The position numbers and the translations under genes are program-made. A stretch of 64,000 nt of DNA, taken from positions 62,001 through 126,000 of the forward strand of contig NZ_WMKA01000004.1 in NCBI RefSeq assembly GCF_009711085.1. Direction: 5' to 3'. Positions 1 to 64,000 of this stretch are shown one piece after another; position 1 is the first letter of the stretch, and every line of letters begins with the position of its first letter. Source of the stretch: Cellulosimicrobium composti (GTDB taxonomy: Bacteria > Actinomycetota > Actinomycetes > Actinomycetales > Cellulomonadaceae). Under the pieces are notes generated by a model. That model was not told the DNA's origin. It ran no database searches and saw only the letters and a list, made by a program, of their open reading frames with translations.

Positions 1-1
1 G

Positions 2-337
2 ATGCACGCCGAGCCGGCGCGGGCGTGGCGGCTCGACGAGCTGTCCCGTGCGGTCGCGATGTCCCGCACCTCGTTCGCGGAGCGGTTCCGGGACGTCGCG
101 GGGATGCCTCCCCTCGCGTACCTCACGCAGTGGCGCATGCTCCTCGCCCGGCGGGCGCTGCGCGAGGACGACGCACGCGTGGGCGAGCTCGCGCAGCGGC
201 TCGGCTACGGCTCGGAGAGTGCGTTCAGCACCGCGTTCAAACGGGTCGTGGGCGAGTCCCCGCTGCGCTATCGCGCCCGCCTGCGCGAGCGTGCGGCGGA
301 CGCCGCCCCGCCGGCCCTCGCCCCCGCGACGCCCTGA
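2..337 (+). CDS. AraC-family transcriptional regulator, C-terminal part (5' end outside window)
   Basis: Only the DNA-binding end of the protein is present. The 111 visible residues form the two helix-turn-helix units of an AraC/XylS regulator: the first around LDELSRAVAMSRTSFAERF and the second around VGELAQRLGYGSESAFSTAFKR, followed by the family signature G.SP..YR. The frame is open to the window edge, so the ATG at position 2 is an internal codon and the effector-binding domain is missing. A short Ala/Pro-rich tail ends the protein. Its target cannot be deduced; the convergent SDR gene downstream is one candidate. Confidence 0.88.
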   Translation: MHAEPARAWRLDELSRAVAMSRTSFAERFRDVAGMPPLAYLTQWRMLLARRALREDDARVGELAQRLGYGSESAFSTAFKRVVGESPLRYRARLRERAADAAPPALAPATP

Positions 338-362
338 CCGCCGCGGCCCGGCCCGACCGCCC

Positions 363-1070
363 CTACCAGGGCAGCGGGCCGTGCACCGAGGTGAAGGTGC
401 CGGTCGGGCCGTCGGGACCGACCTGCGCCATGCGGACGATGATCTCCGCGCCCTCCTCGACCGTCTGGGTGCCGGTGCGGCCGTTGAGGTCGGTCCGGGT
501 GTAGCCGGGCTCGACCGCGTTGACCCGCATCGCGGGGAACGCCTTGGCGAGCTGGATCGTGACGACGTTGACCGCCGCCTTCGAGGCCGGGTACGCGACG
601 CCGGGGTAGAAGTGCGTGTGGCTCTCCGGGTCGCTCAGCCACGTCAGCGACGCGAGGCCGCTCGACACGTTGACGACCACGGGCGCCGCGGACCGCCGCA
701 GCAGCGGCAGGAAGGCGTGCGTGACGCGCACGACGCCGAGCACGTTCGTCTCGAAGACCTCGCGCACGACGTCCGCCGTGGTGTCCTCCGCGGGCACGAT
801 GCCGTTGTCCGGCAGGCGGCCCTCCACGCCGGCGTTGTTCACGAGCACGTCGAGCCCGCCGTCCGCCTCGATCCGGCGGACCGCCGCGTCGACCGAGGCC
901 TGGTCGGTCACGTCGAGCAGGACGAAGCGGCCGCCGACCTCCTCGGCGGCCGCGCGGCCGCGCGCCTCGTCCCGCGCGCCCACGTAGACGGTGTGGCCCG
1001 CGGCGACGAGGCGGCGGGCGGTCTCCTTGCCGAGACCCTTGTTCGCTCCGGTGATGAGTGTCGTGGTCAT
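363..1070 (-). CDS. SDR-family NAD(P)-dependent oxidoreductase
   Basis: A classical short-chain dehydrogenase of 235 residues. The cofactor motif TGANKGLG lies near the N-terminus (about residues 7-14), NNAG follows at about 80, and the catalytic YPASK (Tyr and Lys of YxxxK) is near residue 160 with the partner Ser in NVSSG. The start is ATG at 1070. The gene is divergent from the MmyB-type regulator at 1172, with a 101-bp gap that carries a 25-bp imperfect palindrome, so it is probably the target of that regulator. This SDR/XRE pairing is common in actinobacteria. The substrate is unknown. Confidence 0.93.
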   Translation of the reverse strand: MTTTLITGANKGLGKETARRLVAAGHTVYVGARDEARGRAAAEEVGGRFVLLDVTDQASVDAAVRRIEADGGLDVLVNNAGVEGRLPDNGIVPAEDTTADVVREVFETNVLGVVRVTHAFLPLLRRSAAPVVVNVSSGLASLTWLSDPESHTHFYPGVAYPASKAAVNVVTIQLAKAFPAMRVNAVEPGYTRTDLNGRTGTQTVEEGAEIIVRMAQVGPDGPTGTFTSVHGPLPW

Positions 1071-1116
1071 GCCACGAGGCTCGCGCGCCCTCCGGCCGTG
1101 ATGAAGTCGTCCGTCC

Positions 1117-1141
1117 GTCGTAGGACCGGCAGTACCACGAC
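1117..1141. promoter_or_regulatory. Imperfect 25-bp palindrome, probable operator
   Basis: Arms GTCGT and ACGAC enclose a region with further symmetric matches (GTCGT-N-G-N-AC toward the centre and its complement). It sits in the 101-bp space between the divergent SDR and MmyB-type regulator genes, 30 bp before the GTG of the latter, the usual place for an autoregulatory operator. Assignment is inference. Confidence 0.5.
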
Positions 1142-1171
1142 ACGAGCCCCGCGGGCGGCCACACTGGCCGG

Positions 1172-2038
1172 GTGGACGAGTGGGACCTGGGCCGGGCGGT
1201 ACGGCAGTGGCGCAACCGCGTCGCTCCGGAGGCCGTCGGGCTGCCGCGCGGCCCGCACCGTCGCGCGGCAGGGCTGCGCCGGGAGGAGCTCGCGGGGCTC
1301 GCGGGCATCTCGGTCGACTACCTGACGCGGCTCGAGCAGGGCCGGTCGACGGCGCCGTCCGTCCAGGTGGTCGAGGCCCTCGCCCGCGCGCTCCGGCTGA
1401 CCGACGGCGAGCGCGAGCTCCTGTTCCGGCTCGCGGGCCACGCCGCCCCGGGCGGCCACCTCGTGCCCGCGCGGATCACGCCGAGCGTGCAACGGCTCCT
1501 CGACCGGCTCGACCACACGCCCGTCGCGGTCTGGGACGCGACGTGGACGCTGCTCGTCGCGAACGCCTCCTACGACGCGCTCATGGGGGCGACGACCACC
1601 TGGCGCGGGATCGAGCGCAACGCCCTGTGGCGCCACCTCGTCGGCCCGGGTACGCGCGCCGTCTCGACCCCGCAGGAGCGTGCCGACCTCGAGGCCCGCC
1701 TCGTCGCCGACCTGCGCCTGACCGCCGCGCGGTACCCCGCCGACCCGCGGCCCCGGCGGATCGCGCGCGCCCTCGCCGCCCGGAGCGACCGGTTCGCCGG
1801 GCTGTGGGACACCGTCGGGCTCCACCCCGGCGGCGAGCAGCCGCGCCGCAAGGAGATCGAGCACCCCGACGTCGGCCGCATCACGCTCGACTGCGACACC
1901 CTGGTCGTCGAGGGCGACGACCTGCGCGTCATGGTCTACACCGCGGAGCCCGGCACGGTCGACGCCGACCGCCTCGCCCTGACGCGCGTGCTCGGCACGC
2001 AGGACCTCGCGCCCGAACGCGCCCTCCGGGACCGCTGA
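1172..2038 (+). CDS. Helix-turn-helix regulator with MmyB-like ligand-binding domain
   Basis: The 288-residue protein has an XRE-type helix-turn-helix in its first 90 residues (RREELAGLAGISVDYLTRLEQGR) and an MmyB-like C-terminal domain starting at about residue 105 (PVAVWDATWTLLVANASYDAL). In this family the C-terminal PAS-like domain binds a small hydrophobic ligand. The start is GTG at 1172, the first codon that keeps the whole HTH. It is divergent from the SDR at 363-1070 and likely controls it through the palindrome between them. Confidence 0.92.
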   Translation: MDEWDLGRAVRQWRNRVAPEAVGLPRGPHRRAAGLRREELAGLAGISVDYLTRLEQGRSTAPSVQVVEALARALRLTDGERELLFRLAGHAAPGGHLVPARITPSVQRLLDRLDHTPVAVWDATWTLLVANASYDALMGATTTWRGIERNALWRHLVGPGTRAVSTPQERADLEARLVADLRLTAARYPADPRPRRIARALAARSDRFAGLWDTVGLHPGGEQPRRKEIEHPDVGRITLDCDTLVVEGDDLRVMVYTAEPGTVDADRLALTRVLGTQDLAPERALRDR

Positions 2039-2203
2039 CCGTCCCCCGGCACCCGGACGCGGTCCCGCTCGGCGCGTGCGCGGGGCGGCCGTCACGACGT
2101 CGCCGGCGCCCTACGATCACGACGTGATCCCGCTCCGCCCCCGCCGTCCCGACGCGCGAGGTCTCCACCCCGCTCGCCTCGCCGTCCCGCGCGGCGGCGC
2201 GGC

Positions 2204-3382
2204 GTGAGCGCGCCCGGCGCCCGTCGCCGGGTGCCGCCGTGGCTCGTCGCCGCGGTCGTCGTCGTCGCGCTCCCCGCGACGGGACTGCTCCCCGCCGCCG
2301 ACGCGCGCGACCTGCTCGCCCGCACCGGCCCGGTGCTCGTGTTCCTCCTGGCCATCACCGTGGTCGCCGAGCTGTGCGCCGGGGCGGGCCTGTTCGACGC
2401 CGTCGCGGAGCGCGCGGCGCGCCTCGCCCGGGGGCGGCGGATCGCGCTGTGGGCGCTCGTCGTCGTCCTCGCGACCGCGAGCACCGTCGTGCTCTCGCTC
2501 GACACGACGGCGGTGCTCGTGACGCCCGTCGTGCTCGCCCTCGCGCGGCGCACGGGCACGCGGCCCCTGCCCCTGGCGCTCACCGTCCTCGCGCTCGCCA
2601 ACACGGCCTCGCTGCTCCTGCCCGTCTCGAACCTCACCAACCTGCTCGCCGCGCACCGGTTCGGCGCCGGGTACGTCGGGGCGATGGGGGCGCCGGCGCT
2701 CGCGGTCCTCGGCGTGACGGTCGTCGTGCTCCTCGCGCTGCACGGGCGCCACCTGCGCGGGCGCTTCGTGCTCACCGGCACCGGACCGACGCCGCCCGAC
2801 CGGGTCCTGCTGGTCGTCACCGCGGCCGTCGTGGCGCTGCTCGCCGTCGCGTTCGCGGTCGAGCTCCCGGTCGCGCCGACCGCGCTCGCCGGCGCCGCGG
2901 TGCTCGGCCTCGCGACGTGGTGGCGCCGCGTGCGGCCTCTCGTGCCGGTTCGGGACATGCTGCCGTGGCGGTCGGCGATCGTCGTCGCCGCGCTCTTCAT
3001 GCTCGTCGAGACGTGGCACGCGCACGGTCTCGGCGACCTCCTCGCGGCCGTCGCGGGCACCGGCGACGGGCCCGGCGACCTCGCGCGACTCGCCGCGACC
3101 GGCGTCGTCGCGGCGAACCTCGTCAACAACCTGCCCGCGTTCCTCGCGCTGCTCCCCGCCGCGGGCGAGAGCGTCGACCGGCTCGCGACGCTCCTCGTCG
3201 CCGTGGACGCCGGGCCGCTCGTCACGCCGTGGGCGTCGCTCGCGACCGTGCTGTGGTGGCAGCAGTACCGCCGGCACGCGTTCGAGCACGGGCCGCCGCC
3301 GCCCTGGCACGTGGTGCGCCAGGGCCTCGTCCTCGCGCCGCTGGCCGTCGCGGCGGGCGTCGCCGCCGTCGTGCTCACCTAG
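2204..3382 (+). CDS. ArsB/SLC13-superfamily permease
   Basis: A 392-residue integral membrane protein with about ten hydrophobic segments. The repeats characteristic of the ion-transporter superfamily are visible: SLDTTAVLVTPVVLALA near residue 100 and AANLVNNLPAFLALLP near residue 305 (the NNLPA motif of ArsB/NhaD-type carriers). The GTG start follows a G-rich stretch. Arsenite export is one possibility, but the gene is 5 kb from the arsRCM locus and no other metal gene adjoins it, so the substrate is left open. The 80-bp palindromic repeat unit begins only 9 bp after the stop. Confidence 0.85.
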   Translation: MSAPGARRRVPPWLVAAVVVVALPATGLLPAADARDLLARTGPVLVFLLAITVVAELCAGAGLFDAVAERAARLARGRRIALWALVVVLATASTVVLSLDTTAVLVTPVVLALARRTGTRPLPLALTVLALANTASLLLPVSNLTNLLAAHRFGAGYVGAMGAPALAVLGVTVVVLLALHGRHLRGRFVLTGTGPTPPDRVLLVVTAAVVALLAVAFAVELPVAPTALAGAAVLGLATWWRRVRPLVPVRDMLPWRSAIVVAALFMLVETWHAHGLGDLLAAVAGTGDGPGDLARLAATGVVAANLVNNLPAFLALLPAAGESVDRLATLLVAVDAGPLVTPWASLATVLWWQQYRRHAFEHGPPPPWHVVRQGLVLAPLAVAAGVAAVVLT

Positions 3383-3390
3383 GCATCCCG

Positions 3391-3470
3391 CCGAACACGG
3401 GGTTGGTGTCGTTATCCGCCCGATAACGACACCAACCCCGTTCTCGGCGGCGAGGAAGCTCGTGTTCGAC
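3391..3470 (+). repeat. Palindromic repeat unit, copy 1 (57-bp hairpin + 23-nt tail)
   Basis: The first 57 bp form two 26-nt arms around a 5-nt loop; the inner 19 bp (from CGGGGTTGGTGTCG to GTTATC) pair perfectly and the outer end has a few mismatches. A 23-nt tail (CGGCGAGGAAG...TTCGAC) follows. The same 57+23 layout recurs at 47100-47179 and, with a diverged tail, at 17005-17084. It lies between the convergent permease and MFS genes and could act as a terminator, but its recurrence as a defined unit indicates a REP/MITE-like element. Confidence 0.85.
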
Positions 3471-3539
3471 GGCGTTGCGTCGGCAGGTGCTGCGGCGTCA
3501 CGGGGTCAGGGGGCACGGGGCAGGCGCACGGGGCCCCAC

Positions 3540-3550
3540 GGGATCATGGG
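3540..3550. promoter_or_regulatory. GGGATCATGGG box, distal copy
   Basis: Exact 11-bp match to the box in the FadR/MFS divergent promoter (4823-4833), lying at the 3' end of the MFS gene. It might be an auxiliary operator; chance is not excluded. Confidence 0.3.
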
Positions 3551-4791
3551 GTGGCGGTGCGGGGCTCGGGCGCCGGTGGCGCGGCGTCCTCCACGAAGCG
3601 GGGGCGGCACGCGAACCAGCCGCCGATCACTCCCGGGACGGCGGTGGCGGCGAGCGCGAGGAGCGGGACCGTCCACGAGCCGGTCGCCTCGCGCAGCAGG
3701 CCCAGGCCGATCGGGCCGAGGCACGCGAGCCCGTAGCCGATCCCCTGGACGAAGCCCGACACGGCGGACGCGGACTGCGGCGTCCTGGTCCGCCGGTTGA
3801 TGAGGGTCATGCAGAGCGGGAAGGTGCTCACCCCGACGCCGAGCGCGCACATCCACAGCACCGTCCCGCCGAGCGGGGACACGAGCAGCCCCACGTAGCC
3901 GGCGACGAGGACGACCGCGCACACGACCACCACGACGAACGGGTTCCGCAGGCGGGTGGCCAGGTGCGGCACGACGAGGGCGGCCGCCATGCCCCAGGCC
4001 GAGTAGAGCGCGACCATCGTGCCGCCCAGGGCCGTGCTGCCCCCGGCGTCGGTGAGCACGGCGGGGACCCACGTGATGATCCCGTAGTTGGACAGCGAGA
4101 TCGCCGCGAACAGGACCACGAGACCCCACGCCGTGGACGACCGGCCGACCCGCAGGCGCGCGACGGCGGCGGTCGGGGTCGCGGGGGCGTGGTGGTCGGC
4201 GCGCAGCCGGGCGGCCAGCACGAGCCAGACGGCGGCCGCCACCGCGGCGGGCAGGGCCCAGACCCCGACCGAGACCCGCCAGGTCGTCGCGTCGGCGACG
4301 GGCACCGCCAGGAGCGGGGCGACGAACTGGCCCGTCTGCATGAGGATCAGGTAGAGCGACGTCCACAGGGCGATCCGGTCGGGGAACCACGCCTTGACCA
4401 GGGGCACGATGACGACGTTCGCCGCCCCGATCCCGGCGAGCGCGACCACGGTCGACGCGACGAGCGCCGTCGTGGTGGGGGAGAGCGCGCGCAGCACGAG
4501 CGAGAGCGCGGTCAGGCCGAGCGCGACGGCGGCGGTGCGCTCGAGGCCGAACCGTCGCGTGACGAGCGGGGCGAGGAACCCGAACGCGCCGAACGACACC
4601 GCGGGCACGGTGCCGAGCAGGCCCGCGGCCGTCACCCCGTACCCGAGGTCGGCCCCGATGGTCTCCAGGAGCGGGGTGAAGCCGGTGACGGCCGTGCGCA
4701 GGTTGAGCGCCGTGAGGGCGACCGCGAGCCCGGCCCACGCGAGCTGGTGACCGCGCCGTGCGGGGGCGCGCGAGGGGGTGAGGGTCGCCAC
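3544..4791 (-). CDS. CynX/NimT-type MFS transporter
   Basis: A 415-residue major-facilitator protein with 12 predicted membrane segments. The N-terminal signature ALTALNLRTAVTGFTPLLETI after the first helix, and GFVQGIGYGLACLGPIGLGLLREATGSW near the C-terminus, match the CynX/NimT branch (cyanate, 2-nitroimidazole and unknown efflux). The gene is divergent from a FadR/GntR regulator, a pairing often seen for this family. An 11-bp box GGGATCATGGG occurs both just before the divergent regulator start and just beyond this gene's 3' end. Confidence 0.93.
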   Translation of the reverse strand: MATLTPSRAPARRGHQLAWAGLAVALTALNLRTAVTGFTPLLETIGADLGYGVTAAGLLGTVPAVSFGAFGFLAPLVTRRFGLERTAAVALGLTALSLVLRALSPTTTALVASTVVALAGIGAANVVIVPLVKAWFPDRIALWTSLYLILMQTGQFVAPLLAVPVADATTWRVSVGVWALPAAVAAAVWLVLAARLRADHHAPATPTAAVARLRVGRSSTAWGLVVLFAAISLSNYGIITWVPAVLTDAGGSTALGGTMVALYSAWGMAAALVVPHLATRLRNPFVVVVVCAVVLVAGYVGLLVSPLGGTVLWMCALGVGVSTFPLCMTLINRRTRTPQSASAVSGFVQGIGYGLACLGPIGLGLLREATGSWTVPLLALAATAVPGVIGGWFACRPRFVEDAAPPAPEPRTATP

Positions 4792-4822
4792 GCTAGACTC
4801 CGATGTCCGGTCGGCCGATCAT

Positions 4823-4833
4823 GGGATCATGGG
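4823..4833. promoter_or_regulatory. GGGATCATGGG box in divergent promoter, probable FadR/GntR operator
   Basis: The sequence GATCATGGGATCATGGGATG immediately precedes the regulator's first ATG (4834) and lies 26 bp from the MFS start. It holds two overlapping GATCATGG direct repeats and the symmetric GATC-ATGG-GATC. GntR-type regulators often bind such sites in the shared promoter. Confidence 0.45.
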
Positions 4834-5550
4834 ATGAATCGCGAGGAGTCTGTCACACGGCAGCCCATGCGTCGAGTAGGGCTCATCGACCAGGCGGCGG
4901 CGCGCTTCCGCGAGGAGGTGGTGTCCGGGCGCTGGCCGGTCGGCGAGCGCATCCCGACCGAGCCCGCGCTCGTCGCGGAGTTCGGCATCGGGCGCAACAC
5001 CGTCCGTGAGGCGCTCCAGTCGCTCGTGCACGCCGGCCTGCTGCGCCGCGAGCAGGGGCGCGGCACGTTCGTCATCTCCCGCTCCGAGCTCACGGGCACG
5101 CTCGAGCGCCAGCTCGCCGGCGGCAGCCGTCGGCACTACCTCGAGCTGCGCCTCGCCCTCGACAGCACCGCGGCGTCGTTGGCCGCCGCGAGCCGGTCGG
5201 ACGACGACGTCACCGCGCTCCGGGACCTGCGCGACCGGCGGGAGGCGACGTGGCCGACCGGCGACCTCGACGCGCGCGCCGCCGCGGACCTCGACCTGCA
5301 CCGCGCGATCGTCGTGGCGACGCACAACCCGCTGTACGTGACGCTCTACTCGAGCATGCTCGACGTGTTCGCGATCCACATGCGCGACGACGAGACCGAC
5401 GACGAGGCCGCGGCGCACCGGCGACACCACGAGCTGGTCGAGGCGATCGCGGAGAAGGACTCCGACCGAGCCGCGGCGGCGGTGGCCTCGATCTTCGCGC
5501 CCTTCATGCGCCGGGCCGCCGCGGAGCGGGGCGTCGCCGCCGAGGGCTGA
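4834..5550 (+). CDS. FadR/GntR-family transcriptional regulator
   Basis: A 238-residue regulator with the GntR winged helix at about residues 15-80 (RIPTEPALVAEFGIGRNTVREALQSLVHAGLLRREQGRGTFV) and an all-helical FCD effector domain after it. Residues of the FCD metal site (Asp and His side chains around DLDLHRAIVVATHNPLY and the C-terminal HHELVEAI) are present. ATG 4834 is the first start in frame; ATG 4867 is an alternative and would leave the operator-like repeat fully upstream. Neither has a strong ribosome-binding site. It probably represses the divergent CynX-type exporter. Confidence 0.92.
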   Translation: MNREESVTRQPMRRVGLIDQAAARFREEVVSGRWPVGERIPTEPALVAEFGIGRNTVREALQSLVHAGLLRREQGRGTFVISRSELTGTLERQLAGGSRRHYLELRLALDSTAASLAAASRSDDDVTALRDLRDRREATWPTGDLDARAAADLDLHRAIVVATHNPLYVTLYSSMLDVFAIHMRDDETDDEAAAHRRHHELVEAIAEKDSDRAAAAVASIFAPFMRRAAAERGVAAEG

Positions 5551-5568
5551 CCGCGGGCGCGCCGACGG

Positions 5569-6003
5569 TCAGTCGAGGCAGAACTCGTTGCCCTCGACGT
5601 CCTGCATGACGATGCACGACTCGTTCTCCTCGTCGGCGAGCATGACGCGCACGCACGTCGCGCCGAGCGCCAGGAGCCGGTCGCGCTCCGCCTCGAGCGC
5701 CGCGAGGCGCTCGGCACCCGCGAGGCCCGTGCCCACCCGGACGTCGAGGTGCACGCGGTTCTTCACGACCTTGCCCTCGGGGACGCGCTGGAAGAACAGC
5801 CGCGGGCCGACGCCCGTGGGGTCGCTGCACGCGAACCACGCGTCCCGCTGCTCGGGCGGCAGCGCGGCGTTCGCGTCGTCCCACGTGGCGAACCCCTCGG
5901 GCGGCGAGGGCGGGACGTAGCCCAGCACCTCGCACCAGAACCGGGCGACGCGCTCGGGCTGCGCGCAGTCGAACGTGACCTGGACCTGCCTGACCGTCGT
6001 CAT
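5569..6003 (-). CDS. VOC-family (glyoxalase-like) protein
   Basis: A 144-residue single-module VOC protein. It opens with VQVTFDCAQPERVARFWCEVLGY, keeps WDDAN and RLFFQRVPEGKVVKNRVHLDV in the middle, and ends in DVEGNEFCLD. This is the glyoxalase-like subgroup typical of actinobacteria, without an assigned substrate. Its ATG overlaps the TGA of the preceding oxidoreductase (ATGA, 6000-6003), so it is translationally coupled as the last gene of a three-gene operon. Confidence 0.93.
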   Translation of the reverse strand: MTTVRQVQVTFDCAQPERVARFWCEVLGYVPPSPPEGFATWDDANAALPPEQRDAWFACSDPTGVGPRLFFQRVPEGKVVKNRVHLDVRVGTGLAGAERLAALEAERDRLLALGATCVRVMLADEENESCIVMQDVEGNEFCLD

Positions 6004-6554
6004 CGGCCCACCCTGCCACGCGCGACGCCGGTGGTGGGCCCCTTTTCCGGGTCCGGCACGACGCGGAACACGGGGTGGTCGGGCGCGATGCGCGCGAGCT
6101 CGGCGGGCGTGGGCGACTTCCCGACGCCGAGGTGCGGGCGCGCACCGGGCGCGACGGCCGCGTAGCGGCGGAGCACGGGAGGTCGTGCGGCGACGGGGAC
6201 GGGCTCCAGGCGCACGGGGGTCGCGCGGCCGCGTCGGTGCAGCACGGCCCGGCCGCCGGACGCCTCGACGTTGCGGACCCAGCCCGCGCGCGGGCCGAGC
6301 ATCGAGACGAGGTGGTCGACGCCGTCGACGTCCGCGACGGCGACGGGCGTGGTGACGGGGCGGCCGGAGACCCGGCCCACGACCTCGAGCGTCGCCGCCT
6401 GGCGAGGGACCCCGACGCCTGCGGCGTACAGGGCGGCGTCGACGCGGTTCCACAGGCGGGCGACCCGCCCGGGCCGCCCGTCGCGGTACAGCGCGCGCTT
6501 GAGCGCGCCGAGCGCGGCGGGGGCCCGGGCCGGGCCGCGGCGGGCCGGCGTCAC
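6000..6554 (-). CDS. Nitroreductase-family deazaflavin (F420)-type oxidoreductase
   Basis: A 184-residue protein of the F420H2-dependent quinone reductase/nitroreductase family. The core AATLEVVGRVSGRPVTTPVAVADVDGVDHLVSMLGPRAGWVRNVEASGGRAVL carries the family pattern (a short strand, RxSG, then GWVRN and a basic strand). The start is the GTG at 6554, which overlaps the stop of the upstream membrane gene (GTGA), and its own stop overlaps the next ATG. The family uses coenzyme F420 to reduce quinones or nitro compounds, though some members bind FMN or heme; cofactor choice here is not visible. Confidence 0.88.
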   Translation of the reverse strand: MTPARRGPARAPAALGALKRALYRDGRPGRVARLWNRVDAALYAAGVGVPRQAATLEVVGRVSGRPVTTPVAVADVDGVDHLVSMLGPRAGWVRNVEASGGRAVLHRRGRATPVRLEPVPVAARPPVLRRYAAVAPGARPHLGVGKSPTPAELARIAPDHPVFRVVPDPEKGPTTGVARGRVGR

Positions 6555-7003
6555 GACGGTCGCCTCCACAGGAGGGCGACGACGGCGAGGCCGGGCAGGC
6601 ACGGGAGCACGAGGAGCCAGGCGAGCGCGGGCGCGAGGCCGACGTCCCCGGACGTGTCGACAACCGTGAGCCCGGCGAGCGCGACCCCTGCTCCCGCGAC
6701 GAGGAGCCCGGCCGCGAGCCAACGGCCCCAGCGGGCGTCGGTGCGTGCCGCACGCAGCGTCAGGAGCCAGCCGACCACCCCGAGGACGCCGACGACGGCC
6801 AGGATCGCGACGTACGCGGTGACCGCGGCGTCCACCTCCGCGGTCCCATACGCGGGGTAGCCGGCACGGACGTGGTCCGCGAGCAGGCCGGTGGTCGCGC
6901 GGTCGACGACCGGGTACGCCGCGGCGAGGACGGTGAGCGCGAGCCCGGCCCAGGCGAGGGCGGCGGTGCGACGGTCGATCGTTTCTGAAAGTGACTGTCT
7001 CAT
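6551..7003 (-). CDS. Four-helix membrane protein, first gene of TetR-controlled operon
   Basis: A 150-residue protein with four hydrophobic segments (about residues 14-34, 58-82, 92-114 and 126-146). No family is recognised with confidence; it resembles small hypothetical actinobacterial membrane proteins. The ATG at 7003 directly follows a partial copy of the TetR operator (6985-7001 overlaps the first codons). It begins the operon that runs through the F420-type oxidoreductase and the VOC protein. Confidence 0.85.
   Translation of the reverse strand: MRQSLSETIDRRTAALAWAGLALTVLAAAYPVVDRATTGLLADHVRAGYPAYGTAEVDAAVTAYVAILAVVGVLGVVGWLLTLRAARTDARWGRWLAAGLLVAGAGVALAGLTVVDTSGDVGLAPALAWLLVLPCLPGLAVVALLWRRPS
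6985..7001. promoter_or_regulatory. TetR operator, imperfect copy
   Basis: CTGAAAGTGACTGTCTC, matching the perfect palindrome at 7047-7063 at 15 of 17 positions. It covers the first codons of the membrane-protein gene, so a bound repressor would block that operon. Confidence 0.6.
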
Positions 7004-7046
7004 AGCACGTGACTGTACGCAGACGAGCGCGCGAGTCAACCCCTTT

Positions 7047-7063
7047 CTGACAGTGACTGTCAG
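7047..7063. promoter_or_regulatory. TetR operator, perfect 17-bp palindrome
   Basis: CTGACAGTGACTGTCAG is a perfect inverted repeat around a central G, 20 bp before the tetR-like ATG and 44 bp before the divergent operon. Its position predicts autoregulation plus control of the divergent genes. Confidence 0.72.
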
Positions 7064-7082
7064 GAGCGGTAGGGTCAGGCGC

Positions 7083-7679
7083 ATGCCAGGCCTCCGTGAG
7101 CAGTGGCGTCGCACCGCCATGACGACGATCCAGGAACGTGCGCTCGACCTCTTCGACGAGCGCGGGTTCGCCGCGGTGACGATCGAGGAGATCGCGGCGG
7201 CCGCCGAGGTCTCGCCGTCGTCCGTCTACCGCTACTTCGGCACCAAGGAGGGGCTGCTCGTCGCCGACGAGTTCGACAGCATGACTCCCGCCCAGCTGGA
7301 GGAGCTCGTCGACCCCACCGACCCCGTGGGCAGCATGCTCGGGGTGGTCCGTGCGTACGAGGCGGCAGGCGGCGCCGGGCCGGACGACGCGCCGCTCGCC
7401 GAGCGCAGCCCGTGGCGCCGCGTGCGGTACTTCTTCCTCGAGCCGTCCGTGCGCGCGGCAGCCCTCGCGACCCTCGACCGGGCCGCGCAGCGCGTCGCGC
7501 CGCTCCTGGCGGCGCCGGGCGCCATGAGCCCCGTCCAGGCGGCGGTCGCCGCGCACGCGGTCGTGTTCGGCTACTTCGCGGCACTCGAGAGCTGGTACTC
7601 CGACGGCGGCACGCGGCCCATCGCGGCCTACGTCGAGGAAGGGCTGGCGCCCCTGCGCGGAGCGTGGCCCGCGCGCTGA
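7083..7679 (+). CDS. TetR-family transcriptional regulator
   Basis: A 198-residue TetR regulator. The N-terminal helix-turn-helix is clear (ALDLFDERGFAAVTIEEIAAAAEVSPSSVYRYFGTKEGLL, residues 20-60), followed by a variable helical effector domain. ATG 7083 lies 20 bp after the perfect operator palindrome. It is divergent from the membrane protein / F420 oxidoreductase / VOC operon and most likely represses it and itself. Confidence 0.94.
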   Translation: MPGLREQWRRTAMTTIQERALDLFDERGFAAVTIEEIAAAAEVSPSSVYRYFGTKEGLLVADEFDSMTPAQLEELVDPTDPVGSMLGVVRAYEAAGGAGPDDAPLAERSPWRRVRYFFLEPSVRAAALATLDRAAQRVAPLLAAPGAMSPVQAAVAAHAVVFGYFAALESWYSDGGTRPIAAYVEEGLAPLRGAWPAR

Positions 7680-7832
7680 GCGTCGCGACGCGGCGGCGTA
7701 GACCGTCGTGGACGGGCCGGACGGTCACGGTCGCCCTGCCTCTCCCGTGCGTGGCGAGGTTCTGCGCCCGGCGATGAGTCCTGCCCCGCACCACGGTCGG
7801 ACATCAGGTCGGACGAGCCGGAGGAGGCACCG

Positions 7833-8669
7833 ATGCTGACACAGGTGGCGCCGGGGGTCCTGGTCCATCAGAGCGAGCTGCTGCAGAACAACACGGTCGT
7901 CGTCGAGGGGCGGACCGGCGTCCTGCTCGTGGACCCGGGGCTGACGGTCTCCGAGATGACCTGCCTCGCCGACGACCTGCGCGAGCTCGGCCAGCCGGTC
8001 GTGGCGGGCTTCTCGACGCACCCGGACTGGGACCACGTGCTGTGGCACCCCGTGCTGGGGGACGTCCCCCGGTACGGGACGGCCCGCTGCGCGGCCGCGA
8101 TGCGCGACCTGCGGTCGCAGCCGGGCTGGAGGGAGCGCGTCGTCGAGGCCCTGCCGCCGGAGATCGCCGACGAGACACCGCTGGACGGGTTCGGCCTCGT
8201 GACCGCCCTGCCCGCCGGGAGCGCGCGGGTCCCGTGGGGCGGCCCGGACGTGCGCGTCGTCGAGCACCCGGCGCACTCGCCCGGCCATGCCGCCCTGCTC
8301 GTCGAGGGGTGCGGCGTCCTCGCCGCCGGCGACATGCTCTCCGACCTCTTCGTCCCCATGCTCGACGACCTGGAGAAGGCCGACGACCCGGTCGAGGAGT
8401 ACCTCGTGGGCCTCGGGGTGCTCGACGACCTGTCAGGCGACGTCACCGTCCTCGTCCCGGGCCACGGGTCCGTCTGCGGGGCCGACCAGGTTCGTGGCCG
8501 GATCGACCTGGACCGCGCCTACGTGCACGCCCTGCGCGACGGGACCACGCCCGACGACCCGCGGGTCGGCCCGTCGGCCCGGCCCGGCTGGGAGTGGGTG
8601 AGCGACATCCACGAGGGGCAGGCCCGGGGCGTCGCGCGACGCCGAGAGCGCGGCGGGCGGCCCGACTGA
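7833..8669 (+). CDS. MBL-fold metallo-hydrolase
   Basis: A 278-residue metallo-beta-lactamase-fold protein. The metal motif near residue 62 reads THPDWDHVLWH: the canonical HxHxDH is changed to HxDWDH, a form seen in a group of actinobacterial MBL proteins. Later ligands are visible as HPAHSPGHAALLV (about 150), AAGDMLSD (about 167) and LVPGHGS (about 210). The substrate is unknown. ATG 7833 follows GGAGGCACCG. It is convergent with arsC across a hairpin at 8687-8715. Confidence 0.92.
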   Translation: MLTQVAPGVLVHQSELLQNNTVVVEGRTGVLLVDPGLTVSEMTCLADDLRELGQPVVAGFSTHPDWDHVLWHPVLGDVPRYGTARCAAAMRDLRSQPGWRERVVEALPPEIADETPLDGFGLVTALPAGSARVPWGGPDVRVVEHPAHSPGHAALLVEGCGVLAAGDMLSDLFVPMLDDLEKADDPVEEYLVGLGVLDDLSGDVTVLVPGHGSVCGADQVRGRIDLDRAYVHALRDGTTPDDPRVGPSARPGWEWVSDIHEGQARGVARRRERGGRPD

Positions 8670-8686
8670 GGGTCCTCCGGGGCGGG

Positions 8687-8715
8687 CGAGCCCGACGGCC
8701 ACGGGGCCGTGCTCG
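8687..8715. terminator. Hairpin between convergent MBL and arsC genes
   Basis: CGAGC and GCTCG flank ACGGCC-ACGG-GGCCGT, giving a two-part stem with a 3-nt bulge. It sits in the 54-bp gap between the two stops and may serve both strands. No U tract follows, as is usual in actinobacteria. Confidence 0.5.
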
Positions 8716-8723
8716 TGGGGGGA

Positions 8724-9194
8724 TCAGCCGGCGCGGCCCTCCACCGGGCCGCCGCTCGCCTCCGACCCTCCGACGTCCGCGGGCGCGACGCCCAGGGACT
8801 CCAGGAGGGCGACCACGCGGGCGTGGATCTCGTCGCGGATGGTCCGGACGGCGTCGAGGTCCCGTCCGGCGGGGTCGTCGAGCTCCCAGTCCTCGTAGCG
8901 CGTGCCGGGGTAGTACGGGCACGCGTCGCCGCACCCCATGGTGACGACGACGTCGGACGCCTCCACCGCCGCGGGAGCGAGCACCCGGGGCTGCTGGTCT
9001 GCGATGTCGATCCCGACCTCGCGCATCGCCTCGACCGCGACGGGGTTGATCCGGTCGCCGGGCATCGACCCGGCCGAGCGGACATCGACCGCACCGCCGC
9101 CGAGCTCGCGAAGGAACCCGGCGGCCATCTGGGAGCGGCCGGCGTTGTGCACGCACACGAACAGCACGCTCGGTCGCGGCGTCGCGTCGGTCAC
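8724..9194 (-). CDS. arsC: Arsenate reductase (low-molecular-weight phosphatase fold)
   Basis: A 156-residue LMW-PTPase-type arsenate reductase that reduces arsenate to arsenite in the cytoplasm. The catalytic loop CVHNAGR (CX5R, Cys14 and Arg20) is intact, a second Cys pair appears in MGCGDACPYYPG, and the general acid region is DPAGRDLDAV. The GTG start overlaps the arsR stop (GTGA at 9191-9194), so the two are co-translated. Whether thioredoxin or mycothiol recycles it cannot be read from the sequence. Confidence 0.93.
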   Translation of the reverse strand: MTDATPRPSVLFVCVHNAGRSQMAAGFLRELGGGAVDVRSAGSMPGDRINPVAVEAMREVGIDIADQQPRVLAPAAVEASDVVVTMGCGDACPYYPGTRYEDWELDDPAGRDLDAVRTIRDEIHARVVALLESLGVAPADVGGSEASGGPVEGRAG

Positions 9195-9565
9195 CGGACG
9201 GCCGCCGGCTCGTCGGCGAGCACCGCGCGCACGGCGCCCGTCACGAGGTCTCGTGCCCCGGGGGCGATCGCGAAGTAGGCCCACCTGCCGCGCTGCTCGC
9301 GCGTGACGAGGCCGGCGCGGGCGAGCGTGGTCATGTGGTGCGACACCGTCGGCTGGGACAGGCCGAGCGGGTCGGTGAGGTCGCACACGCACGCCTCGCC
9401 GTCGGGTCGCGCGGCGATGATCGACAGCAGGCGCACGCGCGCGGGGTCGCCCAGCGCCTTGAACGTGGCGGCGACGTCCCGCGCCGCCTCGACGGTCAGC
9501 CCGCCGCCGTCGGCCGGGGCGCAGCACCCGTCGCTCGTCGCGGCGATGGGCAGAAGGGTGGTCAT
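9191..9565 (-). CDS. arsR: ArsR-family arsenite-responsive repressor
   Basis: A 124-residue ArsR/SmtB regulator. The metal-sensing motif ACVCDLT is present in the alpha-3 helix, followed by the recognition helix SQPTVSHHMTTLARAGLV. An extra Cys pair (DGCCAP) lies at the N-terminus. ATG 9565 is chosen over 9583 because it fits the family length and has GGGG upstream. It is divergent from arsM; the AT-rich 26-bp inverted repeat between them is its likely operator. Confidence 0.95.
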   Translation of the reverse strand: MTTLLPIAATSDGCCAPADGGGLTVEAARDVAATFKALGDPARVRLLSIIAARPDGEACVCDLTDPLGLSQPTVSHHMTTLARAGLVTREQRGRWAYFAIAPGARDLVTGAVRAVLADEPAAVR

Positions 9566-9616
9566 GGCCCCATCGTCCCACACGTATTGACAACCGTCGA
9601 TGCGTGCTCCACGGTT

Positions 9617-9642
9617 CTCGTATCGAAGTTCGTCTATACGAG
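9617..9642. promoter_or_regulatory. Probable ArsR operator
   Basis: CTCGTAT and ATACGAG form a perfect 7-bp inverted repeat around a 12-bp spacer, within an unusually AT-rich patch between arsR and arsM, 12 bp before the arsM start. Position and symmetry fit an ArsR site. Confidence 0.6.
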
Positions 9643-9654
9643 AGGGGTTCCGTC

Positions 9655-10440
9655 ATGGCCGTCGACCACGAGGTGCGCGAGCAGGTCCGGGCGAGGTACG
9701 CCGAGGCGGCGGGGGTCGCCGCGGCAGGGGCACCGGCGGAGGACGGGTGCTGCGCGACCTCGTCGTCGTGCTGCGGTCCCGCCCCGCAGGTGCCGGTGTT
9801 CGGGTCCGGCCTGTACGACGCGCGGCAGGTCACGGACCTGCCGCAGACCGCGGTGCTGGCGAGCATGGGGTGCGGCAACCCGACCGCCGTCGCCGAGCTG
9901 CGCGAGGGCGAGCGCGTGCTCGACCTCGGCTCCGGCGGCGGGATCGACGTCCTGCTCTCCGCCCGCCGCGTGGGCCCGACCGGGTTCGCCTACGGCGTCG
10001 ACATGACCGACGAGATGCTCGACCTCGCGCGGCGCAACGCCGACGAGGCGGGCGCGACCAACGTCGAGTTCCGCAAGGGCACCATCGAGGACCTGCCGCT
10101 CGACGACGCGAGCGTCGACGTCGTCATCTCGAACTGCGTCGTCAACCTCTCCACGGACAAGGAGGCCGTGCTCGCCGAGATGTTCCGGGTCCTGGCCCCG
10201 GGCGGGCGCGTCGGCGTCTCCGACGTCGTCGCGGAGGACCACCTCACCCCGGCCGAGCGCGCCGAGCGCGGCAGCCACGTCGGCTGCGTCGCCGGCGCGC
10301 TCTCGCGGTCCGAGTACCTCCACGGCCTCGCGGCCGCCGGGTTCGTCGACGCCGAGGTCACCTTCACCCACGAGGTCGTGGACGCCATGCACGGCGCGAT
10401 CGTCCGCGCCACCAAGCCGGGAGGCTCGACGTACCGCTAG
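9655..10440 (+). CDS. arsM: Arsenite S-adenosylmethionine methyltransferase
   Basis: A 261-residue ArsM that methylates arsenite with SAM. The SAM motif VLDLGSGGGIDVLLSARRVG lies at about residue 86, and the arsenic-binding cysteines are in NCVVNLS (about residue 160) and GCVAGALS (about 210). The N-terminal Cys-rich run DGCCATSSSCCGP, about residue 30, is also typical. ATG 9655 follows GAGAGGGG. It is divergent from arsR-arsC, giving the cell both reduction of arsenate and methylation of arsenite. Confidence 0.95.
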   Translation: MAVDHEVREQVRARYAEAAGVAAAGAPAEDGCCATSSSCCGPAPQVPVFGSGLYDARQVTDLPQTAVLASMGCGNPTAVAELREGERVLDLGSGGGIDVLLSARRVGPTGFAYGVDMTDEMLDLARRNADEAGATNVEFRKGTIEDLPLDDASVDVVISNCVVNLSTDKEAVLAEMFRVLAPGGRVGVSDVVAEDHLTPAERAERGSHVGCVAGALSRSEYLHGLAAAGFVDAEVTFTHEVVDAMHGAIVRATKPGGSTYR

Positions 10441-10565
10441 AGCGGGTCCCCGTAGGGGTCGTCGTGGGCGGCGAGGCGCACGAGGACCCCGTCCTCCCGG
10501 TCGGCGGGGCGCTCGTCGCGCCTCCGCGTCGTCGGCGCGTGCCCAGGTGTGGCCACAGCAGTCAT
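10437..10565 (-). CDS. Possible 42-residue protein, unknown
   Basis: A short frame MTAVATPGHAPTTRRR... ending in DDPYGDPL. It has a plausible ribosome-binding site (GGAAAGG, 12 nt before ATG 10565), and its TAG overlaps the arsM TAG on the other strand (CTAG). The charged, low-complexity composition resembles neither a domain nor a signal peptide. Weak call: it could be chance in GC-rich DNA. Confidence 0.35.
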   Translation of the reverse strand: MTAVATPGHAPTTRRRDERPADREDGVLVRLAAHDDPYGDPL

Positions 10566-10995
10566 CTCCGTCAGCCTTTCCGTGCCCCGGCGCGGTGACA
10601 GGGTTCGCCGGGGTCCACGACAGCGTGCGCGCTCCGGCGTCCGGGGAGCCAGGTCTTTTCGAGGGTCCGTGCCGTCGCGGCGGTACCGGCCGTGTGCTGG
10701 GCATCGGGCCGCGGCCCGGACGACGCTCGAGCACGGGAGGGCGCGTCGTCGCGCCCTCGTCGTCGGCGGGGCAGGCGCCCGCCGGGTGCGGGGGATCAGG
10801 GCGGAGGCAGCGCTCCCGCTCCCCGCGTCGTCCCGCCGATCGTGCCTGAGCCGGCCACGGTCCCTCCCGGTCATTCGGACGTGCCGCATTCCGGTGTAGC
10901 GGACGACGGCGCGCCGAGCCCTACCCGCCGCGGGTGAGATCGCGACGGCGGCACGCTCGAGCAGGGGGCGTCCGGCGCCGTGGCATCCTGGCGCG
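10566..10995. other. 430-bp intergenic region, no gene recognised
   Basis: Very GC-rich, with several local hairpins (for example GCGCGTCGTCGCGC near 10741-10754 and GGGCCGCGGCCC at 10707-10718). No coding frame with convincing start and codon pattern was found. If the 42-residue frame is real, part of this is its leader. I did not recognise a known riboswitch in either direction. Confidence 0.4.
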
Positions 10996-11637
10996 GTGCG
11001 CGTGGAACCCGTGACCGAGGACGTCCTCGTGGACCGGCTCGTCGCGCGCGTCCTGCGCCACCCGCCGGGCGACGGCACGCCGGGCGGCGCGACCCGGCTC
11101 CTCGTCGACGGGCACCCGTCCACGCGCCCCGACGCGCTCGCCGACCGGCTCGTCGCCCCGCTGCGCGCCGCGGGTCGTCCGGTCGCACGGGTCCGGGTGC
11201 AGGATTTCTGGCGCCCCGCGTCGCTGCGGCTCGAGCACGGCCGCGAGGACCCGGACGCGCTCCTCGACGCGTGGATCGACGTGGCGGGCCTCAACCGGGA
11301 GGTGCTCGACGCCGTCGGTCCCGGCGGCCCGGGACGCTACCTGCCGAGCCTGCGCGACCCCGCGACGAGCCGCTCCACGCGCGCGGCGTACGTCGACGCG
11401 GAGCCGGGCCTCGTCGTCGTGCTCGACGGGTCGCTCTCGCTCGGCCGCGGTCTCGCCGTGGACCTCACGGCGCACCTCGCGGTGCGCGCCGCGACGCTCG
11501 CGCGGCGCACGACGCCCGAGGACGCGTGGACCCTCGCGGCGTACGCGCGCTACGACGACGAGGTCCGGCCGGCCGGGACGGCGGACGTCGTCGTGCGGGT
11601 CGACGACGCGCGGCACCCCGCGCTCGTCGTGCCGTGA
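10996..11637 (+). CDS. Uridine-kinase-like protein with degenerate P-loop
   Basis: A 213-residue homologue of actinobacterial uridine kinase-like proteins. The fold landmarks are present: the strand LLVDGHP, VARVRVQDFWRPASLRLEHGRED (the family's DDFxRP...R region), GPGGPGRYLPSLRD, and a later VLDGSLSLGRGL. However, the Walker A, normally DGxxGAGKT, reads DGHPSTRPD, with no GK[ST]. ATP-dependent kinase activity therefore looks lost. The start is the GTG at 10996. No operon partners. Confidence 0.72.
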   Translation: MRVEPVTEDVLVDRLVARVLRHPPGDGTPGGATRLLVDGHPSTRPDALADRLVAPLRAAGRPVARVRVQDFWRPASLRLEHGREDPDALLDAWIDVAGLNREVLDAVGPGGPGRYLPSLRDPATSRSTRAAYVDAEPGLVVVLDGSLSLGRGLAVDLTAHLAVRAATLARRTTPEDAWTLAAYARYDDEVRPAGTADVVVRVDDARHPALVVP

Positions 11638-11646
11638 GTCGCCGGG

Positions 11647-12129
11647 TCAGCGGGGCAGGTGGGCCTCGACGAGGTCGATGATCGCCGGGTCGTCGGGCAG
11701 CGTGCGGGGCCGGAAGCGGTGCACCTCGCCGCCGGGCAGGACGACGAACTTCTCGAAGTTCCACGACACCCGCCCCGCCTTGCCGTCGGCGTCCGGGGTC
11801 CTCGTCAGCTCCTTGTACAGCGGGTGGGCGTGGCGCCCGTTGACGCGCACGCGGTCGACCACGGGGAACGTCACGCCGTAGGTGAGCGAGCAGAACTCCT
11901 GGATCGCCTCGTTGCTGCCGAGCTCCTGGAGGAACTGGTTGCTCGGGAACCCGATCACCGTGAACCCGCGGTCACGGTACTTCTCCTGCATCGCCTCGAG
12001 CGTGGCGTACTGCGGCGCGAGCCCGCACCGCGACGCCACGTTCACCACGAGCACGACCTCGTCCGCGTGCTCGCGCAGCGTGCGCGTCGTCCCGTCCATC
12101 GCGTCGAACGGGATGTCGTACAGGCTCAT
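11647..12129 (-). CDS. Glutathione peroxidase-family thiol peroxidase
   Basis: A 160-residue GPx-fold peroxidase. The catalytic tetrad is complete: Cys35 in NVASRCGLAPQY (Cys form, not selenocysteine), Gln in FPSNQF (about 70), and Trp-Asn in SWNFEKF (about 122). Actinobacterial members usually work with thioredoxin rather than glutathione. ATG 12129 follows GAGGAGACCCC. The TGC codon and absence of an in-frame TGA exclude a selenoprotein. Confidence 0.95.
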   Translation of the reverse strand: MSLYDIPFDAMDGTTRTLREHADEVVLVVNVASRCGLAPQYATLEAMQEKYRDRGFTVIGFPSNQFLQELGSNEAIQEFCSLTYGVTFPVVDRVRVNGRHAHPLYKELTRTPDADGKAGRVSWNFEKFVVLPGGEVHRFRPRTLPDDPAIIDLVEAHLPR

Positions 12130-12299
12130 GGGGTCTCCTCGCCGCGGGTGACCGGCGCGTGCGCGCCGGCGTCCATCCTCGCACTGCGGGTGTGACGTTC
12201 GTCCGACGGCGGCCCGGCGGCCCACGACGGCGGGCGAGCGGCGCGGCGGCGTGCTGGAGTATGTGCGCGCTGCCCGCAGGACGAGAGAAGGGACGGCCG

Positions 12300-12476
12300 A
12301 TGCGCCCGTGGACCCCGAAGACCGACATGGTGCGTCGGCTGTACGTCGCCGGCCGGGAGGCGACGAGCCCGGCCGAGGCGCTGCGCATGTCGCAGCAGGA
12401 GCTCGCCGAGGAGTTCGACCGGTGGCTCGACGGCGTCCGGGCGGCGACCCGCGACAGCGGGACCCGGGGGGAATAG
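12300..12476 (+). CDS. Small hypothetical protein (58 residues)
   Basis: [21 protein letters not shown]... is a soluble, largely helical peptide with a [24 protein letters not shown] segment. A ribosome-binding site (AGAAGGGA) stands 6 nt before ATG 12300, and codon use matches the neighbours, so it is probably real. No domain is recognised. Confidence 0.6.
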
Positions 12477-12514
12477 CGCTGGTCACCCGCGGCGCCCCGG
12501 TCCAGACTCGGGGC

Positions 12515-13087
12515 ATGACGTCCCCCGACCCCGACGCCCCGGGCGCCGAGACCTCGCGCGTGACGCGCGCCGTCGTCGGCGTCGTCGTCGGCATCGCGAT
12601 CTTCGCGTGCGTGGGCGTCGTCGGGTACGTCGCGGTCGTCGCGGTCGGCATGCGGGGGTGGGCGGACGCGTACGACCCCGCCGACCCCGGCACGACGGCG
12701 GCGGACCCGGCCGGCGAGCCGACCGGCCTCGGGCGGGAGACCGGTCTCGACGCGTCCGACGAGGCGTACCGGCAGCGCTCCGGCACCCCCGAGAGCGACG
12801 CCGAGGCGGCGCGCTCCGTCCCGGCGGTGCAGGCAGCGCTCGACCCGGTCGCCGACGGGTCCGCCGTCGACGGCGCGGAGGTCGTCGCGGCGCTCGCGGA
12901 CGCGGGCTTCGAGGACGTGCAGGTCACCGGGCCCACGACGCCGCTCGGCGACCCCGCGACGACCGTCGGCGTGGGCGTCGCGGTCCCCGGCGGGTGCGTG
13001 TACGGGGCGGTCACGCCCGATGCGGTCACGCTCGACGCGGGCGGCCCGATCGCCGACGGCGGGTGCCTGGAGATGCCCACGCACTGA
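12515..13087 (+). CDS. Single-pass membrane protein with actinobacterial C-terminal domain
   Basis: A 190-residue protein with a short cytoplasmic N-terminus, one membrane helix (about residues 17-42), a Gly/Asp/Ala-rich linker, and a small extracytoplasmic domain with two cysteines (GGCVYGAV and DGGCLEM). The latter resembles the DUF6993-type domain of actinobacterial secreted proteins, from memory. The function is unknown. ATG 12515 follows CTCGGGGC. Confidence 0.75.
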
Positions 13088-13221
13088 CGGGTGGGCGGGG
13101 ACGGGCCTCGGCGCGGTCCGGAGCAGGGCCGACGGTGGGCCGACCTCGCGACCAGCGGCTCCACCTGGGTACGGTCAGCGGGGCGGGCGACGACGCTCGC
13201 GTGGCTGACGGAGGGCGAGAG

Positions 13222-14007
13222 ATGCGGATCGAGGGCACGACGGCCCTGGTGACCGGTGGGGCCTCCGGCCTCGGGCGCGCGACGGCGGAGGCTCTGGTCG
13301 CGGCGGGGGCGCGGGTGGTCCTCGCGGACCTCGCGTCGTCGGACGGCGCGGCGGTGGCCGGTGCGCTGGGCGACGCGGCGCGGTTCGTCCCCACCGACGT
13401 GACGGACGAGGACGACGTCGCCCGCGCGCTCGACGCGGCGGACGACCTGGGCGGTGCGCGCGTCGTCGTGAGCTGCGCCGGGATCGTGCTCGCGCAGCGC
13501 GTGATCGGGAAGTCGGGGCTCCACGCGCTCGACGCGTTCCGCCGCGTCGTCGACGTCAACCTCGTGGGCACGTTCAACGTGGTGCGGCTCGCGGCCGAGC
13601 GCATGCTCGCGCTCGACCCCCTCGGCCCCGACGGGCCGGACCCGGACGGCGAGGAGCGCGGCGTCGTCGTGCAGACCGCGTCCGTCGCGGCGTTCGACGG
13701 GCAGGTCGGGCAGGCCGCGTACGCGGCGTCGAAGGCCGGCGTCGCGGGGCTGACGCTGCCGCTCGCGCGCGACCTCGCGCAGCACCGCATCCGCGTCATG
13801 ACGATCGCGCCGGGGATCTTCCGCACGCCCATGATGTCGTCGCTGCCCGAGGCGGCGCAGGAGTCGCTGGGTGCCCAGGTGCCGCACCCGAGCCGCCTCG
13901 GTCGGCCGGAGGAGTACGCGCACCTCGTGCGCGCGATCGTGGAGAACCCGATGCTCAACGGCGAGGTCGTCCGCCTCGACGGCGCGATCCGCATGGCACC
14001 GCGCTGA
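13222..14007 (+). CDS. SDR-family oxidoreductase, 3-hydroxyacyl-CoA dehydrogenase (type II) like
   Basis: A 261-residue SDR with TGGASGLG (residues 10-17), a VSCAGI in place of [28 protein letters not shown] (Ser, Tyr and Lys of the active site) and a C-terminal [16 protein letters not shown]. The [15 protein letters not shown] and GIFRTPM regions match the HSD17B10-like 3-hydroxyacyl-CoA dehydrogenase group. It may act in fatty-acid or branched-chain degradation, but no such genes adjoin. ATG 13222 has GAGGG upstream. Confidence 0.9.
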
Positions 14008-14084
14008 GCGGCGCGGTCGCGCGCCGACCGCACCGCCGACACGCCGAACCGCGGGCCGGGCGCCCGCACGAGAGGAGAAGGACG

Positions 14085-14780
14085 ATGCCGCCGTACACGA
14101 CGGCGACCGACTTCCGCGCCGACCTGCTCGCGCGCGCGACAGCGGCCCAGCGTCGCGCCTACACGCGGCACTTCCCGGGCGACGACTCGCTCGCGGGCGT
14201 CCGCATGGGCGACGTGTTCACGCTCGCGAGGAGCGCGCTGGACATGCCGGTCGACCAGATCGAGCTCCTGCTCGAGGACCGCGTGCACGAGGTGCGCGCG
14301 GGCGCGTGCTCGATCATGGGCAAGGCGGCCACCGCCCGCCGCGTGACGGTCGAGCGGCACGCCGAGCTCGTCCAGCTCTTCCTGCGCCGCCACGACCGCA
14401 TCGACACGTGGGACCTCGTGGACCTCACCGCGTACCAGGTGCTCGGCTCGTGGCTGCTCGACCGGCCGCGCGGCGTCCTCGACGACCTCGCGCGCGCCCC
14501 CGACTGGCCCCGGCGCCGCTCGGCGATCGTCGCGACCGCCGCGTTCCTGCGGCGCGGGCAGGTGGACGACACGTTCCGGCTGTCCGAGGCGCTCGTCGAC
14601 GACCCGGAGCCCTACGTGCAGAAGGGCGTCGGCTGGATGCTGCGCCACGCGGGCGACGTGGAGCCCGACCGGCTGCGCGCGTTCCTCGAGGAGCACGTCA
14701 CGACCATGTCGCGCGACGTGCTGCGCGCCGCGGTCGAGAAGCTCCCGCCCGCCGAGCGCAAGGAGTGGCTCGCGCGCTGA
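14085..14780 (+). CDS. DNA alkylation repair (AlkD-like) HEAT-repeat protein
   Basis: A 231-residue all-helical protein of the AlkC/AlkD superfamily. Typical segments are VRMGDVFTLAR, NHELVQLF-like HAELVQLFLRRHDRIDTWDLVDLTAYQVLGSWLL, DWPRRRSAIVATAAFLR, and PYVQKGVGWMLRHAGDVEPDRLRAFLEEH. In the family these helices grip damaged DNA and allow release of alkylated bases; the Trp/Asp pair of the DxWDLVD motif is kept. ATG 14085 follows GAGAGGAGAAGGACG, a strong ribosome-binding site. Confidence 0.88.
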   Translation: MPPYTTATDFRADLLARATAAQRRAYTRHFPGDDSLAGVRMGDVFTLARSALDMPVDQIELLLEDRVHEVRAGACSIMGKAATARRVTVERHAELVQLFLRRHDRIDTWDLVDLTAYQVLGSWLLDRPRGVLDDLARAPDWPRRRSAIVATAAFLRRGQVDDTFRLSEALVDDPEPYVQKGVGWMLRHAGDVEPDRLRAFLEEHVTTMSRDVLRAAVEKLPPAERKEWLAR

Positions 14781-14799
14781 GCGTCCGGGGCGGTGTGCC

Positions 14800-16527
14800 T
14801 CAGCCCAGGCGGGTCACCGTCGGGTCGTCACCCAGGCGGAGCTGCAGCAGGCTGCCCTGCACCGCGGCGTACCGCGTGCTGGTCGCCGTGTCGGTGCTCC
14901 ACGCGACCGCGCCGTCCCGGAGGTCGAGCGCGACGAGCCGCGTCGTGCTGTGCTCGTCGTCCTCCCACGCCGAGACGGCGAGGAGCGCGCGGGCGCCGTC
15001 CGTGAACGCCTGCCCGACGTGCAGCATCCCGGGGGCCACGGTGGGCCCCGCGCCGTCGTCGACCAGCTCGTCGATCGTGCGGGTCCACAGGGTGCGCCCG
15101 GTCTCCACGTCGACCCCGACGAGGACCGAGCGCATGCCCTGGAGGACGACCGCGACGCCGTCCGCGACGACGTACGCGATCTCGGGGGAGTTCACCTCCC
15201 CGGTCTCCCAGCGCGTGCGCCCGGCCGCGTCGTGCGCGACGAGGTCCGTGACCTGCCGCGTGAGCACGAGGTCCCGCGCGGTCCCGTCCGTCGCGATCGG
15301 GACGAGCACCTCGCCCGGCGGCTCCCACCGGAGGGCGCCGTCCGGCTCGAGCACGGCTGCGGCACCCGTGCCGTCCGCCGCTGCCGACTCGCGGGCGTCC
15401 ACGCGCAGGAGCGCGTCGTCCGGGAGTCGCCTGACCGCGTCCGCGGGAGCCTCCGGGTCGTCGACCCGCGTGCCCTCGGGGGTGAACCTCGCGTCGACGC
15501 CGCAGCCCCGCACGGCCACGAGCCCGGCGGAGCGGCTGACCGTCCCGCTGTCGAGGTCGGCATAGGTGGTGTCCTCGGTGGGGGAGTACGGGCGGCAGTC
15601 GCCCTCCCCGGCGACGAAGGGCAGCTCGTGCTCCCAGCGGACGGTCCCGGTCCGGGCGTCCTCCAGCGTGACGACGGCGGCGCGCCCCGCCGACACGTCG
15701 GTGGGCAGGCCCGTCGTGGGGTCGGTGGGCACGGGTGCGGCGGGCGTGTCGCCGACGCGGCGGAAGCGCGCGACGGTGCCGTCCGGCCCGGGTGCCGACC
15801 AGCCGCGTGCCGCGTCCAGCGTGCGGGTCGTGGCGGTGCCGTCGGCGTCGAGCACGGTGACCTGCGGGGCCGGCGAGGCGGCTGTCGTGTCGACCGCCTC
15901 GCCGGTGGTCGTCGTGAGCAGCGTCCGGCTCGCGAGCGGCGAGGGGACGTCGTCGGTCACGCACACGAGCGTCTCGTCCGGCACCGGGGCCGTCAGCGCG
16001 AGCTCGAGCTCGCCGCCGCAGCGGGACGTGGGCGGCAGGGGCACGGCCCACCGGACGGTGCCGGTGTCGAGGTCGTGGGCGACGGCCTCGTCGTCGCGCA
16101 CGACGACGAGGAGGCCGGGCAGCGTCGCGAGGGCGCCCGCCTGCGGGCCGGGGGCCGACCAGACCTCGACCGGCGCGGTCGCGAGCGCGTCCACGCCCCC
16201 GGTGGACCGGCGCTGCGTCTCGGTCGACGACCGCGACGAGGCGGCGTCCACGGCCGCCATCCCGCCGAGCGTGAGGACCGCGGCGAGGACCGCGCCGACC
16301 GCGGCGCGTCGGCGGCGCCGTGCCGACCGGGCCGCCGCGGGGGCCGGGCCGGCCGCGGGTCCCGCGGGGTCGGTGCTCGCCGAGCCGGTGCTCGCTGCGT
16401 CGGCGTCGGCGCGCGCGTCCGGTGTCCCGCCCTCGGCCGCGTCGTCGTGTCGCGCGTCGTCCGCCGGCGTCGCCTCGTCGAGCGTGAAGGCGATGGTCAC
16501 GGGGTCGGGCCGTCGTCGTCGGGACAC
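14800..16527 (-). CDS. Membrane-anchored PQQ-like beta-propeller protein
   Basis: A 575-residue protein. An acidic, Ala-rich cytoplasmic N-terminus of about 75 residues is followed by RRRRRA and one membrane helix (VGAVLAAVLTLGGMAAVDA), then an extracytoplasmic beta-propeller with repeated blade motifs such as LDTGTVRWAVPL, TGTVRWEHELPF, DAAGRTRWETG, DVETGRTLWTRTI and RDGAVAWSTD. Such BamB-like propellers are usually binding scaffolds. The GTG at 16527 keeps the basic VSRRRRPDPVT; the GTG at 16500 is an alternative start. Divergent from the sugar-kinase operon. Confidence 0.88.
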   Translation of the reverse strand: MSRRRRPDPVTIAFTLDEATPADDARHDDAAEGGTPDARADADAASTGSASTDPAGPAAGPAPAAARSARRRRRAAVGAVLAAVLTLGGMAAVDAASSRSSTETQRRSTGGVDALATAPVEVWSAPGPQAGALATLPGLLVVVRDDEAVAHDLDTGTVRWAVPLPPTSRCGGELELALTAPVPDETLVCVTDDVPSPLASRTLLTTTTGEAVDTTAASPAPQVTVLDADGTATTRTLDAARGWSAPGPDGTVARFRRVGDTPAAPVPTDPTTGLPTDVSAGRAAVVTLEDARTGTVRWEHELPFVAGEGDCRPYSPTEDTTYADLDSGTVSRSAGLVAVRGCGVDARFTPEGTRVDDPEAPADAVRRLPDDALLRVDARESAAADGTGAAAVLEPDGALRWEPPGEVLVPIATDGTARDLVLTRQVTDLVAHDAAGRTRWETGEVNSPEIAYVVADGVAVVLQGMRSVLVGVDVETGRTLWTRTIDELVDDGAGPTVAPGMLHVGQAFTDGARALLAVSAWEDDEHSTTRLVALDLRDGAVAWSTDTATSTRYAAVQGSLLQLRLGDDPTVTRLG

Positions 16528-16673
16528 CCCGCGAGGGTAGCCGCACGGCGGCGTGGCGAGGTTCCCTCGCGCGCGGAGCGGCGTACCGTGGGGCGAACCG
16601 GACGGTCCCGGACGCTTGGCAAGAATCTCCACCCTTGACCACTAGCGTGAAACTTTGTGCCAGACTGTCCCTC

Positions 16674-17861
16674 GTGAGCAGGAGCACGCCCGACGGCGCG
16701 TGGGTCGTCGGGCTCGACGTCGGTGGCTCGGGGAGCCGCCTCGCTGCACGACGCCCCGGAGCCCCCTCGTCGTCCGTGGCCGCACCCGACGTCACCCTCA
16801 CCGGCCGACCCGTCGCCATCGGTCCCGCGGGGAGCGACGCGGTCGACGTGGTCCGCGACCTCCTCGCCCGGTTCCGCGCGCACGTCCCGTCCCTCGACGC
16901 CGACGGCGTCGCCGCGGCCGCCGTCGGGGCCACGGGCCTCGCCTCGCTCGTCCGCGACCCCGCCGAGCTCCACGCCGTCCTCCGCGCGGCCCTCCCCCCG
17001 TCCGCCGAGAACGGGGTTGGTGCCGTGATGGGGCCCATGACGACACCAACCCCGTTCTCGATGCCGCGCGACCCCATGCTCGACGTGCGGCCGGGCAGCG
17101 GGCCGCCGACGGCGGTCGCGGCCGACGCGCTCACCGCGCACCTCGGCGCGCTGGGCGGGCGGCCGGGGGCGGTCGTCGCGGTCGGGACGGGTGCGATCGC
17201 GCTCGGCACGGACCTGCGCGACGTGTGGCACCGCGTCGACGGGTGGGGGCACCTGCTCGGCGACCTCGGCTCGGGCTCGTGGATCGGCGCGCAGGGGCTG
17301 CGCGCGGCGGTCGCCGCGCACGACGGCCGCGACAAGGGCGGCTCGACGGCGCTGCTCGCCGCCGCGACGGAGCGCTTCGGCCCCGTGCCGACGTGGCCGG
17401 GCCGGCTCTACACGCGTGCCGACCGTGCCCAGGTGCTCGCCTCCTTCACGCCCGACGTCGCCGCTGCCGCGCACGACGGCGACGCCGTGGCCCGCCAGGT
17501 CCTCGCCGGCGCGGGCACGCACCTCGCGACGACGCTCGCGGCCGCCCTGGTCGACGGCGTCCCGCCGCTCGCCGCGGCGACGGGCGGCGTGCTCGCGATC
17601 GGGCCGCTGCTCACGGGCGCGTTCCGGGCGCGCCTCGGGGTGCTGCGGCCCGCCGTCGAGCTCGTGGACGCCGCCGGGACGCCGCTCGACGGCGCCCTGC
17701 ACCTCGCCGCGCGGCTCGCGACCGAGCCGGGGGCCGTCGTCGGGCACGCCCCGTGGCTCACGCTCGGCACCCCGCACGCCCCGCCGACAGACCCGCCCGA
17801 CCCGACCGACCGCGCGCCGGACCCGGCGCCCGCCGACCCGCACCCCACCGAGGAGGACTGA
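16674..17861 (+). CDS. BadF/BcrA-type ATPase, N-acetylglucosamine-kinase-like, carrying a palindromic repeat insert
   Basis: A 395-residue ASKHA-fold kinase. The phosphate-1 motif GLDVGGSGSRLAAR is near residue 12 and VAVGTGAIALG near residue 170, as in N-acetylglucosamine kinases of the BadF/BcrA family. Between the small N-terminal part (ending LHAVLRAALPP) and the conserved TAVAADALTAHLGALGG, an extra stretch including ENGVGAVMGP and TTPTPFS is encoded by copy 2 of the palindromic repeat (17005-17084). The reading frame stays open through it. The GTG at 16674 is chosen because it precedes the nucleotide motif by 12 codons. The stop abuts the next ATG. Confidence 0.85.
   Translation: MSRSTPDGAWVVGLDVGGSGSRLAARRPGAPSSSVAAPDVTLTGRPVAIGPAGSDAVDVVRDLLARFRAHVPSLDADGVAAAAVGATGLASLVRDPAELHAVLRAALPPSAENGVGAVMGPMTTPTPFSMPRDPMLDVRPGSGPPTAVAADALTAHLGALGGRPGAVVAVGTGAIALGTDLRDVWHRVDGWGHLLGDLGSGSWIGAQGLRAAVAAHDGRDKGGSTALLAAATERFGPVPTWPGRLYTRADRAQVLASFTPDVAAAAHDGDAVARQVLAGAGTHLATTLAAALVDGVPPLAAATGGVLAIGPLLTGAFRARLGVLRPAVELVDAAGTPLDGALHLAARLATEPGAVVGHAPWLTLGTPHAPPTDPPDPTDRAPDPAPADPHPTEED
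17005..17084 (+). repeat. Palindromic repeat unit, copy 2, inside the kinase coding sequence
   Basis: The 57-bp hairpin (17005-17061) has 26-nt arms and a 5-nt loop like copies 1 and 3; CGAGAACGGGGTTGGTG pairs with CACCAACCCCGTTCTCG without mismatch. The following 23 nt are diverged but keep the tail end (TGCTCGAC). It is translated in frame as part of the sugar kinase, in a place where related proteins have no such segment as far as I recall. Confidence 0.82.
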
Positions 17862-18749
17862 ATGGCCGCCGACGGTCTCGTCCGCATCCGTCAGTCGCTG
17901 CCGAACCTGCGACCCGCCGAGGCGCGCATCGCCGAGGCCGTGCTCGCCGACCCGGCGGCCGTCGTCGGGAAGACGATCACCGAGCTCGCGACGCTCGTCG
18001 GGACGTCGCAGGCGACGGTCGTCCGGTTCTGCCGCGCGGTCGGGTACGCGGGCTACCCCGAGTTCCGGATCGACCTCGCGCAGGCGACGAGCCGGCGCGC
18101 CGTGGAGCAGGAGCGCGCGAACGTCGCGCACGGCGAGATCGACCCGGAGGACACGCTCCAGGACGTCGTCACGAAGATCGCGTTCCACGAGGCCCGCACG
18201 ATCGAGGAGACGGCGCGCATGCTCGACCTCGACGCGCTGGAGCAGGTCGCGGAGGCGGTCGCGCAGGCGACGCGCATCGACCTGTTCGGCGTCGGGTCGA
18301 GCGGGCTCACGGCGCAGGACCTCGCGCAGAAGCTCCAGCGCATCGGCCTCGTGTGCTTCGCGTCGCCCGACCCGCACGTCCAGCTCCAGTCCGCCGCGCT
18401 GCTCGGCCCCGGCGCGGTCGCCGTCGGCGTCTCGCACAGCGGCCTCACGGTCGAGACGAACGACGCCCTGCGGATCGCGCGCGAGCGCGGCGCCACGACG
18501 GTCGCCGTGACGAACTTCCCGGAGTCCCCGCTCGTCGCGCACGCCGACGTGGTGCTCACGACGACGGCGCGCGAGACCCAGTTCCGGTCCGGCGCGCTGT
18601 CGAGCCGCATCGCGCAGCTCGCGCTCGTCGACTTCCTGTTCGTGCGCGTCGCCCAGCGCCTGTTCGACCGCACGACGGCGAACCTGCGCGCGACGTACGA
18701 GGCCGTGCAGCCGCACCGCCTCGGCTACGACCGTCGGTCGCGCCCGTGA
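17862..18749 (+). CDS. RpiR/MurR-family transcriptional regulator
   Basis: A 295-residue regulator with the RpiR HTH at residues 1-80 (LRPAEARIAEAVLADPAAV...TITELATLVGTSQATVVRFCRAVGYAGYPEFRIDLA) and a SIS sugar-phosphate-binding domain after about residue 125 (IDLFGVGSSGLTAQDLAQKLQRIG, VAVGVSHSGLTVETNDAL). The ATG starts directly after the kinase TGA with no gap. Regulators of this family sense phospho-sugars such as N-acetylmuramic acid 6-phosphate, in keeping with the amino-sugar-type kinase before it. Confidence 0.94.
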   Translation: MAADGLVRIRQSLPNLRPAEARIAEAVLADPAAVVGKTITELATLVGTSQATVVRFCRAVGYAGYPEFRIDLAQATSRRAVEQERANVAHGEIDPEDTLQDVVTKIAFHEARTIEETARMLDLDALEQVAEAVAQATRIDLFGVGSSGLTAQDLAQKLQRIGLVCFASPDPHVQLQSAALLGPGAVAVGVSHSGLTVETNDALRIARERGATTVAVTNFPESPLVAHADVVLTTTARETQFRSGALSSRIAQLALVDFLFVRVAQRLFDRTTANLRATYEAVQPHRLGYDRRSRP

Positions 18750-21700
18750 CACGGGGTCGTGCGCGAGGGGCCGCGGGCCCCGGGTTCGAGCTGCGCACGG
18801 ACCTGCTGACGCGCGTCGCGCAGGCCCACGACGCGTCGCACTACCTGCTGCGGCCGGAGGTCGTGGTGCGCGCGCACGACCGCGACGGCGTCGTCGCCGC
18901 GATGCGCGAGGCGACGCGTCGCGGGCTGCCGGTGACGTTCCGCTCGGGCGGCACGAGCCTGTCCGGTCAGGCGTCGGGCGGCGGGGTGCTCGTGGACACG
19001 CGCACGCGCTTCACACGCGTCGAGGTGCTCGACGGCGGCGACCGCGTCCGGTGCGAGCCGGGCGCGACGCTGCGGCTCGTCAACGCGCACCTGCTGCGGC
19101 ACGGGCGCCGGCTCGGGCCCGACCCGGCGAGCGAGATCGCGTGCACGATCGGCGGGGTCGTGGCGAACAACTCGTCGGGCATGTCGTCGGGCACCGCGCG
19201 CACGGCGTACCGGACGGTCGAGGCGATGACGGTCGTGCTCGCGAGCGGGACGGTCGTCGACACGGGTGCGCCCGACGCCGACGCGCGCCTGCGCGCGGCC
19301 GAGCCCGCGCTGCACCGCGGGCTCGCGGAGCTGCGCGACCGAGTGCGGGGCAGCGCGGCGATGCGTGCGGAGGTCGAGCGCCAGTTCTCGATGAAGAACA
19401 CGATGGGCTACTCGGTCAACGCGTTCGTCGACCACGACGAGCCGGTGAAGATCCTCGAGCACCTGATCGTCGGCAGCGAGGGGACGCTCGGCTGGGTCGC
19501 GGACGTGACGTTCCGGACGGTGCCGCTGCTCGCGCACGCCGCGACGACCCTCCTCGTGCTCGACTCGCTGGAGCACGCGACGGACGCGCTCGTGCCGCTC
19601 GTCGCGTCGGGCGCGGAGGCGATCGAGTTGCTCGACGCGGCGTCTCTGCGCGTCGCCGCGGCCGACCCGGCTGCGGACCCCTCGATGCGGTCGCTGGCCT
19701 CCGGGGCGGGCATCCAGCACCAGACCGCGCTCCTCGTCGAGTACCGCGCCGCGACCCCCGACGGTCTCGCACCCTTCCAGGAGGCGGCGCGCGACGTCGT
19801 CGGCTCGCTCGCCGGGTCCCTCGCCGTGCCCGCGACCGTGACGACCGACGCCGCGACGCGCGAGCGGCTGTGGCGCGTGCGCAAGGGCCTGTACACGGCC
19901 GTCGCGGGCGCGCGGCCCCCGGGCAGCACCGCGCTGCTCGAGGACGTGGCCGTGCCCGTCGCGGACCTCACCGCGACCGTGCGCGACCTCGGCGCGCTCT
20001 TCGAGCGCCGGGGCTACGGCGGCGCCGTGACGTTCGGGCACGCGAAGGACGGCAACCTGCACTTCATGATCACGCCACGCCTCGGCGACCGCGCCGAGCT
20101 CGACCGGTACGCCGCGTTCAGCGACGACCTCGTGGACCTCGTGCTCGGCCATGGCGGCACGCTCAAGGCCGAGCACGGCACGGGCCGCATCATGGCGCCG
20201 TTCGTCCGGCGGCAGTTCGGCGACGAGCTCTACGCCGTCATGCGCGAGGTCAAGGGCCTGTTCGACCCGGCGGGCCTGCTCAACCCCGGCGTGCTCATCA
20301 CCGACGACGACCACGAGCACCTGCGGCACCTCAAGGTCGAGTCGTCCGCGGGCGGCGACGACGCGCCGCTCGTGGACCGGTGCGTCGAGTGCGGGTACTG
20401 CGAGCCGGGCTGCCCGTCGCGGACGGTCACCACGACCCCGCGCCAGCGCATCGCGCTGCTCAAGGAGATGGCCGCCGCGCCGCCCGCCGAGCGGCGCGAG
20501 CTCGAGCGGCAGTACGCCTACCAGGGCGTCCAGACGTGCGCCGCGGACTCGCTGTGCGTCCAGGCGTGCCCCGTGGGGATCGACACGGGCGTCGTCATGA
20601 AGGGCCACCGCGCGCGCTCGCAGCCGCGCGTCGTGCAGCGCGGGGGAGTGGCCGCCGCCGAGCGCTGGGGGTCCGTCGTCACGGGCCTGCGGGGCGCGCT
20701 CGGCGTGGTCGAGGCGCTCCCGACGCCGCTCGTCCGCGTCGCGTCCGAGGTCGCGCGCGGGGTCGTCGGGGCGGACGTCGTGCCGCGCGTCGACGCCGAC
20801 CTGCCCGGCCCGGGGCCGCGCCGCGGGACCACGGGCGTCGTGCCCGACGACGGCGACGCCGACGCGCGCGCGGTGCTGTTCGCGTCGTGCACGGGCGAGC
20901 TCTTCGCGCCCGCGGACGGCGGACTCCCGGCGGGCGCGGGCGGTGGCGACGGCGCGAGCCGCCCGGTCGGGGCCGAGGCGGCGTTCCGGGCGCTGTGCGA
21001 GCGCGCGGGCGTCGGGCTCGTGGTTCCCGACAAGATCGGCGGGCTGTGCTGCGGCACCCCGTGGTCGTCCAAGGGCCTGCCCGACGGCGCGGCGGCCATG
21101 GCCCGCAAGGTCGTGGACGCGCTGTGGGTCGCCACGCGCGAGGGCGCGCTGCCCGTCGTGAGCGACGCGTCGAGCTGCACGCACGGGCTCGCCGAGACGG
21201 CGCGCCACCTCACGGGGACGGACCCGCGCGACGAGCGGGCGCGCGAGCGCTTCGCCCGGCTGCGCGTCGTCGACGCCGTGACGTTCGTGCGCACCGACGT
21301 GCTGCCGGCGCTCGCGGCGCGGGGGGTCGACGTCGCGAGGGCCGGGGACGTGGTCGTGCACCCCACGTGCGCGACGGTGCACCTGGGCGCCGTGGACGAC
21401 CTGCGGGCCGTGGCCGAGGCGGTCGCGGACCGCGCGACCGTGCCCGCCGCGTGGGGGTGCTGCGGGTTCGCGGGCGACCGCGGCATGCTGCACCCCGAGC
21501 TCACCGCGGGCGCGACGCGCGCCGAGGCGGACGAGGTCGCGGCGCGCGCGGCCACGCTCCCGGGCGGCGCGTTCGACGCGCACGTGTCGAGCAACCGCAC
21601 GTGCGAGATGGGCATGACGCGCGCGACCGGCCAGGACTACGTGCACGTCCTGGAGCTGCTCGAGGCCGCGACCCGGACGACCTCCGCGTCGCCGCGGTGA
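18746..21700 (+). CDS. FAD-binding and Fe-S D-lactate dehydrogenase (DLD/GlpC fusion)
   Basis: A 984-residue flavin/iron-sulfur enzyme. The N-terminal FAD-binding-4 domain (about 35-200) has FRSGGTSLSGQASG and CTIGGVVANNSSGM; the FAD-oxidase C-terminal domain follows to about 520 (AVTFGHAKDGNLHFMI, AEHGTGRIMAPFV). Two 4Fe-4S clusters are ligated by CVECGYCEPGCP (about 546) and CAADSLCVQACP (about 598). The C-terminal half is a CCG domain with CCGTPW (about 769) and CCGFAGD (about 905). This layout is that of membrane-associated quinone-linked D-lactate dehydrogenases. The GTG at 18746 overlaps the regulator stop (GTGA). Confidence 0.92.
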   Translation: MTRGRARGAAGPGFELRTDLLTRVAQAHDASHYLLRPEVVVRAHDRDGVVAAMREATRRGLPVTFRSGGTSLSGQASGGGVLVDTRTRFTRVEVLDGGDRVRCEPGATLRLVNAHLLRHGRRLGPDPASEIACTIGGVVANNSSGMSSGTARTAYRTVEAMTVVLASGTVVDTGAPDADARLRAAEPALHRGLAELRDRVRGSAAMRAEVERQFSMKNTMGYSVNAFVDHDEPVKILEHLIVGSEGTLGWVADVTFRTVPLLAHAATTLLVLDSLEHATDALVPLVASGAEAIELLDAASLRVAAADPAADPSMRSLASGAGIQHQTALLVEYRAATPDGLAPFQEAARDVVGSLAGSLAVPATVTTDAATRERLWRVRKGLYTAVAGARPPGSTALLEDVAVPVADLTATVRDLGALFERRGYGGAVTFGHAKDGNLHFMITPRLGDRAELDRYAAFSDDLVDLVLGHGGTLKAEHGTGRIMAPFVRRQFGDELYAVMREVKGLFDPAGLLNPGVLITDDDHEHLRHLKVESSAGGDDAPLVDRCVECGYCEPGCPSRTVTTTPRQRIALLKEMAAAPPAERRELERQYAYQGVQTCAADSLCVQACPVGIDTGVVMKGHRARSQPRVVQRGGVAAAERWGSVVTGLRGALGVVEALPTPLVRVASEVARGVVGADVVPRVDADLPGPGPRRGTTGVVPDDGDADARAVLFASCTGELFAPADGGLPAGAGGGDGASRPVGAEAAFRALCERAGVGLVVPDKIGGLCCGTPWSSKGLPDGAAAMARKVVDALWVATREGALPVVSDASSCTHGLAETARHLTGTDPRDERARERFARLRVVDAVTFVRTDVLPALAARGVDVARAGDVVVHPTCATVHLGAVDDLRAVAEAVADRATVPAAWGCCGFAGDRGMLHPELTAGATRAEADEVAARAATLPGGAFDAHVSSNRTCEMGMTRATGQDYVHVLELLEAATRTTSASPR

Positions 21701-22040
21701 CGTCGCGCCGACGACCTTCCGACTTTTGATTGACACGCGACAAAAGCCTCGTAGGATGACGACCGGGTGGTAGGTGAGAACCACCCGAGACACCGTGGGA
21801 CGCGTTCCCCTCGCACGAGGACGTGCGAGAGGACCCCGCTCGACGACGAGACGAGGAGGAGCCGACGCCGGGCGCCGTTCGAGGCCCGAACCAGGACAGA
21901 CGAGGACGCAGGGGGCGCCCGCGGCCCCGACGACGGGGTCACGGGGGCGGCGAGCGCTGGGTGTCGCCGACTCGCTGCCGACTGCACCACCGCGGCGCGG
22001 CTCACCGGAGCCGTCCCGCCCATCCCTCGAAGGAGAGACG
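21701..22040 (+). promoter_or_regulatory. Promoter and long leader of the secreted isomerase gene
   Basis: A consensus-like promoter is visible: -35 TTGACA at 21730-21735 and -10 TAGGAT at 21752-21757 with 16-bp spacing. The operator-like repeat at 21722-21747 overlaps the -35. About 280 nt of untranslated leader follow with no frame I trust and no riboswitch I recognise, ending in GAAGGAGAG before the ATG. GGTGGTAGGTGAGAACCACC at 21766-21785 can form a hairpin near the predicted 5' end. Confidence 0.6.
21722..21747. promoter_or_regulatory. 26-bp operator-like motif, copy A
   Basis: ACTTTTG-N8-GCGAC-N2-AAG, with CTTTTG and CAAAAG as inverted ends 12 bp apart. It overlaps the -35 box of the promoter before the secreted isomerase. 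The same spaced motif is found at 26268-26293 before the second secreted sugar-metabolism gene, suggesting a common repressor, perhaps of LacI or ROK type. Confidence 0.58.
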
Positions 22041-23030
22041 ATGAGCAAGTCCACCATGACGCGTCGGAGCCTGATCCGGGCGCTCGCGACGTCGACCGTG
22101 GCCGTGGGCCTCGGAGCCGCCGTCGCGCCGACGGCCTCGGCCGCACCGAACCCGAACGCGGCCGCCGCCGCCGGGAGCAGCAACGGCAACGGCCGGCTCC
22201 TGCCCCCGAACAAGATCGGCATCCAGCTCTACTCGATCCGCGACAAGGTCTCGAGCCTCGGGTTCCGGGCCGTCTTCGAGGAGCTCGCCGACATCGGCTA
22301 CTCCGAGATCGAGTTCGCCGGGTACACGCAGGGCCAGGTCGGGCCGATCACCCCCGAGGAGATCCGCCAGCTCCTCGACGACAACGGGCTCAAGGCCGTG
22401 GGCTCGCACGTGAGCCTCACCGCGCTGCGCAACGACCTCCCGCGCCAGCTCGAGATTGCGAACATCCTCGGCATGCCGCACGTGGGCACCGCGAACGCCC
22501 CGTCGAACATCAACACCGTCGCGGGCTACCGCGCCGCCGCGGACGAGTTCAACGCGTGGGGCGCCCAGGCGAAGGCCGCGGGCCTCAAGCTCTACCAGCA
22601 CAACCACGCGGGCGAGTTCGCGTTCGCCACCGACCAGCCGAACGTGCGTCTGTACGACGTGTTCTTCGAGAACACGGACCCGGACACGGTGTTCCTCGAG
22701 ATGGACGTGTACTGGGCCTTCGTGGGCCAGCACCTCTACCCGGGCTTCGAGCCGATCGACTACGTGCGCGAGAACCCGCACCGGTTCCCGCTCCTGCACC
22801 TCAAGGACGGGGCGCGCAACGCGGCGAACCCGAACGGGTTCGACATCATCGAGTTCGACGCCGGCGACCTCCCGTACCGCGAGTTCCTGCGCGCCACCAA
22901 GGCCCGCGGCACCCGCTACGGCATCTGGGAGCAGGACAACGCCGCCACGACCGCGGTCCCGCCGAACCCGCTCGACTCGTTCGGCAACGCGCGCCGCAGC
23001 TACACGGCGATGTTCGGCCTGCGCGGCTGA
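22041..23030 (+). CDS. Tat-exported sugar phosphate isomerase/epimerase-family TIM-barrel protein
   Basis: A 329-residue protein of the xylose-isomerase-like TIM-barrel family. Residues 1-35 are a twin-arginine signal (TMTRRSLIRAL..., then a hydrophobic stretch and PTASA before APNPN). The barrel begins at KIGIQLYSIRD; metal-ligand regions are visible as YQHNHAGEF (about 193), LEMDVYW (about 221), LLHLKDGARN (about 255) and IWEQD. Related exported proteins act on 3-keto sugars or as 2-epimerases. ATG 22041 follows GAAGGAGAGACG. A shared upstream motif links it to the 26425 gene. Confidence 0.9.
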   Translation: MSKSTMTRRSLIRALATSTVAVGLGAAVAPTASAAPNPNAAAAAGSSNGNGRLLPPNKIGIQLYSIRDKVSSLGFRAVFEELADIGYSEIEFAGYTQGQVGPITPEEIRQLLDDNGLKAVGSHVSLTALRNDLPRQLEIANILGMPHVGTANAPSNINTVAGYRAAADEFNAWGAQAKAAGLKLYQHNHAGEFAFATDQPNVRLYDVFFENTDPDTVFLEMDVYWAFVGQHLYPGFEPIDYVRENPHRFPLLHLKDGARNAANPNGFDIIEFDAGDLPYREFLRATKARGTRYGIWEQDNAATTAVPPNPLDSFGNARRSYTAMFGLRG

Positions 23031-23043
23031 GCCGTCCCGGCCG

Positions 23044-23073
23044 GGGCCCCGTCCGCACCCGCGGGCGGGGCCC
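23044..23073. terminator. Hairpin terminator between convergent genes
   Basis: GGGCCCCG-T-CCGC pairs with GCGG-G-CGGGGCCC around an ACCC loop, 14 bp after the isomerase stop and before the convergent hydrolase stop. It can serve both strands. Confidence 0.65.
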
Positions 23074-23088
23074 TCGTGCGTCCGGGGC

Positions 23089-23913
23089 CTACGGTCGGGG
23101 CGCTCGCGTGTCCGCGGCCGCGGAGTCGCGCACGAACGCACGCAGGCGCGCGAGCACCGCGGGCGCGTCGTCGCCGCCGAGGAAGCCGTGGCTCGCTCCC
23201 GGCAGCTCGAGGAGCTCGCACCGGACGCCGTCGCGGGCGCAGGCCTCGGCGAGGGCGCGCGCCTCGGGGAGCAGGGCGTCCTGGTCGCCGACGGCGAGGA
23301 ACGTCGGCGGAAGAGCCGAGGCGTCGAGGTCGAACCGCGGCGCGTCCGCGAGGTCCTCGACCCGCGTCCACGCGCGGAACGACGCCGCGGAGAGCGCGAG
23401 ATCGGGGCCGCCGGGCCGGGCCGCGTCGAACGAGCCGAGCGTGAGGTCGAGGTTGGGGTTCGTCAGCGCGAGCCACGCCGGGGCGAGCGGCGTGCCGTGG
23501 GCGCGTCGTGCGGCGGCGACCGCGACGGTCCCGCCCGCGGAGTCCCCGACCAGCGCGAGGCGGCCCACGCCCTCGGCGGCGAGGAGCGCGAGCGCGGTGA
23601 GCGCGTCCTCGGCGGACTCGGCGAGCGACGCCTCCGGCGCGAGCCGGTAGTCGACCGCCACGACGGGTGCCGTCAGCGCGGTCGCGAGGCGTCGGCACGG
23701 GCCGTCCTGGAGCTCCAGGTCCCCGAGCAGCCCGTACCCGCCGTGCAGGAACACGACGGCCGTGCCGGCGTCCGACGCCTCGGGCACGTAGCGCCGCAGC
23801 CCGACGCCGTCCCGCGCCTCGTCGTGCACGGTCCCCGCGAACGGGAGCCGGGGGCGGCGCAGCGCCCGCTCGTGCGCGTCGCGGCGCAGCCGTGCGACCT
23901 GGGCGTCGTCCAC
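23089..23913 (-). CDS. Alpha/beta hydrolase (hormone-sensitive-lipase-type esterase)
   Basis: A 274-residue esterase of the HSL-like group. The oxyanion motif is HGGY (in VVFLHGGYGLL, about residue 57, for the usual HGGG), the nucleophile elbow GDSAGG lies at about 123, and the acid and base are in VGDQDALLPEA (about 223) and GASHGFLG (about 252). It has no signal peptide and probably hydrolyses short acyl esters in the cytoplasm. The GTG start at 23913 lies 4 bp after the end of the MFS gene, suggesting co-transcription. Confidence 0.92.
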   Translation of the reverse strand: MDDAQVARLRRDAHERALRRPRLPFAGTVHDEARDGVGLRRYVPEASDAGTAVVFLHGGYGLLGDLELQDGPCRRLATALTAPVVAVDYRLAPEASLAESAEDALTALALLAAEGVGRLALVGDSAGGTVAVAAARRAHGTPLAPAWLALTNPNLDLTLGSFDAARPGGPDLALSAASFRAWTRVEDLADAPRFDLDASALPPTFLAVGDQDALLPEARALAEACARDGVRCELLELPGASHGFLGGDDAPAVLARLRAFVRDSAAADTRAPRP

Positions 23914-23917
23914 GCGT

Positions 23918-25231
23918 CTATCCTCGCGCCCGGACCGCTGCGGCGGCAGGGGTCGGGCGCGGCAGCGGGCGCACCTGGCCCGCGACCGCGAGCGACAGGA
24001 CCGTCGCGGCGCAGATGACGAGGAGCGCGTGGCGGGCGCCCACGCCGTCGACGAGCAGCCCGAGCAGCGGCGGCGCGGTGAGCATCGCGACGGTGGAGAA
24101 CGACGTCGCGACGGCCACGCGCGGCGCCGCGTGGGCGGGGTCGTCGGAGGCCGCGGCGATCGCGACGGGGTTCGCGAGGGCGGCGCCGCACCCCCACAGC
24201 ACGATGCCGGCCCAGGCGAGGGGCAGCGTGGGGGCGAGGCCGAACACGAGGAGCCCCACGAGCGCGGACGCGCCCGACGCGCGCAGCACCGCGACGCGGC
24301 CGAACCGGTCGATGAGGCCGGTCCCGGCGAACCGGAACACCGTCATCGCGCCGACGAACGTCCCGTAGGCGACGGCGCCGAGCGCCTCGCGCACGTCGAA
24401 CCCGTCGACGACCGCGATGGAGAGCCAGTTGCCCGCCGACCCCTCGGACAGCGACGACGCGAGGAGCACGAGGCCGATGAGCAGCGTCCGCGGCTCGCGC
24501 CACGCGGCGAGCGCCGCGCGGAACCCGGCACCGCGCCGCGGCGCGACCACGGGCACGTCGTCGTCGGTCGCGTCCGCGGTGGCCGGTGCGTCCGCGCGGG
24601 CGGCCGCGGCCCGCTCGGGGGCGAGGGCGGTCGCGGGCGCGATGAGCAGGGCGCGCACGGCGGTGACGACGAGCGTCACCACGACGACCTGCACGGCGAT
24701 GCCGACGTGCGCCCAGGAGAACGCGGCCGCGACGAGCGCCCCGCACGCCGCGCCGATCGAGAACGCGGCGTGGAAGTGGGGGAGGATCGCGCGCCCCACG
24801 TGCTGCTCGACGGACGCCGCGCAGATGTTGATGGGCACGTTGGTCAGCGCGCCGCACATCCCGTTGAGGAACGCCCCGACGGCGAAGACCCCCACGCTTC
24901 CCGTCGCCGTGCCGAGCGCGACGAGCCCGAACCCGACGACGTTGGCCGTCGTCGCGACCACGAGCGTCGTGCGGCTGCCGAACCGTGCGACGACCGCGCC
25001 CGTGGCGACCACCGCGGTGAGCGTCCCGACGCCGCCGACGACGAGCAGCGCGCCGAGCTGGCCGGAGCTCAGCCCGAGCGCCTCGCGGACGGACGGGAGC
25101 CGGCTCATCCACGAGGTGCCGATGACGCCGAACAGCGCGAACTGCACCATGAGCGCCCAGCGGGCGCGCACGAGGACCGCACCCGGCGTCAGGGCAGGGT
25201 CGGGCGCGGAAACCGATGGGTTTGTTGACAC
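23918..25231 (-). CDS. MFS transporter
   Basis: A 437-residue major-facilitator protein with 12 predicted membrane helices and a long central loop rich in Ala/Asp (about residues 190-235). The opening RARWALMVQFALFGVIGTSWMSRLPSVREALGLSSGQLGALL matches the subgroup often called YbjJ-like or inner-membrane sugar/drug permease. The GTG at 25231 is the first start; AAACC-N4-GGTTT lies inside the first codons and could be an operator if the real start is further on. Followed after 4 bp by the esterase. Confidence 0.9.
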   Translation of the reverse strand: MSTNPSVSAPDPALTPGAVLVRARWALMVQFALFGVIGTSWMSRLPSVREALGLSSGQLGALLVVGGVGTLTAVVATGAVVARFGSRTTLVVATTANVVGFGLVALGTATGSVGVFAVGAFLNGMCGALTNVPINICAASVEQHVGRAILPHFHAAFSIGAACGALVAAAFSWAHVGIAVQVVVVTLVVTAVRALLIAPATALAPERAAAARADAPATADATDDDVPVVAPRRGAGFRAALAAWREPRTLLIGLVLLASSLSEGSAGNWLSIAVVDGFDVREALGAVAYGTFVGAMTVFRFAGTGLIDRFGRVAVLRASGASALVGLLVFGLAPTLPLAWAGIVLWGCGAALANPVAIAAASDDPAHAAPRVAVATSFSTVAMLTAPPLLGLLVDGVGARHALLVICAATVLSLAVAGQVRPLPRPTPAAAAVRARG

Positions 25232-25288
25232 TTGCCGCAGTCTACGGATGCGCGCCCCTGCGGCGCCGCCGGATTCCGCGGCCGCCGG

Positions 25289-26236
25289 TCAGAGACGGAC
25301 GGTCCCCGCGACGCACGTCACGCTCGCGCCGCCGACCCAGACCGTGCCGGCGTCGTCGCGCGTGACGTGCACGCGGCCGGCGCGTCCGAGGGCGGCTCCC
25401 TGCGCGGCGACGTACTGCTCCGGGAGGCGCCCGTCACGGCCGAGCCACTGGCCGACGACGGCGTTGAGGCTGCCCGTGACCGGGTCCTCGGGGATGCCCA
25501 TGCCGAGCGCGAACCCGCGCACCTCGACCGCCGCGCCGTCCGGGCCGCCGTCGTCGCCGTAGAGGCCGGCCACGCCGACGGACAGGTCCGGGCGCTCGGC
25601 GCGCAGCCGGGACCAGTCGGGCGCGAGCCGGGCGACGCGCTCCGCGGAGTCGAGCAGCACGACGCGCCACCCCGGCCCGTTGTCGAGCACGCGGTGGTCG
25701 AGCACCGCGTCCTCCGGGACGCCGAGGGCTGCGACGACCGCCGCGAGCTCGTCCGCGGGCAGCGGCTCGTCCGACAGCAGCGCCGGCGCGGCGAACGCGA
25801 GCCGGGACGGCCGGTCGGAGCCGGCGCCGGCGCCCGGGTCGGTCCCGGCGCCTTCGCGCCGGATCGTCACGAGGCCGACGCCGCACTCCTGCACGACGAC
25901 GTCGCGCGCCCGCGCCTGGCCGCCCGCCTCGAGCCACGCGTGGCACGAGCCGAGCGTCGGGTGGCCGGCGAAGGGCAGCTCGCCGCCGGGGGTGAAGATC
26001 CGCAGCCGGTAGTCGGCGCCGCCGGCAGCGCCCTCGGGGCTGGGTGGGAGCAGGAAGGTCGTCTCGGAGAGGTTGGTCCAGCGCGCGAACGCGGCCATCT
26101 GCTCGTCCGTCAGGCCCTCGCCGTCGAGCACGACGGCGACCGGGTTGCCGCGCGTGGGCACGTCCGTGAACACGTCGACCTGCGCGAACGGCCGGGACGC
26201 GGTGCGGTCGGCGATGTCGCCGTGGCGTGCGCTCAT
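25289..26236 (-). CDS. PhzF-family phenazine-biosynthesis-like isomerase
   Basis: A 315-residue PhzF-fold protein. FAQVDVFTDVPTRGNPVAVVLDGEGL opens the protein; NLSETTFLLPP contains the conserved Glu near residue 53; FTPGGELPFAGHPTLG and GIPEDPVTGSLNAVVGQWL mark the two halves of the diaminopimelate-epimerase-like fold. PhzF members catalyse double-bond isomerisation, but most have unknown substrates, and no phenazine genes adjoin. ATG 26236 fits the family start. The divergent promoter region carries copy B of the 26-bp motif. Confidence 0.92.
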   Translation of the reverse strand: MSARHGDIADRTASRPFAQVDVFTDVPTRGNPVAVVLDGEGLTDEQMAAFARWTNLSETTFLLPPSPEGAAGGADYRLRIFTPGGELPFAGHPTLGSCHAWLEAGGQARARDVVVQECGVGLVTIRREGAGTDPGAGAGSDRPSRLAFAAPALLSDEPLPADELAAVVAALGVPEDAVLDHRVLDNGPGWRVVLLDSAERVARLAPDWSRLRAERPDLSVGVAGLYGDDGGPDGAAVEVRGFALGMGIPEDPVTGSLNAVVGQWLGRDGRLPEQYVAAQGAALGRAGRVHVTRDDAGTVWVGGASVTCVAGTVRL

Positions 26237-26267
26237 GGGCCGAGCGTACGACGGCGGCTCTGGCTCC

Positions 26268-26293
26268 ACTTTTGCCGACCAGGCGACGGAAGT
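26268..26293. promoter_or_regulatory. 26-bp operator-like motif, copy B
   Basis: ACTTTTG-N8-GCGAC-N2-AAG, the same elements and spacing as copy A at 21722-21747. It lies about 27 bp before a TAGATT -10-like hexamer (26320-26325) and about 130 bp before the large secreted protein at 26425. Confidence 0.55.
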
Positions 26294-26424
26294 TGTAGAC
26301 ATGCCGATGAAACGCGGGCTAGATTGTCCACCGTTGTCATCGACGGGGACGGCAGGGTGCGGCGAGGGGGGGCGGCTAGGGCTACGCTCCGTCGAACTCG
26401 ATGTGTTACCGAGAAGGAGCAACG

Positions 26425-29400
26425 ATGCTCGAACGCACCAGCCTGCCGGCGTCCCGCCGGATCAGGTACCGACGCGGCGCGGCCGCCCTGACCCTCGGCG
26501 CGGTCGTCGTCGCGGGCTGGGCCGTCCCCGCCGCGGCCGATCTTCCGGAGCAGGAGCCCGGCGTCACGCTGCGGACCTTCCAGCTCGCGCAGGACCCCGG
26601 AGCGGTCTGCACCCTGAAGTCCGGCCAGACCCCGAACGTCGACAAGCTCATGCCGACCATCGACTGGTCGACGGCCGAGCAGTTCGGCGCGGAGGACAAC
26701 TTCATCTCGCAGGTGAGCGCCAACCTGCACGTCCCCGCCGACGGCCAGTACCAGTTCCGCGTGACCAACGACGACGGCGCGCTCGTCTACATCGACGGCC
26801 AGCTCGTCCTCGAGAACGACGGGCCCAACGACTCGACCTCCGTCGAGGGCAGCGTCGCGCTCACCGCGGGCGTGCACGACCTGCGGGTCGACTACTACGA
26901 GGGTGGCTACAACCAGCGCCTCACGCTCGCGTGGAAGACGCCGGGCAGCTCCACCTTCCAGGTGATCCCGACCTCGGCGCTCAGCACCGAGGCCGGCGTC
27001 GTGCGCGTGACCGCGCCCGGCTACAAGTACTGCGAGGGCGCGACCGACACCGCGGGCGACGGCCTGCGCCTCGACTCGGTCAACCCCAACTACGAGCTCG
27101 TGAACCTGCGCCCCGAGGGCTTCGAGCCCAAGGTCTCGGGTCTCGCGTTCACCCCGGACGACCAGCTCGCCGTCGTGACGACGGGCGAGGTCAGCTCCGG
27201 TGGCTGGCGCCCCGACCCGGTGTCCGGCGAGGTCTACTTCCTCGACGGCGTGCTCGACGCGCAGGGCCCCGAGGACGTCACGGCGACGCTCGTCGCGGAC
27301 GAGCTGCTCAACCCCATGGGCATCGAGGTCGTCGAGGACTCGATCTTCGTCTCGGAGCGGTACCAGCTCACGCAGCTCACCGACCCCGACGGCGACGGCT
27401 TCTACGACCAGCACACGAAGATCGCGGAGTGGCCCGACGGCGGCAACTTCCACGAGTTCGCGTTCGGCCTGATCCACGACGAGGACTACTTCTACGTCAA
27501 CCTCTCCGTGGCCATCGACAACGGCGGCGCGACGACCAACCCGCAGCCCGCGGCCAACCGCGGCACGTCGATCAAGATCGACCGCGAGACGGGTGAGGTC
27601 ACGTACGTCGCGGGCGGCCTGCGCACGCCGAACGGCATCGGCTTCGGACCCGAGGGCGGGATCTTCGCGACCGACAACCAGGGCGCGTGGCTGCCGGCCA
27701 ACAAGCTCATCCACATCCAGCCGGACCGGTTCTACAACCACTACACGAACCCGGCCGGGCCGTTCGACGCGAACCCCGTCTCCCCGCCGGCCGTGTGGCT
27801 CCCGCAGAACGAGATCGCCAACTCCCCGGGCAACCCGATCCTCGTGCAGGACGGCGAGTTCGCGGGGCAGATGCTCCTCGGCGACGTCACCTACGGCGGC
27901 ATCCAGCGCGCCTTCCTCGAGAAGGTCGACGGCGAGTTCCAGGGTGCGGTCTTCCGCCACACCGCGGGCCTCGAGGTCGGCGTGAACCGCGTCATCTACG
28001 GTCCCGACGGCGCGCTGTACGCCGGCGGCACCGGTGAGGGCGGCAACTGGGGCGAGTCCGGCAAGCTCCGGTACGGCCTCCAGAAGCTCGTCCCCGTCAA
28101 CGAGGACTCCTTCGACATCAAGGAGATGCGCGTCGTCGAGGGCGGCTTCGAGATCGAGTACACCGACCCCGTCTCGGACGAGGTCGTGGACAAGCTCGCC
28201 GAGGCCTACCAGGTCAAGCAGTGGCGCTACGTGCCCACGCAGCAGTACGGCGGGCCCAAGGTCGACGAGCAGCCGCTGTACGTCTCCGACGCCCAGGTCT
28301 CCGAGGACCGCACGACCGTCACGCTGACGATCGACGGCCTCAAGCCGGGTCACGTGGTGTACGTCCGCTCGCCGCGCCCGTTCGCCTCCGCGAGCGGTGC
28401 CGAGCTCCTCAGCACCGAGGCCTGGTACACGCTCAACTCGCTCCCGGGCTACGTCGCGCCGACCGAGCGCGGCTGGTACGAGGCCGAGCTCGCGCAGCCC
28501 CTCGGCGGGTCGAGCATCGCGTCCGACCACAGCAACTACTCCGGCTCGGGCTTCGCGGCCGGCATGACGAACGTCGGCTCCGGCCGCACGTTCACGGTCA
28601 CCGTCCCGGAGGCGGGCACCTACCCGGTGCACGTGCGCTACGCGAACGGCATCCACCCGTACAACGAGCTGCGCGCCAAGAACGTGTCGCTGCACGTCAA
28701 CGGCCAGGACCTCGGGCAGTGGAGCTTCCCGACGACCGGGAGCTGGAAGGACTGGGGCGTGCAGACGCGCGACCTCGAGCTCCAGGCCGGCGCGAACAGC
28801 ATCACGCTCGTGTACGAGAACGGCGACGAGGGCAACATCAACATCGACGTGCTCTCCGTCGGCGACACCGCCGACATCTGCTCGCCGGGCGACGTCGAGG
28901 ACGGCTACACCGCCCTCTTCGACGGCACCCTCCAGAGCCTGCAGGACGGCTGGCGCATGGCCGGTCCGGGTGGCTTCGGCCGCCAGGACGACTGCTCCAT
29001 CCGCGGCGAGGGCGGCATGGGCCTGCTCTGGTACGACGAGGAGCTCGGCGACAGCTACAGCCTCAAGCTGGACTGGAAGCTCGTGAAGGACGACAACGGC
29101 GGCGTGTTCGTCGGGTTCCCGCACCCGGGCGACGACCCGTGGGTGGCCGTCAACCAGGGCTACGAGATCCAGATCGACGCGACCGACGCCGACGACCGCA
29201 CCACCGGCGCCATCTACACGTTCCAGGGCGCCGACCTGGAGGCCGTCGCGGGCGCGCTGAACCCGGTCGGCCAGTGGAACGCGTACGACATCCGCGTCGA
29301 GGGCGACCGCATCCGCGTCTACCTCAACGACGTGCTCGTCAACGACTTCACGAGCACCGACCCGGCACGGCTGGTCAACAGCTTCGTCGGCATCCAGAAC

Positions 29401-29748
29401 CACGGCGGCGGCGAGATGGTCAGCTACCGCAACATCCGGTTCAAGGCGCTGACGGACGAGCCGGTCGAGGAGCTCGCGATCTCGACGACCGTCCAGACCC
29501 GCTGCCTCGCGGGCAAGGTGTACGTCGCGGTCCGCGCCACGAACGACGACACGGTGCCGGCGGACGTCACGCTCACGACGCCGTTCGGGACGAAGACGGT
29601 GACCGGCGTCGAGCCGGGTGCCTCGGCGTACCAGTCGTTCGCGACGCGTGCGACCTCGGTCGAGGCGGGCTCCGCGCAGGTGTCCGCGTCGGGCGACGGG
29701 CGGACGTTCGAGACGGACGCCGCGTACGACGCCGTGAGCTGCGGCTGA
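26425..29748 (+). CDS. Large secreted PA14 / sugar-dehydrogenase propeller / CBM / DUF1080 protein
   Basis: A 1107-residue exported protein. Residues 1-38 are a Sec-type signal ending AVPAAADL. A PA14 domain (about 70-185: VTNDDGALVYIDGQLVLEND) is followed by a sorbosone/glucose-dehydrogenase-like beta-propeller (about 220-560: GLAFTPDDQLAVVTTGEV, GGLRTPNGIGFGPEGGIFATDNQG, YGPDGALYAGGTGEGGNWG), a CBM6/35-type domain (about 686-812), a DUF1080 (3-keto-disaccharide hydrolase) domain (about 828-1009: LFDGTLQSLQDGWRMAG to VSYRNIRF) and a C-terminal beta-domain. ATG 26425 follows GAGAAGGAGCAACG. The layout suggests extracellular oxidation/cleavage of a glycoside via a 3-keto intermediate; this is inference. 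Confidence 0.88.
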   Translation: MLERTSLPASRRIRYRRGAAALTLGAVVVAGWAVPAAADLPEQEPGVTLRTFQLAQDPGAVCTLKSGQTPNVDKLMPTIDWSTAEQFGAEDNFISQVSANLHVPADGQYQFRVTNDDGALVYIDGQLVLENDGPNDSTSVEGSVALTAGVHDLRVDYYEGGYNQRLTLAWKTPGSSTFQVIPTSALSTEAGVVRVTAPGYKYCEGATDTAGDGLRLDSVNPNYELVNLRPEGFEPKVSGLAFTPDDQLAVVTTGEVSSGGWRPDPVSGEVYFLDGVLDAQGPEDVTATLVADELLNPMGIEVVEDSIFVSERYQLTQLTDPDGDGFYDQHTKIAEWPDGGNFHEFAFGLIHDEDYFYVNLSVAIDNGGATTNPQPAANRGTSIKIDRETGEVTYVAGGLRTPNGIGFGPEGGIFATDNQGAWLPANKLIHIQPDRFYNHYTNPAGPFDANPVSPPAVWLPQNEIANSPGNPILVQDGEFAGQMLLGDVTYGGIQRAFLEKVDGEFQGAVFRHTAGLEVGVNRVIYGPDGALYAGGTGEGGNWGESGKLRYGLQKLVPVNEDSFDIKEMRVVEGGFEIEYTDPVSDEVVDKLAEAYQVKQWRYVPTQQYGGPKVDEQPLYVSDAQVSEDRTTVTLTIDGLKPGHVVYVRSPRPFASASGAELLSTEAWYTLNSLPGYVAPTERGWYEAELAQPLGGSSIASDHSNYSGSGFAAGMTNVGSGRTFTVTVPEAGTYPVHVRYANGIHPYNELRAKNVSLHVNGQDLGQWSFPTTGSWKDWGVQTRDLELQAGANSITLVYENGDEGNINIDVLSVGDTADICSPGDVEDGYTALFDGTLQSLQDGWRMAGPGGFGRQDDCSIRGEGGMGLLWYDEELGDSYSLKLDWKLVKDDNGGVFVGFPHPGDDPWVAVNQGYEIQIDATDADDRTTGAIYTFQGADLEAVAGALNPVGQWNAYDIRVEGDRIRVYLNDVLVNDFTSTDPARLVNSFVGIQNHGGGEMVSYRNIRFKALTDEPVEELAISTTVQTRCLAGKVYVAVRATNDDTVPADVTLTTPFGTKTVTGVEPGASAYQSFATRATSVEAGSAQVSASGDGRTFETDAAYDAVSCG

Positions 29749-29755
29749 CCGGCCC

Positions 29756-29792
29756 GTCCCGGGGCGGGTGGCTAAGCCGCCCGCCCCGGGAC
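29756..29792 (+). terminator. Strong hairpin terminator after the DUF1080 gene
   Basis: GTCCCGGGGCGGGTGGC pairs with GCCGCCCGCCCCGGGAC around TAA (17-nt arms, one G-T pair), 7 bp after the stop. Confidence 0.75.
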
Positions 29793-29811
29793 GCACCACG
29801 GGGGACGTGAA

Positions 29812-29844
29812 GGGCGGGGGCGGCGGCACGAGCCGCCCCCGCCC
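29812..29844 (+). terminator. Second tandem hairpin
   Basis: GGGCGGGGGCGGC and GCCGCCCCCGCCC form a perfect 13-bp stem with a 7-nt loop, 19 bp after the first terminator; a short CCCTTTT tract follows at about 29859. Together they isolate the MMPL gene downstream. Confidence 0.65.
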
Positions 29845-29990
29845 GACGCGTCCGCAGACCCTTTTCAGCACCCGGCGACGCGAGGCCGGAGCGTGGTCCG
29901 ACGGCGCTCCGACCTCGCGTAGGGTGCTCACCTCACGTCGGCGCCCGGCGCGCCATCGACCCACCGACGTTCTCGACGAGGAGGACAGCC

Positions 29991-32297
29991 ATGGCGCTCG
30001 GACGCCTGCTCCACCGCACCGGCCGGCTCGCCGCGCGCCGTCGCGCCGTCGTCCTCGCGGTCTGGGCGGTCCTCCTCGTCGTGGGCGCCGTGCTCGGCGG
30101 CGCCGTCTTCGACCGGACGAGCGACATCGAGCCCGCACCCGCCGGGAGCGAGTCCGCGCTCGCGGCCGAGCGGCTCGACGCGCTCGCTCCCGAGGGCGAG
30201 ACCGTCGTCGCCGTGCTCTCCGGGCGCGACTACTTCTCCACCGACCTCGTCGCCCAGGCGAGCGAGGTCCTCCACGGCGTCCGCTCGACGCCCGGCGTCG
30301 TCGACGTCTTCGACGCCTACACCGGCGGCGGCCTCATCGCCGACGACGGTCGGGGCTCGCTCGTCGTCGTCGAGCTGGACCCGGCGCTGTCCGACGACGA
30401 CGCGCTCGCCCTCGCGCACGACGTCGCCGACTCGCTGCGCACCATCGACACGCCCGAGGTCCTCGTGGGCGGCCCGCTGCTCGCCGAGGAGGCGTTCGTC
30501 GAGCAGGCGATCACCGACGCCGCGATCGGGGAGGGCGTGGCCGTCGTGGTCCTGCTCGTCCTCCTCGTCGTCGTGCTCGGCGGCCTGCGCGCGGGCCTCG
30601 TGCCCCTCCTCACCGCCCTCGCGGCGATCGCCGTCGCGCTGCTCGTGCTCAGCGGACTGCTCGGGATCGTCCCCGTCAACGAGTTCGCCGTGAACGTCGT
30701 GACGCTCCTCGGTCTCGGCCTCACGGTCGACTACAGCCTCCTCGTGCTCGCGCGCTTCCGCGAGGAGCGCGTTGCGGCCCCCGACGTCGCGACCGACGAG
30801 CTCGTCGGCCGCACGCTCGCCACCGCCGGCCGGGCCGTCCTCGCGTCCGGCCTCGCCGTCGCGATCGCCCTCACCGGACTGCTCCTGCTCGGCGACCCCC
30901 TCCTGTCCGGCATGGCCGTCGGCGGCGCCGTCGTCGTGCTCGTCGCGACCGCCGCCGGGCTCACACTCGTGCCCGCGCTCGTCGCCACGTGGCACCGCGC
31001 CATCCCCGCGCCCGGCGCCCGCACCTGGTCGCACCCGTGGACCGGCCGTGGCGGCGCCGGGACCCTCGGCCGCCTCGCCCGCACCGCCCAGCGCCACGCC
31101 GTGCTCGTCACGCTCGGCGCCACCGCGCTCCTCCTCGCGCTCGCCGCCCCGCTCGGGTCGCTCACGCTCGGCAGCTCCGAGGTCCACTCGCTGCCCGCCG
31201 ACGCCGAGGCGCGCCTCGCCGCCGACGCCTCCACGACCCGCTTCGCCGACCTCGGCGTCGCGCCCGTGACCGTGCTCGTCGACGCACCGCTCGACGACGA
31301 CGTCGCCACCTACCTCGACCAGGTGTCCACCCTGCTCGGCGTCGACGACGCCCTCCAGGACACCGGCTACCCGCCCGAGGTCACCGTCGTCGACCTCACG
31401 CCCGACGTCGGCCCCGGCGGAGACGCGACCGCCCAGAAGGCGCAGGACCTCGTCCGCGCGGTGCGCGCCGTCGACACCGACCTCGACGTCCGCGTCGCCG
31501 GACCCGCCGCCGAGGTCGTCGACACGCAGGCGCACCTCGCGCAGCGCCTCCCGGTCGCCGCCGGCGTCGTCGTCCTCGCGACCTTCCTCCTGCTGTTCCT
31601 GCTCACCGGCTCCCTCGTCGTGCCGCTCAAGGCGCTCGTGCTCAACCTGCTCACGCTCGCCGCGACGCTCGGCGTGCTCGTCTCCGTGTTCCAGCACGGC
31701 GTCGGTGCCTCGCTCCTCGGGTTCGAGCCGTGGGGCGCCCTCGACGTCACGACACCCCTGCTCATCGGCATGCTCGTGTTCGGCCTGTCCACCGACTACG
31801 AGGTGTTCCTCCTCGCGCGCACGGCCGAGGAGTGGCGCGCGCGCACGCCCGGCGAGGATCCTCGCGCCGCGAACGACCGGGCCGTGCTCCGCGGCATCAC
31901 CGCGTCCGGCCCCGTCGTCACGACGGCCGCCGTCGCCATCGGCATCGTGTTCCTCGGCTTCGCGGCGGGCGAGCTCGTCGCGATGAAGGAGGTCGGCGTC
32001 GGGATGGCCGTCGCCGTGCTGCTCGACGTCACCGTGGTGCGCGGGCTCCTGCTCCCCGCGACGATGACGCTCCTCGGGCGCTGGAACTGGTGGCCGTCGT
32101 GGCGGGGCGGTGTGTCGGGCCGGGCGGCGTCTGCGCCTAGCGGGGGGCCCGACCGGGCGACGGCTGCGCGGGGGCGGGGCGGGTCTACCCTCCGCCGCTC
32201 GTCCCTCGCGGCTCCCGCCAGACCCGCCACGACCCGCCCCGCCCCCGCTCCGCCGTCGCCCTCGGCGTCCGGGTCGCCCTCCGCTCCGCCGAGGTAG
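29991..32297 (+). CDS. MMPL/RND-family transporter
   Basis: A 768-residue polytopic membrane protein with the duplicated RND layout: one helix (VVLAVWAVLLVVGAVLGG), an extracytoplasmic domain (about 50-180), five helices, then a second helix, domain (about 400-500) and five helices. The conserved pairs TVDYSLLVLARFREE (about 245) and STDYEVFLLARTAEEW (about 600) are the proton-relay/membrane signatures of MMPL lipid or drug exporters. The C-terminal 70 residues are a Pro/Ala-rich cytoplasmic tail. ATG 29991 follows GAGGAGGACAGCC. Confidence 0.93.
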   Translation: MALGRLLHRTGRLAARRRAVVLAVWAVLLVVGAVLGGAVFDRTSDIEPAPAGSESALAAERLDALAPEGETVVAVLSGRDYFSTDLVAQASEVLHGVRSTPGVVDVFDAYTGGGLIADDGRGSLVVVELDPALSDDDALALAHDVADSLRTIDTPEVLVGGPLLAEEAFVEQAITDAAIGEGVAVVVLLVLLVVVLGGLRAGLVPLLTALAAIAVALLVLSGLLGIVPVNEFAVNVVTLLGLGLTVDYSLLVLARFREERVAAPDVATDELVGRTLATAGRAVLASGLAVAIALTGLLLLGDPLLSGMAVGGAVVVLVATAAGLTLVPALVATWHRAIPAPGARTWSHPWTGRGGAGTLGRLARTAQRHAVLVTLGATALLLALAAPLGSLTLGSSEVHSLPADAEARLAADASTTRFADLGVAPVTVLVDAPLDDDVATYLDQVSTLLGVDDALQDTGYPPEVTVVDLTPDVGPGGDATAQKAQDLVRAVRAVDTDLDVRVAGPAAEVVDTQAHLAQRLPVAAGVVVLATFLLLFLLTGSLVVPLKALVLNLLTLAATLGVLVSVFQHGVGASLLGFEPWGALDVTTPLLIGMLVFGLSTDYEVFLLARTAEEWRARTPGEDPRAANDRAVLRGITASGPVVTTAAVAIGIVFLGFAAGELVAMKEVGVGMAVAVLLDVTVVRGLLLPATMTLLGRWNWWPSWRGGVSGRAASAPSGGPDRATAARGRGGSTLRRSSLAAPARPATTRPAPAPPSPSASGSPSAPPR

Positions 32298-32330
32298 AGC
32301 CCTGGTGGGCCGAGGTAGAGCCGTGGTGCG

Positions 32331-32837
32331 TCAGACGTCGCGCAGGACCTCGGTGACGAAGCGCGCGGAGCGCTCGCGGAGGCCGTCGACGCGGAGCTCG
32401 ACGAACAGCTCGCGCATGGACTCGTCGTCGCCCATCTCGGTGCGCGTGGGGGCGCGGCGCACGTTCTGCGAGCAGAGGAACTCGGTGCAGATGAGCGTGC
32501 CGACGGTGTTGCCGCGGCGGCCGGCGGCGCCCGCGCGTCGCGCGACGTAGAGGCTGACGTCGTCGGTCACGACGACGTCCTCGCACCACGCGCACACGGC
32601 GCGCTTGCGCATGCCGCCCGTCTTGGCGTCGGTCGAGCGCAGCAGGACGCCGCGCGGCTCGCCGTCGACCTCGACCACGGCGTACGCGAGCAGCGGCGCC
32701 TTGCGGTCGCGCCACCCGAGGTAGTCGAGGCGGTCCCAGTCGAGCGCGTCGAGGTCGGGGAGGGTCGCCTGCGCGGCCTCGCGCTTGGAGGCGTTGACGA
32801 AGGACGCGCGGATCTGCTTCTCGGTCAGGGGGTTCAT
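32331..32837 (-). CDS. FBP-domain (FusB-like, EF-G-binding) zinc-finger protein
   Basis: A 168-residue protein with MNPLTEKQIRASFVNASKREA at the N-terminus and a C-terminal treble-clef zinc site made of CAWCED (about 85) and TLICTEFLCSQN (about 121-127). This is the FBP domain of fusidate-resistance-type proteins that bind elongation factor G. Actinobacterial members are chromosomal and not proven to give resistance. ATG 32837 is clear. Confidence 0.88.
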   Translation of the reverse strand: MNPLTEKQIRASFVNASKREAAQATLPDLDALDWDRLDYLGWRDRKAPLLAYAVVEVDGEPRGVLLRSTDAKTGGMRKRAVCAWCEDVVVTDDVSLYVARRAGAAGRRGNTVGTLICTEFLCSQNVRRAPTRTEMGDDESMRELFVELRVDGLRERSARFVTEVLRDV

Positions 32838-33418
32838 GGGTTCACGGCTTCCGTGTCGGTACGGGTCCCGCCCCGGTCCGGTGGCGCCGCGGCGCTCGGC
32901 CGGGCGCACGACGGCGAGAGGCCGCCGGGCGCGCGAGGGCGCCGCCGGAGGGGCGGGGATGACGGCGTGCCCGCAGCCGTCGGAGCCGAGACGGTGAGCG
33001 TTCCGGTGGTCGCCGCGCACGAGGGCGGCGACGCGCCCGGGTGTGCGGACGCCTGGTCGGCGTCGGGTGCTGGTCTCAGCGGGTGACGGTGCGGGAGGGG
33101 AGGGTGCCCGAGCAGGCCGTCATGGCCACCTCGCAGCCTGCGGTGCCGTGCATCCGCGTCTCCTCGTCCCGTGCGGCGCGCCGTCCGGCGCGAACCTGAA
33201 CCGTGGTCGTGCCGTCCGGCACGACGGACGGCTGCCCTCGGCAACCGTCACTCTCGATGGTGCGCCTCCCGGGCGGCCCGCGTCAACGTGTTTGGCGCCG
33301 CGCCGCGCCCCGCCGGATGACCTTCGGCCCCGCGCGGGTGACGAACGCCCAGGTCGCGCGCAGGGTCGACGTGGCCAGACTCGGAGGCTCCGAGCCCCTG
33401 CCACCCGGAGGACCTTCC
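32838..33418. other. 581-bp region without a recognised gene
   Basis: Very GC-rich. The only clear structure is a short palindrome GTCGTGCCG-TC-CGGCACGAC at 33206-33225, which could be an operator or terminator ahead of the AtpC-like gene. Open frames here look like composition artefacts, with poor ribosome-binding sites and no known motif. It holds the promoters of the FBP gene and probably of the 33419 gene. Confidence 0.45.
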
Positions 33419-33739
33419 GTGCCCGTCGTGCCCGCGCAGCCGTCCGAGACTGTCGCCGCCCCGGGGGGCGAGCGCCTGGTGTCCGTGGAGGTGGTGGTGC
33501 CGTCCGGCGTCTTCTGGGCGGGCGACGCCCGCAGCGTGACCGTGCCGTCGGTGCAGGGCACGCTCGGGATCCTCGCGCGCCACGAGCCGGTCGCCGCGTC
33601 GCTCGCGGCCGGGCGCGTGCGGCTGCGGACGCCCGACCGTCCGACGGCCGAGCTGCGCATCGGCGGCGGGTTCGTCGTCGTCGACCACGACGCGGTGACG
33701 ATCCTCGCCGACGACGCGACCTGGGTCCCCGCCCGGTAA
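33419..33739 (+). CDS. Orphan ATP-synthase epsilon-subunit-like protein
   Basis: A 106-residue protein matching the N-terminal beta-sandwich of the F-type ATP synthase epsilon subunit: LVSVEVVVPSGVFWAGDARSVTVPSVQGTLGILARHEPVAASLAAGRVRL, then ELRIGGGFVVVDHDAVTILAD. The usual C-terminal helical hairpin is missing, as is often true of actinobacterial AtpC. No other ATP synthase gene is nearby, so this is an orphan copy. GTG 33419 follows CGGAGGACCTTCC, a good ribosome-binding site, which decides the start over longer upstream frames. Confidence 0.85.
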   Translation: MPVVPAQPSETVAAPGGERLVSVEVVVPSGVFWAGDARSVTVPSVQGTLGILARHEPVAASLAAGRVRLRTPDRPTAELRIGGGFVVVDHDAVTILADDATWVPAR

Positions 33740-33743
33740 CCCG

Positions 33744-34139
33744 CTACGCGGGCGCGGTCGTCCCGAGCTGCACGACGACGACGCGGTGCCCGTCGGGGTC
33801 GTTGACGTGCGCGTAGCGGTCGCCGGACTCGGGGTCGGTGTCGGGGCCGACGAACGGCGTCACCCCGGCGGCGGCGAGCCGGTCGAGGGTCGCGTCGAGG
33901 TCGTCGACGTAGAGCACGAGGTTCGGGAGCCCGTGCCGCACGAGCGGGGTGCCGCCCTCAGGGAGCGGGACGAGCCACAGGCCCGGTTCGTCGACCCGTC
34001 CGGGACCGACGTGGAGGAGCGGGAACCCGTCCGTCTCGCCCCGGAACAGCGTGCCGAACCCGAACCCGTCGGCCCAGAACGCGGCGCTCGCGTCGAGGTC
34101 GCGGCAGAGCAGGACGGTCCGGCCGATCGTCGTCGTCAT
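33744..34139 (-). CDS. VOC-family (glyoxalase/bleomycin-resistance-like) protein
   Basis: A 131-residue VOC protein. TIGRTVLLCRDLDASAAFWADGFGF starts the first beta-alpha-beta-beta-beta module, and NLVLYVDDLDATLDRLAAAGVTPFVGP starts the second, ending HVNDPDGHRVVVVQLG, where the last Glu of many family members is replaced by Val. Substrate unknown. ATG 34139. Convergent with the AtpC-like gene, stops 4 bp apart. Confidence 0.92.
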   Translation of the reverse strand: MTTTIGRTVLLCRDLDASAAFWADGFGFGTLFRGETDGFPLLHVGPGRVDEPGLWLVPLPEGGTPLVRHGLPNLVLYVDDLDATLDRLAAAGVTPFVGPDTDPESGDRYAHVNDPDGHRVVVVQLGTTAPA

Positions 34140-34250
34140 GGCCCGAGCCTAGGGCGTCGCCGCCGCGCGCCGGCGACCCCCGAGCGCGGGTCCACGGAAC
34201 CGCGCCCGACCGCCCGGGCGGACGTGCGCCGTCGGGCATACCGTGGACGC

Positions 34251-34499
34251 ATGGCGACGGACGACGGCATCCGCAGGACGATCAGCGACCTCGTGGCCCA
34301 GGAGCGCGAGCTGCGCGAGCAGCTCGCGAAGGGCGAGATCAGCGGGGGGAAGGAGCACGAGCGGCTCCGCGCGATCGAGGTCGAGCTCGACCAGTGCTGG
34401 GACCTGCTGCGGCAGCGCGACGCGGCGCGCGAGTTCGGGAGCGACCCGGATGCGGCGACCGTCCGAGACCCCGGTACGGTGGAGAACTACCTGGAGTGA
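34251..34499 (+). CDS. DUF2630-family protein
   Basis: An 82-residue acidic, mostly coiled-coil protein. IRRTISDLVAQERELREQLAKGEISGGKEHERLRAIEVELDQCWDLLRQRDAAREFG followed by a DP...TVENYLE tail is the signature of DUF2630, a small actinobacterial family without known function. Start ATG 34251. Followed after 52 bp by a small membrane protein. Confidence 0.9.
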   Translation: MATDDGIRRTISDLVAQERELREQLAKGEISGGKEHERLRAIEVELDQCWDLLRQRDAAREFGSDPDAATVRDPGTVENYLE

Positions 34500-34551
34500 T
34501 CGCCGCGCGCGTCGACCCCGGGCCTCGTACCGACCTCAGAAGGAGAACGAC

Positions 34552-34803
34552 ATGACCACGACCAGCGAGCAGGCGGCCGAGAGCCCCCTCCCCACCGGGA
34601 CGGAGGGCCGCGACATCCCCGGTCACGCGGGAGCGCTCGCGCGGTTCGTCGTCGCGTTCGCCCTGTTCGTCGGGGGTCTGGTCCTGATGGGGTCCGGCAT
34701 GTCCGGGGTCGACGGCGGCGTGTGGCTCTTCGTCGGCGGCCTCCTCGCCGCGACGCTCGCATTCGCCCTCCCGATGGCGGGCACGGGCACGACCGAGCGC
34801 TGA
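34552..34803 (+). CDS. Small two-helix membrane protein
   Basis: An 83-residue protein with a polar N-terminus of about 28 residues and two membrane helices (ALARFVVAFALFVGGLVLMGSGM and VWLFVGGLLAATLAFALPM). A strong ribosome-binding site (AGAAGGAGAACGAC) precedes the ATG. No family recognised. A strong terminator follows. Confidence 0.8.
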   Translation: MTTTSEQAAESPLPTGTEGRDIPGHAGALARFVVAFALFVGGLVLMGSGMSGVDGGVWLFVGGLLAATLAFALPMAGTGTTER

Positions 34804-34810
34804 CGCACCA

Positions 34811-34852
34811 CGGCCGAGGCCGGGCTCCCCGCGGGGAGCCCGGCCTCGGCCG
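34811..34852. terminator. Perfect 20-bp hairpin terminator between convergent genes
   Basis: CGGCCGAGGCCGGGCTCCCC and its exact complement are separated by only GC. It lies between the small membrane protein stop (34803) and the convergent metE stop (34866) and should end transcription on both strands. Confidence 0.85.
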
Positions 34853-34865
34853 CGTTCCGGGACGC

Positions 34866-37349
34866 TCAGCCGAGCGTGGCCCGCACCGCCTTCGCCGCGG
34901 CGACGAGGTGCTCCAGCGACGGCACGGTCTCCTCGTAGCGGCGGGTCTTGAGCCCGCAGTCGGGGTTGACCCACACGAGCGCGGGGTCGATCGACGTCAC
35001 CGCGAGCCCCAGCAGCTCGGTGACCTCCTCGGTCGAGGGCACGCGCGGGCTGTGGATGTCGTAGACGCCCGGCCCGATGCCGCGCGCGTACCCGGCGTCG
35101 CGCAGCTCGGGCACGATCTCCATGCGCGAGCGCGCGGCCTCGACGGACGTCACGTCCGCGTCGAGGCCGTCGATCGCGCCGATGACCTCGCCGAACTCCG
35201 AGTAGCACAGGTGCGTGTGGACCTGCGTCGCCGCGGCCACGCCCGACGTCGCGAGCCGGAACGCGCGCACCGACCAGTCGAGGTACGCGGGCTGGTCCGC
35301 GCGGCGCAGCGGCAGGAGCTCGCGCAGCGCGGGCTCGTCGACCTGCACGACCTCGATGCCCGCGGCCTCCAGGTCCGCGATCTCGTCGCGCAGCGCCAGG
35401 CCCACCTGGTTCGCGGTGTCGGCGAGCGGCTGGTCGTCGCGCACGAACGACCACGCGAGGATCGTCACCGGGCCGGTGAGCATGCCCTTGACCGGCTTCT
35501 CGGTGAGGGACGCCGTGTACGCGGACCACTCGACCGTGATCGGCGCGGGCCGCGTGACGTCGCCCCACAGGATCGGCGGCCGCACGCAGCGCGACCCGTA
35601 CGACTGCACCCAGCCGTTCGCCGTGACCGCGAACCCGTCGAGGTGCTCCGCGAAGTACTGCACCATGTCGTTGCGCTCGGGCTCGCCGTGCACGAGCACG
35701 TCGAGTCCCAGGTCCTCCTGGAGCGCGACGACGCGCGCGATCTCCTCGCGCATCGCGGTCGTGTAGTCCGCGTCGGAGAGCTCGCCCTTCGTCCACAGCG
35801 CGCGGGCGCGGCGGATCTCGGGCGTCTGCGGGAACGAGCCGATCGTCGTCGTCGGCAGCGGCGGCAGGTTCAGGCGCTCGGCCTGCGCGGCCGCGCGCTC
35901 GGCGTGGTCGCCGCGCGCGAAGTCCGCGTCCGTCAGCGCGGCCGCACGCTCGCGCACCGCGGGCACGACGACGCCGCTCGCCTCCGCGCGCGACGCCACG
36001 GCCGCGCGGGACGCCTCGATCTGGTCCGCGACGGCCTCACGACCCTCGGTCAGCGCGCGGGCGAGCGTCGCGACCTCGCCGACCTTCTGGTCCGCGAACG
36101 CGAGCCAGTCGCGCAGGCGCGGGTCGAGCGTCGTGCCCGACGCCGTGCCGGGCTCGGCGAAGGTCTCGTCCTCGACGTCGTGCGGCACGTGCAGCAGCGA
36201 GGTCGACGTGCCGACGGCGACGGCGCCCGCCCCGAGGCCGCGCGCGGCATCGAGCACCTCGAGCCTCGCGGCGAGGTCGGCACGCCACACGTTGTGCCCG
36301 TCGATCACGCCGACGACGAGCGTCTTCGACACGAGGTCGTCGTACGGCGAGTCCGGAAGGCCCGCACGGACGGCGTCGATCGCGATCGCCTCGACGTCCG
36401 TGCCCGCGAGGGTCGCCAGGAAGTCGACGGTCGCGCCGTCGGCGTCCGGCGACGTCTCCAGCCCGCCGAACGGCGTCGCGACGAGGATCGCGGGCCGCGC
36501 GTCCTGCGCCGAACCCGGGGTCGCGGCGGGGCTCGCGGACGGGTCCGGTGAGGACCCCGGGTCCGGCACGGGGCGGAGGTCGGTCGCGAGCGCGCGGTAC
36601 GCGGACTCCACCGCGGCGGCGAGGTCGGTGAACGGCACGTCGACCGAGTCGGTGACGAGGATCGGCTCGTCGAGCTGGACCCACGGCGCCCCCGCGGCGG
36701 CGAGCGCGCGCAGCAGGTCGGCGTAGGCGGCGACGACGTCGTCGAGGCGGTCGAGCGGCGAGTAGCCGGCGGGTGCGTCGTCGGCGGCCTTGGACAGCGC
36801 GAGGAACGTCACCGGCCCGACGACGACGGGCCGCGTCACGACGCCCGCCTCCTTCGCCTCGACGAACTCGCGCACGACGCGGTCGTCGACGAACCGGATC
36901 GGGGTGTCCGGGCCGATCTCGGGCACGAGGTAGTGGTAGTTCGTGTCGAACCACTTGGTCATCTCGAGCGGGGCGTCGTCCCCCTGGCCGCGTGCCACGG
37001 TGAAGTAGCCCGCGAGGTCGAGGCGGCCGTCGGCGTCGGCGAGGTGGGCGAACCGCGACGGGACCGCCCCGAGGGCCGCGGCGACGTCGAGCACCTGGTC
37101 GTAGTAGGAGAACGAGCCGGGGACGGACGCGTCGTCGGCGCCGAGGCCGAGGTCGACGAGCCGGCGCACGGTCGCGAGCCGCAGCTCGCGGGCCGTGGCC
37201 TCGAGCTCGTCGGCCGACGTCGTGCCGGCCCAGAACGCCTCGACGGCCCTCTTGAGCTCGCGGCGGCGCCCGATGCGGGGGTAGCCGAGCACGGTGCCGG
37301 CGGGGAAGCCGACCTGAATCTGGGTAGGGGAGGGTAGGGAAGTGGCCAT
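34866..37349 (-). CDS. metE: Cobalamin-independent methionine synthase
   Basis: An 827-residue MetE, which transfers a methyl group from methyl-tetrahydropteroyl-glutamate to homocysteine. The N-terminal barrel starts [23 protein letters not shown]; the C-terminal barrel has [40 protein letters not shown], and the zinc ligands in THLCYSEF and [14 protein letters not shown] Pro/Ser/Ala-rich insertion of about 25 residues ([20 protein letters not shown]) sits in the N-terminal domain. ATG 37349 follows GAGGTTTCG. It lies 33 bp after metF and is covered by the same SAM riboswitch. Confidence 0.97.
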
Positions 37350-37382
37350 GATCGAAACCTCTTGCTGGTCCTCGCGGACCGG

Positions 37383-38447
37383 TCAGACGGGCGTGCCGTG
37401 CGTGGCGGCGCCCGTCGTGGGCAGGGAGGTGCCGGTGACCCACGGCCCGCTGGCCAGGTCCGGGACGAGCGGGGCCGCGGCAGCGCTGGTGCTGCCGCCG
37501 GTCCCGCGCGACCCGCCGCCGAGGTGGACACCCTCGAGCAGGTCAAGAGCGGCGCGGTGCTTGTTGAAGGTGTACACGTGCAGACCGGGCGCACCGGCGT
37601 CGAGGACGCGCTGCGCGAGGTCGACCGAGTACGCGATCCCGTAGGCGTGCTGCGCCTCCGGGTCGGGCAGGGCGTCGAGCGCGTCCAGCAGGCGCTGGGG
37701 CGCGCGCACGCCCGTGAGCTCCTCGACGCGGCGGAGCCGCGCGGGCTCCGTCGTGGGCAGCAGCCCGGCGAGGATGGGGATCGTCACGCCGGCCGCGCGG
37801 GCCTCGGCGACGAAGTCGGTGTACGACGACGCGTCGTAGAAGAGCTGCGTGATCGCGAAGCTCGCGCCCGCCTGCTGCTTCTGCCACAGGCGGCGCACCT
37901 CCTGCGTGCGCGTCGTGCGGGCGGCCGGGTTGCCGTCGGGGAACGTCGCGACGGCGATCGTCAGCGGGCGGGCCGCACCGCGCAGCGCGACGGCCGGGTC
38001 GGACGCGCAGCGCGACGCCTCGACCTCGCGCAGGAGCGCGACGAGCTCGGTCGACGACCGCACGCCGTCGGGCGCGGGCTGCCAGTCCGGCTGGTCGCGC
38101 GGGGGGTCGCCGCGCAGCGCGAGGAAGCTGCGCACGCCCTCGTCGAGGAAGTCGGAGATGACCTCCTCGACGTCCTCGCGAGACGCGCCCACGCACGTGA
38201 GGTGCGCGATCGGCAGCACGGGCGTGCCCTGGAGGAGGCGCCCGACGACCTGGCGCGCGGTCGCGCGGTCCGTCCCGCCCGCGCCGTACGTGACGGACAC
38301 GAAGTCGGGGTGCGTCGCGACGAGTCGGCGCGCCGTCTCCCAGAACTTGGGCGCCGCGTCCGGGCGGCGCGGCGGCATGAGCTCGAACGACACGGTCGGC
38401 CGTGCCGCCCCGCCGTGCGCCTGCCCGACGGCGTCCGCGACGCTCAC
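37383..38447 (-). CDS. metF: Methylenetetrahydrofolate reductase
   Basis: A 354-residue MTHFR that makes 5-methyl-THF for MetE. The barrel motifs are VSFELMPPRRPDAAPKFWE (with the catalytic Glu), FVSVTYGAGGTDRATA, PIAHLTCVGASRED, FLALRGDPP and ASFAITQLFYDASSY. The frame is open further upstream, but the GTG at 38447 is chosen because it gives the normal N-terminus and the sequence before it is a SAM-I riboswitch. The C-terminal 45 residues are Gly/Ala/Ser-rich and variable. First gene of metF-metE. Confidence 0.94.
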   Translation of the reverse strand: MSVADAVGQAHGGAARPTVSFELMPPRRPDAAPKFWETARRLVATHPDFVSVTYGAGGTDRATARQVVGRLLQGTPVLPIAHLTCVGASREDVEEVISDFLDEGVRSFLALRGDPPRDQPDWQPAPDGVRSSTELVALLREVEASRCASDPAVALRGAARPLTIAVATFPDGNPAARTTRTQEVRRLWQKQQAGASFAITQLFYDASSYTDFVAEARAAGVTIPILAGLLPTTEPARLRRVEELTGVRAPQRLLDALDALPDPEAQHAYGIAYSVDLAQRVLDAGAPGLHVYTFNKHRAALDLLEGVHLGGGSRGTGGSTSAAAAPLVPDLASGPWVTGTSLPTTGAATHGTPV

Positions 38448-38539
38448 GACGTCGCCCCGGGGGTGCGTGCGTGCGCGACCGTCGCCGGGCACGGGCGGCC
38501 CGGACGGTGCACGAAGGATGCCTCTGAGACCATGCGTCA

Positions 38540-38642
38540 CTCCATCGACCCTGGCGTTAGCACCTTTGTCCTCGGGAGGCTTCCGTCGGCGGGTTGCTGC
38601 GGTGTCGTCGAGCCAGGACTCTCGACCGCTCTGGATGGTTGG
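38540..38642 (-). promoter_or_regulatory. SAM-I (S-box) riboswitch controlling metF-metE
   Basis: Read on the minus strand the region has the S-box conserved blocks in order: CCAGAGCGG-TCGAGAG, CCTGGCTCGACGA, CACCGCAGCAACC, then AAAGGTGCTAACGCCAGG. The closing P1 helix can form from CCATC before the first block and GATGG after the last. SAM binding to this fold represses methionine genes in many bacteria. It ends about 93 nt before the metF start, leaving room for the expression platform. Confidence 0.88.
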
Positions 38643-38773
38643 CACGATCCTACGGCGCTTCCGCCATGCGGTCGAGGGTGCTCGCGTGCTGAGACGCCCG
38701 CTGGGGCGCCGTTCCTATGATGGGCGGTACGGACGGCCACGACCTGTCGGTCGGAGCGCTCAGGAGGAGCCCG

Positions 38774-39718
38774 ATGAAGCACTCGTCCAAGCCGCGGCAC
38801 CTCTCCCGGGAGGTCGACGGGGTGCGGGTCCACTTCCGCGAGGCCGGGGTGCGCTCGTCCACCGCGGTGCTGCTCCTGCACGGCTTCCCCGCCTCGTCCC
38901 ACTCGTTCCGGGACGTGATGCCGGTGCTCGCCGACCACGCGTACGTCGTCGCCCCCGACCTGCCGGGATTCGGCTTCTCCGACGCGCTCCCGCCCGAGGA
39001 GTACTCGTTCGAGCGTCTGACGGACGTGACCGAGGCGCTCGTCGCGAGCCTGGGGATCGAGCGCTACGTCCTCTACGTCACCGACTTCGGCACCCCCGTC
39101 GGCTACTCGCTGGCGATGCGCGACCCGGGTCGTGTCCTGGGGCTGGTCGTGCAGAACGGCAACGCCCACGACGCAGGCCTCAACGACGCGTGGGACACGG
39201 CCCGGCGCTTCTGGGCCGACCCGACCCCGGAGAACCGGGCGGCGCTCCCGGACTGGCTGACCTTCGAAGGGACCCGGGACCAGTACCTCGCCGGATCGCC
39301 TCCGAGCGTCCAGGAGCTTCACCCGCCCGAGTCGTGGCACCTCGACTGGGAGCGGCTGTCGCGCCCGGGCATGACCGAGCTGCAGTTCCGGCTCTTCACG
39401 GACTACCGCTCGCACGTGGCACGCTTCCCCGCGATCGCCGCGTACCACCGGCGCCACCAGCCCCCGTGCCTGGTCCTCTGGGGGCGGTTCGACACGTTCT
39501 TCGACCTCCGCGAGGTCCTCGCCTACCACGAGGTCATGGAGACTCTCGCGGTGCACGTCTACGACGCCGGCCACTTCCTGCTCGAGACGCACGGCAGCGA
39601 GGTCGCCGCGCTCCTCGCCGCGTTCGTCGACGACGCGCTCGAGCGGGCGGGGTCCGCCGCGCGGCGGGCAGCCGGGTCGGCGGGAACCGACGCGCCGGAC
39701 GCGCCGGCCCAGGTCTAG
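38774..39718 (+). CDS. Alpha/beta hydrolase, haloalkane-dehalogenase/epoxide-hydrolase-like
   Basis: A 314-residue alpha/beta hydrolase. HGFPASSHSFRDVMPVLAD (oxyanion HGFP), DLPGFGFSDAL, and the nucleophile elbow YVTDFGTPVGY place it in the dehalogenase/epoxide hydrolase branch: the nucleophile is Asp (about residue 97) instead of Ser. The His base is in YDAGHFLLETHG (about 270). ATG 38774 has AGGAGGAGC upstream and is preferred over ATG 38717. The C-terminal 30 residues are Ala-rich. Substrate unknown. Confidence 0.92.
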   Translation: MKHSSKPRHLSREVDGVRVHFREAGVRSSTAVLLLHGFPASSHSFRDVMPVLADHAYVVAPDLPGFGFSDALPPEEYSFERLTDVTEALVASLGIERYVLYVTDFGTPVGYSLAMRDPGRVLGLVVQNGNAHDAGLNDAWDTARRFWADPTPENRAALPDWLTFEGTRDQYLAGSPPSVQELHPPESWHLDWERLSRPGMTELQFRLFTDYRSHVARFPAIAAYHRRHQPPCLVLWGRFDTFFDLREVLAYHEVMETLAVHVYDAGHFLLETHGSEVAALLAAFVDDALERAGSAARRAAGSAGTDAPDAPAQV

Positions 39719-39766
39719 GGTGAGCCACGACCTCTCACCGACGCCGAGCGAGCACAGGAGCCCGCC

Positions 39767-40030
39767 GTGTACGCGACCCCGACCCGCCCGATGACCCAGG
39801 ACGAGCTCGACCGGATCTGCCGGGTGTGGGCCGACTCCGGCAGCGACGACCCGACCGACCGGTGGCTCGAGCTCTGGGACGGCGGCGACGCCGACGACCA
39901 CCCGGAGCAGCGCGACGCGATCGTCGCGATCGCGCGGGAGGTCGGCCTGGAGGTCGCGGTCGAGGACGGCGTCCTGCGCGTGCAGAAGACGCAGCAGCTC
40001 CACGACGAGATCGGCGCGCGCTGGATCTGA
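39767..40030 (+). CDS. Small hypothetical protein (87 residues)
   Basis: An acidic, soluble protein (TQDELDRICRVWADSGSDDPTDRWLELWDGGD...REVGLEVAVEDGVLRVQKTQQLHDEIGARW). A GTG at 39767 follows CAGGAGCCCGCC. Composition and codon use are native-like. No domain recognised; the charged helical start and short beta end suggest a small alpha/beta fold. Confidence 0.65.
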   Translation: MYATPTRPMTQDELDRICRVWADSGSDDPTDRWLELWDGGDADDHPEQRDAIVAIAREVGLEVAVEDGVLRVQKTQQLHDEIGARWI

Positions 40031-40058
40031 GAGCGCCGATCCTGGCGGCGCGCGGCGT

Positions 40059-41324
40059 TCAGGGGCCGAGCAACGCGGCCGGCACCACGGCGACCCCGTC
40101 CCTGCGGCGGTAGGCGTGTGGGCCGGGGGTGACGACGACCGTGTCGAGCAGGTCGTCGCCGATCCTGTCGCGCAGCCATGTGAGGTGCCGGACGTCATGG
40201 TCCGTGACCGTGGTCGCCAGCTTGACCTCGATCGCCAGGACCCGGCCGTCCGGACGCTCGACGATGATGTCGATCTCGTGCGCGCCGTCGGCCGTCCGGA
40301 GGTGACGTACCCGCGCCTCGGACCGTTCGGCATAGACCTGGACGTCCAGAGTGACGAGGTGTTCGAACAGCGATCCGAGCAAGGTCCCGTCGCGGAGGTT
40401 GGGGACAGGGCCTTCGCCGCCCCCGAGAAGCGCGGACTGGTCTGCACCGAGCAGGTGGGCGGCGAGACCGGGGTCCGCGAGTTGGTGCTTGGGTGCGCGT
40501 GCGAGCCGGGCGAGGTGGTTCCGGCCCGGGAGCCACGCTTCGACGGGATCGAGCATCCAGAGCTGTTCGAGCACGTCGCGGTACGCGGTCACGGTGCTCC
40601 GAGCGGGCTTCTCGGAGAGGCCGGGTGTGGCGGCGTCAAGGATTCGTTGGTAGGTAGCAGTCGTCGACGTCGCGGCTGCATAGGCGGTGAGCCACGCGCG
40701 CAGGACGCCGGGGCGACGCACGACGAGTCCTTGCTCGGGGAACGCCCTCGTGACGATCAGGTCGACGTATCCCTCGAGCCGGTGCCGCCGGGCGCGCGGT
40801 GCGAGGCCGTGGATGTCCGGGAACCCAGAACGCACGATCTCGTCGACGTAGTCACGTGTGCCGTGTCTCGACGACCCGGTGATCTCGGGCCGAGACCCGT
40901 TCAGCAGGTCGCCGAGGCTGACGGTGGGTTCTGCGAACCCTCGCTCCAGGAGGCTCATGGGACGCATGCGAAACGTGACGAACCGGCCTGCGCCCGAGTG
41001 GACGGGTGCTTCGAGGGGGACGGAGCTGCCGGTCAGCAGGTAGGTCCCGATGCCGTCGTCGACCGCTCGTCGGACCACGTCCCACGACTCCGGGACCCGC
41101 TGCCACTCGTCCACGAGCAGCGGGTGGTCTGCGGCGCGGATTCGTGCCGGGTCGCTGGCGAACAGCTCACGTTCGCGAGGATCGTCCAGGCGCATCACGG
41201 TACGGGCGCGTTGTTGCGCGGTGGCTGTCTTTCCCACGCCCTTCGGCCCGTGGAGCTCGATCGCCGGCAGCTCTGCGACAAGCTCGTCGAGCACGTCGTC
41301 GATGACGCGCCTGCGGTAGTCCAT
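40059..41324 (-). CDS. AAA_14/DUF4143 ATPase with PD-(D/E)XK-like C-terminal domain
   Basis: A 421-residue ATPase. Walker A is HGPKGVGKTA (about residue 27), Walker B is HPLLVDEWQR (about 71), and a sensor-like LLTGSS follows (about 97). The C-terminal DUF4143 part ends with HEIDIIVERPDGRVLAIEVKLA, an Asp...ExK pattern typical of PD-(D/E)XK nuclease folds. Sequence is slightly less GC-extreme than its neighbours, hinting at transfer. ATG 41324 or the adjacent GTG 41327 may be the start; GGGAG upstream fits either. Four 23-bp repeats lie 72-163 bp upstream. The family's role is not established. Confidence 0.9.
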   Translation of the reverse strand: MDYRRRVIDDVLDELVAELPAIELHGPKGVGKTATAQQRARTVMRLDDPRERELFASDPARIRAADHPLLVDEWQRVPESWDVVRRAVDDGIGTYLLTGSSVPLEAPVHSGAGRFVTFRMRPMSLLERGFAEPTVSLGDLLNGSRPEITGSSRHGTRDYVDEIVRSGFPDIHGLAPRARRHRLEGYVDLIVTRAFPEQGLVVRRPGVLRAWLTAYAAATSTTATYQRILDAATPGLSEKPARSTVTAYRDVLEQLWMLDPVEAWLPGRNHLARLARAPKHQLADPGLAAHLLGADQSALLGGGEGPVPNLRDGTLLGSLFEHLVTLDVQVYAERSEARVRHLRTADGAHEIDIIVERPDGRVLAIEVKLATTVTDHDVRHLTWLRDRIGDDLLDTVVVTPGPHAYRRRDGVAVVPAALLGP

Positions 41325-41395
41325 CACTGATCGGCTCCCTGGTGCTCGCGTGCTCCCGCCCCGGTAGGAAACCGACTCGGAGGCTCCTCGGCCTC

Positions 41396-41487
41396 CTACG
41401 CTACAGATCTCAGGACTTCTACGCTACGAATTTCAGGCTCTCCACGCTACAAATTTCAGGCACGCCACACGACAGATCCCAGACCCT
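41396..41487 (-). repeat. Four tandem 23-bp repeats upstream of the DUF4143 ATPase
   Basis: Units at 41396, 41419, 41442 and 41465 share the core CTACGCTAC-RA-ATTTCAGG (first unit GATCTCAGG; fourth diverged, CCACACGACAGATCCCAG), with exactly 23-bp spacing. The patch is much richer in A/T than its surroundings. It lies between the ATPase start and the 3' end of the symporter gene, so it is in the ATPase promoter region. Iteron-like operator or binding site of the ATPase are both possible. Confidence 0.82.
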
Positions 41488-41541
41488 GCTGCCCCGGGCG
41501 TTCCGGGTGCTCGCGTCCTCACCCTGCCGGTCTGCCGGAGG

Positions 41542-43068
41542 TCACGACCGGCGGCGCTCCGGCACGTGCAGGCGCCGCAGGAAGCGGTCGGTGCGCAGCG
41601 GCGGGCCGTGGCGGTCGCGCAGGGACACGACGACGACGGTCGCCGTCGCGAGCGGGATCGTCCACGCCGCAGGCTGGGCGAGCAAGGCGCGCACGACCCC
41701 GGGGAGGCCGCCGGCCGTCTCCCCGGCCGGGCCCGCGCCGTACCCCGAGGCGACGATCGCGGACGACGCGAGCAGCGCCGTCGCGCACAGGACGGACCCC
41801 ACGACCATGCCCGCGACGGCACCGCGCGCGGTGAGGCCGCGCCACCACACGCCGAGCAGGATCACGGGCGACAGCGCGGACGCCGCGAAGACGAACACCG
41901 TCCCGACGCTCGTCACGAGGCCCTGGGGGATGGTGACGAGCGCGAACGCGAGCGGGATGAGCGTGCACGCGACGGCCGACCAGCGGAACGAGCGCACGGT
42001 GCCGCCGAACAGGTCCTGGCTCACGACGCCCGCGAGAGCCACGACCAGACCGGACGACGTGCCGAGGAACGCGGCGAACGCCCCGGCGACGACGAGCGCG
42101 GCGAGCAGCTGGCCGCCGACCCCGGGGACGAGGCGCGTGGGCAGCTCGAGCACCACGGTGTCCGCGACGCCGGGCCGCGCGAGGTCGGGCGCGACGACCC
42201 GGGCCACGAGGCCGAGCGTGCTCGACACCATGTAGAAGACGCTGATCATGACGAGCACGACGACGGTCGTGCGGCGCGCGGACCCGCCGTCGGGCGAGGT
42301 GTAGAAGCGCACGAGGACGTGCGGCAGCCCGGTGGTGCCGAGCAGCAGCGCGAGGAGGAGCGACGCGGTCGCGTACGCGTCGAGGCCGCCCGGCCCGGCG
42401 TCGTGGGGGAACACGGTGGCCGGGTCGAACGTGACGGCGGCGCCGCCGGGCTCGAACGCGCCGCCGAGCGCCATGAGCACGAGCACGAGCGGCAGCGTGA
42501 GCGCGGTGAGCTTGACCCAGAACTGGAACGCCTGGACGAACGTGATGGAGCGCATGCCGCCCGCCGCGACGACGGCGCTCACGACGACCGCGATCCCGAC
42601 CGACCCGACCCATGGCGGCACGGGTGCGACGGCGGTGATGACGAGCGCGGCGCCGTGGAGCTGCGGGACCACGTAGAGCCACCCGATGACGAGCACGAGG
42701 ACGCTCGTGACGCGGCGCGCGACGACGGAGTCGAGCCGGGCGTGGACGAAGTCGGGGATCGTGTAGGCGCCGCTGCGGCGCAGGGGCCCGGCGACGAACA
42801 GCAGCACGAGCAGGTACCCGGCCGCATACCCGACGGGGAACCAGAACGCCTCGGCGCCCGAGAGCAGCACGAGGCCGGACAGCCCGAGGAACGTGCCGGC
42901 GGACAGGTACTCGCCGCTGATCGCGGCCGCGTTCCACACGGGGCGCACGGTCCGCGACGCGACGAAGAAGTCGCTCGTGGTGCGCGAGACCCGCAGGCCG
43001 TAGAACCCGATGAGGCCGGTCGCGAGCAGGAGCAGCGCGACGCCCACGAGGGGCAGGGCGGTGCTCAC
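41542..43068 (-). CDS. Sodium:solute symporter, acetate permease-like
   Basis: A 508-residue SSS-family transporter with about 13 membrane helices. TSDFFVASRTVRPVWNAAAISGEYLSAGTFLGLSGL and GAYTIPDFVHARL, then TTGLPHVLVRFYTSPDGGSARR, match ActP-type monocarboxylate symporters. The GTG at 43068 overlaps the stop of the DUF485 gene (GTGA). It is the last gene of lytS-lytR-DUF485-symporter, an arrangement in which the two-component system usually controls the transporter. Confidence 0.94.
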   Translation of the reverse strand: MSTALPLVGVALLLLATGLIGFYGLRVSRTTSDFFVASRTVRPVWNAAAISGEYLSAGTFLGLSGLVLLSGAEAFWFPVGYAAGYLLVLLFVAGPLRRSGAYTIPDFVHARLDSVVARRVTSVLVLVIGWLYVVPQLHGAALVITAVAPVPPWVGSVGIAVVVSAVVAAGGMRSITFVQAFQFWVKLTALTLPLVLVLMALGGAFEPGGAAVTFDPATVFPHDAGPGGLDAYATASLLLALLLGTTGLPHVLVRFYTSPDGGSARRTTVVVLVMISVFYMVSSTLGLVARVVAPDLARPGVADTVVLELPTRLVPGVGGQLLAALVVAGAFAAFLGTSSGLVVALAGVVSQDLFGGTVRSFRWSAVACTLIPLAFALVTIPQGLVTSVGTVFVFAASALSPVILLGVWWRGLTARGAVAGMVVGSVLCATALLASSAIVASGYGAGPAGETAGGLPGVVRALLAQPAAWTIPLATATVVVVSLRDRHGPPLRTDRFLRRLHVPERRRS

Positions 43069-43583
43069 GGCGCACCGCCGTCGTCGGGGCCGGCGGCGCC
43101 GTCGGCGAGCGCGGCGTACCGGCGCTCGTTGCGCGCCGCGGCGACGGCGAACACGACGCCGAACGCGACGATCACGGGGTAGAACCCGTAGGCGTGCACG
43201 AGCCAGGGGAGCGGGACGCCCAGCACGACGACCTGGTCGAGCGCGGGGACCGCGGACATGGTGAGGGTGAGCAGCGCGACGACCGCGAGGAACGACACCA
43301 CGCACGCGAGGCCGAGCCGCAGCTGCGCCCGCACGAGCCCGCGCGTGTAGTGGCTCGCGCCGTCGTCGGCGTCGTCCGGGCGGTCGGGGGGCGTGCCCGA
43401 CGGCGCCGCGGCCCGGGCGGGGTCCGTGCCGCCCGGCGGGGGGTCCGTCGAGCGGACGCGCACGCGCGGCGCCGGGCGCGGGGTCGGCGCGGGGGCGTGC
43501 GCGCGGCCGTCCGCGGGATGGTCCGACGCGCGGTCCGGGGGCCGGGGAGGTCGGTCGTCGGGGGAGGGGCCGGGCCCGGTCAC
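43065..43583 (-). CDS. DUF485-family membrane protein
   Basis: A 172-residue protein. The first 85 residues are an unusual Pro/Arg/Asp-rich disordered region; the rest is DUF485 (YTRGLVRAQLRLGLACVVSFLAVVALL, then PLPWLVHAYGFYPVIVAFGVVFAVAAARNERRY) with two membrane helices. DUF485 proteins (YjcH type) accompany acetate symporters. The GTG start overlaps the lytR stop, and its stop overlaps the symporter GTG. Confidence 0.9.
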   Translation of the reverse strand: MTGPGPSPDDRPPRPPDRASDHPADGRAHAPAPTPRPAPRVRVRSTDPPPGGTDPARAAAPSGTPPDRPDDADDGASHYTRGLVRAQLRLGLACVVSFLAVVALLTLTMSAVPALDQVVVLGVPLPWLVHAYGFYPVIVAFGVVFAVAAARNERRYAALADGAAGPDDGGAP

Positions 43584-44425
43584 GACGGTCCCCGGTGCGG
43601 CCCGAGCAGCGCCTCGCGCACGGCGGGGACCATGCGGCGGCTCACCGGCACCTCGTGCCCCGCGACCACGAGCGCGGGCTGCGTGCCGCCGAACCGCGCG
43701 GCCGTCACGGCGCTGCGGTCCACGAGGTAGGACCGGTGCACGCGCAGGAACCCCGCGGGCGCCCACCGCTCCTCGAGGTCGGACAACGGCTCGCGCACGA
43801 GGAACTGCTCGGTGTCCGTGACGAGCCGCGAGTAGTCGCCCTGCGCCTGCACCCACCGCACGGCGCTGCGCCGCACGACCCGCGTCGTCGTGCCCACCGT
43901 CACGACGACCGTCTCGTCCTCCGGCGGCGCCGACCGCCCGCCCCGCGCCGGGGGTGCGGCGCTCGCGGGCGCCGGCCCTGCGCCGTCGGGCGAGCGCCCG
44001 GAGGCGGTGCGGTCGGACACGCGCTCGACGACGCGGTCGACCGCGCGCGTGAGGCGCTCGCGGCGCACCGGCTTGAGCACGTAGTCGACGGCCTCGACGT
44101 CGAACGCCTCCAGGGCGCGCGCCTCGTCCGCGGTGACGAACACGACGGCGGGCCGGTCCGCGAAGCGTGAGAGCGCGCGGGCGAGGTCGAGGCCCGTCAG
44201 GCCCGGCATGTGGATGTCGAGGAACGCCGCGTCGACGGCGCGCGTCGAGAGCTCGCGCAGGGCTTCCGACCCGGACGAGACGCCGTGCACGCTCCGCACG
44301 CGCGGGTCGCGCCGCAGCAGGGCGACGAGCTCGTCGAGCACGGGACGCTCGTCGTCCGCGACGAGCACGTCGAGCGCGGCGGCGGGACCGCCCTCCGCGG
44401 GGCGGGACCGGTCGGGGACCGTCAC
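43580..44425 (-). CDS. LytTR-family response regulator
   Basis: A 281-residue regulator. The receiver has Asp24-Asp25-Glu26 (VADDERP), the phosphoacceptor Asp70 in FLDIHMPG and the Lys in DYVLKPVRRERL (about 118). A disordered Ala/Pro/Ser linker leads to a C-terminal LytTR DNA-binding domain (VQAQGDYSRLVTDTEQFLVREPLSDLEERWAPAGFLRVHRSYLVD). The GTG at 44425 overlaps the kinase stop. With the kinase it likely senses an external carboxylate and activates the symporter. Confidence 0.95.
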   Translation of the reverse strand: MTVPDRSRPAEGGPAAALDVLVADDERPVLDELVALLRRDPRVRSVHGVSSGSEALRELSTRAVDAAFLDIHMPGLTGLDLARALSRFADRPAVVFVTADEARALEAFDVEAVDYVLKPVRRERLTRAVDRVVERVSDRTASGRSPDGAGPAPASAAPPARGGRSAPPEDETVVVTVGTTTRVVRRSAVRWVQAQGDYSRLVTDTEQFLVREPLSDLEERWAPAGFLRVHRSYLVDRSAVTAARFGGTQPALVVAGHEVPVSRRMVPAVREALLGPHRGPS

Positions 44426-45594
44426 GGCACGCTCACCTCCGTCTCGTGCAGCGGCTGGGACCGGGGCACGCGCAGGCGCACGAGCGTGCCCGAGCCGGGC
44501 GCGGTCTCGATGTCGAGCGCGTGGTCGTCGCCGTAGAGCTGGCGCACCCGCGTGTCCACGTTCCGCAGGCCCACGTGCGCGGTGCCGCGCGACGTGAGCA
44601 GCTCGTGCACGGCCGCGGGGTCCATGCCGACGCCGTCGTCCTCGACCGTGATCTCCGTCTGGGTGCCCTCGTCGCGCGCCGTGATGACGATCGTGCCCCC
44701 GCGCTCCTGCGGCTCCAGGCCGTGCCGGACGGCGTTCTCGACCAGCGGCTGCACCGACAGGAACGGGATGACCGTCGTCAGCGACTCGGGGGCGATCTGC
44801 AGCGTCACGGTGAGCCGGTCGCCGAACCGGGCCCGCTCGAGCTCGACGTAGGAGTGGATGGAGCGGAGCTCGTCCGCGAGCGTCGTGAAGTCGCCCCGGC
44901 CGCGGAACGAGTACCGCGTGAAGTCGGCGAAGTCGAGCACGAGGTCGCGCGCCCGCTCCGGGTCGGTGCTGATGAACGACGCGATCGCGCCCAGCGCGTT
45001 GTAGACGAAGTGCGGGCTGATCTGGGCGCGCAGCGCACGGAGCTCGGCCTGCGCGAGCGCCGTGCGGGACGCCTCGAGCTCGCCGAGCTCGAGCTGCGCC
45101 GCGCACCACTGCGCGACCTCGCCCGTCGCCCGCACGAGTGGCGGTCGCACGGTGCCCGCGAACGCGACGACGACGCCCGCGACGCGCCCGCCCGCGACGA
45201 CGGGCTCGCCCACGGCGTCCTCGCCGTCGCCGGTCTCCACGTGGTGACGGCCCGTCGCCAGCACGCGCTCCGCGACGTGCCGCGCGTCCGGCTCCAGCGC
45301 CTGGCTGCCGTCGAGCGCGACGGCGCCGTCCGCCGCGACGACCGCGAGCGCGTCGGCCCCGAGGAGCTGGCGTAGCGAGCGCGCCGCGCGCCCCACGTCG
45401 TCGCCGTCGAGGCCGTCGCGCAGGTGCGTCGCCGCGCGCGACGCGAGGTGCAGGGTGCGGAACGTCGCCCGGTCCGAGTCGCTCCCGAGCTCGCGCGACC
45501 CGCGCGCGAGCCGCCACGCGAGCACGAGCCCGAGGGTGAGCAGCACGCCCACGACGAGACCGGCGACGGCGCCGGCGAACACGGGCCCGGACAT
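44422..45594 (-). CDS. LytS/YehU-type sensor histidine kinase
   Basis: A 390-residue kinase with one N-terminal membrane helix (residues 5-28), a GAF-like sensor region (about 65-165), then the His_kinase motif LRAQISPHFVYNALGAIASFI (phospho-acceptor His near residue 192) and a HATPase domain (VQPLVENAVRHGLEPQ, VEDDGVGMDP, GTAHVGLRNVDTRVRQLYG). ATG 45594 heads the operon. Only one helix is present, so it differs from LytS proteins with many helices and probably senses an internal signal. Confidence 0.95.
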   Translation of the reverse strand: MSGPVFAGAVAGLVVGVLLTLGLVLAWRLARGSRELGSDSDRATFRTLHLASRAATHLRDGLDGDDVGRAARSLRQLLGADALAVVAADGAVALDGSQALEPDARHVAERVLATGRHHVETGDGEDAVGEPVVAGGRVAGVVVAFAGTVRPPLVRATGEVAQWCAAQLELGELEASRTALAQAELRALRAQISPHFVYNALGAIASFISTDPERARDLVLDFADFTRYSFRGRGDFTTLADELRSIHSYVELERARFGDRLTVTLQIAPESLTTVIPFLSVQPLVENAVRHGLEPQERGGTIVITARDEGTQTEITVEDDGVGMDPAAVHELLTSRGTAHVGLRNVDTRVRQLYGDDHALDIETAPGSGTLVRLRVPRSQPLHETEVSVP

Positions 45595-45636
45595 GCTGCG
45601 ATCGTAACGAGGCCCCGCCCGCCCGCCGCCGGAGGG

Positions 45637-46269
45637 TCAGGCGACGACGAGGACGAGCACGACGACCAGCACCACCGTGACGACCACGAGCACCCCGAGG
45701 GCGACGAGGAGGCCGAGCACGACGGGGTGCGCCTGGTACCAGGGCACGAGGCGCGGGTCCGTCGCACGGAGCTGGGCGGGCGTGACGGGGTGGCGGACCG
45801 GCGTGAGCGGCACGCCGCGGTGCGCGAGGTCGAGAGCCAGCGCCGAGAGCTGCCCGCGGTCCCACATCTGGCCGACGAGCAGGAGCAGGCGCTTCGTCGG
45901 GCCCACGACGATGAGGTGGTGCGTCGGGCCGGCCGTGCCGAACGCCATGCTGTCCACGGTGACGACGCGCTCGACGTCCGCGACCGTGAAGCGTCGCGGG
46001 CGTCCCCACCCCTGCACCGTGACCGTGCCGTCCCCGAACGTGACGCGCGAGCGGTCGGCGAGGCGGCGCGCGAGCACGTACGTCACCGGCACCATCGCCA
46101 GCACGAGCGCCAGGTAGAAGAGGCTGAGCACGAGGTTGCGGGTGCTGATCGCGGTCATGACGGCTGCCAGGCCCAGGACCGGCGTGAGGATCGCGACGGA
46201 CGACAGGTTGGTGCGCAGGACGCGGCGCTTCGCGTCGTCGTGCAGCGTCAGCTCGGTCACGCGCGGCAT
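45637..46269 (-). CDS. Membrane protein of unknown function
   Basis: A 210-residue protein with two N-terminal membrane helices (about 24-45 and 48-68), a soluble central beta-rich part (RVTFGDGTVTVQGWGRPRRFTVADVERVVTVDSMAFG, PH-like in appearance) and a very hydrophobic C-terminal helix made almost only of Val and Leu. The pattern resembles bacterial PH-domain membrane proteins, but the match is weak. ATG 46269. Confidence 0.78.
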   Translation of the reverse strand: MPRVTELTLHDDAKRRVLRTNLSSVAILTPVLGLAAVMTAISTRNLVLSLFYLALVLAMVPVTYVLARRLADRSRVTFGDGTVTVQGWGRPRRFTVADVERVVTVDSMAFGTAGPTHHLIVVGPTKRLLLLVGQMWDRGQLSALALDLAHRGVPLTPVRHPVTPAQLRATDPRLVPWYQAHPVVLGLLVALGVLVVVTVVLVVVLVLVVA

Positions 46270-46305
46270 CGTCCCACGTCGGAGCGCCGCGGCGGGCCGA
46301 GCGGG

Positions 46306-47001
46306 TCAGCCCTCGGTGTCCGTCCAGGACGCGATGTCCACGCCGTGGTTCTCGGGCGACGCGAGCGACCACCAGGCGGGGGCGGAGGAGTCGTCCGCCA
46401 TCCGGCCTCCGGCCGCGAGGGCCGCCGCCACGCGCGCCTCCGCCTGGTCGGCCGGGACGAAGACGTCGAGGTGCGTGCGCCCCCGCGAGGGGACGTCGCC
46501 GGTGATGGGGTTGAAGGCGAGCTGCGGCCCGCAGCGCAGCGGGTCGGCCGCGTCCGTCTCGCCGAGCGGCTCGTAGCCCAGCGCCGCCTCGAAGAACGGG
46601 CGGACGTCGGCCCCGGAGTGCTGCGCGACGTAGATGCCGATCGACTGCGCGCGGGACGGGTCGGGCGTCAGGCCCAGGTCCGCCGCCGCACGGGAGACGG
46701 CCGCGGCGAACTCCGTGGCGCCTGCGGGGATGCCGTCGGTGCCCCGGTTCGGGACGCGCACGACGACGCCCTCGGGGCGCACGTCGACGTCGGGCAGGAC
46801 GCCCGACCGCTCGGCCGCCTCGACGACGGGCGCCACGAGCCCGGCCGCGTGGGCGAGGGAGCGCGCGGACCAGACGGCCTGCGGTCCCGTCCCGGTGACG
46901 CGCCAGTCGGCGACGCCCGGGGCTCGGTGGAACGCGGCGGCGGAGACGAAGCCGGGCTCGTTCGTCGGTGCGCTGGTGGACTCGCTCGTGGGCTCGCTCA
47001 T
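46306..47001 (-). CDS. Pterin-dehydratase-like / VOC fusion protein
   Basis: A 231-residue protein with two parts. Residues 20-115 (FHRAPGVADWRVTGTGPQAVWSARSLAHAAGLVAPVVEAAERSGVLPDVDVRPEGVVVRV) look like a degenerate pterin-4a-carbinolamine dehydratase domain; the HH of the usual HHPDV motif is replaced (VLPDV). Residues 120-228 are a VOC module (IGIYVAQHSGADVRPFFEAALGY to PENHGVDIASW). This fusion is known in actinobacteria, without assigned function. ATG 47001; copy 3 of the palindromic repeat starts 99 bp upstream. Confidence 0.8.
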   Translation of the reverse strand: MSEPTSESTSAPTNEPGFVSAAAFHRAPGVADWRVTGTGPQAVWSARSLAHAAGLVAPVVEAAERSGVLPDVDVRPEGVVVRVPNRGTDGIPAGATEFAAAVSRAAADLGLTPDPSRAQSIGIYVAQHSGADVRPFFEAALGYEPLGETDAADPLRCGPQLAFNPITGDVPSRGRTHLDVFVPADQAEARVAAALAAGGRMADDSSAPAWWSLASPENHGVDIASWTDTEG

Positions 47002-47099
47002 GGACCGGCTCCCTCGGAGGCTGTCGCGCGTCCCGGGCCGCTCGCCGTCGAGCGCCCGCGCACCCTCCATCGTAGGTCGGGGCCCACCACCCGGCCCCG

Positions 47100-47179
47100 C
47101 CGAACACGGGGTTGGTGCCGTCATCGAGCGGATAACGGCACCGACCCCGTGTTCGGCGGCGAGGAAGGTCGTGCTCGGC
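47100..47179 (+). repeat. Palindromic repeat unit, copy 3 (57-bp hairpin + 23-nt tail)
   Basis: The hairpin (47100-47156) has 26-nt arms, GAGCG loop and only two mismatches, both compatible with G-U pairing. The 23-nt tail (CGGCGAGGAAG...TCGGC) matches copy 1 at 20 of 23 positions. The unit ends exactly at the ybdD stop codon (47180-47182), between ybdD and the PCD-VOC gene. Confidence 0.85.
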
Positions 47180-47515
47180 TCAGCAGCAGCGTGAGCCGGG
47201 GTTGGCGTCCTGCTCGGCGTGGCGGCGGCGCCAGAACTCGCGCTCGGTGATCACGTCGCAGCCGGGGTGCACCGCGCGCTGGTGCGCGGCGTACGTCGCG
47301 TACGCGTCGTCGCCCATGATCTGGCGCACGTACCAGCGGACCGCGGCGGCGCCGTCGCGCACCCGCCGTGCCATGCCCGACGCGCGGGCCGCGAGCCCCG
47401 CGGACGACGCGCCGCCCGCGGGCCCCGTCGACGTCGCGGGTCCCGCGGGCCCCGCCACGACGGTCGCGCGGACCGTCGCGGCGGGAGCCTGCGGGGTGTC
47501 CTGCCGCACCGTCAC
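47180..47515 (-). CDS. ybdD: YbdD/YjiX-family protein, partner of CstA
   Basis: A 111-residue protein. After a 45-residue Ala/Gly/Pro-rich extension comes the conserved core RRVRDGAAAVRWYVRQIMGDDAYATYAAHQRAVHPGCDVITEREFWRRRHAEQDANPGSRCC. YbdD/YjiX proteins follow and assist CstA/BtsT transporters of pyruvate or peptides. Typical members have 65 residues, so the N-terminal extension is unusual. The GTG start overlaps the cstA stop (GTGA), so the two are coupled. Confidence 0.92.
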   Translation of the reverse strand: MTVRQDTPQAPAATVRATVVAGPAGPATSTGPAGGASSAGLAARASGMARRVRDGAAAVRWYVRQIMGDDAYATYAAHQRAVHPGCDVITEREFWRRRHAEQDANPGSRCC

Positions 47516-49797
47516 CGGTGCCCCGTCGCGGCAGGACGCTTCTCGGGCGACAGCGCCGCCCACTCCTTCTGGATCTCCTTCTCGGCCGCCGTCGCGACCA
47601 CGTCGGACGGCGCGAACCGGCGCGACGGGACCGGCGCGTCCTCGTGGTTCTCGCCGCCGCCGGCGCGCAGCGCCTTCGCCGTCACGAGGACCGAGGCGAC
47701 GATGACGACGATCGCCAGCACGACGAACACGATCGACAGCGTGCCCTGGACGAACGTGTTGCGGACCACGGCCTCCATGGCCTCGACCGAGCCGGCCGTG
47801 CCGAACGACGTCTCGCCGGCCGCGAGCGCGTCCTTGAACGCGTTGTGGTTGGCCCAGTACCCGACCGCGGGGACGGGGGAGAAGATCTTCTCGATCGACG
47901 CCCAGATCGTGATGACCGCGGTGAACGCGAGCGGCGCCGCGACGATCCACAGCCAGCGCTGGTAGCTGCGCCCACGCTTGGCGACGATCGCCAGCACGAC
48001 GGCGAGCGCGATGGCCGCGAGGAGCTGGTTCGCGATGCCGAACAGCGGGAAGAACGTGTTGATGCCGCCGAGCGGGTCGGTGACGCCGAGGTAGAGGATG
48101 CTGCCCCACCCGGCGACCATGATCGCGGTGCACAGCCACACGCCCGGCCGCCACGTCACGTCGCGGAACCTCGGCGCCACGTTGCCGATGGTGTCCTGGA
48201 GCATGAACCGCGCGACGCGCGTGCCGGCGTCGACGGCCGTGAGGATGAACAGCGCCTCGAACATGATCGCGAAGTGGTACCAGAAGCCCATCATCGCGGT
48301 GCCGCCCACGACCTGCTGCATGATGTGCGCGAGACCGAGCGCGAGCGTCGGTGCGCCGCCCGTGCGGGAGACGATCGACGGCTCGCCGACCGCCGCGGCG
48401 GTGGAGGACAGCATGTCGGGGGTGAGGTTGACGCCCATGAGGCCGAGGCCGTTGACGAACGCGACCGCGCCCTCGACCGTGCCGCCCGTGGCGGCCGCGG
48501 ACGAGTTCATCGCGAAGTAGATGCCGCGGTCGATGGAGATCGCCGCGACGAGCGCCATGATCGCGACGAACGACTCCATGAGCATGCCGCCGTACCCGAT
48601 GAAGCGCGTCTGGCGCTCCTTCTCGACGAGCTTGGGCGTGGTGCCCGACGCGATGAGCGCGTGGAACCCGGACAGCGCGCCGCACGCGATGGTGACGAAG
48701 AGGAACGGGAACAGCGCCCCGGACACGACCGGGCCCGTCTCGCCGCTCGCGAACTCGCTGATCGCGGGGACCGTGATCTCGGGCCGCACCACGATCACCG
48801 CGACCGCGAGGACGACGATGACGCCGACCTTCATGAACGTCGACAGGTAGTCGCGCGGCGCGAGCAGGAGCCACACGGGCAGGACGGCCGCGACGAAGCC
48901 GTAGACGATGACGCCGACCGCGATGGTCGTGCGGTCGAGGTGGAAGAGCTCGGCGCCCCACGCGGTGTCCGCGATCCAGCCGCCGCCGACGATCGCGGCG
49001 AGCAGCAGGACGAAGCCGATGACCGAGACCTCGGTGATCTTGCCCGGGCGGATGTAGCGCAGGTAGACGCCCATGAACAGCGCGATGGGGATGGTCATCG
49101 ACACGGAGAACACGCCCCACGGGCTCTCGCCGAGCGCGTTGACGACCACGAGCGCGAGGATCGCGACGATGATGATCATGATGAGCAGCGACGCGACGAT
49201 CGCGGCGGTGCCGCCGACGCGGCCGAGCTCCTGGCGTGCCATCTGACCGATGGTCCGGCCGCCGCGGCGCATGGAGAAGAACAGCACGAGGTAGTCCTGC
49301 ACCGCGCCCGCGAGCACGACGCCGACGATGATCCAGATCGTCCCGGGCAGGTAGCCCATCTGCGCGGCGAGCACGGGGCCCACGAGGGGGCCGGCGCCGG
49401 CGATGGCGGCGAAGTGGTGGCCGAACAGCACGTGCCGGTCGGTCGGGACGTAGTCCTTGCCGTCCTCGCGTACCTCGGCGGGCGTGGCGCGACGGTCGTC
49501 GGGGCGCGTGATGTAGCGCTCGATGACCTTGGAGTAGAAGCGGTACCCGATGAGGTACGTGCACACCGCGGCGAACACGAACCAGATCGCGTTGACGGTC
49601 TCGCCGCGGACGACCGCGAGCATGACCCACGCGACGCCGCCGAGCAGCGAGATCGCGGCCCACAGGGCGATCTTCTGCGGGGTCCAGCGCGTGCGCGCCT
49701 TCTCCTCGGGCACCGCCGTGGGCGGCAGGGACGGGTCCTGGACGATCGCGGGATCGTCGGGGGCGGCGTTCCGCGCCGCACGGGTGTCTGTCGTCAT
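47512..49797 (-). CDS. cstA: Carbon-starvation protein A (CstA/BtsT family transporter)
   Basis: A 761-residue membrane protein with about 16-18 helices. GKDYVPTDRHVLFGHHFAAIAGAGPLVGPVLAAQMGYLPG, FFSMRRGGRTIGQMA, and DAGTRVARFMLQD are the defining CstA segments. Family members import pyruvate or peptides when nutrients run out. ATG 49797 follows GGAGAGGCTCG. A CRP-like GTGA-N6-TCAC site stands 64 bp before the start, which fits carbon-source control. Confidence 0.95.
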   Translation of the reverse strand: MTTDTRAARNAAPDDPAIVQDPSLPPTAVPEEKARTRWTPQKIALWAAISLLGGVAWVMLAVVRGETVNAIWFVFAAVCTYLIGYRFYSKVIERYITRPDDRRATPAEVREDGKDYVPTDRHVLFGHHFAAIAGAGPLVGPVLAAQMGYLPGTIWIIVGVVLAGAVQDYLVLFFSMRRGGRTIGQMARQELGRVGGTAAIVASLLIMIIIVAILALVVVNALGESPWGVFSVSMTIPIALFMGVYLRYIRPGKITEVSVIGFVLLLAAIVGGGWIADTAWGAELFHLDRTTIAVGVIVYGFVAAVLPVWLLLAPRDYLSTFMKVGVIVVLAVAVIVVRPEITVPAISEFASGETGPVVSGALFPFLFVTIACGALSGFHALIASGTTPKLVEKERQTRFIGYGGMLMESFVAIMALVAAISIDRGIYFAMNSSAAATGGTVEGAVAFVNGLGLMGVNLTPDMLSSTAAAVGEPSIVSRTGGAPTLALGLAHIMQQVVGGTAMMGFWYHFAIMFEALFILTAVDAGTRVARFMLQDTIGNVAPRFRDVTWRPGVWLCTAIMVAGWGSILYLGVTDPLGGINTFFPLFGIANQLLAAIALAVVLAIVAKRGRSYQRWLWIVAAPLAFTAVITIWASIEKIFSPVPAVGYWANHNAFKDALAAGETSFGTAGSVEAMEAVVRNTFVQGTLSIVFVVLAIVVIVASVLVTAKALRAGGGENHEDAPVPSRRFAPSDVVATAAEKEIQKEWAALSPEKRPAATGHR

Positions 49798-49860
49798 CGA
49801 GCCTCTCCAGGGTCGCGTCGTTGCGGTCCGACGTGGGAAGGCTAGGAACCGGTGCGGACC

Positions 49861-49874
49861 GTGACCCACGTCAC
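49861..49874. promoter_or_regulatory. CRP/GlxR-type binding site upstream of cstA
   Basis: GTGACCCACGTCAC has the exact GTGA-N6-TCAC form (with C and G as matched flanks), 64 bp before the cstA ATG. GlxR/CRP sites of actinobacteria share this core. Confidence 0.6.
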
Positions 49875-49890
49875 GTCGGTGGGCGGTCGA

Positions 49891-49927
49891 GGTGTGCGAC
49901 GAACGGTGGCCGGTGTGCGACGAACGG
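49891..49927. repeat. Direct repeat pair in the cstA upstream region
   Basis: GGTGTGCGACGAACGG occurs twice, at 49891-49906 and 49912-49927, with 21-bp spacing (two helical turns). It may be a regulator site for cstA or the divergent 50000 gene. Confidence 0.6.
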
Positions 49928-49999
49928 CGGGCGCGTCGGCGGCCGGCGGGACGCGTCCCTCGCCGCGCGCACCCGCCCCGCGAGGACTACGGTCCTGCC

Positions 50000-50641
50000 G
50001 TGGCCGACGAGGAAGCGGACCGCCGGGACGGCAGGTCGCTGCGGGAGACCGTCACGGTGGTGCTGCTGTCCGTGACGGCCGTCCTCACGGCGTGGAGCGG
50101 GTTCGAGGCGAGCAAGTGGGGCGGCGAGATGTCGATCGCGTTCTCGCGCGCCTCCGCCCAGCGCATCGAGGCGTCGACCGAGCGCTCGCACGCGGACGCC
50201 GCACGCGAGATCGACCTCCAGGTGTTCGCGCTGTACCTCCAGGGCACGGCGACCGGCAACGACCTGCTCGCCGACTTCGCGCGCGACCGGTTCACGACGC
50301 ACTTCGAGCCCGCGTTCGAGGAGTGGCTCGCGTCGCGGCCGCTGCAGAACCCGGACGCCGCGCCGAGCCCGTTCGCGCTCGACTCCTACGTCCCGCCGGG
50401 CCAGGTCGAGGCCGCCGAGGCGGACGCGCGCGCCGACGCGCTGTTCGCCCGGGCGCTCGTGAGCAACCAGCGGGGCGACGACTACACGCTCGTGACCGTC
50501 CTGTTCGCGCTCGTGCTCTTCTTCGGTGCGTTCGCCGGGAGGTTCCGCTCCCCCCGCGCGTCGTGGGGCATGGTGGGCGCCGCGTGCGTGCTGCTCGTCG
50601 TGGGCGTCGGCTTCCTCGTGAGCTTCCCCAAGATCGTCTGA
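50000..50641 (+). CDS. Membrane protein with central coiled region
   Basis: A 213-residue protein: one N-terminal helix (ETVTVVLLSVTAVLTAWSGFEASKWGG), a helical extracytoplasmic stretch (about 45-150) and two C-terminal membrane helices (TLVTVLFALVLFFGAFAG and WGMVGAACVLLVVGVGFLVSF). The W.GFEA.KWGG..A..FS.A...R motif recurs in hypothetical membrane proteins of many bacteria (DUF4337-like, weak). The GTG at 50000 gives a short basic N-terminus. Divergent from cstA. Confidence 0.78.
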   Translation: MADEEADRRDGRSLRETVTVVLLSVTAVLTAWSGFEASKWGGEMSIAFSRASAQRIEASTERSHADAAREIDLQVFALYLQGTATGNDLLADFARDRFTTHFEPAFEEWLASRPLQNPDAAPSPFALDSYVPPGQVEAAEADARADALFARALVSNQRGDDYTLVTVLFALVLFFGAFAGRFRSPRASWGMVGAACVLLVVGVGFLVSFPKIV

Positions 50642-50681
50642 CCGGGGCGTCGGGCGTCGCCCGCTCTCGTAGCCTGGGGCG

Positions 50682-51248
50682 GTGCAGACCTTCACCACCG
50701 CCCGGCTCACGCTCCGCCCCTGGCGGACCGAGGACGCCGACGCCGCCCTCGACATCTACTCGCGCTGGGACGTCATGCGGTTCGTCGGCGTGACGCCGCG
50801 CGTGCTGGAGCACCGCGACGAGGCGGCGGAGCGGGTCAAGCGGTGGAACGCCGTCGACGACGGGACGCACGGCGTGTGGGCCGTCGTGCCGCGCACGGAC
50901 GCGGCGCAGGGCGCGCACCCGGGCGAGGGCGTGCCCGTGGGGTCGATCCTGCTCAAGCCGATCCCGGCGTCGGGCACGGGCGAGCCGCCGCAGCCCTCGG
51001 GGGACACGGAGATCGGCTGGCACTTCCACCCCGACGTGTGGGGCCGCGGGTACGCGACGGAGGCCGCGGCCGCCGTCCTCGCGCACGCGTTCGAGCGCGG
51101 GCTGGAGCGCGTCGTCGCCGTCACGCACGCCGACAACGCGGCGTCCCAGGCGGTGTGCCGCCGGATCGGCATGACCTACCGAGGCACGACGCAGGCGTAC
51201 TACGACACGACGTGCGAGCTCTTCGAGGTCACCGCCCCGACGCCGTGA
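50682..51248 (+). CDS. GNAT-family N-acetyltransferase
   Basis: A 188-residue GNAT protein of the RimJ/RimL-like group. TFTTARLTLRPWRTEDADAALDIYSRWDVMRFVG opens the fold; the acetyl-CoA motif A is GWHFHPDVWGRGYATEAAAAVLAHAFE (R/Q-x-x-G-x-G/A as GRGYAT), and NAASQAVCRRIGMTYRG completes motif B. The start is the GTG at 50682. Substrate not predictable. Confidence 0.93.
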   Translation: MQTFTTARLTLRPWRTEDADAALDIYSRWDVMRFVGVTPRVLEHRDEAAERVKRWNAVDDGTHGVWAVVPRTDAAQGAHPGEGVPVGSILLKPIPASGTGEPPQPSGDTEIGWHFHPDVWGRGYATEAAAAVLAHAFERGLERVVAVTHADNAASQAVCRRIGMTYRGTTQAYYDTTCELFEVTAPTP

Positions 51249-51296
51249 GGCCGTTCGGCGAGAGCAGCCCCGCCGTCTGGACCTAGGCTGGCGGCC

Positions 51297-52571
51297 ATGG
51301 ACACCGAGGAACGCCTGGCCGTCTTCATCGACTACGAGAACCTCGCGCTCGGTGCGCGGGAGCACCTGGGCGGCATGACGTTCGACTTCGGCCCGATCGC
51401 GGACGCCCTCGCGGTGCGCGGGCGGGTCGTCGTGCGGCGCGCGTACGCGGACTGGTCGTACTTCGACGAGGACCGCCGCTCGCTCACGCGGCACCAGGTC
51501 GAGCTCATCGAGATGCCGCAGCGCATGGGCGCGTCGCGCAAGAACGCGGCCGACATCAAGATGGTCGTCGACGCGATCGAGATGGCGTTCGAGCGCGACT
51601 ACATCTCGACGTTCGTCATGTGCACGGGGGACAGCGACTTCTCCCCGCTCGTCCACAAGCTGCGCGAGCTCAACAAGCGCGTCATCGGCGTCGGCGTCGA
51701 GAAGTCGACGTCGCGCCTCCTGCCGCCCGCGTGCGACGAGTTCCTGTTCTACGACCGCCTGGAGGGCGTGGACGTGCCCGACGAGCCGGAGCCGCGCTCG
51801 GTCCGCGGGTCGCGCACGTCCGGCGGGACGACGTCGGGCGCGGCCAAGCCGAAGCGGGGCGGCGGGCGCACGTCCGGGCGCCGCAAGGCGACCGAGATCG
51901 CGGAGCCCGAGGCCGAGACGCCCGCTGCGGCGGCGCTCGCGGAGCTCGGGGAGGCGGTGAGCCGGACGACGCGCCGCGGCGAGCCGGTCGTGACGGAGAA
52001 CGCTCAGGTGGACGGCGAGACGACGTCGGTCGAGGACCCCGTCGAGCAGGCGGCCGCGGCGCCCGCGGCCGACGCCGACGACGACGCCCCGACGGGCGAG
52101 GACGTGCCCATGGAGGTGCGGGTCGCGCAGACGCTCGCCGACCTGGAGGCGTCCACGAGCGGCCCGGTGACCGCGTCGGTGCTCAAGCGCACGCTGCTGC
52201 GCAAGGACCCCACGTTCAGCGAGGCCGACTACGGGTTCCGCAACTTCGGCGAGTTCCTGCGGTTCCTGGCCGACCGGAGCTTCGTCGAGCTCGCGCCCGG
52301 GCCCGCGACCGGGGACCCGGAGGTGTCGCTGCCCGCGCAGGGCGACACCGACCAGGCGTTCGCGCTCGTGCGCGACGTGGTGCGCGAGGAGGGCGGGTCG
52401 ACCGTGCTGTCCGGGCTGAAGAACGCGATCCGCAAGAAGCGCCCGGACTTCAGCGAGAAGGCCCTCGGGTACCGGGGCTTCCTGCAGTTCTGCAAGGCCG
52501 CGCAGGCCGCCGGCGCCGTCGACCTGGCGTGGGACGACGACGCCGACGACTACCGCGTGACGGTCGCCTGA
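51297..52571 (+). CDS. NYN-domain RNase-like protein with two LOTUS (OST-HTH) domains
   Basis: A 424-residue protein. The N-terminal NYN/DUF88 domain (residues 5-150) has the PIN-like acidic residues in VFIDYEN, NAADIKMVVDAIEM and CTGDSDFSPLVHKLRELNKRVIGVG. A disordered acidic linker follows (about 165-265). Two OST-HTH/LOTUS domains close the protein (about 270-340 and 350-424), each with the KRTLLRKDP.FSE..YGFRNFGEFLRFL-type pattern. The family is thought to cleave RNA and bind structured RNA. ATG 51297. Confidence 0.92.
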   Translation: MDTEERLAVFIDYENLALGAREHLGGMTFDFGPIADALAVRGRVVVRRAYADWSYFDEDRRSLTRHQVELIEMPQRMGASRKNAADIKMVVDAIEMAFERDYISTFVMCTGDSDFSPLVHKLRELNKRVIGVGVEKSTSRLLPPACDEFLFYDRLEGVDVPDEPEPRSVRGSRTSGGTTSGAAKPKRGGGRTSGRRKATEIAEPEAETPAAAALAELGEAVSRTTRRGEPVVTENAQVDGETTSVEDPVEQAAAAPAADADDDAPTGEDVPMEVRVAQTLADLEASTSGPVTASVLKRTLLRKDPTFSEADYGFRNFGEFLRFLADRSFVELAPGPATGDPEVSLPAQGDTDQAFALVRDVVREEGGSTVLSGLKNAIRKKRPDFSEKALGYRGFLQFCKAAQAAGAVDLAWDDDADDYRVTVA

Positions 52572-52594
52572 CGCGAGGCGAGCCGGGCGCGGGG

Positions 52595-52619
52595 CCGGGC
52601 GCCGGGGGACGGCGCCCGG
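52595..52619. terminator. Hairpin terminator between convergent genes
   Basis: CCGGGCGCC and GGCGCCCGG form a perfect 9-bp stem with a 7-nt loop, in the 73-bp gap between the NYN gene and the convergent hydrolase. Confidence 0.6.
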
Positions 52620-52644
52620 TCGCGGCCCGGCGGACGGGTCGCGG

Positions 52645-53529
<885 letters not shown>

Positions 53530-53547
53530 TCAGTGGTCGCTACACTA

Positions 53548-53563
53548 GAGAACGATGGTTCTC
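53548..53563. promoter_or_regulatory. TetR operator copy 2
   Basis: GAGAACGATGGTTCTC repeats the same inverted sequence 34 bp further on. It directly follows a TACACT -10-like hexamer (53541-53546) and contains ATG 53555. Confidence 0.75.
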
Positions 53564-53599
53564 CGCGCAAGGGGGGCCGAGCGACAGGAGATGACACGC

Positions 53600-54169
53600 A
53601 TGCTCGACGACGCGAGCGCACGCGCGGCCGTGGTGGCTGCGGCCGACCGGCTGTTCTACGCCCAGGGGGTGCAGTCCGTCGGGATGGATGCCGTCCGCAA
53701 CGAGGCGGGCGTCTCCCTCAAGCGCATCTACGCGCTGTTCCCCTCCAAGGACGACCTCGTCGTCGCGGTGCTGCGGCACCGGACCCGGCGGTGGGACGAG
53801 GGCATCGCGTCCGCCGCGGCCGACGCGGTGACGCCCCGCGAGCGCCTGCTCGCCGTGTTCGACTTCCTCGACGCGTGGTTCCGCGAGGACGGCTTCCGCG
53901 GGTGCGCCTTCATCAACTCGTTCGGCGAGCTCGGTGCCACGTCGCCCGGCGTCGCGGACGCCGTGCGCGAGCACAAGGAGTCGTTCCAGCGCTACGCGTG
54001 CGACCTCGCGGCCGAGGCTGGGCTGCCCGACGACGTCGCGCTCCAGGTCGTGCTGCTCGCCGAGGGCGCCCAGACGACGGCGGCCATCACCCAGGACCTC
54101 GAGGTGGCCCGGCGCGCGCGACGCGCGGCCGAGCGCATCCTCGACGTGCCGACACCCGCCGCGGCCTGA
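53600..54169 (+). CDS. TetR-family transcriptional regulator
   Basis: A TetR regulator of 189 residues from ATG 53600. The HTH is VVAAADRLFYAQGVQSVGMDAVRNEAGVSLKRIYALFPSKDDLV. ATG 53600 is chosen since AGGAG lies 9 nt upstream. The frame also allows ATG 53591 and ATG 53555; the last would lie inside operator copy 2 but within a few bases of the predicted transcription start, so leaderless translation from it is possible. Likely represses itself and the divergent chloroperoxidase-like hydrolase. Confidence 0.9.
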   Translation: MLDDASARAAVVAAADRLFYAQGVQSVGMDAVRNEAGVSLKRIYALFPSKDDLVVAVLRHRTRRWDEGIASAAADAVTPRERLLAVFDFLDAWFREDGFRGCAFINSFGELGATSPGVADAVREHKESFQRYACDLAAEAGLPDDVALQVVLLAEGAQTTAAITQDLEVARRARRAAERILDVPTPAAA

Positions 54170-54248
54170 CCCGCGCCCGTACGGGTCCGTCGCGCACGCC
54201 GGGCGGTTCATGTCGGGAGCGACCTCGGGAATAGATATGGACACGCCG

Positions 54249-54269
54249 TTCATTACATGCTTATATGAA
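54249..54269. promoter_or_regulatory. AT-rich inverted repeat upstream of SDR gene
   Basis: TTCAT and ATGAA flank an 11-bp AT-rich centre (TTATAT within it can serve as -10). It lies 32 bp before the SDR ATG and may be the site of the TetR protein encoded downstream. Confidence 0.45.
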
Positions 54270-54300
54270 CAGCACGTCCACTTCCAGCCCAGGAGGAACC

Positions 54301-55038
54301 ATGGCCACCCAGGACACGCGCGTCGCCCTCGTCACCGGGGGGTCGGGCGGCATCGGCCGCGCTGTCGTGCGCCGTCTCGCGGCCGACGGGTTCGCCGTCG
54401 CCGTGCACTACGCGGGGAACGCGGACCGCGCCGAGCAGGTCGCCCAGGAGGTCGTCGCGAGCGGGGGCCGGGCGATCACCGTCACCGGTGACGTCGCGGA
54501 CGAGCACGCGATGGCTGCCGCGTTCGACGCCGTCGAGGCCGCGTTCGGCGGGATCGACGTCGTGGTCAACACCGCGGGCATCATGGTCCTCGGGCCGGTC
54601 GAGACGTTCGACCTCGACGCGTTCGACCGCATGCACCGCACCAACCTGCGCGGCACGTTCGTGGTGTCCCAGCAGGCCGCGCGGCGGCTGCGCCGCGGGG
54701 GAGCGCTCGTCAACGTCTCGACGAGCCAGACCCGCGCCCAGCACCCCACCTACGGCGCGTACGTCTCGACCAAGGCCGCGGTGGAGGGGCTGACGCTGAT
54801 CCTCGCGCGCGAGCTGCGGGGCCGCGACGTCACGGTCAACACCGTCGCCCCGGGTCCCGTCGCGACGCCGCTGTTCTTCGAGGGCAAGGACGAGGAGACC
54901 GTCGCGCGGCTCGCCGGCCTCGTGCCGCTCGAGCGCCTCGGCGAGCCCGACGACGTGGCCGAGACGGTCGCGTTCCTCGCCGGGCCGGCGCGCTGGGTCA
55001 ACGGGCAGGTGCTGTTCGCCAACGGCGGGCTCGCCTGA
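54301..55038 (+). CDS. SDR-family oxidoreductase
   Basis: A 245-residue classical SDR. TGGSGGIGRAV (residues 10-20) binds the cofactor, with HYAGN after beta-2 suggesting NADP(H) or an adapted site; VVNTAGIMV replaces NNAG; the active site is NVSTSQTR plus YGAYVSTKAAVEGL. The C-terminus NGQVLFANGGLA is typical of 3-oxoacyl-ACP-reductase-like members. ATG 54301 follows AGGAGGAACC. Flanked by two TetR genes; the one downstream is the better candidate regulator. Confidence 0.94.
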   Translation: MATQDTRVALVTGGSGGIGRAVVRRLAADGFAVAVHYAGNADRAEQVAQEVVASGGRAITVTGDVADEHAMAAAFDAVEAAFGGIDVVVNTAGIMVLGPVETFDLDAFDRMHRTNLRGTFVVSQQAARRLRRGGALVNVSTSQTRAQHPTYGAYVSTKAAVEGLTLILARELRGRDVTVNTVAPGPVATPLFFEGKDEETVARLAGLVPLERLGEPDDVAETVAFLAGPARWVNGQVLFANGGLA

Positions 55039-55067
55039 GCCCGCGCCCGGCGACCGCCGGCGCGGGC
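55039..55067 (+). terminator. Hairpin after the SDR gene
   Basis: GCCCGCGCC and GGCGCGGGC pair around an 11-nt loop, starting immediately after the SDR stop. It separates the SDR from the TetR gene that follows. Confidence 0.5.
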
Positions 55068-55114
55068 GCCCGGGACCTAGACTCCGCACGTCGACGGCAC
55101 GGGAGCGAGGACGA

Positions 55115-55729
55115 GTGAGCACGGCACAGGACGACAGAACCGCACGTCCGCGCCCGCGGGGGCGCGGCAGGCGACCCGCCGACGAGGTACGCGCCGACGT
55201 GCTCGCGGTCGTCGGCCGGATCGTGCTCGCCGAGGGGATCGCCGACCTCACGTTCGAGCGCGTCGCGCGGCTGGCCGGCGCCAGCCGCACGACCCTGCAC
55301 AAGTGGTGGCCGTCGCGCGGCGCCCTCGCGCTCGACGGCTACTTCCACGCCGTGCAGAACACGCTCGCGTTCGACGACACGCAGGACGTGCGTGCGGACC
55401 TGCGCCACCAGCTCCACTCGTTCGCCGGCGTCATGGCGACGCCCGGCGGCCGCGCGCTCCTCGAGATCATCGGGGCGTCGCAGACCGACGCCGACCTCGC
55501 CGCGGCGTACCGGCGCCTGTACTCCTCCGGGCGCCGCGAGCTCGCGTACGAGCGCCTGACTCGCGCGCGCGAGCGCGGGGAGATCCGCGACGACGTCGAC
55601 GTCCGCGTGCTCGTCGACCAGCTCTGGGGCGCGGTGTACCACCGGCTCCTCGTCCCGGACGAGCCGGTGACCCCCGCGTTCCTCGACGCGCTCGTCGACA
55701 ACCTGTTCGACGGCGTCGCCCCACGCTGA
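55115..55729 (+). CDS. TetR-family transcriptional regulator
   Basis: A 204-residue TetR regulator. A basic, Pro/Arg-rich N-terminal arm (RPRPRGRGRRPADEVRADVLAVVGRIV) precedes the HTH (ADLTFERVARLAGASRTTLHKWWPSRGALALDGYF), and a TetR_C-type helical domain follows. The Lys-Trp-Trp form of the recognition-helix end is frequent in actinobacterial AcrR-like members. The start is GTG 55115 after GAGCGAGGACGA. It may control the SDR upstream. Confidence 0.92.
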   Translation: MSTAQDDRTARPRPRGRGRRPADEVRADVLAVVGRIVLAEGIADLTFERVARLAGASRTTLHKWWPSRGALALDGYFHAVQNTLAFDDTQDVRADLRHQLHSFAGVMATPGGRALLEIIGASQTDADLAAAYRRLYSSGRRELAYERLTRARERGEIRDDVDVRVLVDQLWGAVYHRLLVPDEPVTPAFLDALVDNLFDGVAPR

Positions 55730-55756
55730 GCCTCTCGGCCGCCCTGCTCATGAATG

Positions 55757-55770
55757 TGGGAGCGATCCCA
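55757..55770. promoter_or_regulatory. CebR/CelR-type operator
   Basis: TGGGAGCGATCCCA differs by one base from the TGGGAGCGCTCCCA box bound by CebR/CelR LacI-type regulators of actinobacterial cellulose and glucan genes; G and C extend the symmetry by one base pair. A weaker LacI-like AGAGCGCTTGCTC lies at 55781-55793. Both precede the GH16 gene. Confidence 0.72.
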
Positions 55771-55928
55771 CGACACACCGAGAGAGCGCTTGCTCAGGCC
55801 CGAGGCGTGCCCGTAGGTTCGCGGGCGGAGGGTCGGAACCGGCCCCCGCCCGGTGCACTGGCGCGCCGAGCACGTCGCGCACCGTGGCGAGACGCAAGGC
55901 GGCACCGGCCGCCGGACCTGGAGGATCG

Positions 55929-57230
55929 ATGGACCTCGCACGTCAGCGCCCCCTGCCCACCACGCCCACCGGACCCGACGGCCACGCCCGGCGGCGCCGC
56001 CTCGCGGGTGCCGCCCTCGCCGCGCTCACCGCGGCCTCCGCGGCGCTCGCGGTGACCGTCCCCGCGTCGTCGGCGGAGGCCGCGCCGGGCGACCTCGTCT
56101 GGTCCGACGAGTTCGACGGCGCCGCCGGCTCCGCGCCCGACCCGGCGGTGTGGAACCACGAGACCGGCGCGCACGGCTGGGGCAACGCCGAGCTCCAGAA
56201 CTACACCGCGTCGCGCGCGAACTCGGCGCTCGACGGCCAGGGCAACCTCGTCATCACCGCGCGACGCGAGGCCGACGGGTCGTACACGTCCGCGCGCATG
56301 ACGACCCAGGGGAAGTACCAGCCGCAGTACGGGCGCGTCGAGGCGCGGATCCAGATCCCGCGCGGCCAGGGCATCTGGCCCGCCTTCTGGATGCTCGGGG
56401 GGAGCTTCCCCGGCACCGAGTGGCCCGCGTCGGGCGAGATCGACGTGATGGAGAACGTCGGCTTCGAGCCGCACCGCGTGCACGGGACCGTGCACGGCCC
56501 CGGCTACTCGGGCGGCGCGGGGATCACCGGCATGTACCAGCACCCGCAGGGCTGGTCGTTCGCGGACGACTTCCACACGTTCGCCGTCGACTGGAAGCCG
56601 GGCGAGATCACCTGGTTCGTCGACGGCCAGCAGTTCCACCGCGTCACGCGCGCGAGCGTCGGCGCGAACGCGTGGGTGTTCGACCAGCCGTTCTTCCTCA
56701 TCCTCAACGTCGCGGTCGGCGGCCAGTGGCCCGGCTACCCCGACGGCACCACCCAGCTCCCGCAGCAGATGAAGGTCGACTACGTGCGCGTCTACGACAA
56801 CGGGTCGGGCACGACGAACCCCGGTGACCCGGGCGGCCTGCCGACCGGGACGGGCACGATCCGCATCGCCAACGGGTTCTGCCTCGACGTGCCGTGGGGC
56901 CAGACGCACGACGGCAACCGCGTGCAGATCGTGCCGTGCAACGGCAACGCCGCCCAGTCGTGGACGCGGGGGAGCGACGGCACGGTCCGGGCGCTCGGGA
57001 AGTGCCTCGACGTGAGCGGCAGCGGCACGGCGAACGGGACGCCGGTGCAGCTGTGGACGTGCAACGGCACGGGCGCGCAGAGGTGGGCGTACGACGCGGG
57101 GGCGAGGACGCTGCGCAACCCGCAGTCGGGACGGTGCCTCGACGCCGAGGGCGGCAACCCGCTCCACGAGGGCCAGCGGTTCGTGATCTGGGACTGCCAC
57201 GGGGCGCCGAACCAGCAGTGGACGTTCTGA
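55929..57230 (+). CDS. Secreted GH16 endo-beta-1,3-glucanase with ricin-B-type (CBM13) domain
   Basis: A 433-residue exported enzyme that cleaves beta-1,3-glucan (laminarin, yeast wall). A Sec/Tat-like signal runs to about residue 52 (HARRRRLAGAALAALTAASAALAVTVPASSAEA). The GH16 domain (about 54-295) has PEY-like VWNHETGAHGWGNAELQNYTASRANS, the catalytic GEIDVMENVG (two Glu around an Asp, about 170-175) and DWKPGEITWFVDG. A Gly/Thr linker leads to a CBM13 domain (about 307-433) with the repeated GxCLDV...NG...QW pattern. ATG 55929 is used. A CebR-type box lies 159 bp upstream. Confidence 0.95.
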   Translation: MDLARQRPLPTTPTGPDGHARRRRLAGAALAALTAASAALAVTVPASSAEAAPGDLVWSDEFDGAAGSAPDPAVWNHETGAHGWGNAELQNYTASRANSALDGQGNLVITARREADGSYTSARMTTQGKYQPQYGRVEARIQIPRGQGIWPAFWMLGGSFPGTEWPASGEIDVMENVGFEPHRVHGTVHGPGYSGGAGITGMYQHPQGWSFADDFHTFAVDWKPGEITWFVDGQQFHRVTRASVGANAWVFDQPFFLILNVAVGGQWPGYPDGTTQLPQQMKVDYVRVYDNGSGTTNPGDPGGLPTGTGTIRIANGFCLDVPWGQTHDGNRVQIVPCNGNAAQSWTRGSDGTVRALGKCLDVSGSGTANGTPVQLWTCNGTGAQRWAYDAGARTLRNPQSGRCLDAEGGNPLHEGQRFVIWDCHGAPNQQWTF

Positions 57231-57252
57231 CCGGGCTGGCCCCGTTCCCCGT

Positions 57253-57284
57253 CCGGCCCGGCTCCCCGCGCGGAGCCGGGCCGG
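57253..57284. terminator. Hairpin terminator between convergent genes
   Basis: CCGGCCCGGCTCC and GGAGCCGGGCCGG form a perfect 13-bp stem with a 6-nt loop. The end touches the stop of the convergent antiporter gene (57285). Confidence 0.8.
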
Positions 57285-58481
57285 TCAGCCGGTCGCGCGG
57301 TCCTCGGCCGTCGGGTCGACGGGCGCCGGCGCGCGCGGGCCGAGGCGGCTCGCGACCATCGGCAGCACGACGACCGACAGCACGCCCGCCCCGACGAGCG
57401 CCGCGCCCACGCGCGACGACATCGCGCCCTGCGAGACCGCGATCTCGGTGAGCGCGACGAGCAGCGGGAGCGCGGTCGCGGCGTAGAGGGCCGTCTGGAC
57501 GCGCTCGACCGGCGGCAGCTCGCGGCGGAACCACAGCAGCACGGGACCGCCGCGCACCACGACCATGAGCGCGAAGAACGTCAGCGGGAGCAGCGGCGCC
57601 GCGACGATCGACGCGATGTCGAGGTTCATGCCGGAGCTGACGAAGAACACGGGCACGAACACGCCCCACGCCACGGCGTCGAGCTTCTTCTCGAGCGCCT
57701 CCACGTCGCCCGGCGCCCACCGCCGCAGCACCATGCCACCGACGAACGCGCCGAGCACCGCGTCGAACCCGAGCCCGGACGCGAGCGCGAGCAGCGCCAC
57801 GAGCAGCAGGACGGTGAGCCGCAGCGTGCTCTGGCCCGTGCCGTGCTCGGCCGCGGCGACGAGCCGACCGCCGCCGAGGTCACCCAGCCGCCCGAGCCGG
57901 CCCGGGAGCGCCGACAGCCCGATCGCGACGACGGCGAACAGGACGAGGAGGACCGCGGCGACCCCGCTCTCGCGCGTGCCGAGCAGGAGCGCCATCGCGA
58001 CGATCGGCCCGAGCTCGCCGACCGCCCCGACCACGAGCACGGTGCGGCCGAGCCGCGACCCGAGCTGACCGCCGTCGCGCAGGATCGGCAGCACGACGCC
58101 GAGGGCGGTCGTCGTGAGGGCGATGCCTCCCGCGGCGACGGCGTGCGGGGAGTCGCGCCCCACGAGCATGATGACCAGGGCCGCGCCGACGACGAGCGAG
58201 GTCAGCCACGCCCCCGCCGCGCGCCGCCCGATGCGCTCGCGCAGCAGGTTCGGCTCGAGCTCGTACCCGGCCAGCAGGAAAAGGAACCCCATGCCGAGGT
58301 CGGAGAGCAGCGCGACGTCGTCGGGCGACGCGAGGTGCAGCATCGACGGACCGATGACGATCCCGCCGAGCAGGAGCACGACGACCTGCGGCACGCGCGA
58401 CCGCACCGGCATGAGTCCCGACACCAGCGGTGCGAGCAGGGCGACGACGAACACCGGGACGAGCGGGGCGTACACGTTCAC
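57285..58481 (-). CDS. Kef-type cation:proton antiporter
   Basis: A 398-residue CPA2-family antiporter with about 12 helices. VPQVVVLLLGGIVIGPSMLHLAS (first helices), LSDLGMGFLFLLAGYELEPNLLRERIG and ASGLGFDAVLGAFVGGMVLRRW are typical of Kef/NapA-like K+/H+ or Na+/H+ antiporters. There is no RCK/TrkA-N domain, so it is the short type. The GTG at 58481 begins at the first helix and leaves no extra N-terminus. Confidence 0.92.
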   Translation of the reverse strand: MNVYAPLVPVFVVALLAPLVSGLMPVRSRVPQVVVLLLGGIVIGPSMLHLASPDDVALLSDLGMGFLFLLAGYELEPNLLRERIGRRAAGAWLTSLVVGAALVIMLVGRDSPHAVAAGGIALTTTALGVVLPILRDGGQLGSRLGRTVLVVGAVGELGPIVAMALLLGTRESGVAAVLLVLFAVVAIGLSALPGRLGRLGDLGGGRLVAAAEHGTGQSTLRLTVLLLVALLALASGLGFDAVLGAFVGGMVLRRWAPGDVEALEKKLDAVAWGVFVPVFFVSSGMNLDIASIVAAPLLPLTFFALMVVVRGGPVLLWFRRELPPVERVQTALYAATALPLLVALTEIAVSQGAMSSRVGAALVGAGVLSVVVLPMVASRLGPRAPAPVDPTAEDRATG

Positions 58482-58725
58482 GGCGGGCTCCGGGAGTCGG
58501 CGGACGGCGGTCCCAGGATCGCGCAGCGCCGCAGGTCGCGCGCGGCGGGAGCAGGACCGGGGTCCCGGCGGGCCCGGCCACCCTTGACGCGCGCCGCACC
58601 CCGTCCTACCGTCGGCCCAGCCGCGGGTCCCGCGGCACCTGGATCGGCAGACAGGACCACTGAGCCGGCGCACCGTGGCGCCGGAGCCCGCGCCCCGGTG
58701 AGCGACGAGCCACCAGGAGGCACCG

Positions 58726-60111
58726 ATGACCAGCACCTCAGTCAGCTCCGGGACGACCCGGACGTGGATCCGCAACCCGCTCGGCGTGTTCACCGCCGAC
58801 GACTCGCCGGGCGCGCCGGACGCGCGCGGCGGGATCGTCGTGGAGGGCGGGGTGGTCGCCGAGGTCGTCGCGGCGGGGGCCGAGCCCGCGACGCCGGTCG
58901 ACGAGACGTTCGACGCGTCGCAGCACGTGCTCACGCCGGGGCTGATCAACACCCACCACCACTTCTACCAGACGCTCACGCGCGCCTGGGGGCCCGTCGC
59001 GGACGCCCCGCTCTTCCCCTGGCTGCAGCGGCTGTACCCGGTGTGGGCGCGACTCACGCCGCGCGACCACGAGCTCGCGACGACCGTCGCGCTCGCCGAG
59101 CTCCTGCTCTCCGGCTGCACGACGGCGGCCGACCACCACTACGTGTTCCCCGCGGGCCTCGACGACGCGATCGACATCCAGGTCGCCGCGGTGCGCCGGC
59201 TCGGCATGCGCGCGACGCTCACGCGCGGGTCCATGACCCTCGGCCAGGACGACGGCGGCCTGCCGCCCCAGTCGGTGGTCCAGGGCCTCGGGACGATCCT
59301 CGCGGACTCGCAGCGCCTCGTGGAGACGTACCACGAGCGGGGTGCGGGGGCGCAGGTGCAGATCGCGCTCGCGCCGTGCTCGCCGTTCTCCGTGACGACG
59401 GACGCCATGCGCGAGAGCGCGGCGCTCGCGGAGGCCCTCGACGTGCGCCTGCACACGCACCTCGCCGAGACGATCGACGAGGAGGACTTCTGCCGCGAGC
59501 GGTTCGGGATGCGCACGGTCGACTAGCTCGAGTCGGTCGGCTGGCTCACGGACCGCGCGTGGCTCGGGCACGGCATCCACTTCGACGACGAGGAGGTGCG
59601 CCGGCTCGGGGCGGCGGGGACCGGCGTCGCGCACTGCCCGACGTCGAACATGCGCCTCGCGTCCGGCATCGCGCGCGCCGTCGAGCTGGAGGACGCCGGG
59701 GCGCCCGTCGGTCTCGGGGTGGACGGCTCGGCGTCGAACGACGCGTCGACCATGGTGCTGGAGGCGCGCCAGGCGCTCTACCTGCAGCGGCTGAGGTACG
59801 GGGCCGACATCCCCGTGACGCGCGCGCTCGGGTGGGGCACGCGCGGCTCGGCGCGCGTGCTCGGCCGGGACGACGTCGGCGTGCTCGCCGTGGGGAAGCA
59901 GGCTGACCTCGCGCTGTGGCGCCTCGACGAGCTGCGCTTCTCGGGCTCGCACGACCCGGTCGCGGCGCTCCTGCTGTGCGGCGCCGACCGGGCGGACCGG
60001 GTCATGGTGGGCGGCGCGTGGCGCGTCGTCGACGGGGCGGTCCCGGACCTCGACCTGGGGGCCCTCGTCGCGGAGCACTCCGCCGCCGCCCGCCGCCTCG
60101 TGGCGGGCTGA
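58726..60111 (+). pseudogene. 8-oxoguanine-deaminase-like amidohydrolase interrupted by an amber codon
   Basis: The frame encodes a 461-codon COG0402 amidohydrolase, but codon 267 (59524-59526) is TAG, where relatives usually have a Tyr in a DYLE-type sequence. Both halves are otherwise intact and in frame. The first 266 residues hold LTPGLINTHHHFYQ (HxH metal site), TTAADHHYVFP and HLAET; the part after the stop holds LGHGIHF, AHCPTSNMRLASG and LGVDGSASND. A TAC to TAG change or a sequencing error would explain it. ATG 58726 follows AGGAGGCACCG. Intact relatives deaminate 8-oxoguanine or similar purines; a purine permease follows. Confidence 0.88.
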
Positions 60112-60124
60112 GCCCGGGACGCGC

Positions 60125-60153
60125 CGGGGAGGGGCGCCGCGCGCTCCTCCCCG
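60125..60153 (+). terminator. Hairpin after the amidohydrolase frame
   Basis: CGGGGAGG pairs with CCTCCCCG around a GC-rich 13-nt loop, 13 bp after the final stop. Confidence 0.5.
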
Positions 60154-60197
60154 CCGTGCCCGTCGTCGCAGGCCACGCGCGAGTTGGCGGCAGGGAC

Positions 60198-60226
60198 TTG
60201 ACACAGGTCACACTTGGAGTTCGAAT
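60198..60226 (+). promoter_or_regulatory. Promoter of the purine permease gene
   Basis: -35 TTGACA at 60198-60203 and TCGAAT at 60221-60226 as -10, spaced 17 bp. The -10 touches the operator-like palindromes that follow. Confidence 0.55.
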
Positions 60227-60254
60227 AGCGGAAGTAGTTTTCCGCTAAGCGGAA
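60226..60254. promoter_or_regulatory. Two overlapping palindromes, probable operator of the purine permease
   Basis: TAGCGGAA-N6-TTCCGCTA (60226-60247) is a perfect inverted repeat, and its right half also forms TTCCGCT-A-AGCGGAA (60240-60254). Thus three half-sites share one strand of DNA between the -10 and the start codon. The TTCCGC/GCGGAA type recalls IclR-family sites; the regulator is not in the window. Confidence 0.68.
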
Positions 60255-60278
60255 CGATGGCTGACGAGGAGGTCCGCT

Positions 60279-61925
60279 ATGAACGCGCGAGCCACGAAGG
60301 CCGCGGACGGCGCCGGACGCCGGCCAGGACGCCCCGAGGACGAGCGGCTGCCCGTCGGGGCCACGTTCGGGTACGGGTTCCAGCACGTGCTCACGATGTA
60401 CGGCGGCATCATCGCCCCGCCCCTCATCGTGGGCTCCGCGGCAGGGCTCACGCCCGCCGAGATCGGGACGCTCGTCGCCGCGTCGCTCTTCATGGGCGGC
60501 CTCGCGACGATCCTGCAGACGGTGGGCATCCCGTTCTTCGGGTCGCAGCTTCCGCTCGTGCAGGGCGTGTCGTTCGCGGGCGTGTCCACCATGGTCGCGA
60601 TCGTCAACGGCGGAGGAGGGATCCCCGGGGTGCTCGGCGCGGTCCTCGTCGCGTCCGCGATCGGCCTGCTCATCACGCCGTTCTTCGCGCAGATCATCCG
60701 GTTCTTCCCACCGGTGGTCACCGGCGTCGTCATCACGACGATCGGCCTCACGCTCATGCCCGTCGCGGCCAACTGGGCGATGGGCGGCAGCGCCGACGCC
60801 CCCGACTACGGGTCGGTGAGCAACATCGGCCTCGCCGCGCTGACGTTCGCCATCGTCATCCTGCTGTCGAAGATCGGCAGCGGCACCGTCTCGCGCCTGT
60901 CGATCCTCATCGCCATCGTCGTCGGCACGCTCATCGCGCTCGCCCTCGGCAAGGCCGACTTCTCCGGCGTGGGCGACGGACCGGTCGCGGCGTTCCCGTC
61001 GTTCCTGGGCTTCGGCGCCCCGACGTTCGAGATCGCGGCGATCATCTCGATGCTCATCGTCATCCTCGTCACGCTCACCGAGACGACGGCGGACATCATC
61101 GCCGTCGGCGAGATCGTCGGCACCAAGGTCGACCGCAAGCGCATCGCGAACGGCCTGCGCGCCGACATGGCGTCGTCGGTCGTCTCGCCGTTCTTCGGCT
61201 CGTTCACGCAGTCCGCGTTCGCGCAGAACGTCGGCCTGGTCGCCATCACGGGCGTCAAGTCGCGGTTCGTCGTCGCGGCGGGCGGCGCGATCCTCGTGGT
61301 CCTCGGCCTGCTGCCCGTCCTGGGCCGCGTCGTCGCCGCCGTCCCGACGCCCGTCCTCGGCGGCGCGGGCGTGGTGCTGTTCGGGTCGGTCGCGGCGTCC
61401 GGCATCCGCACGCTCGCCAAGGTCGACTACTCGCGGCCGATGAACCTCATCATCGTGGCGGCGTCGATCTCGTTCGGCATGATCCCGATCGCCAAGCCCG
61501 ACTTCTACGACCAGTTCCCCACGTGGTTCGGCATCATCTTCCACTCGGGCATCAGCTCGGCCGCCGTCATGGCGATCCTGCTCAACCTGCTGTTCAACCA
61601 CCTCAAGTTCGGCACGCCGCCCGACCCGTCGGTGTTCGCCGCGGGAGCCGAGCACGGTGCGGGGGCCGTCGACGACGACGACCTCGAGGACCTCGAGGAC
61701 GACGGCGTCATCAACGGCTCGACCCGCCGGCCCGTCGCCGGCGCGACCGCCCCCGACACCACGGCCACCGCCCCGACCGACACCGCGCCGACCGACGGCC
61801 GGGCGTCCGACGGCGAGCACGCCGGCGGACGGTCGGTGGACGGCACGCCCGAGCCGGGCCGCGACGAGAGCGCCGACCCGCGGCACCACGCCGCCGCGCC
61901 CCTCCCGCGCACCGCGACCCCGTAG
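60279..61925 (+). CDS. NCS2-family nucleobase:cation symporter (uracil/xanthine permease type)
   Basis: A 548-residue permease with about 14 helices. FGYGFQHVLTMYGGIIAPPLIVG, PLVQGVSFAGVSTMVAI, FPPVVTGVVITTIGLTLMPVA and SPFFGSFTQSAFAQNVGLVAITGVKSRFVV (the QNxGxxxxTG-like signature) match xanthine/uric acid permeases. The C-terminal 90 residues are a low-complexity acidic Asp/Thr/Pro tail. ATG 60279 follows GAGGAGGTCCGCT. With the amidohydrolase upstream it suggests import and deamination of purines. Confidence 0.94.
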   Translation: MNARATKAADGAGRRPGRPEDERLPVGATFGYGFQHVLTMYGGIIAPPLIVGSAAGLTPAEIGTLVAASLFMGGLATILQTVGIPFFGSQLPLVQGVSFAGVSTMVAIVNGGGGIPGVLGAVLVASAIGLLITPFFAQIIRFFPPVVTGVVITTIGLTLMPVAANWAMGGSADAPDYGSVSNIGLAALTFAIVILLSKIGSGTVSRLSILIAIVVGTLIALALGKADFSGVGDGPVAAFPSFLGFGAPTFEIAAIISMLIVILVTLTETTADIIAVGEIVGTKVDRKRIANGLRADMASSVVSPFFGSFTQSAFAQNVGLVAITGVKSRFVVAAGGAILVVLGLLPVLGRVVAAVPTPVLGGAGVVLFGSVAASGIRTLAKVDYSRPMNLIIVAASISFGMIPIAKPDFYDQFPTWFGIIFHSGISSAAVMAILLNLLFNHLKFGTPPDPSVFAAGAEHGAGAVDDDDLEDLEDDGVINGSTRRPVAGATAPDTTATAPTDTAPTDGRASDGEHAGGRSVDGTPEPGRDESADPRHHAAAPLPRTATP

Positions 61926-61956
61926 GGGTACCGCTCGGAGGCACAGCGTCGTGCCC

Positions 61957-62008
61957 GACGTCGCCCCGCACCCCAGCGACCCCCTCGCGCCGGGTGCGGG
62001 GCGTCGTC
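61957..62008 (+). terminator. Long hairpin downstream of the purine permease
   Basis: GACGTCGCCCCGCACCC pairs with GGGTGCGGGGCGTCGTC (one mismatch in 17) around an 18-nt loop, in the 153-bp gap before the amino-acid permease. Probably a terminator; a leader role for the next gene is possible. Confidence 0.55.
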
Positions 62009-62078
62009 GTGCCACGGCGTGTAGCGTCGTGGGTCGGCGCCGAGCACGACGCACCCTCCCCGAACGCAGGACCGCACC

Positions 62079-63575
62079 ATGAGCACCCCCACGCCCGAAC
62101 GCCCGGCAGCGACCGCGAGCCGCGCACCGTCCGGGCCCTCCGCCCCGTCCGACGCCCCGTCCGACGGCACGGCCACGGACCCTTCCGCCGACCACCTCGG
62201 GCGGGGGCTGCGCACGCGGCACCTGACGATGATGGGCCTGGGCTCCGCGATCGGGGCCGGCCTGTTCCTCGGCTCCGGCGTCGGGATCGCGACCGCCGGG
62301 CCCGCCGTGCTCGTGTCCTACGCGATCGCGGGCGTCGTCGTCATCCTCGTCATGCGGATGCTCGCGGAGATGGCGAGCGCCCGCCCCGCGAGCGGCTCCT
62401 TCTCCGTGTACGCCGAGGAGGCGCTCGGGCCGTGGGCCGGGTTCCTGCTCGGCTGGCTCTACTGGTTCATGCTCGTCATGGTGCTCGGCGCCGAGATCAC
62501 GGGCGCCGCGCAGATCGTCACCGGCTGGTACCCGGACGTGCCCCAGTGGGGCGTCGCGCTCGCCGTGGTCGTCGTGTTCGCCGTGATCAACCTGCGGGGC
62601 GTGCGGCAGTTCGGCGAGCTCGAGTTCTGGTTCGCGTTCGTCAAGGTCGCGGCGATCGTCGGGTTCCTCGTCGTCGGCGTCCTGCTCGTCCTCGGCCTGC
62701 TGCCCGGCACGGAGCCCGTCGGGACGAGCAACCTCCTCGGCCACGGCGGGTTCGCGCCCGAGGGCTGGAGCGGCATCGCGGCGGGGCTGCTCGTCGTCGT
62801 CTTCGCGTTCGGCGGCATCGAGATCGTGACGATCGCGGCCGCGGAGGCGCGCGAGCCGCGCACCGCCGTCGCGCGCGCGACCCGCAGCATCGTGTGGCGG
62901 ATCCTCGTGTTCTACCTGGGCTCCGTCGCGATCATGGTGCTCGTCCTGCCGTGGGACTCGCCCCTGCTCGCGGAGAGCCCGTTCGTCGCCGTGCTCGACC
63001 TCGCCGGGCTCCAGGGGGCCGCGCGGCTCATGGAGGTCGTCGTGGTCGTCGCGCTCCTGTCGGCGTTCAACGCGAACGTCTACGGCACGTCGCGCATGGC
63101 GTACTCGCTCGCCGGTCGCGGCGACGGGCCGCGCGCGCTGCGCCGCGTCTCGCGGCGCGACGTCCCGTGGGTGTCGGTGCTCGTCTCGGTGTTCTTCGCG
63201 CTCGTCGCCGTCGGGCTGAACTGGCTCCTGCCCGAGGCGCTGCTCGGGATCCTCCTCAACGCGGTCGGCGCGGCGCTGCTCGTCGTGTGGGTCCTCGTCG
63301 CCGTCTCGCAGCTGCGCCTGCGCCGCCGGATCGAGGAGCAGGCGCGCGCGTCGGGCGAGCCCATGACGCTGCGCATGTGGGGCTACCCCTGGCTCACGTG
63401 GGCCGTGCTCGTGGGGCTCGCGGCCCTGGCGGTCCTCATGCTGACCGACGACGCCGCCCGCGCCCAGCTCGTGTCGACCGCCGGCCTCGTGCTCGTGATC
63501 CTCGCCGTCTACGCGGCCACCCGCGGGGTCCGGGCGCGCCGTGCCGCGGGGGCGGTGCCCGGCCAGGACGGCTGA
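62079..63575 (+). CDS. Amino acid permease (APC superfamily)
   Basis: A 498-residue transporter with 12 helices after a 45-residue Pro/Ser/Ala-rich N-terminus. RGLRTRHLTMMGLGSAIGAGLFLGSGVGIATAGPAVLVSYAIAG is the amino-acid-permease signature (GxG in helix 1), and VYAEEALGPWAGFLLGWLYWFMLVMVLGAEITGAA matches helix 3 of the AAT family (GABA/aromatic/proline type). ATG 62079. It stands alone between a hairpin and a plsC-like gene. Confidence 0.94.
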   Translation: MSTPTPERPAATASRAPSGPSAPSDAPSDGTATDPSADHLGRGLRTRHLTMMGLGSAIGAGLFLGSGVGIATAGPAVLVSYAIAGVVVILVMRMLAEMASARPASGSFSVYAEEALGPWAGFLLGWLYWFMLVMVLGAEITGAAQIVTGWYPDVPQWGVALAVVVVFAVINLRGVRQFGELEFWFAFVKVAAIVGFLVVGVLLVLGLLPGTEPVGTSNLLGHGGFAPEGWSGIAAGLLVVVFAFGGIEIVTIAAAEAREPRTAVARATRSIVWRILVFYLGSVAIMVLVLPWDSPLLAESPFVAVLDLAGLQGAARLMEVVVVVALLSAFNANVYGTSRMAYSLAGRGDGPRALRRVSRRDVPWVSVLVSVFFALVAVGLNWLLPEALLGILLNAVGAALLVVWVLVAVSQLRLRRRIEEQARASGEPMTLRMWGYPWLTWAVLVGLAALAVLMLTDDAARAQLVSTAGLVLVILAVYAATRGVRARRAAGAVPGQDG

Positions 63576-63662
63576 CGCGGCGGTCGCGGGGAGACCCGTC
63601 GCACCGCGCGTGCGGGACGCCGCGTGCACGGACGTGCGGCGGTGACGGTGCACAATGAACGA

Positions 63663-64000
63663 ATGACCTACCGCGTCCTGAGGCTCGTCCTGTCGCTGCT
63701 CGCCTTCGTGCTGCTGCGACCCCAGGTGACGGGACGCAACAACGTCCCGCGCAACGGCGCGGTCATCCTCGCGAGCAACCACCTGTCGTTCATCGACTCG
63801 ATCCTCATCCCGATCGTCGCGCCGCGGCACGTCACGTTCCTCGCCAAGGCGGAGTACTTCACGGGGCGCGGGCTCAAGGGCCGCCTGTCGCGCTGGTTCT
63901 TCACGACGGTCGGCATGATCCCCGTGCAGCGCGACGACCCGCGCGCGGGGCAGCGCTCGCTCGAGGACGCGCTCGAGGTGCTGCGGCGCGGCGGTGCGTT
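63663..64000 (+). CDS. 1-acyl-sn-glycerol-3-phosphate acyltransferase-like protein (3' end outside window)
   Basis: The first 112 residues of a PlsC-family acyltransferase are present. MTYRVLRLVLSLLAFVLLRPQVTGRNNVPRNG leads to ASNHLSFIDSILIP (HX4D catalytic motif, His about residue 45), FLAKAEYF, and TVGMIPVQRDD. The family acylates lysophosphatidic acid in membrane lipid synthesis. A CACAAT hexamer lies 13 bp before ATG 63663, so the transcript may be almost leaderless. The C-terminal part runs off the window. Confidence 0.93.
   Translation, partial: MTYRVLRLVLSLLAFVLLRPQVTGRNNVPRNGAVILASNHLSFIDSILIPIVAPRHVTFLAKAEYFTGRGLKGRLSRWFFTTVGMIPVQRDDPRAGQRSLEDALEVLRRGGA

Follow-up and report, generated by a model that had tools for sequence, protein, structure and literature searches.

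The sugar kinase gene at positions 16674 to 17861 (+ strand) of the window, the 64,000-nucleotide stretch of Cellulosimicrobium composti DNA analyzed here, contains an in-frame palindrome. It is very probable that this segment is a copy of a nonautonomous, REP/MITE-like palindrome of about 78 nt that has spread through the genus, and that the enzyme carries it as an in-frame passenger loop. The element forms a dispersed family, recurs in other proteins, and at the kinase site is present in some orthologs and absent from others, with the reading frame retained. In the proposed course of events, the palindrome would have spread through the genus, mostly landing directly behind stop codons, and one copy would have inserted into the kinase gene, for which the common ancestor of the genomes G000, G001, G005, and G006 is the simplest placement. 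The kinase would since then have carried a passenger loop of 26 to 30 residues. Transposition is the presumed mode of movement, and the kinase with its insert presumably still works. Here, G000 denotes the genome of the window and G011 a complete genome; the genus sample comprises 17 genomes, and the kinase comparisons use genus genomes together with G026, which belongs to a neighboring genus.

The host gene encodes a BadF/NagK-type kinase with a proposed GTG start, its frame being open already from a TTG at 16635. The protein matches Pfam PF01869 (BcrAD_BadFG; 5.3e-15, 56.1 bits) above the cutoff of 31.5, and the best structural match of its predicted fold is MurK (8zo3_A; E 2e-14). Since the NCBIfam equivalog NagK_SO3507 scores far below its cutoff (50.3 bits against 370), we give the kinase no substrate. 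The conserved unit of the element occupies 17004 to 17081 (+ strand), that is, 78 nt or 26 codons (AENGVGAVMGPMTTPTPFSMPRDPML), and is read in frame, corresponding to about residues 111 to 137 of the 395-residue kinase. An alignment column scheme and RNA folding delimit a left stem arm (17006 to 17031, + strand) that pairs with a right arm (17035 to 17060, + strand), yielding a stem of 26 pairs with a pairing fraction of 0.92. The tail (17061 to 17084, + strand) ends in ATGCTCGAC, the counterpart of a commoner tail ending in GTCGTGCTCGGC. The first-pass annotation had described a palindrome at this position that adds a segment to the kinase without breaking its frame; both statements stand, as ORF reading finds the frame from 16674 to 17861 free of stop codons through the element. 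A chance palindrome was ruled out, given that the copy folds at −51.8 kcal/mol compared with −32.8 (sd 3.4) for shuffled sequences (0 of 200 as good; z −5.6) and that reversed DNA yields no family matches.

In the predicted structure of the kinase (mean pLDDT, 82.4), the insert is modeled with low confidence as a loop bounded by helix 96-106 and strand 146-150, with residues 125-141 below 50. This is the outcome of the structural check that the first-pass annotation had proposed, and the low confidence may reflect only the thin coverage of the insert (4 of 13 alignment rows). An RpiR-type regulator gene with a SIS domain (17862 to 18749) begins at the base right after the kinase stop codon, which suggests that the two form a coupled pair.

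A DNA search with the kinase copy returned matches at many places in G000. We made a family profile from 21 copies, part of which come from the scanned sample itself, and scanned 861,787 bases of G000 with it. Of the 29 matches, one is at chance level (E 7e-3), leaving 28 copies; the same bases reversed gave none. The contigs of this sample were picked because copies like those of the window (GGT-type hits) lay on them, and a further 400,000 bases not chosen by earlier strong hits (contigs C1, C13, and C74) contain one copy, with none in the reversed sequence. With 28 copies in 0.86 Mb against 1 in 0.40 Mb, the family is thus real but unevenly spread. Besides the kinase copy, two intergenic copies lie in the window, both on the + strand. 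One (3390 to 3467) is situated between convergent genes, just past the stop codon (3382) of a + strand gene, and the other (47099 to 47176) has its tail directly against the stop codon called for a − strand gene. In G011, 147 of the best 150 candidates match a covariance model of the element, amounting to at least 75 copies; only 2 of the copies among the matches listed fall within 0.9 to 2.5 Mb of contig C1 (1.6 Mb), while other stretches are dense.

Across all 17 genus genomes, the covariance model gives 25 to 80 matches each, and it gives 0 to 14 in 41 further relatives; these figures cover the best 80 candidates at most per genome with both strands counted and are not copy numbers. G026 shows 53 such matches although its kinase lacks the insert, and the family hence reaches beyond the genus. 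Weaker hints of the family (5 to 14 matches) are seen in G025, G029, G035, and G036.

For frame and length statistics, 156 of 171 copies were kept, and those with gaps in the unit were dropped. The unit is exactly 78 nt long in 155 of the 156 copies with clean ends. The consensus ends, GCCGAGCACGAC-like and GTCGTGCTCGGC, are near reverse complements of each other, one of them also belonging to the stem. Frames are open in 99% (f0), 97% (r1), 96% (r0), 80% (f2), 26% (r2), and 24% (f1) of these copies. With a length of 26 codons and with stops rare in four of six frames, the unit could be read through. With PF01797 (Y1_Tnp) as the sole transposase profile searched, the RAYT transposase was found in none of the 17 genus genomes, the same search being positive in 5 of 14 control genomes, and a RAYT-driven REP was ruled out on these grounds.

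Most copies are placed just behind stop codons, which is a REP-like placement. In G000, 25 of 28 copies are called intergenic, with 12 in convergent, 11 in codirectional, and 2 in divergent gaps, compared with 111, 383, and 139, respectively, among all gaps of at least 20 nt in this genome, so that convergent gaps are favored over divergent ones (p 0.004). Of the 75 copies in G011, 68 are called intergenic (29 convergent, 29 codirectional, 10 divergent), 5 lie inside genes, and 2 have no clear call; the corresponding p of 0.0005 was obtained against the gaps of G000 rather than those of G011 itself. Where a G011 copy has an upstream gene end, it lies within 30 nt of that stop codon in 52 of 58 cases (median, 7). 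Gene calls for these placements come from a home-made gene caller, which counted the copies in a phosphopantetheinyl-transferase-like gene described below as intergenic and consequently undercounts gene-internal copies. A copy at L111 had first been called internal, but the frame around it has the look of a spurious antisense one, and the copy was later counted as intergenic. On contig C24 of G000, four copies crowd into 3.7 kb (L318:13695-17366), where they sit at the ends of separate called genes. There, a − strand regulator gene that we take to be MerR-like (L318:14276-14731) ends in an intergenic copy, with the element providing its last residues, PPNTGLLSSSPR, and the stop codon.

Ten kinase orthologs could be aligned. 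The segment is present in four (G000, G001, G005, and G006) and absent from six (G002, G010, G012, G013, G015, and G026), with G002 and G010 displaying a shorter, unrelated-looking spacer at the insertion site. Measured from one fixed anchor to the other, this region is 225, 213, 252, and 243 nt long in the four carriers, every length being a multiple of three. Core A forms the stem core in G000, and core B does so in G001, G005, and G006. Comparing G000 with the other carriers, 8 to 12 of 26 to 28 residues are identical within the insert and 302 to 306 of 350 to 364 outside it, where identity among the four carrier species is 84 to 91%. The first-pass annotation had asked whether close relatives lack the segment; six do, whereas three carry that segment in the same position with another stem core. 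The outcome that it named as contrary to insertion, namely, that all orthologs possess the segment but with unrelated DNA, did not occur among the ten, and its comparison to mobile palindromes inserted into proteins of Rickettsia gains support from the split into four orthologs with and six without the segment. In a small tree based on three proteins, the four carriers form one clade with G002 and G010 outside, although several nodes are weak. The orthologous flanks at insertion sites are too diverged to define a target-site duplication. A single insertion event at the kinase site would be the simplest reading.

We observe the element in frame in other proteins as well. A 4′-phosphopantetheinyl-transferase (PPTase)-like protein, a name based on model matches below cutoff, shows a profile match in 7 of 13 orthologs; among the rest, a degenerate segment is seen in G004 (by alignment only), the element is absent in G002, G010, and G015, and G000 and G013 are unclear. 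On the opposite strand, the element lies within a gene that, from its motifs, we presume to be amidohydrolase-like, the best NCBIfam match of its product being a Xaa-Pro dipeptidase model far below cutoff. Of 16 genomes with a hit, 14 have the element here, and all 12 that were aligned have it in frame. The frame of this gene in G014 is broken at the element (L072:1499-1587) and resumes from an overlapping ATGA, which gives the impression of one gene turned into two coupled genes. G008 (L273) harbors a second copy in the same gene, near the C terminus. The element also provides C-terminal extensions of FrdA in G000 and G011 and of EboE in G006 and G011, and lies inside CofC in G011 (where the protein scores above its model's cutoff) and, by similarity, in G003. 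A weak match (E 2.2e-5) is observed in oligopeptidase B of G011, a protein below its model's cutoff. The comparison of filled and empty orthologs covers the kinase, PPTase-like, and amidohydrolase-like proteins. Frame f0 is used in the kinase, PPTase-like, FrdA, and EboE proteins, all of which carry AEHD..TT..S-type peptides, and r0 is used in the amidohydrolase-like protein; on visual inspection, the frame is r1 in oligopeptidase B and resembles f1 in CofC.

For the kinase insert, pN/pS is 0.82, or 0.91 when G000 is excluded. The values are 0.98 for the insert of the PPTase-like protein (6 rows, one row left out) and 0.98 for that of the amidohydrolase-like protein (9 of 14 rows, five left out; 0.94 without G000), whereas 13 intergenic pairs, translated in the corresponding frame, give 0.53. 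Selection on amino acids was not found in these three inserts by this measure, and the case for translation of the kinase insert, which we consider likely, is therefore its retained frame.

The stem core and the tail of the element follow different patterns. Sites were considered shared when both flanks are homologous in different genomes; pairs are nonindependent and copies were gathered with core-biased queries, and on this basis tail identity is higher for shared-site pairs (0.795; n = 219) than for same-genome pairs from different sites (0.696; n = 1168), whereas core identity is lower (0.677 against 0.766). The G000 core has an identity of 0.45 to its orthologs (43 pairs) and of 0.85 to copies in the same genome (435 pairs), or 0.44 and 0.81 with slightly more pairs. 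With core-mixed models, GGT-type cores account for 24 of 28 copies in G000 versus 10 of 75 in G011, and three other G000 contigs added no other core (one copy, GGT-type). For 14 G011-G000 pairs sharing both flanks, identity is 0.634 in the core and 0.721 in the tail, with six pairs below 0.4 in core identity and three at 0.9 or above. Same-genome pairs reach 0.789 (core) and 0.665 (tail) in G000 and 0.615 and 0.670 in G011, and unrelated pairs reach 0.518 and 0.637. The contrast between core and tail is therefore smaller in this sample and absent for G011. Upon partner permutation over 14 shared G000 sites, site memory is kept by the tail (0.003) and the inner stem (0/2000), with none in the core (0.30), loop (0.11), or outer stem (0.86); tails tend to be site-specific. 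A division into two discrete subfamilies, A and B, was rejected as an oversimplification, with 40 of 171 copies outside both patterns and cores forming a range.

The G000 core is present in both the kinase and the amidohydrolase inserts of this genome. The G000 lineage may have undergone a concerted change limited to the core, a proposal on which our own opinion is evenly split. At many inherited sites, among them those of the kinase and amidohydrolase inserts, both arms would have been rewritten to GGGTTG[G/C]TG, with inner stem and tail remaining site-specific. Candidate causes are arm-by-arm gene conversion, template switching, or coevolution with a core-reading factor of shifted specificity. 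Gene conversion among REPs was reportedly proposed in a 1988 paper.

Selection might keep the element because a trans-acting factor recognizes it or because it serves as an mRNA hairpin at gene 3′ ends, in which case the kinase copy would be a working regulatory hairpin; we regard this as unlikely. Among 49 intergenic copies, one per site group, three measures of stem covariation lie beyond all 500 shuffles: 88.6% of cells are paired (77.0% when shuffled), 165 cells are changed on both sides (70.6 when shuffled), and the covariation score is 0.334 (0.144 when shuffled; slid controls, at most 0.118). However, two of the five measures are weak, namely, 15 pairs with changes on both sides compared with 13.5 (77 of 500 shuffles as high) and 39 further pair types compared with 33.8 (5 of 500). 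The position of 52 of 58 G011 copies within 30 nt of a stop codon and the excess of convergent over divergent gaps would agree with a selected hairpin, as would the pairing of 0.92 in the G000 kinase copy. The latter is an exception among intragenic copies, the stems of which have decayed to a mean pairing of 0.738 (28 copies) versus 0.878 in intergenic ones (143 copies; p 9e-11). The kinase copies of the other carriers pair at 0.65 (G001), 0.69 (G005), and 0.81 (G006), which argues that no hairpin is maintained there. In addition, the kinase region shows no Rfam match up to E 1 in positions 16600 to 17400, the sole stretch scanned, and no T-tract intrinsic terminator in positions 16500 to 17900.

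The differing cores at one kinase site, A in G000 and B in its three relatives, could mark separate insertions at a preferred target, of which the short spacer in G002 and G010 might be an empty form or a remnant. This strikes us as distinctly improbable: tail and inner stem keep site identity at the 14 G000 sites but the core does not, which is better fitted by one insertion followed by a change of core, and the tail of the G000 kinase copy has CATGCTCG in common with G005. A kinase that is a pseudogene, or an insert that is skipped through ribosome bypass or RNA loss, would leave the palindrome untranslated, and the very stable predicted mRNA hairpin (−51.8 kcal/mol) and the almost free evolution of the insert's amino acids are compatible with this. 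Such an account is nevertheless very hard to sustain against a frame that is open through the insert in four species with length differences in multiples of three, a remainder of the protein that is 84 to 91% identical among carriers, and the in-frame occurrence of the element in six other gene families, in two of which it forms the C-terminal end. We give the least credence to an ancestral segment that was lost in other lineages without any insertion. The tree is small and weak at several nodes, and either reading requires gene losses, yet six orthologs lack the segment, including that of G026 from the neighboring genus, and copies with the same sequence are dispersed elsewhere.

The reading that we favor, a dispersed palindrome carried in frame by a protein, is reminiscent of the Rickettsia palindromic elements (RPEs), which reportedly have a counterpart in Wolbachia. 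The excerpts cited here describe RPEs as dispersed palindromes with an open frame that occur in frame in unrelated protein genes and are tolerated as inserts (PMC2229807, PMC10969869), with a length of 105 to 146 bp (PMC2229807), some families being shorter repeats, and with CGTC at one end (PMC3733652). Like these, our element is palindromic, dispersed, and in frame in unrelated genes with a conserved encoded peptide. Unlike these, it measures 78 nt, ends in GCCGAG/CTCGGC instead of a CGTC tag, resides in a different host phylum with most copies intergenic, and shows the putative concerted core change. It works in the manner of an RPE, though its length, ends, and host differ. REPs, according to a partial source, are palindromes beside stop codons that prefer convergent and codirectional gaps and in some cases lie within ORFs; intragenic examples come from X. 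campestris, S. maltophilia, and O. terrae (abbreviated in this way by the source), and in one instance two species have the REP at an identical site (PMC3733652); compensatory changes are described in an excerpt on REPIN hairpins (PMC3116915). Our element is similarly extragenic near gene 3′ ends, with some copies in ORFs and compensatory hairpin changes. In contrast to REP/REPIN systems with RAYT, it occurs in genomes without Y1_Tnp (0/17), has no GTAG or CGTC end tag, and consists of one long hairpin plus a tail. The enterobacterial repeats ERIC, YAPL/RU-2, and RU-3 are described, in the excerpt cited, as small open-frame repeats that have become fused to host ORFs, including at a C terminus (PMC2229807). 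Our element shares such fusions, C termini included, while differing in sequence, size, and host. A word search in the available portions of PMC2229807, PMC10969869, and PMC3733652 gave no mention of Actinobacteria, and an excerpt of PMC12306157 provides REP counts for three Actinomycetota. In a limited search of the open-access literature, no title dealt with a protein-coding palindrome from Actinobacteria.

Palindromes that code for protein have been described chiefly in Rickettsia and Wolbachia, while some other genomes have intragenic REPs. The family described here bears on the extent to which small repeats reshape proteins; it is a GC-rich actinobacterial case with filled and empty orthologs and several host proteins, which makes the effect of the insert on enzymes directly testable. 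If the rewriting of cores is true, part of a protein would have been replaced through the homogenization of a repeat. If the change is concerted, the G000 lineage would represent a natural experiment on the homogenization of dispersed hairpins in bacteria, or on a factor and its many sites changing together.
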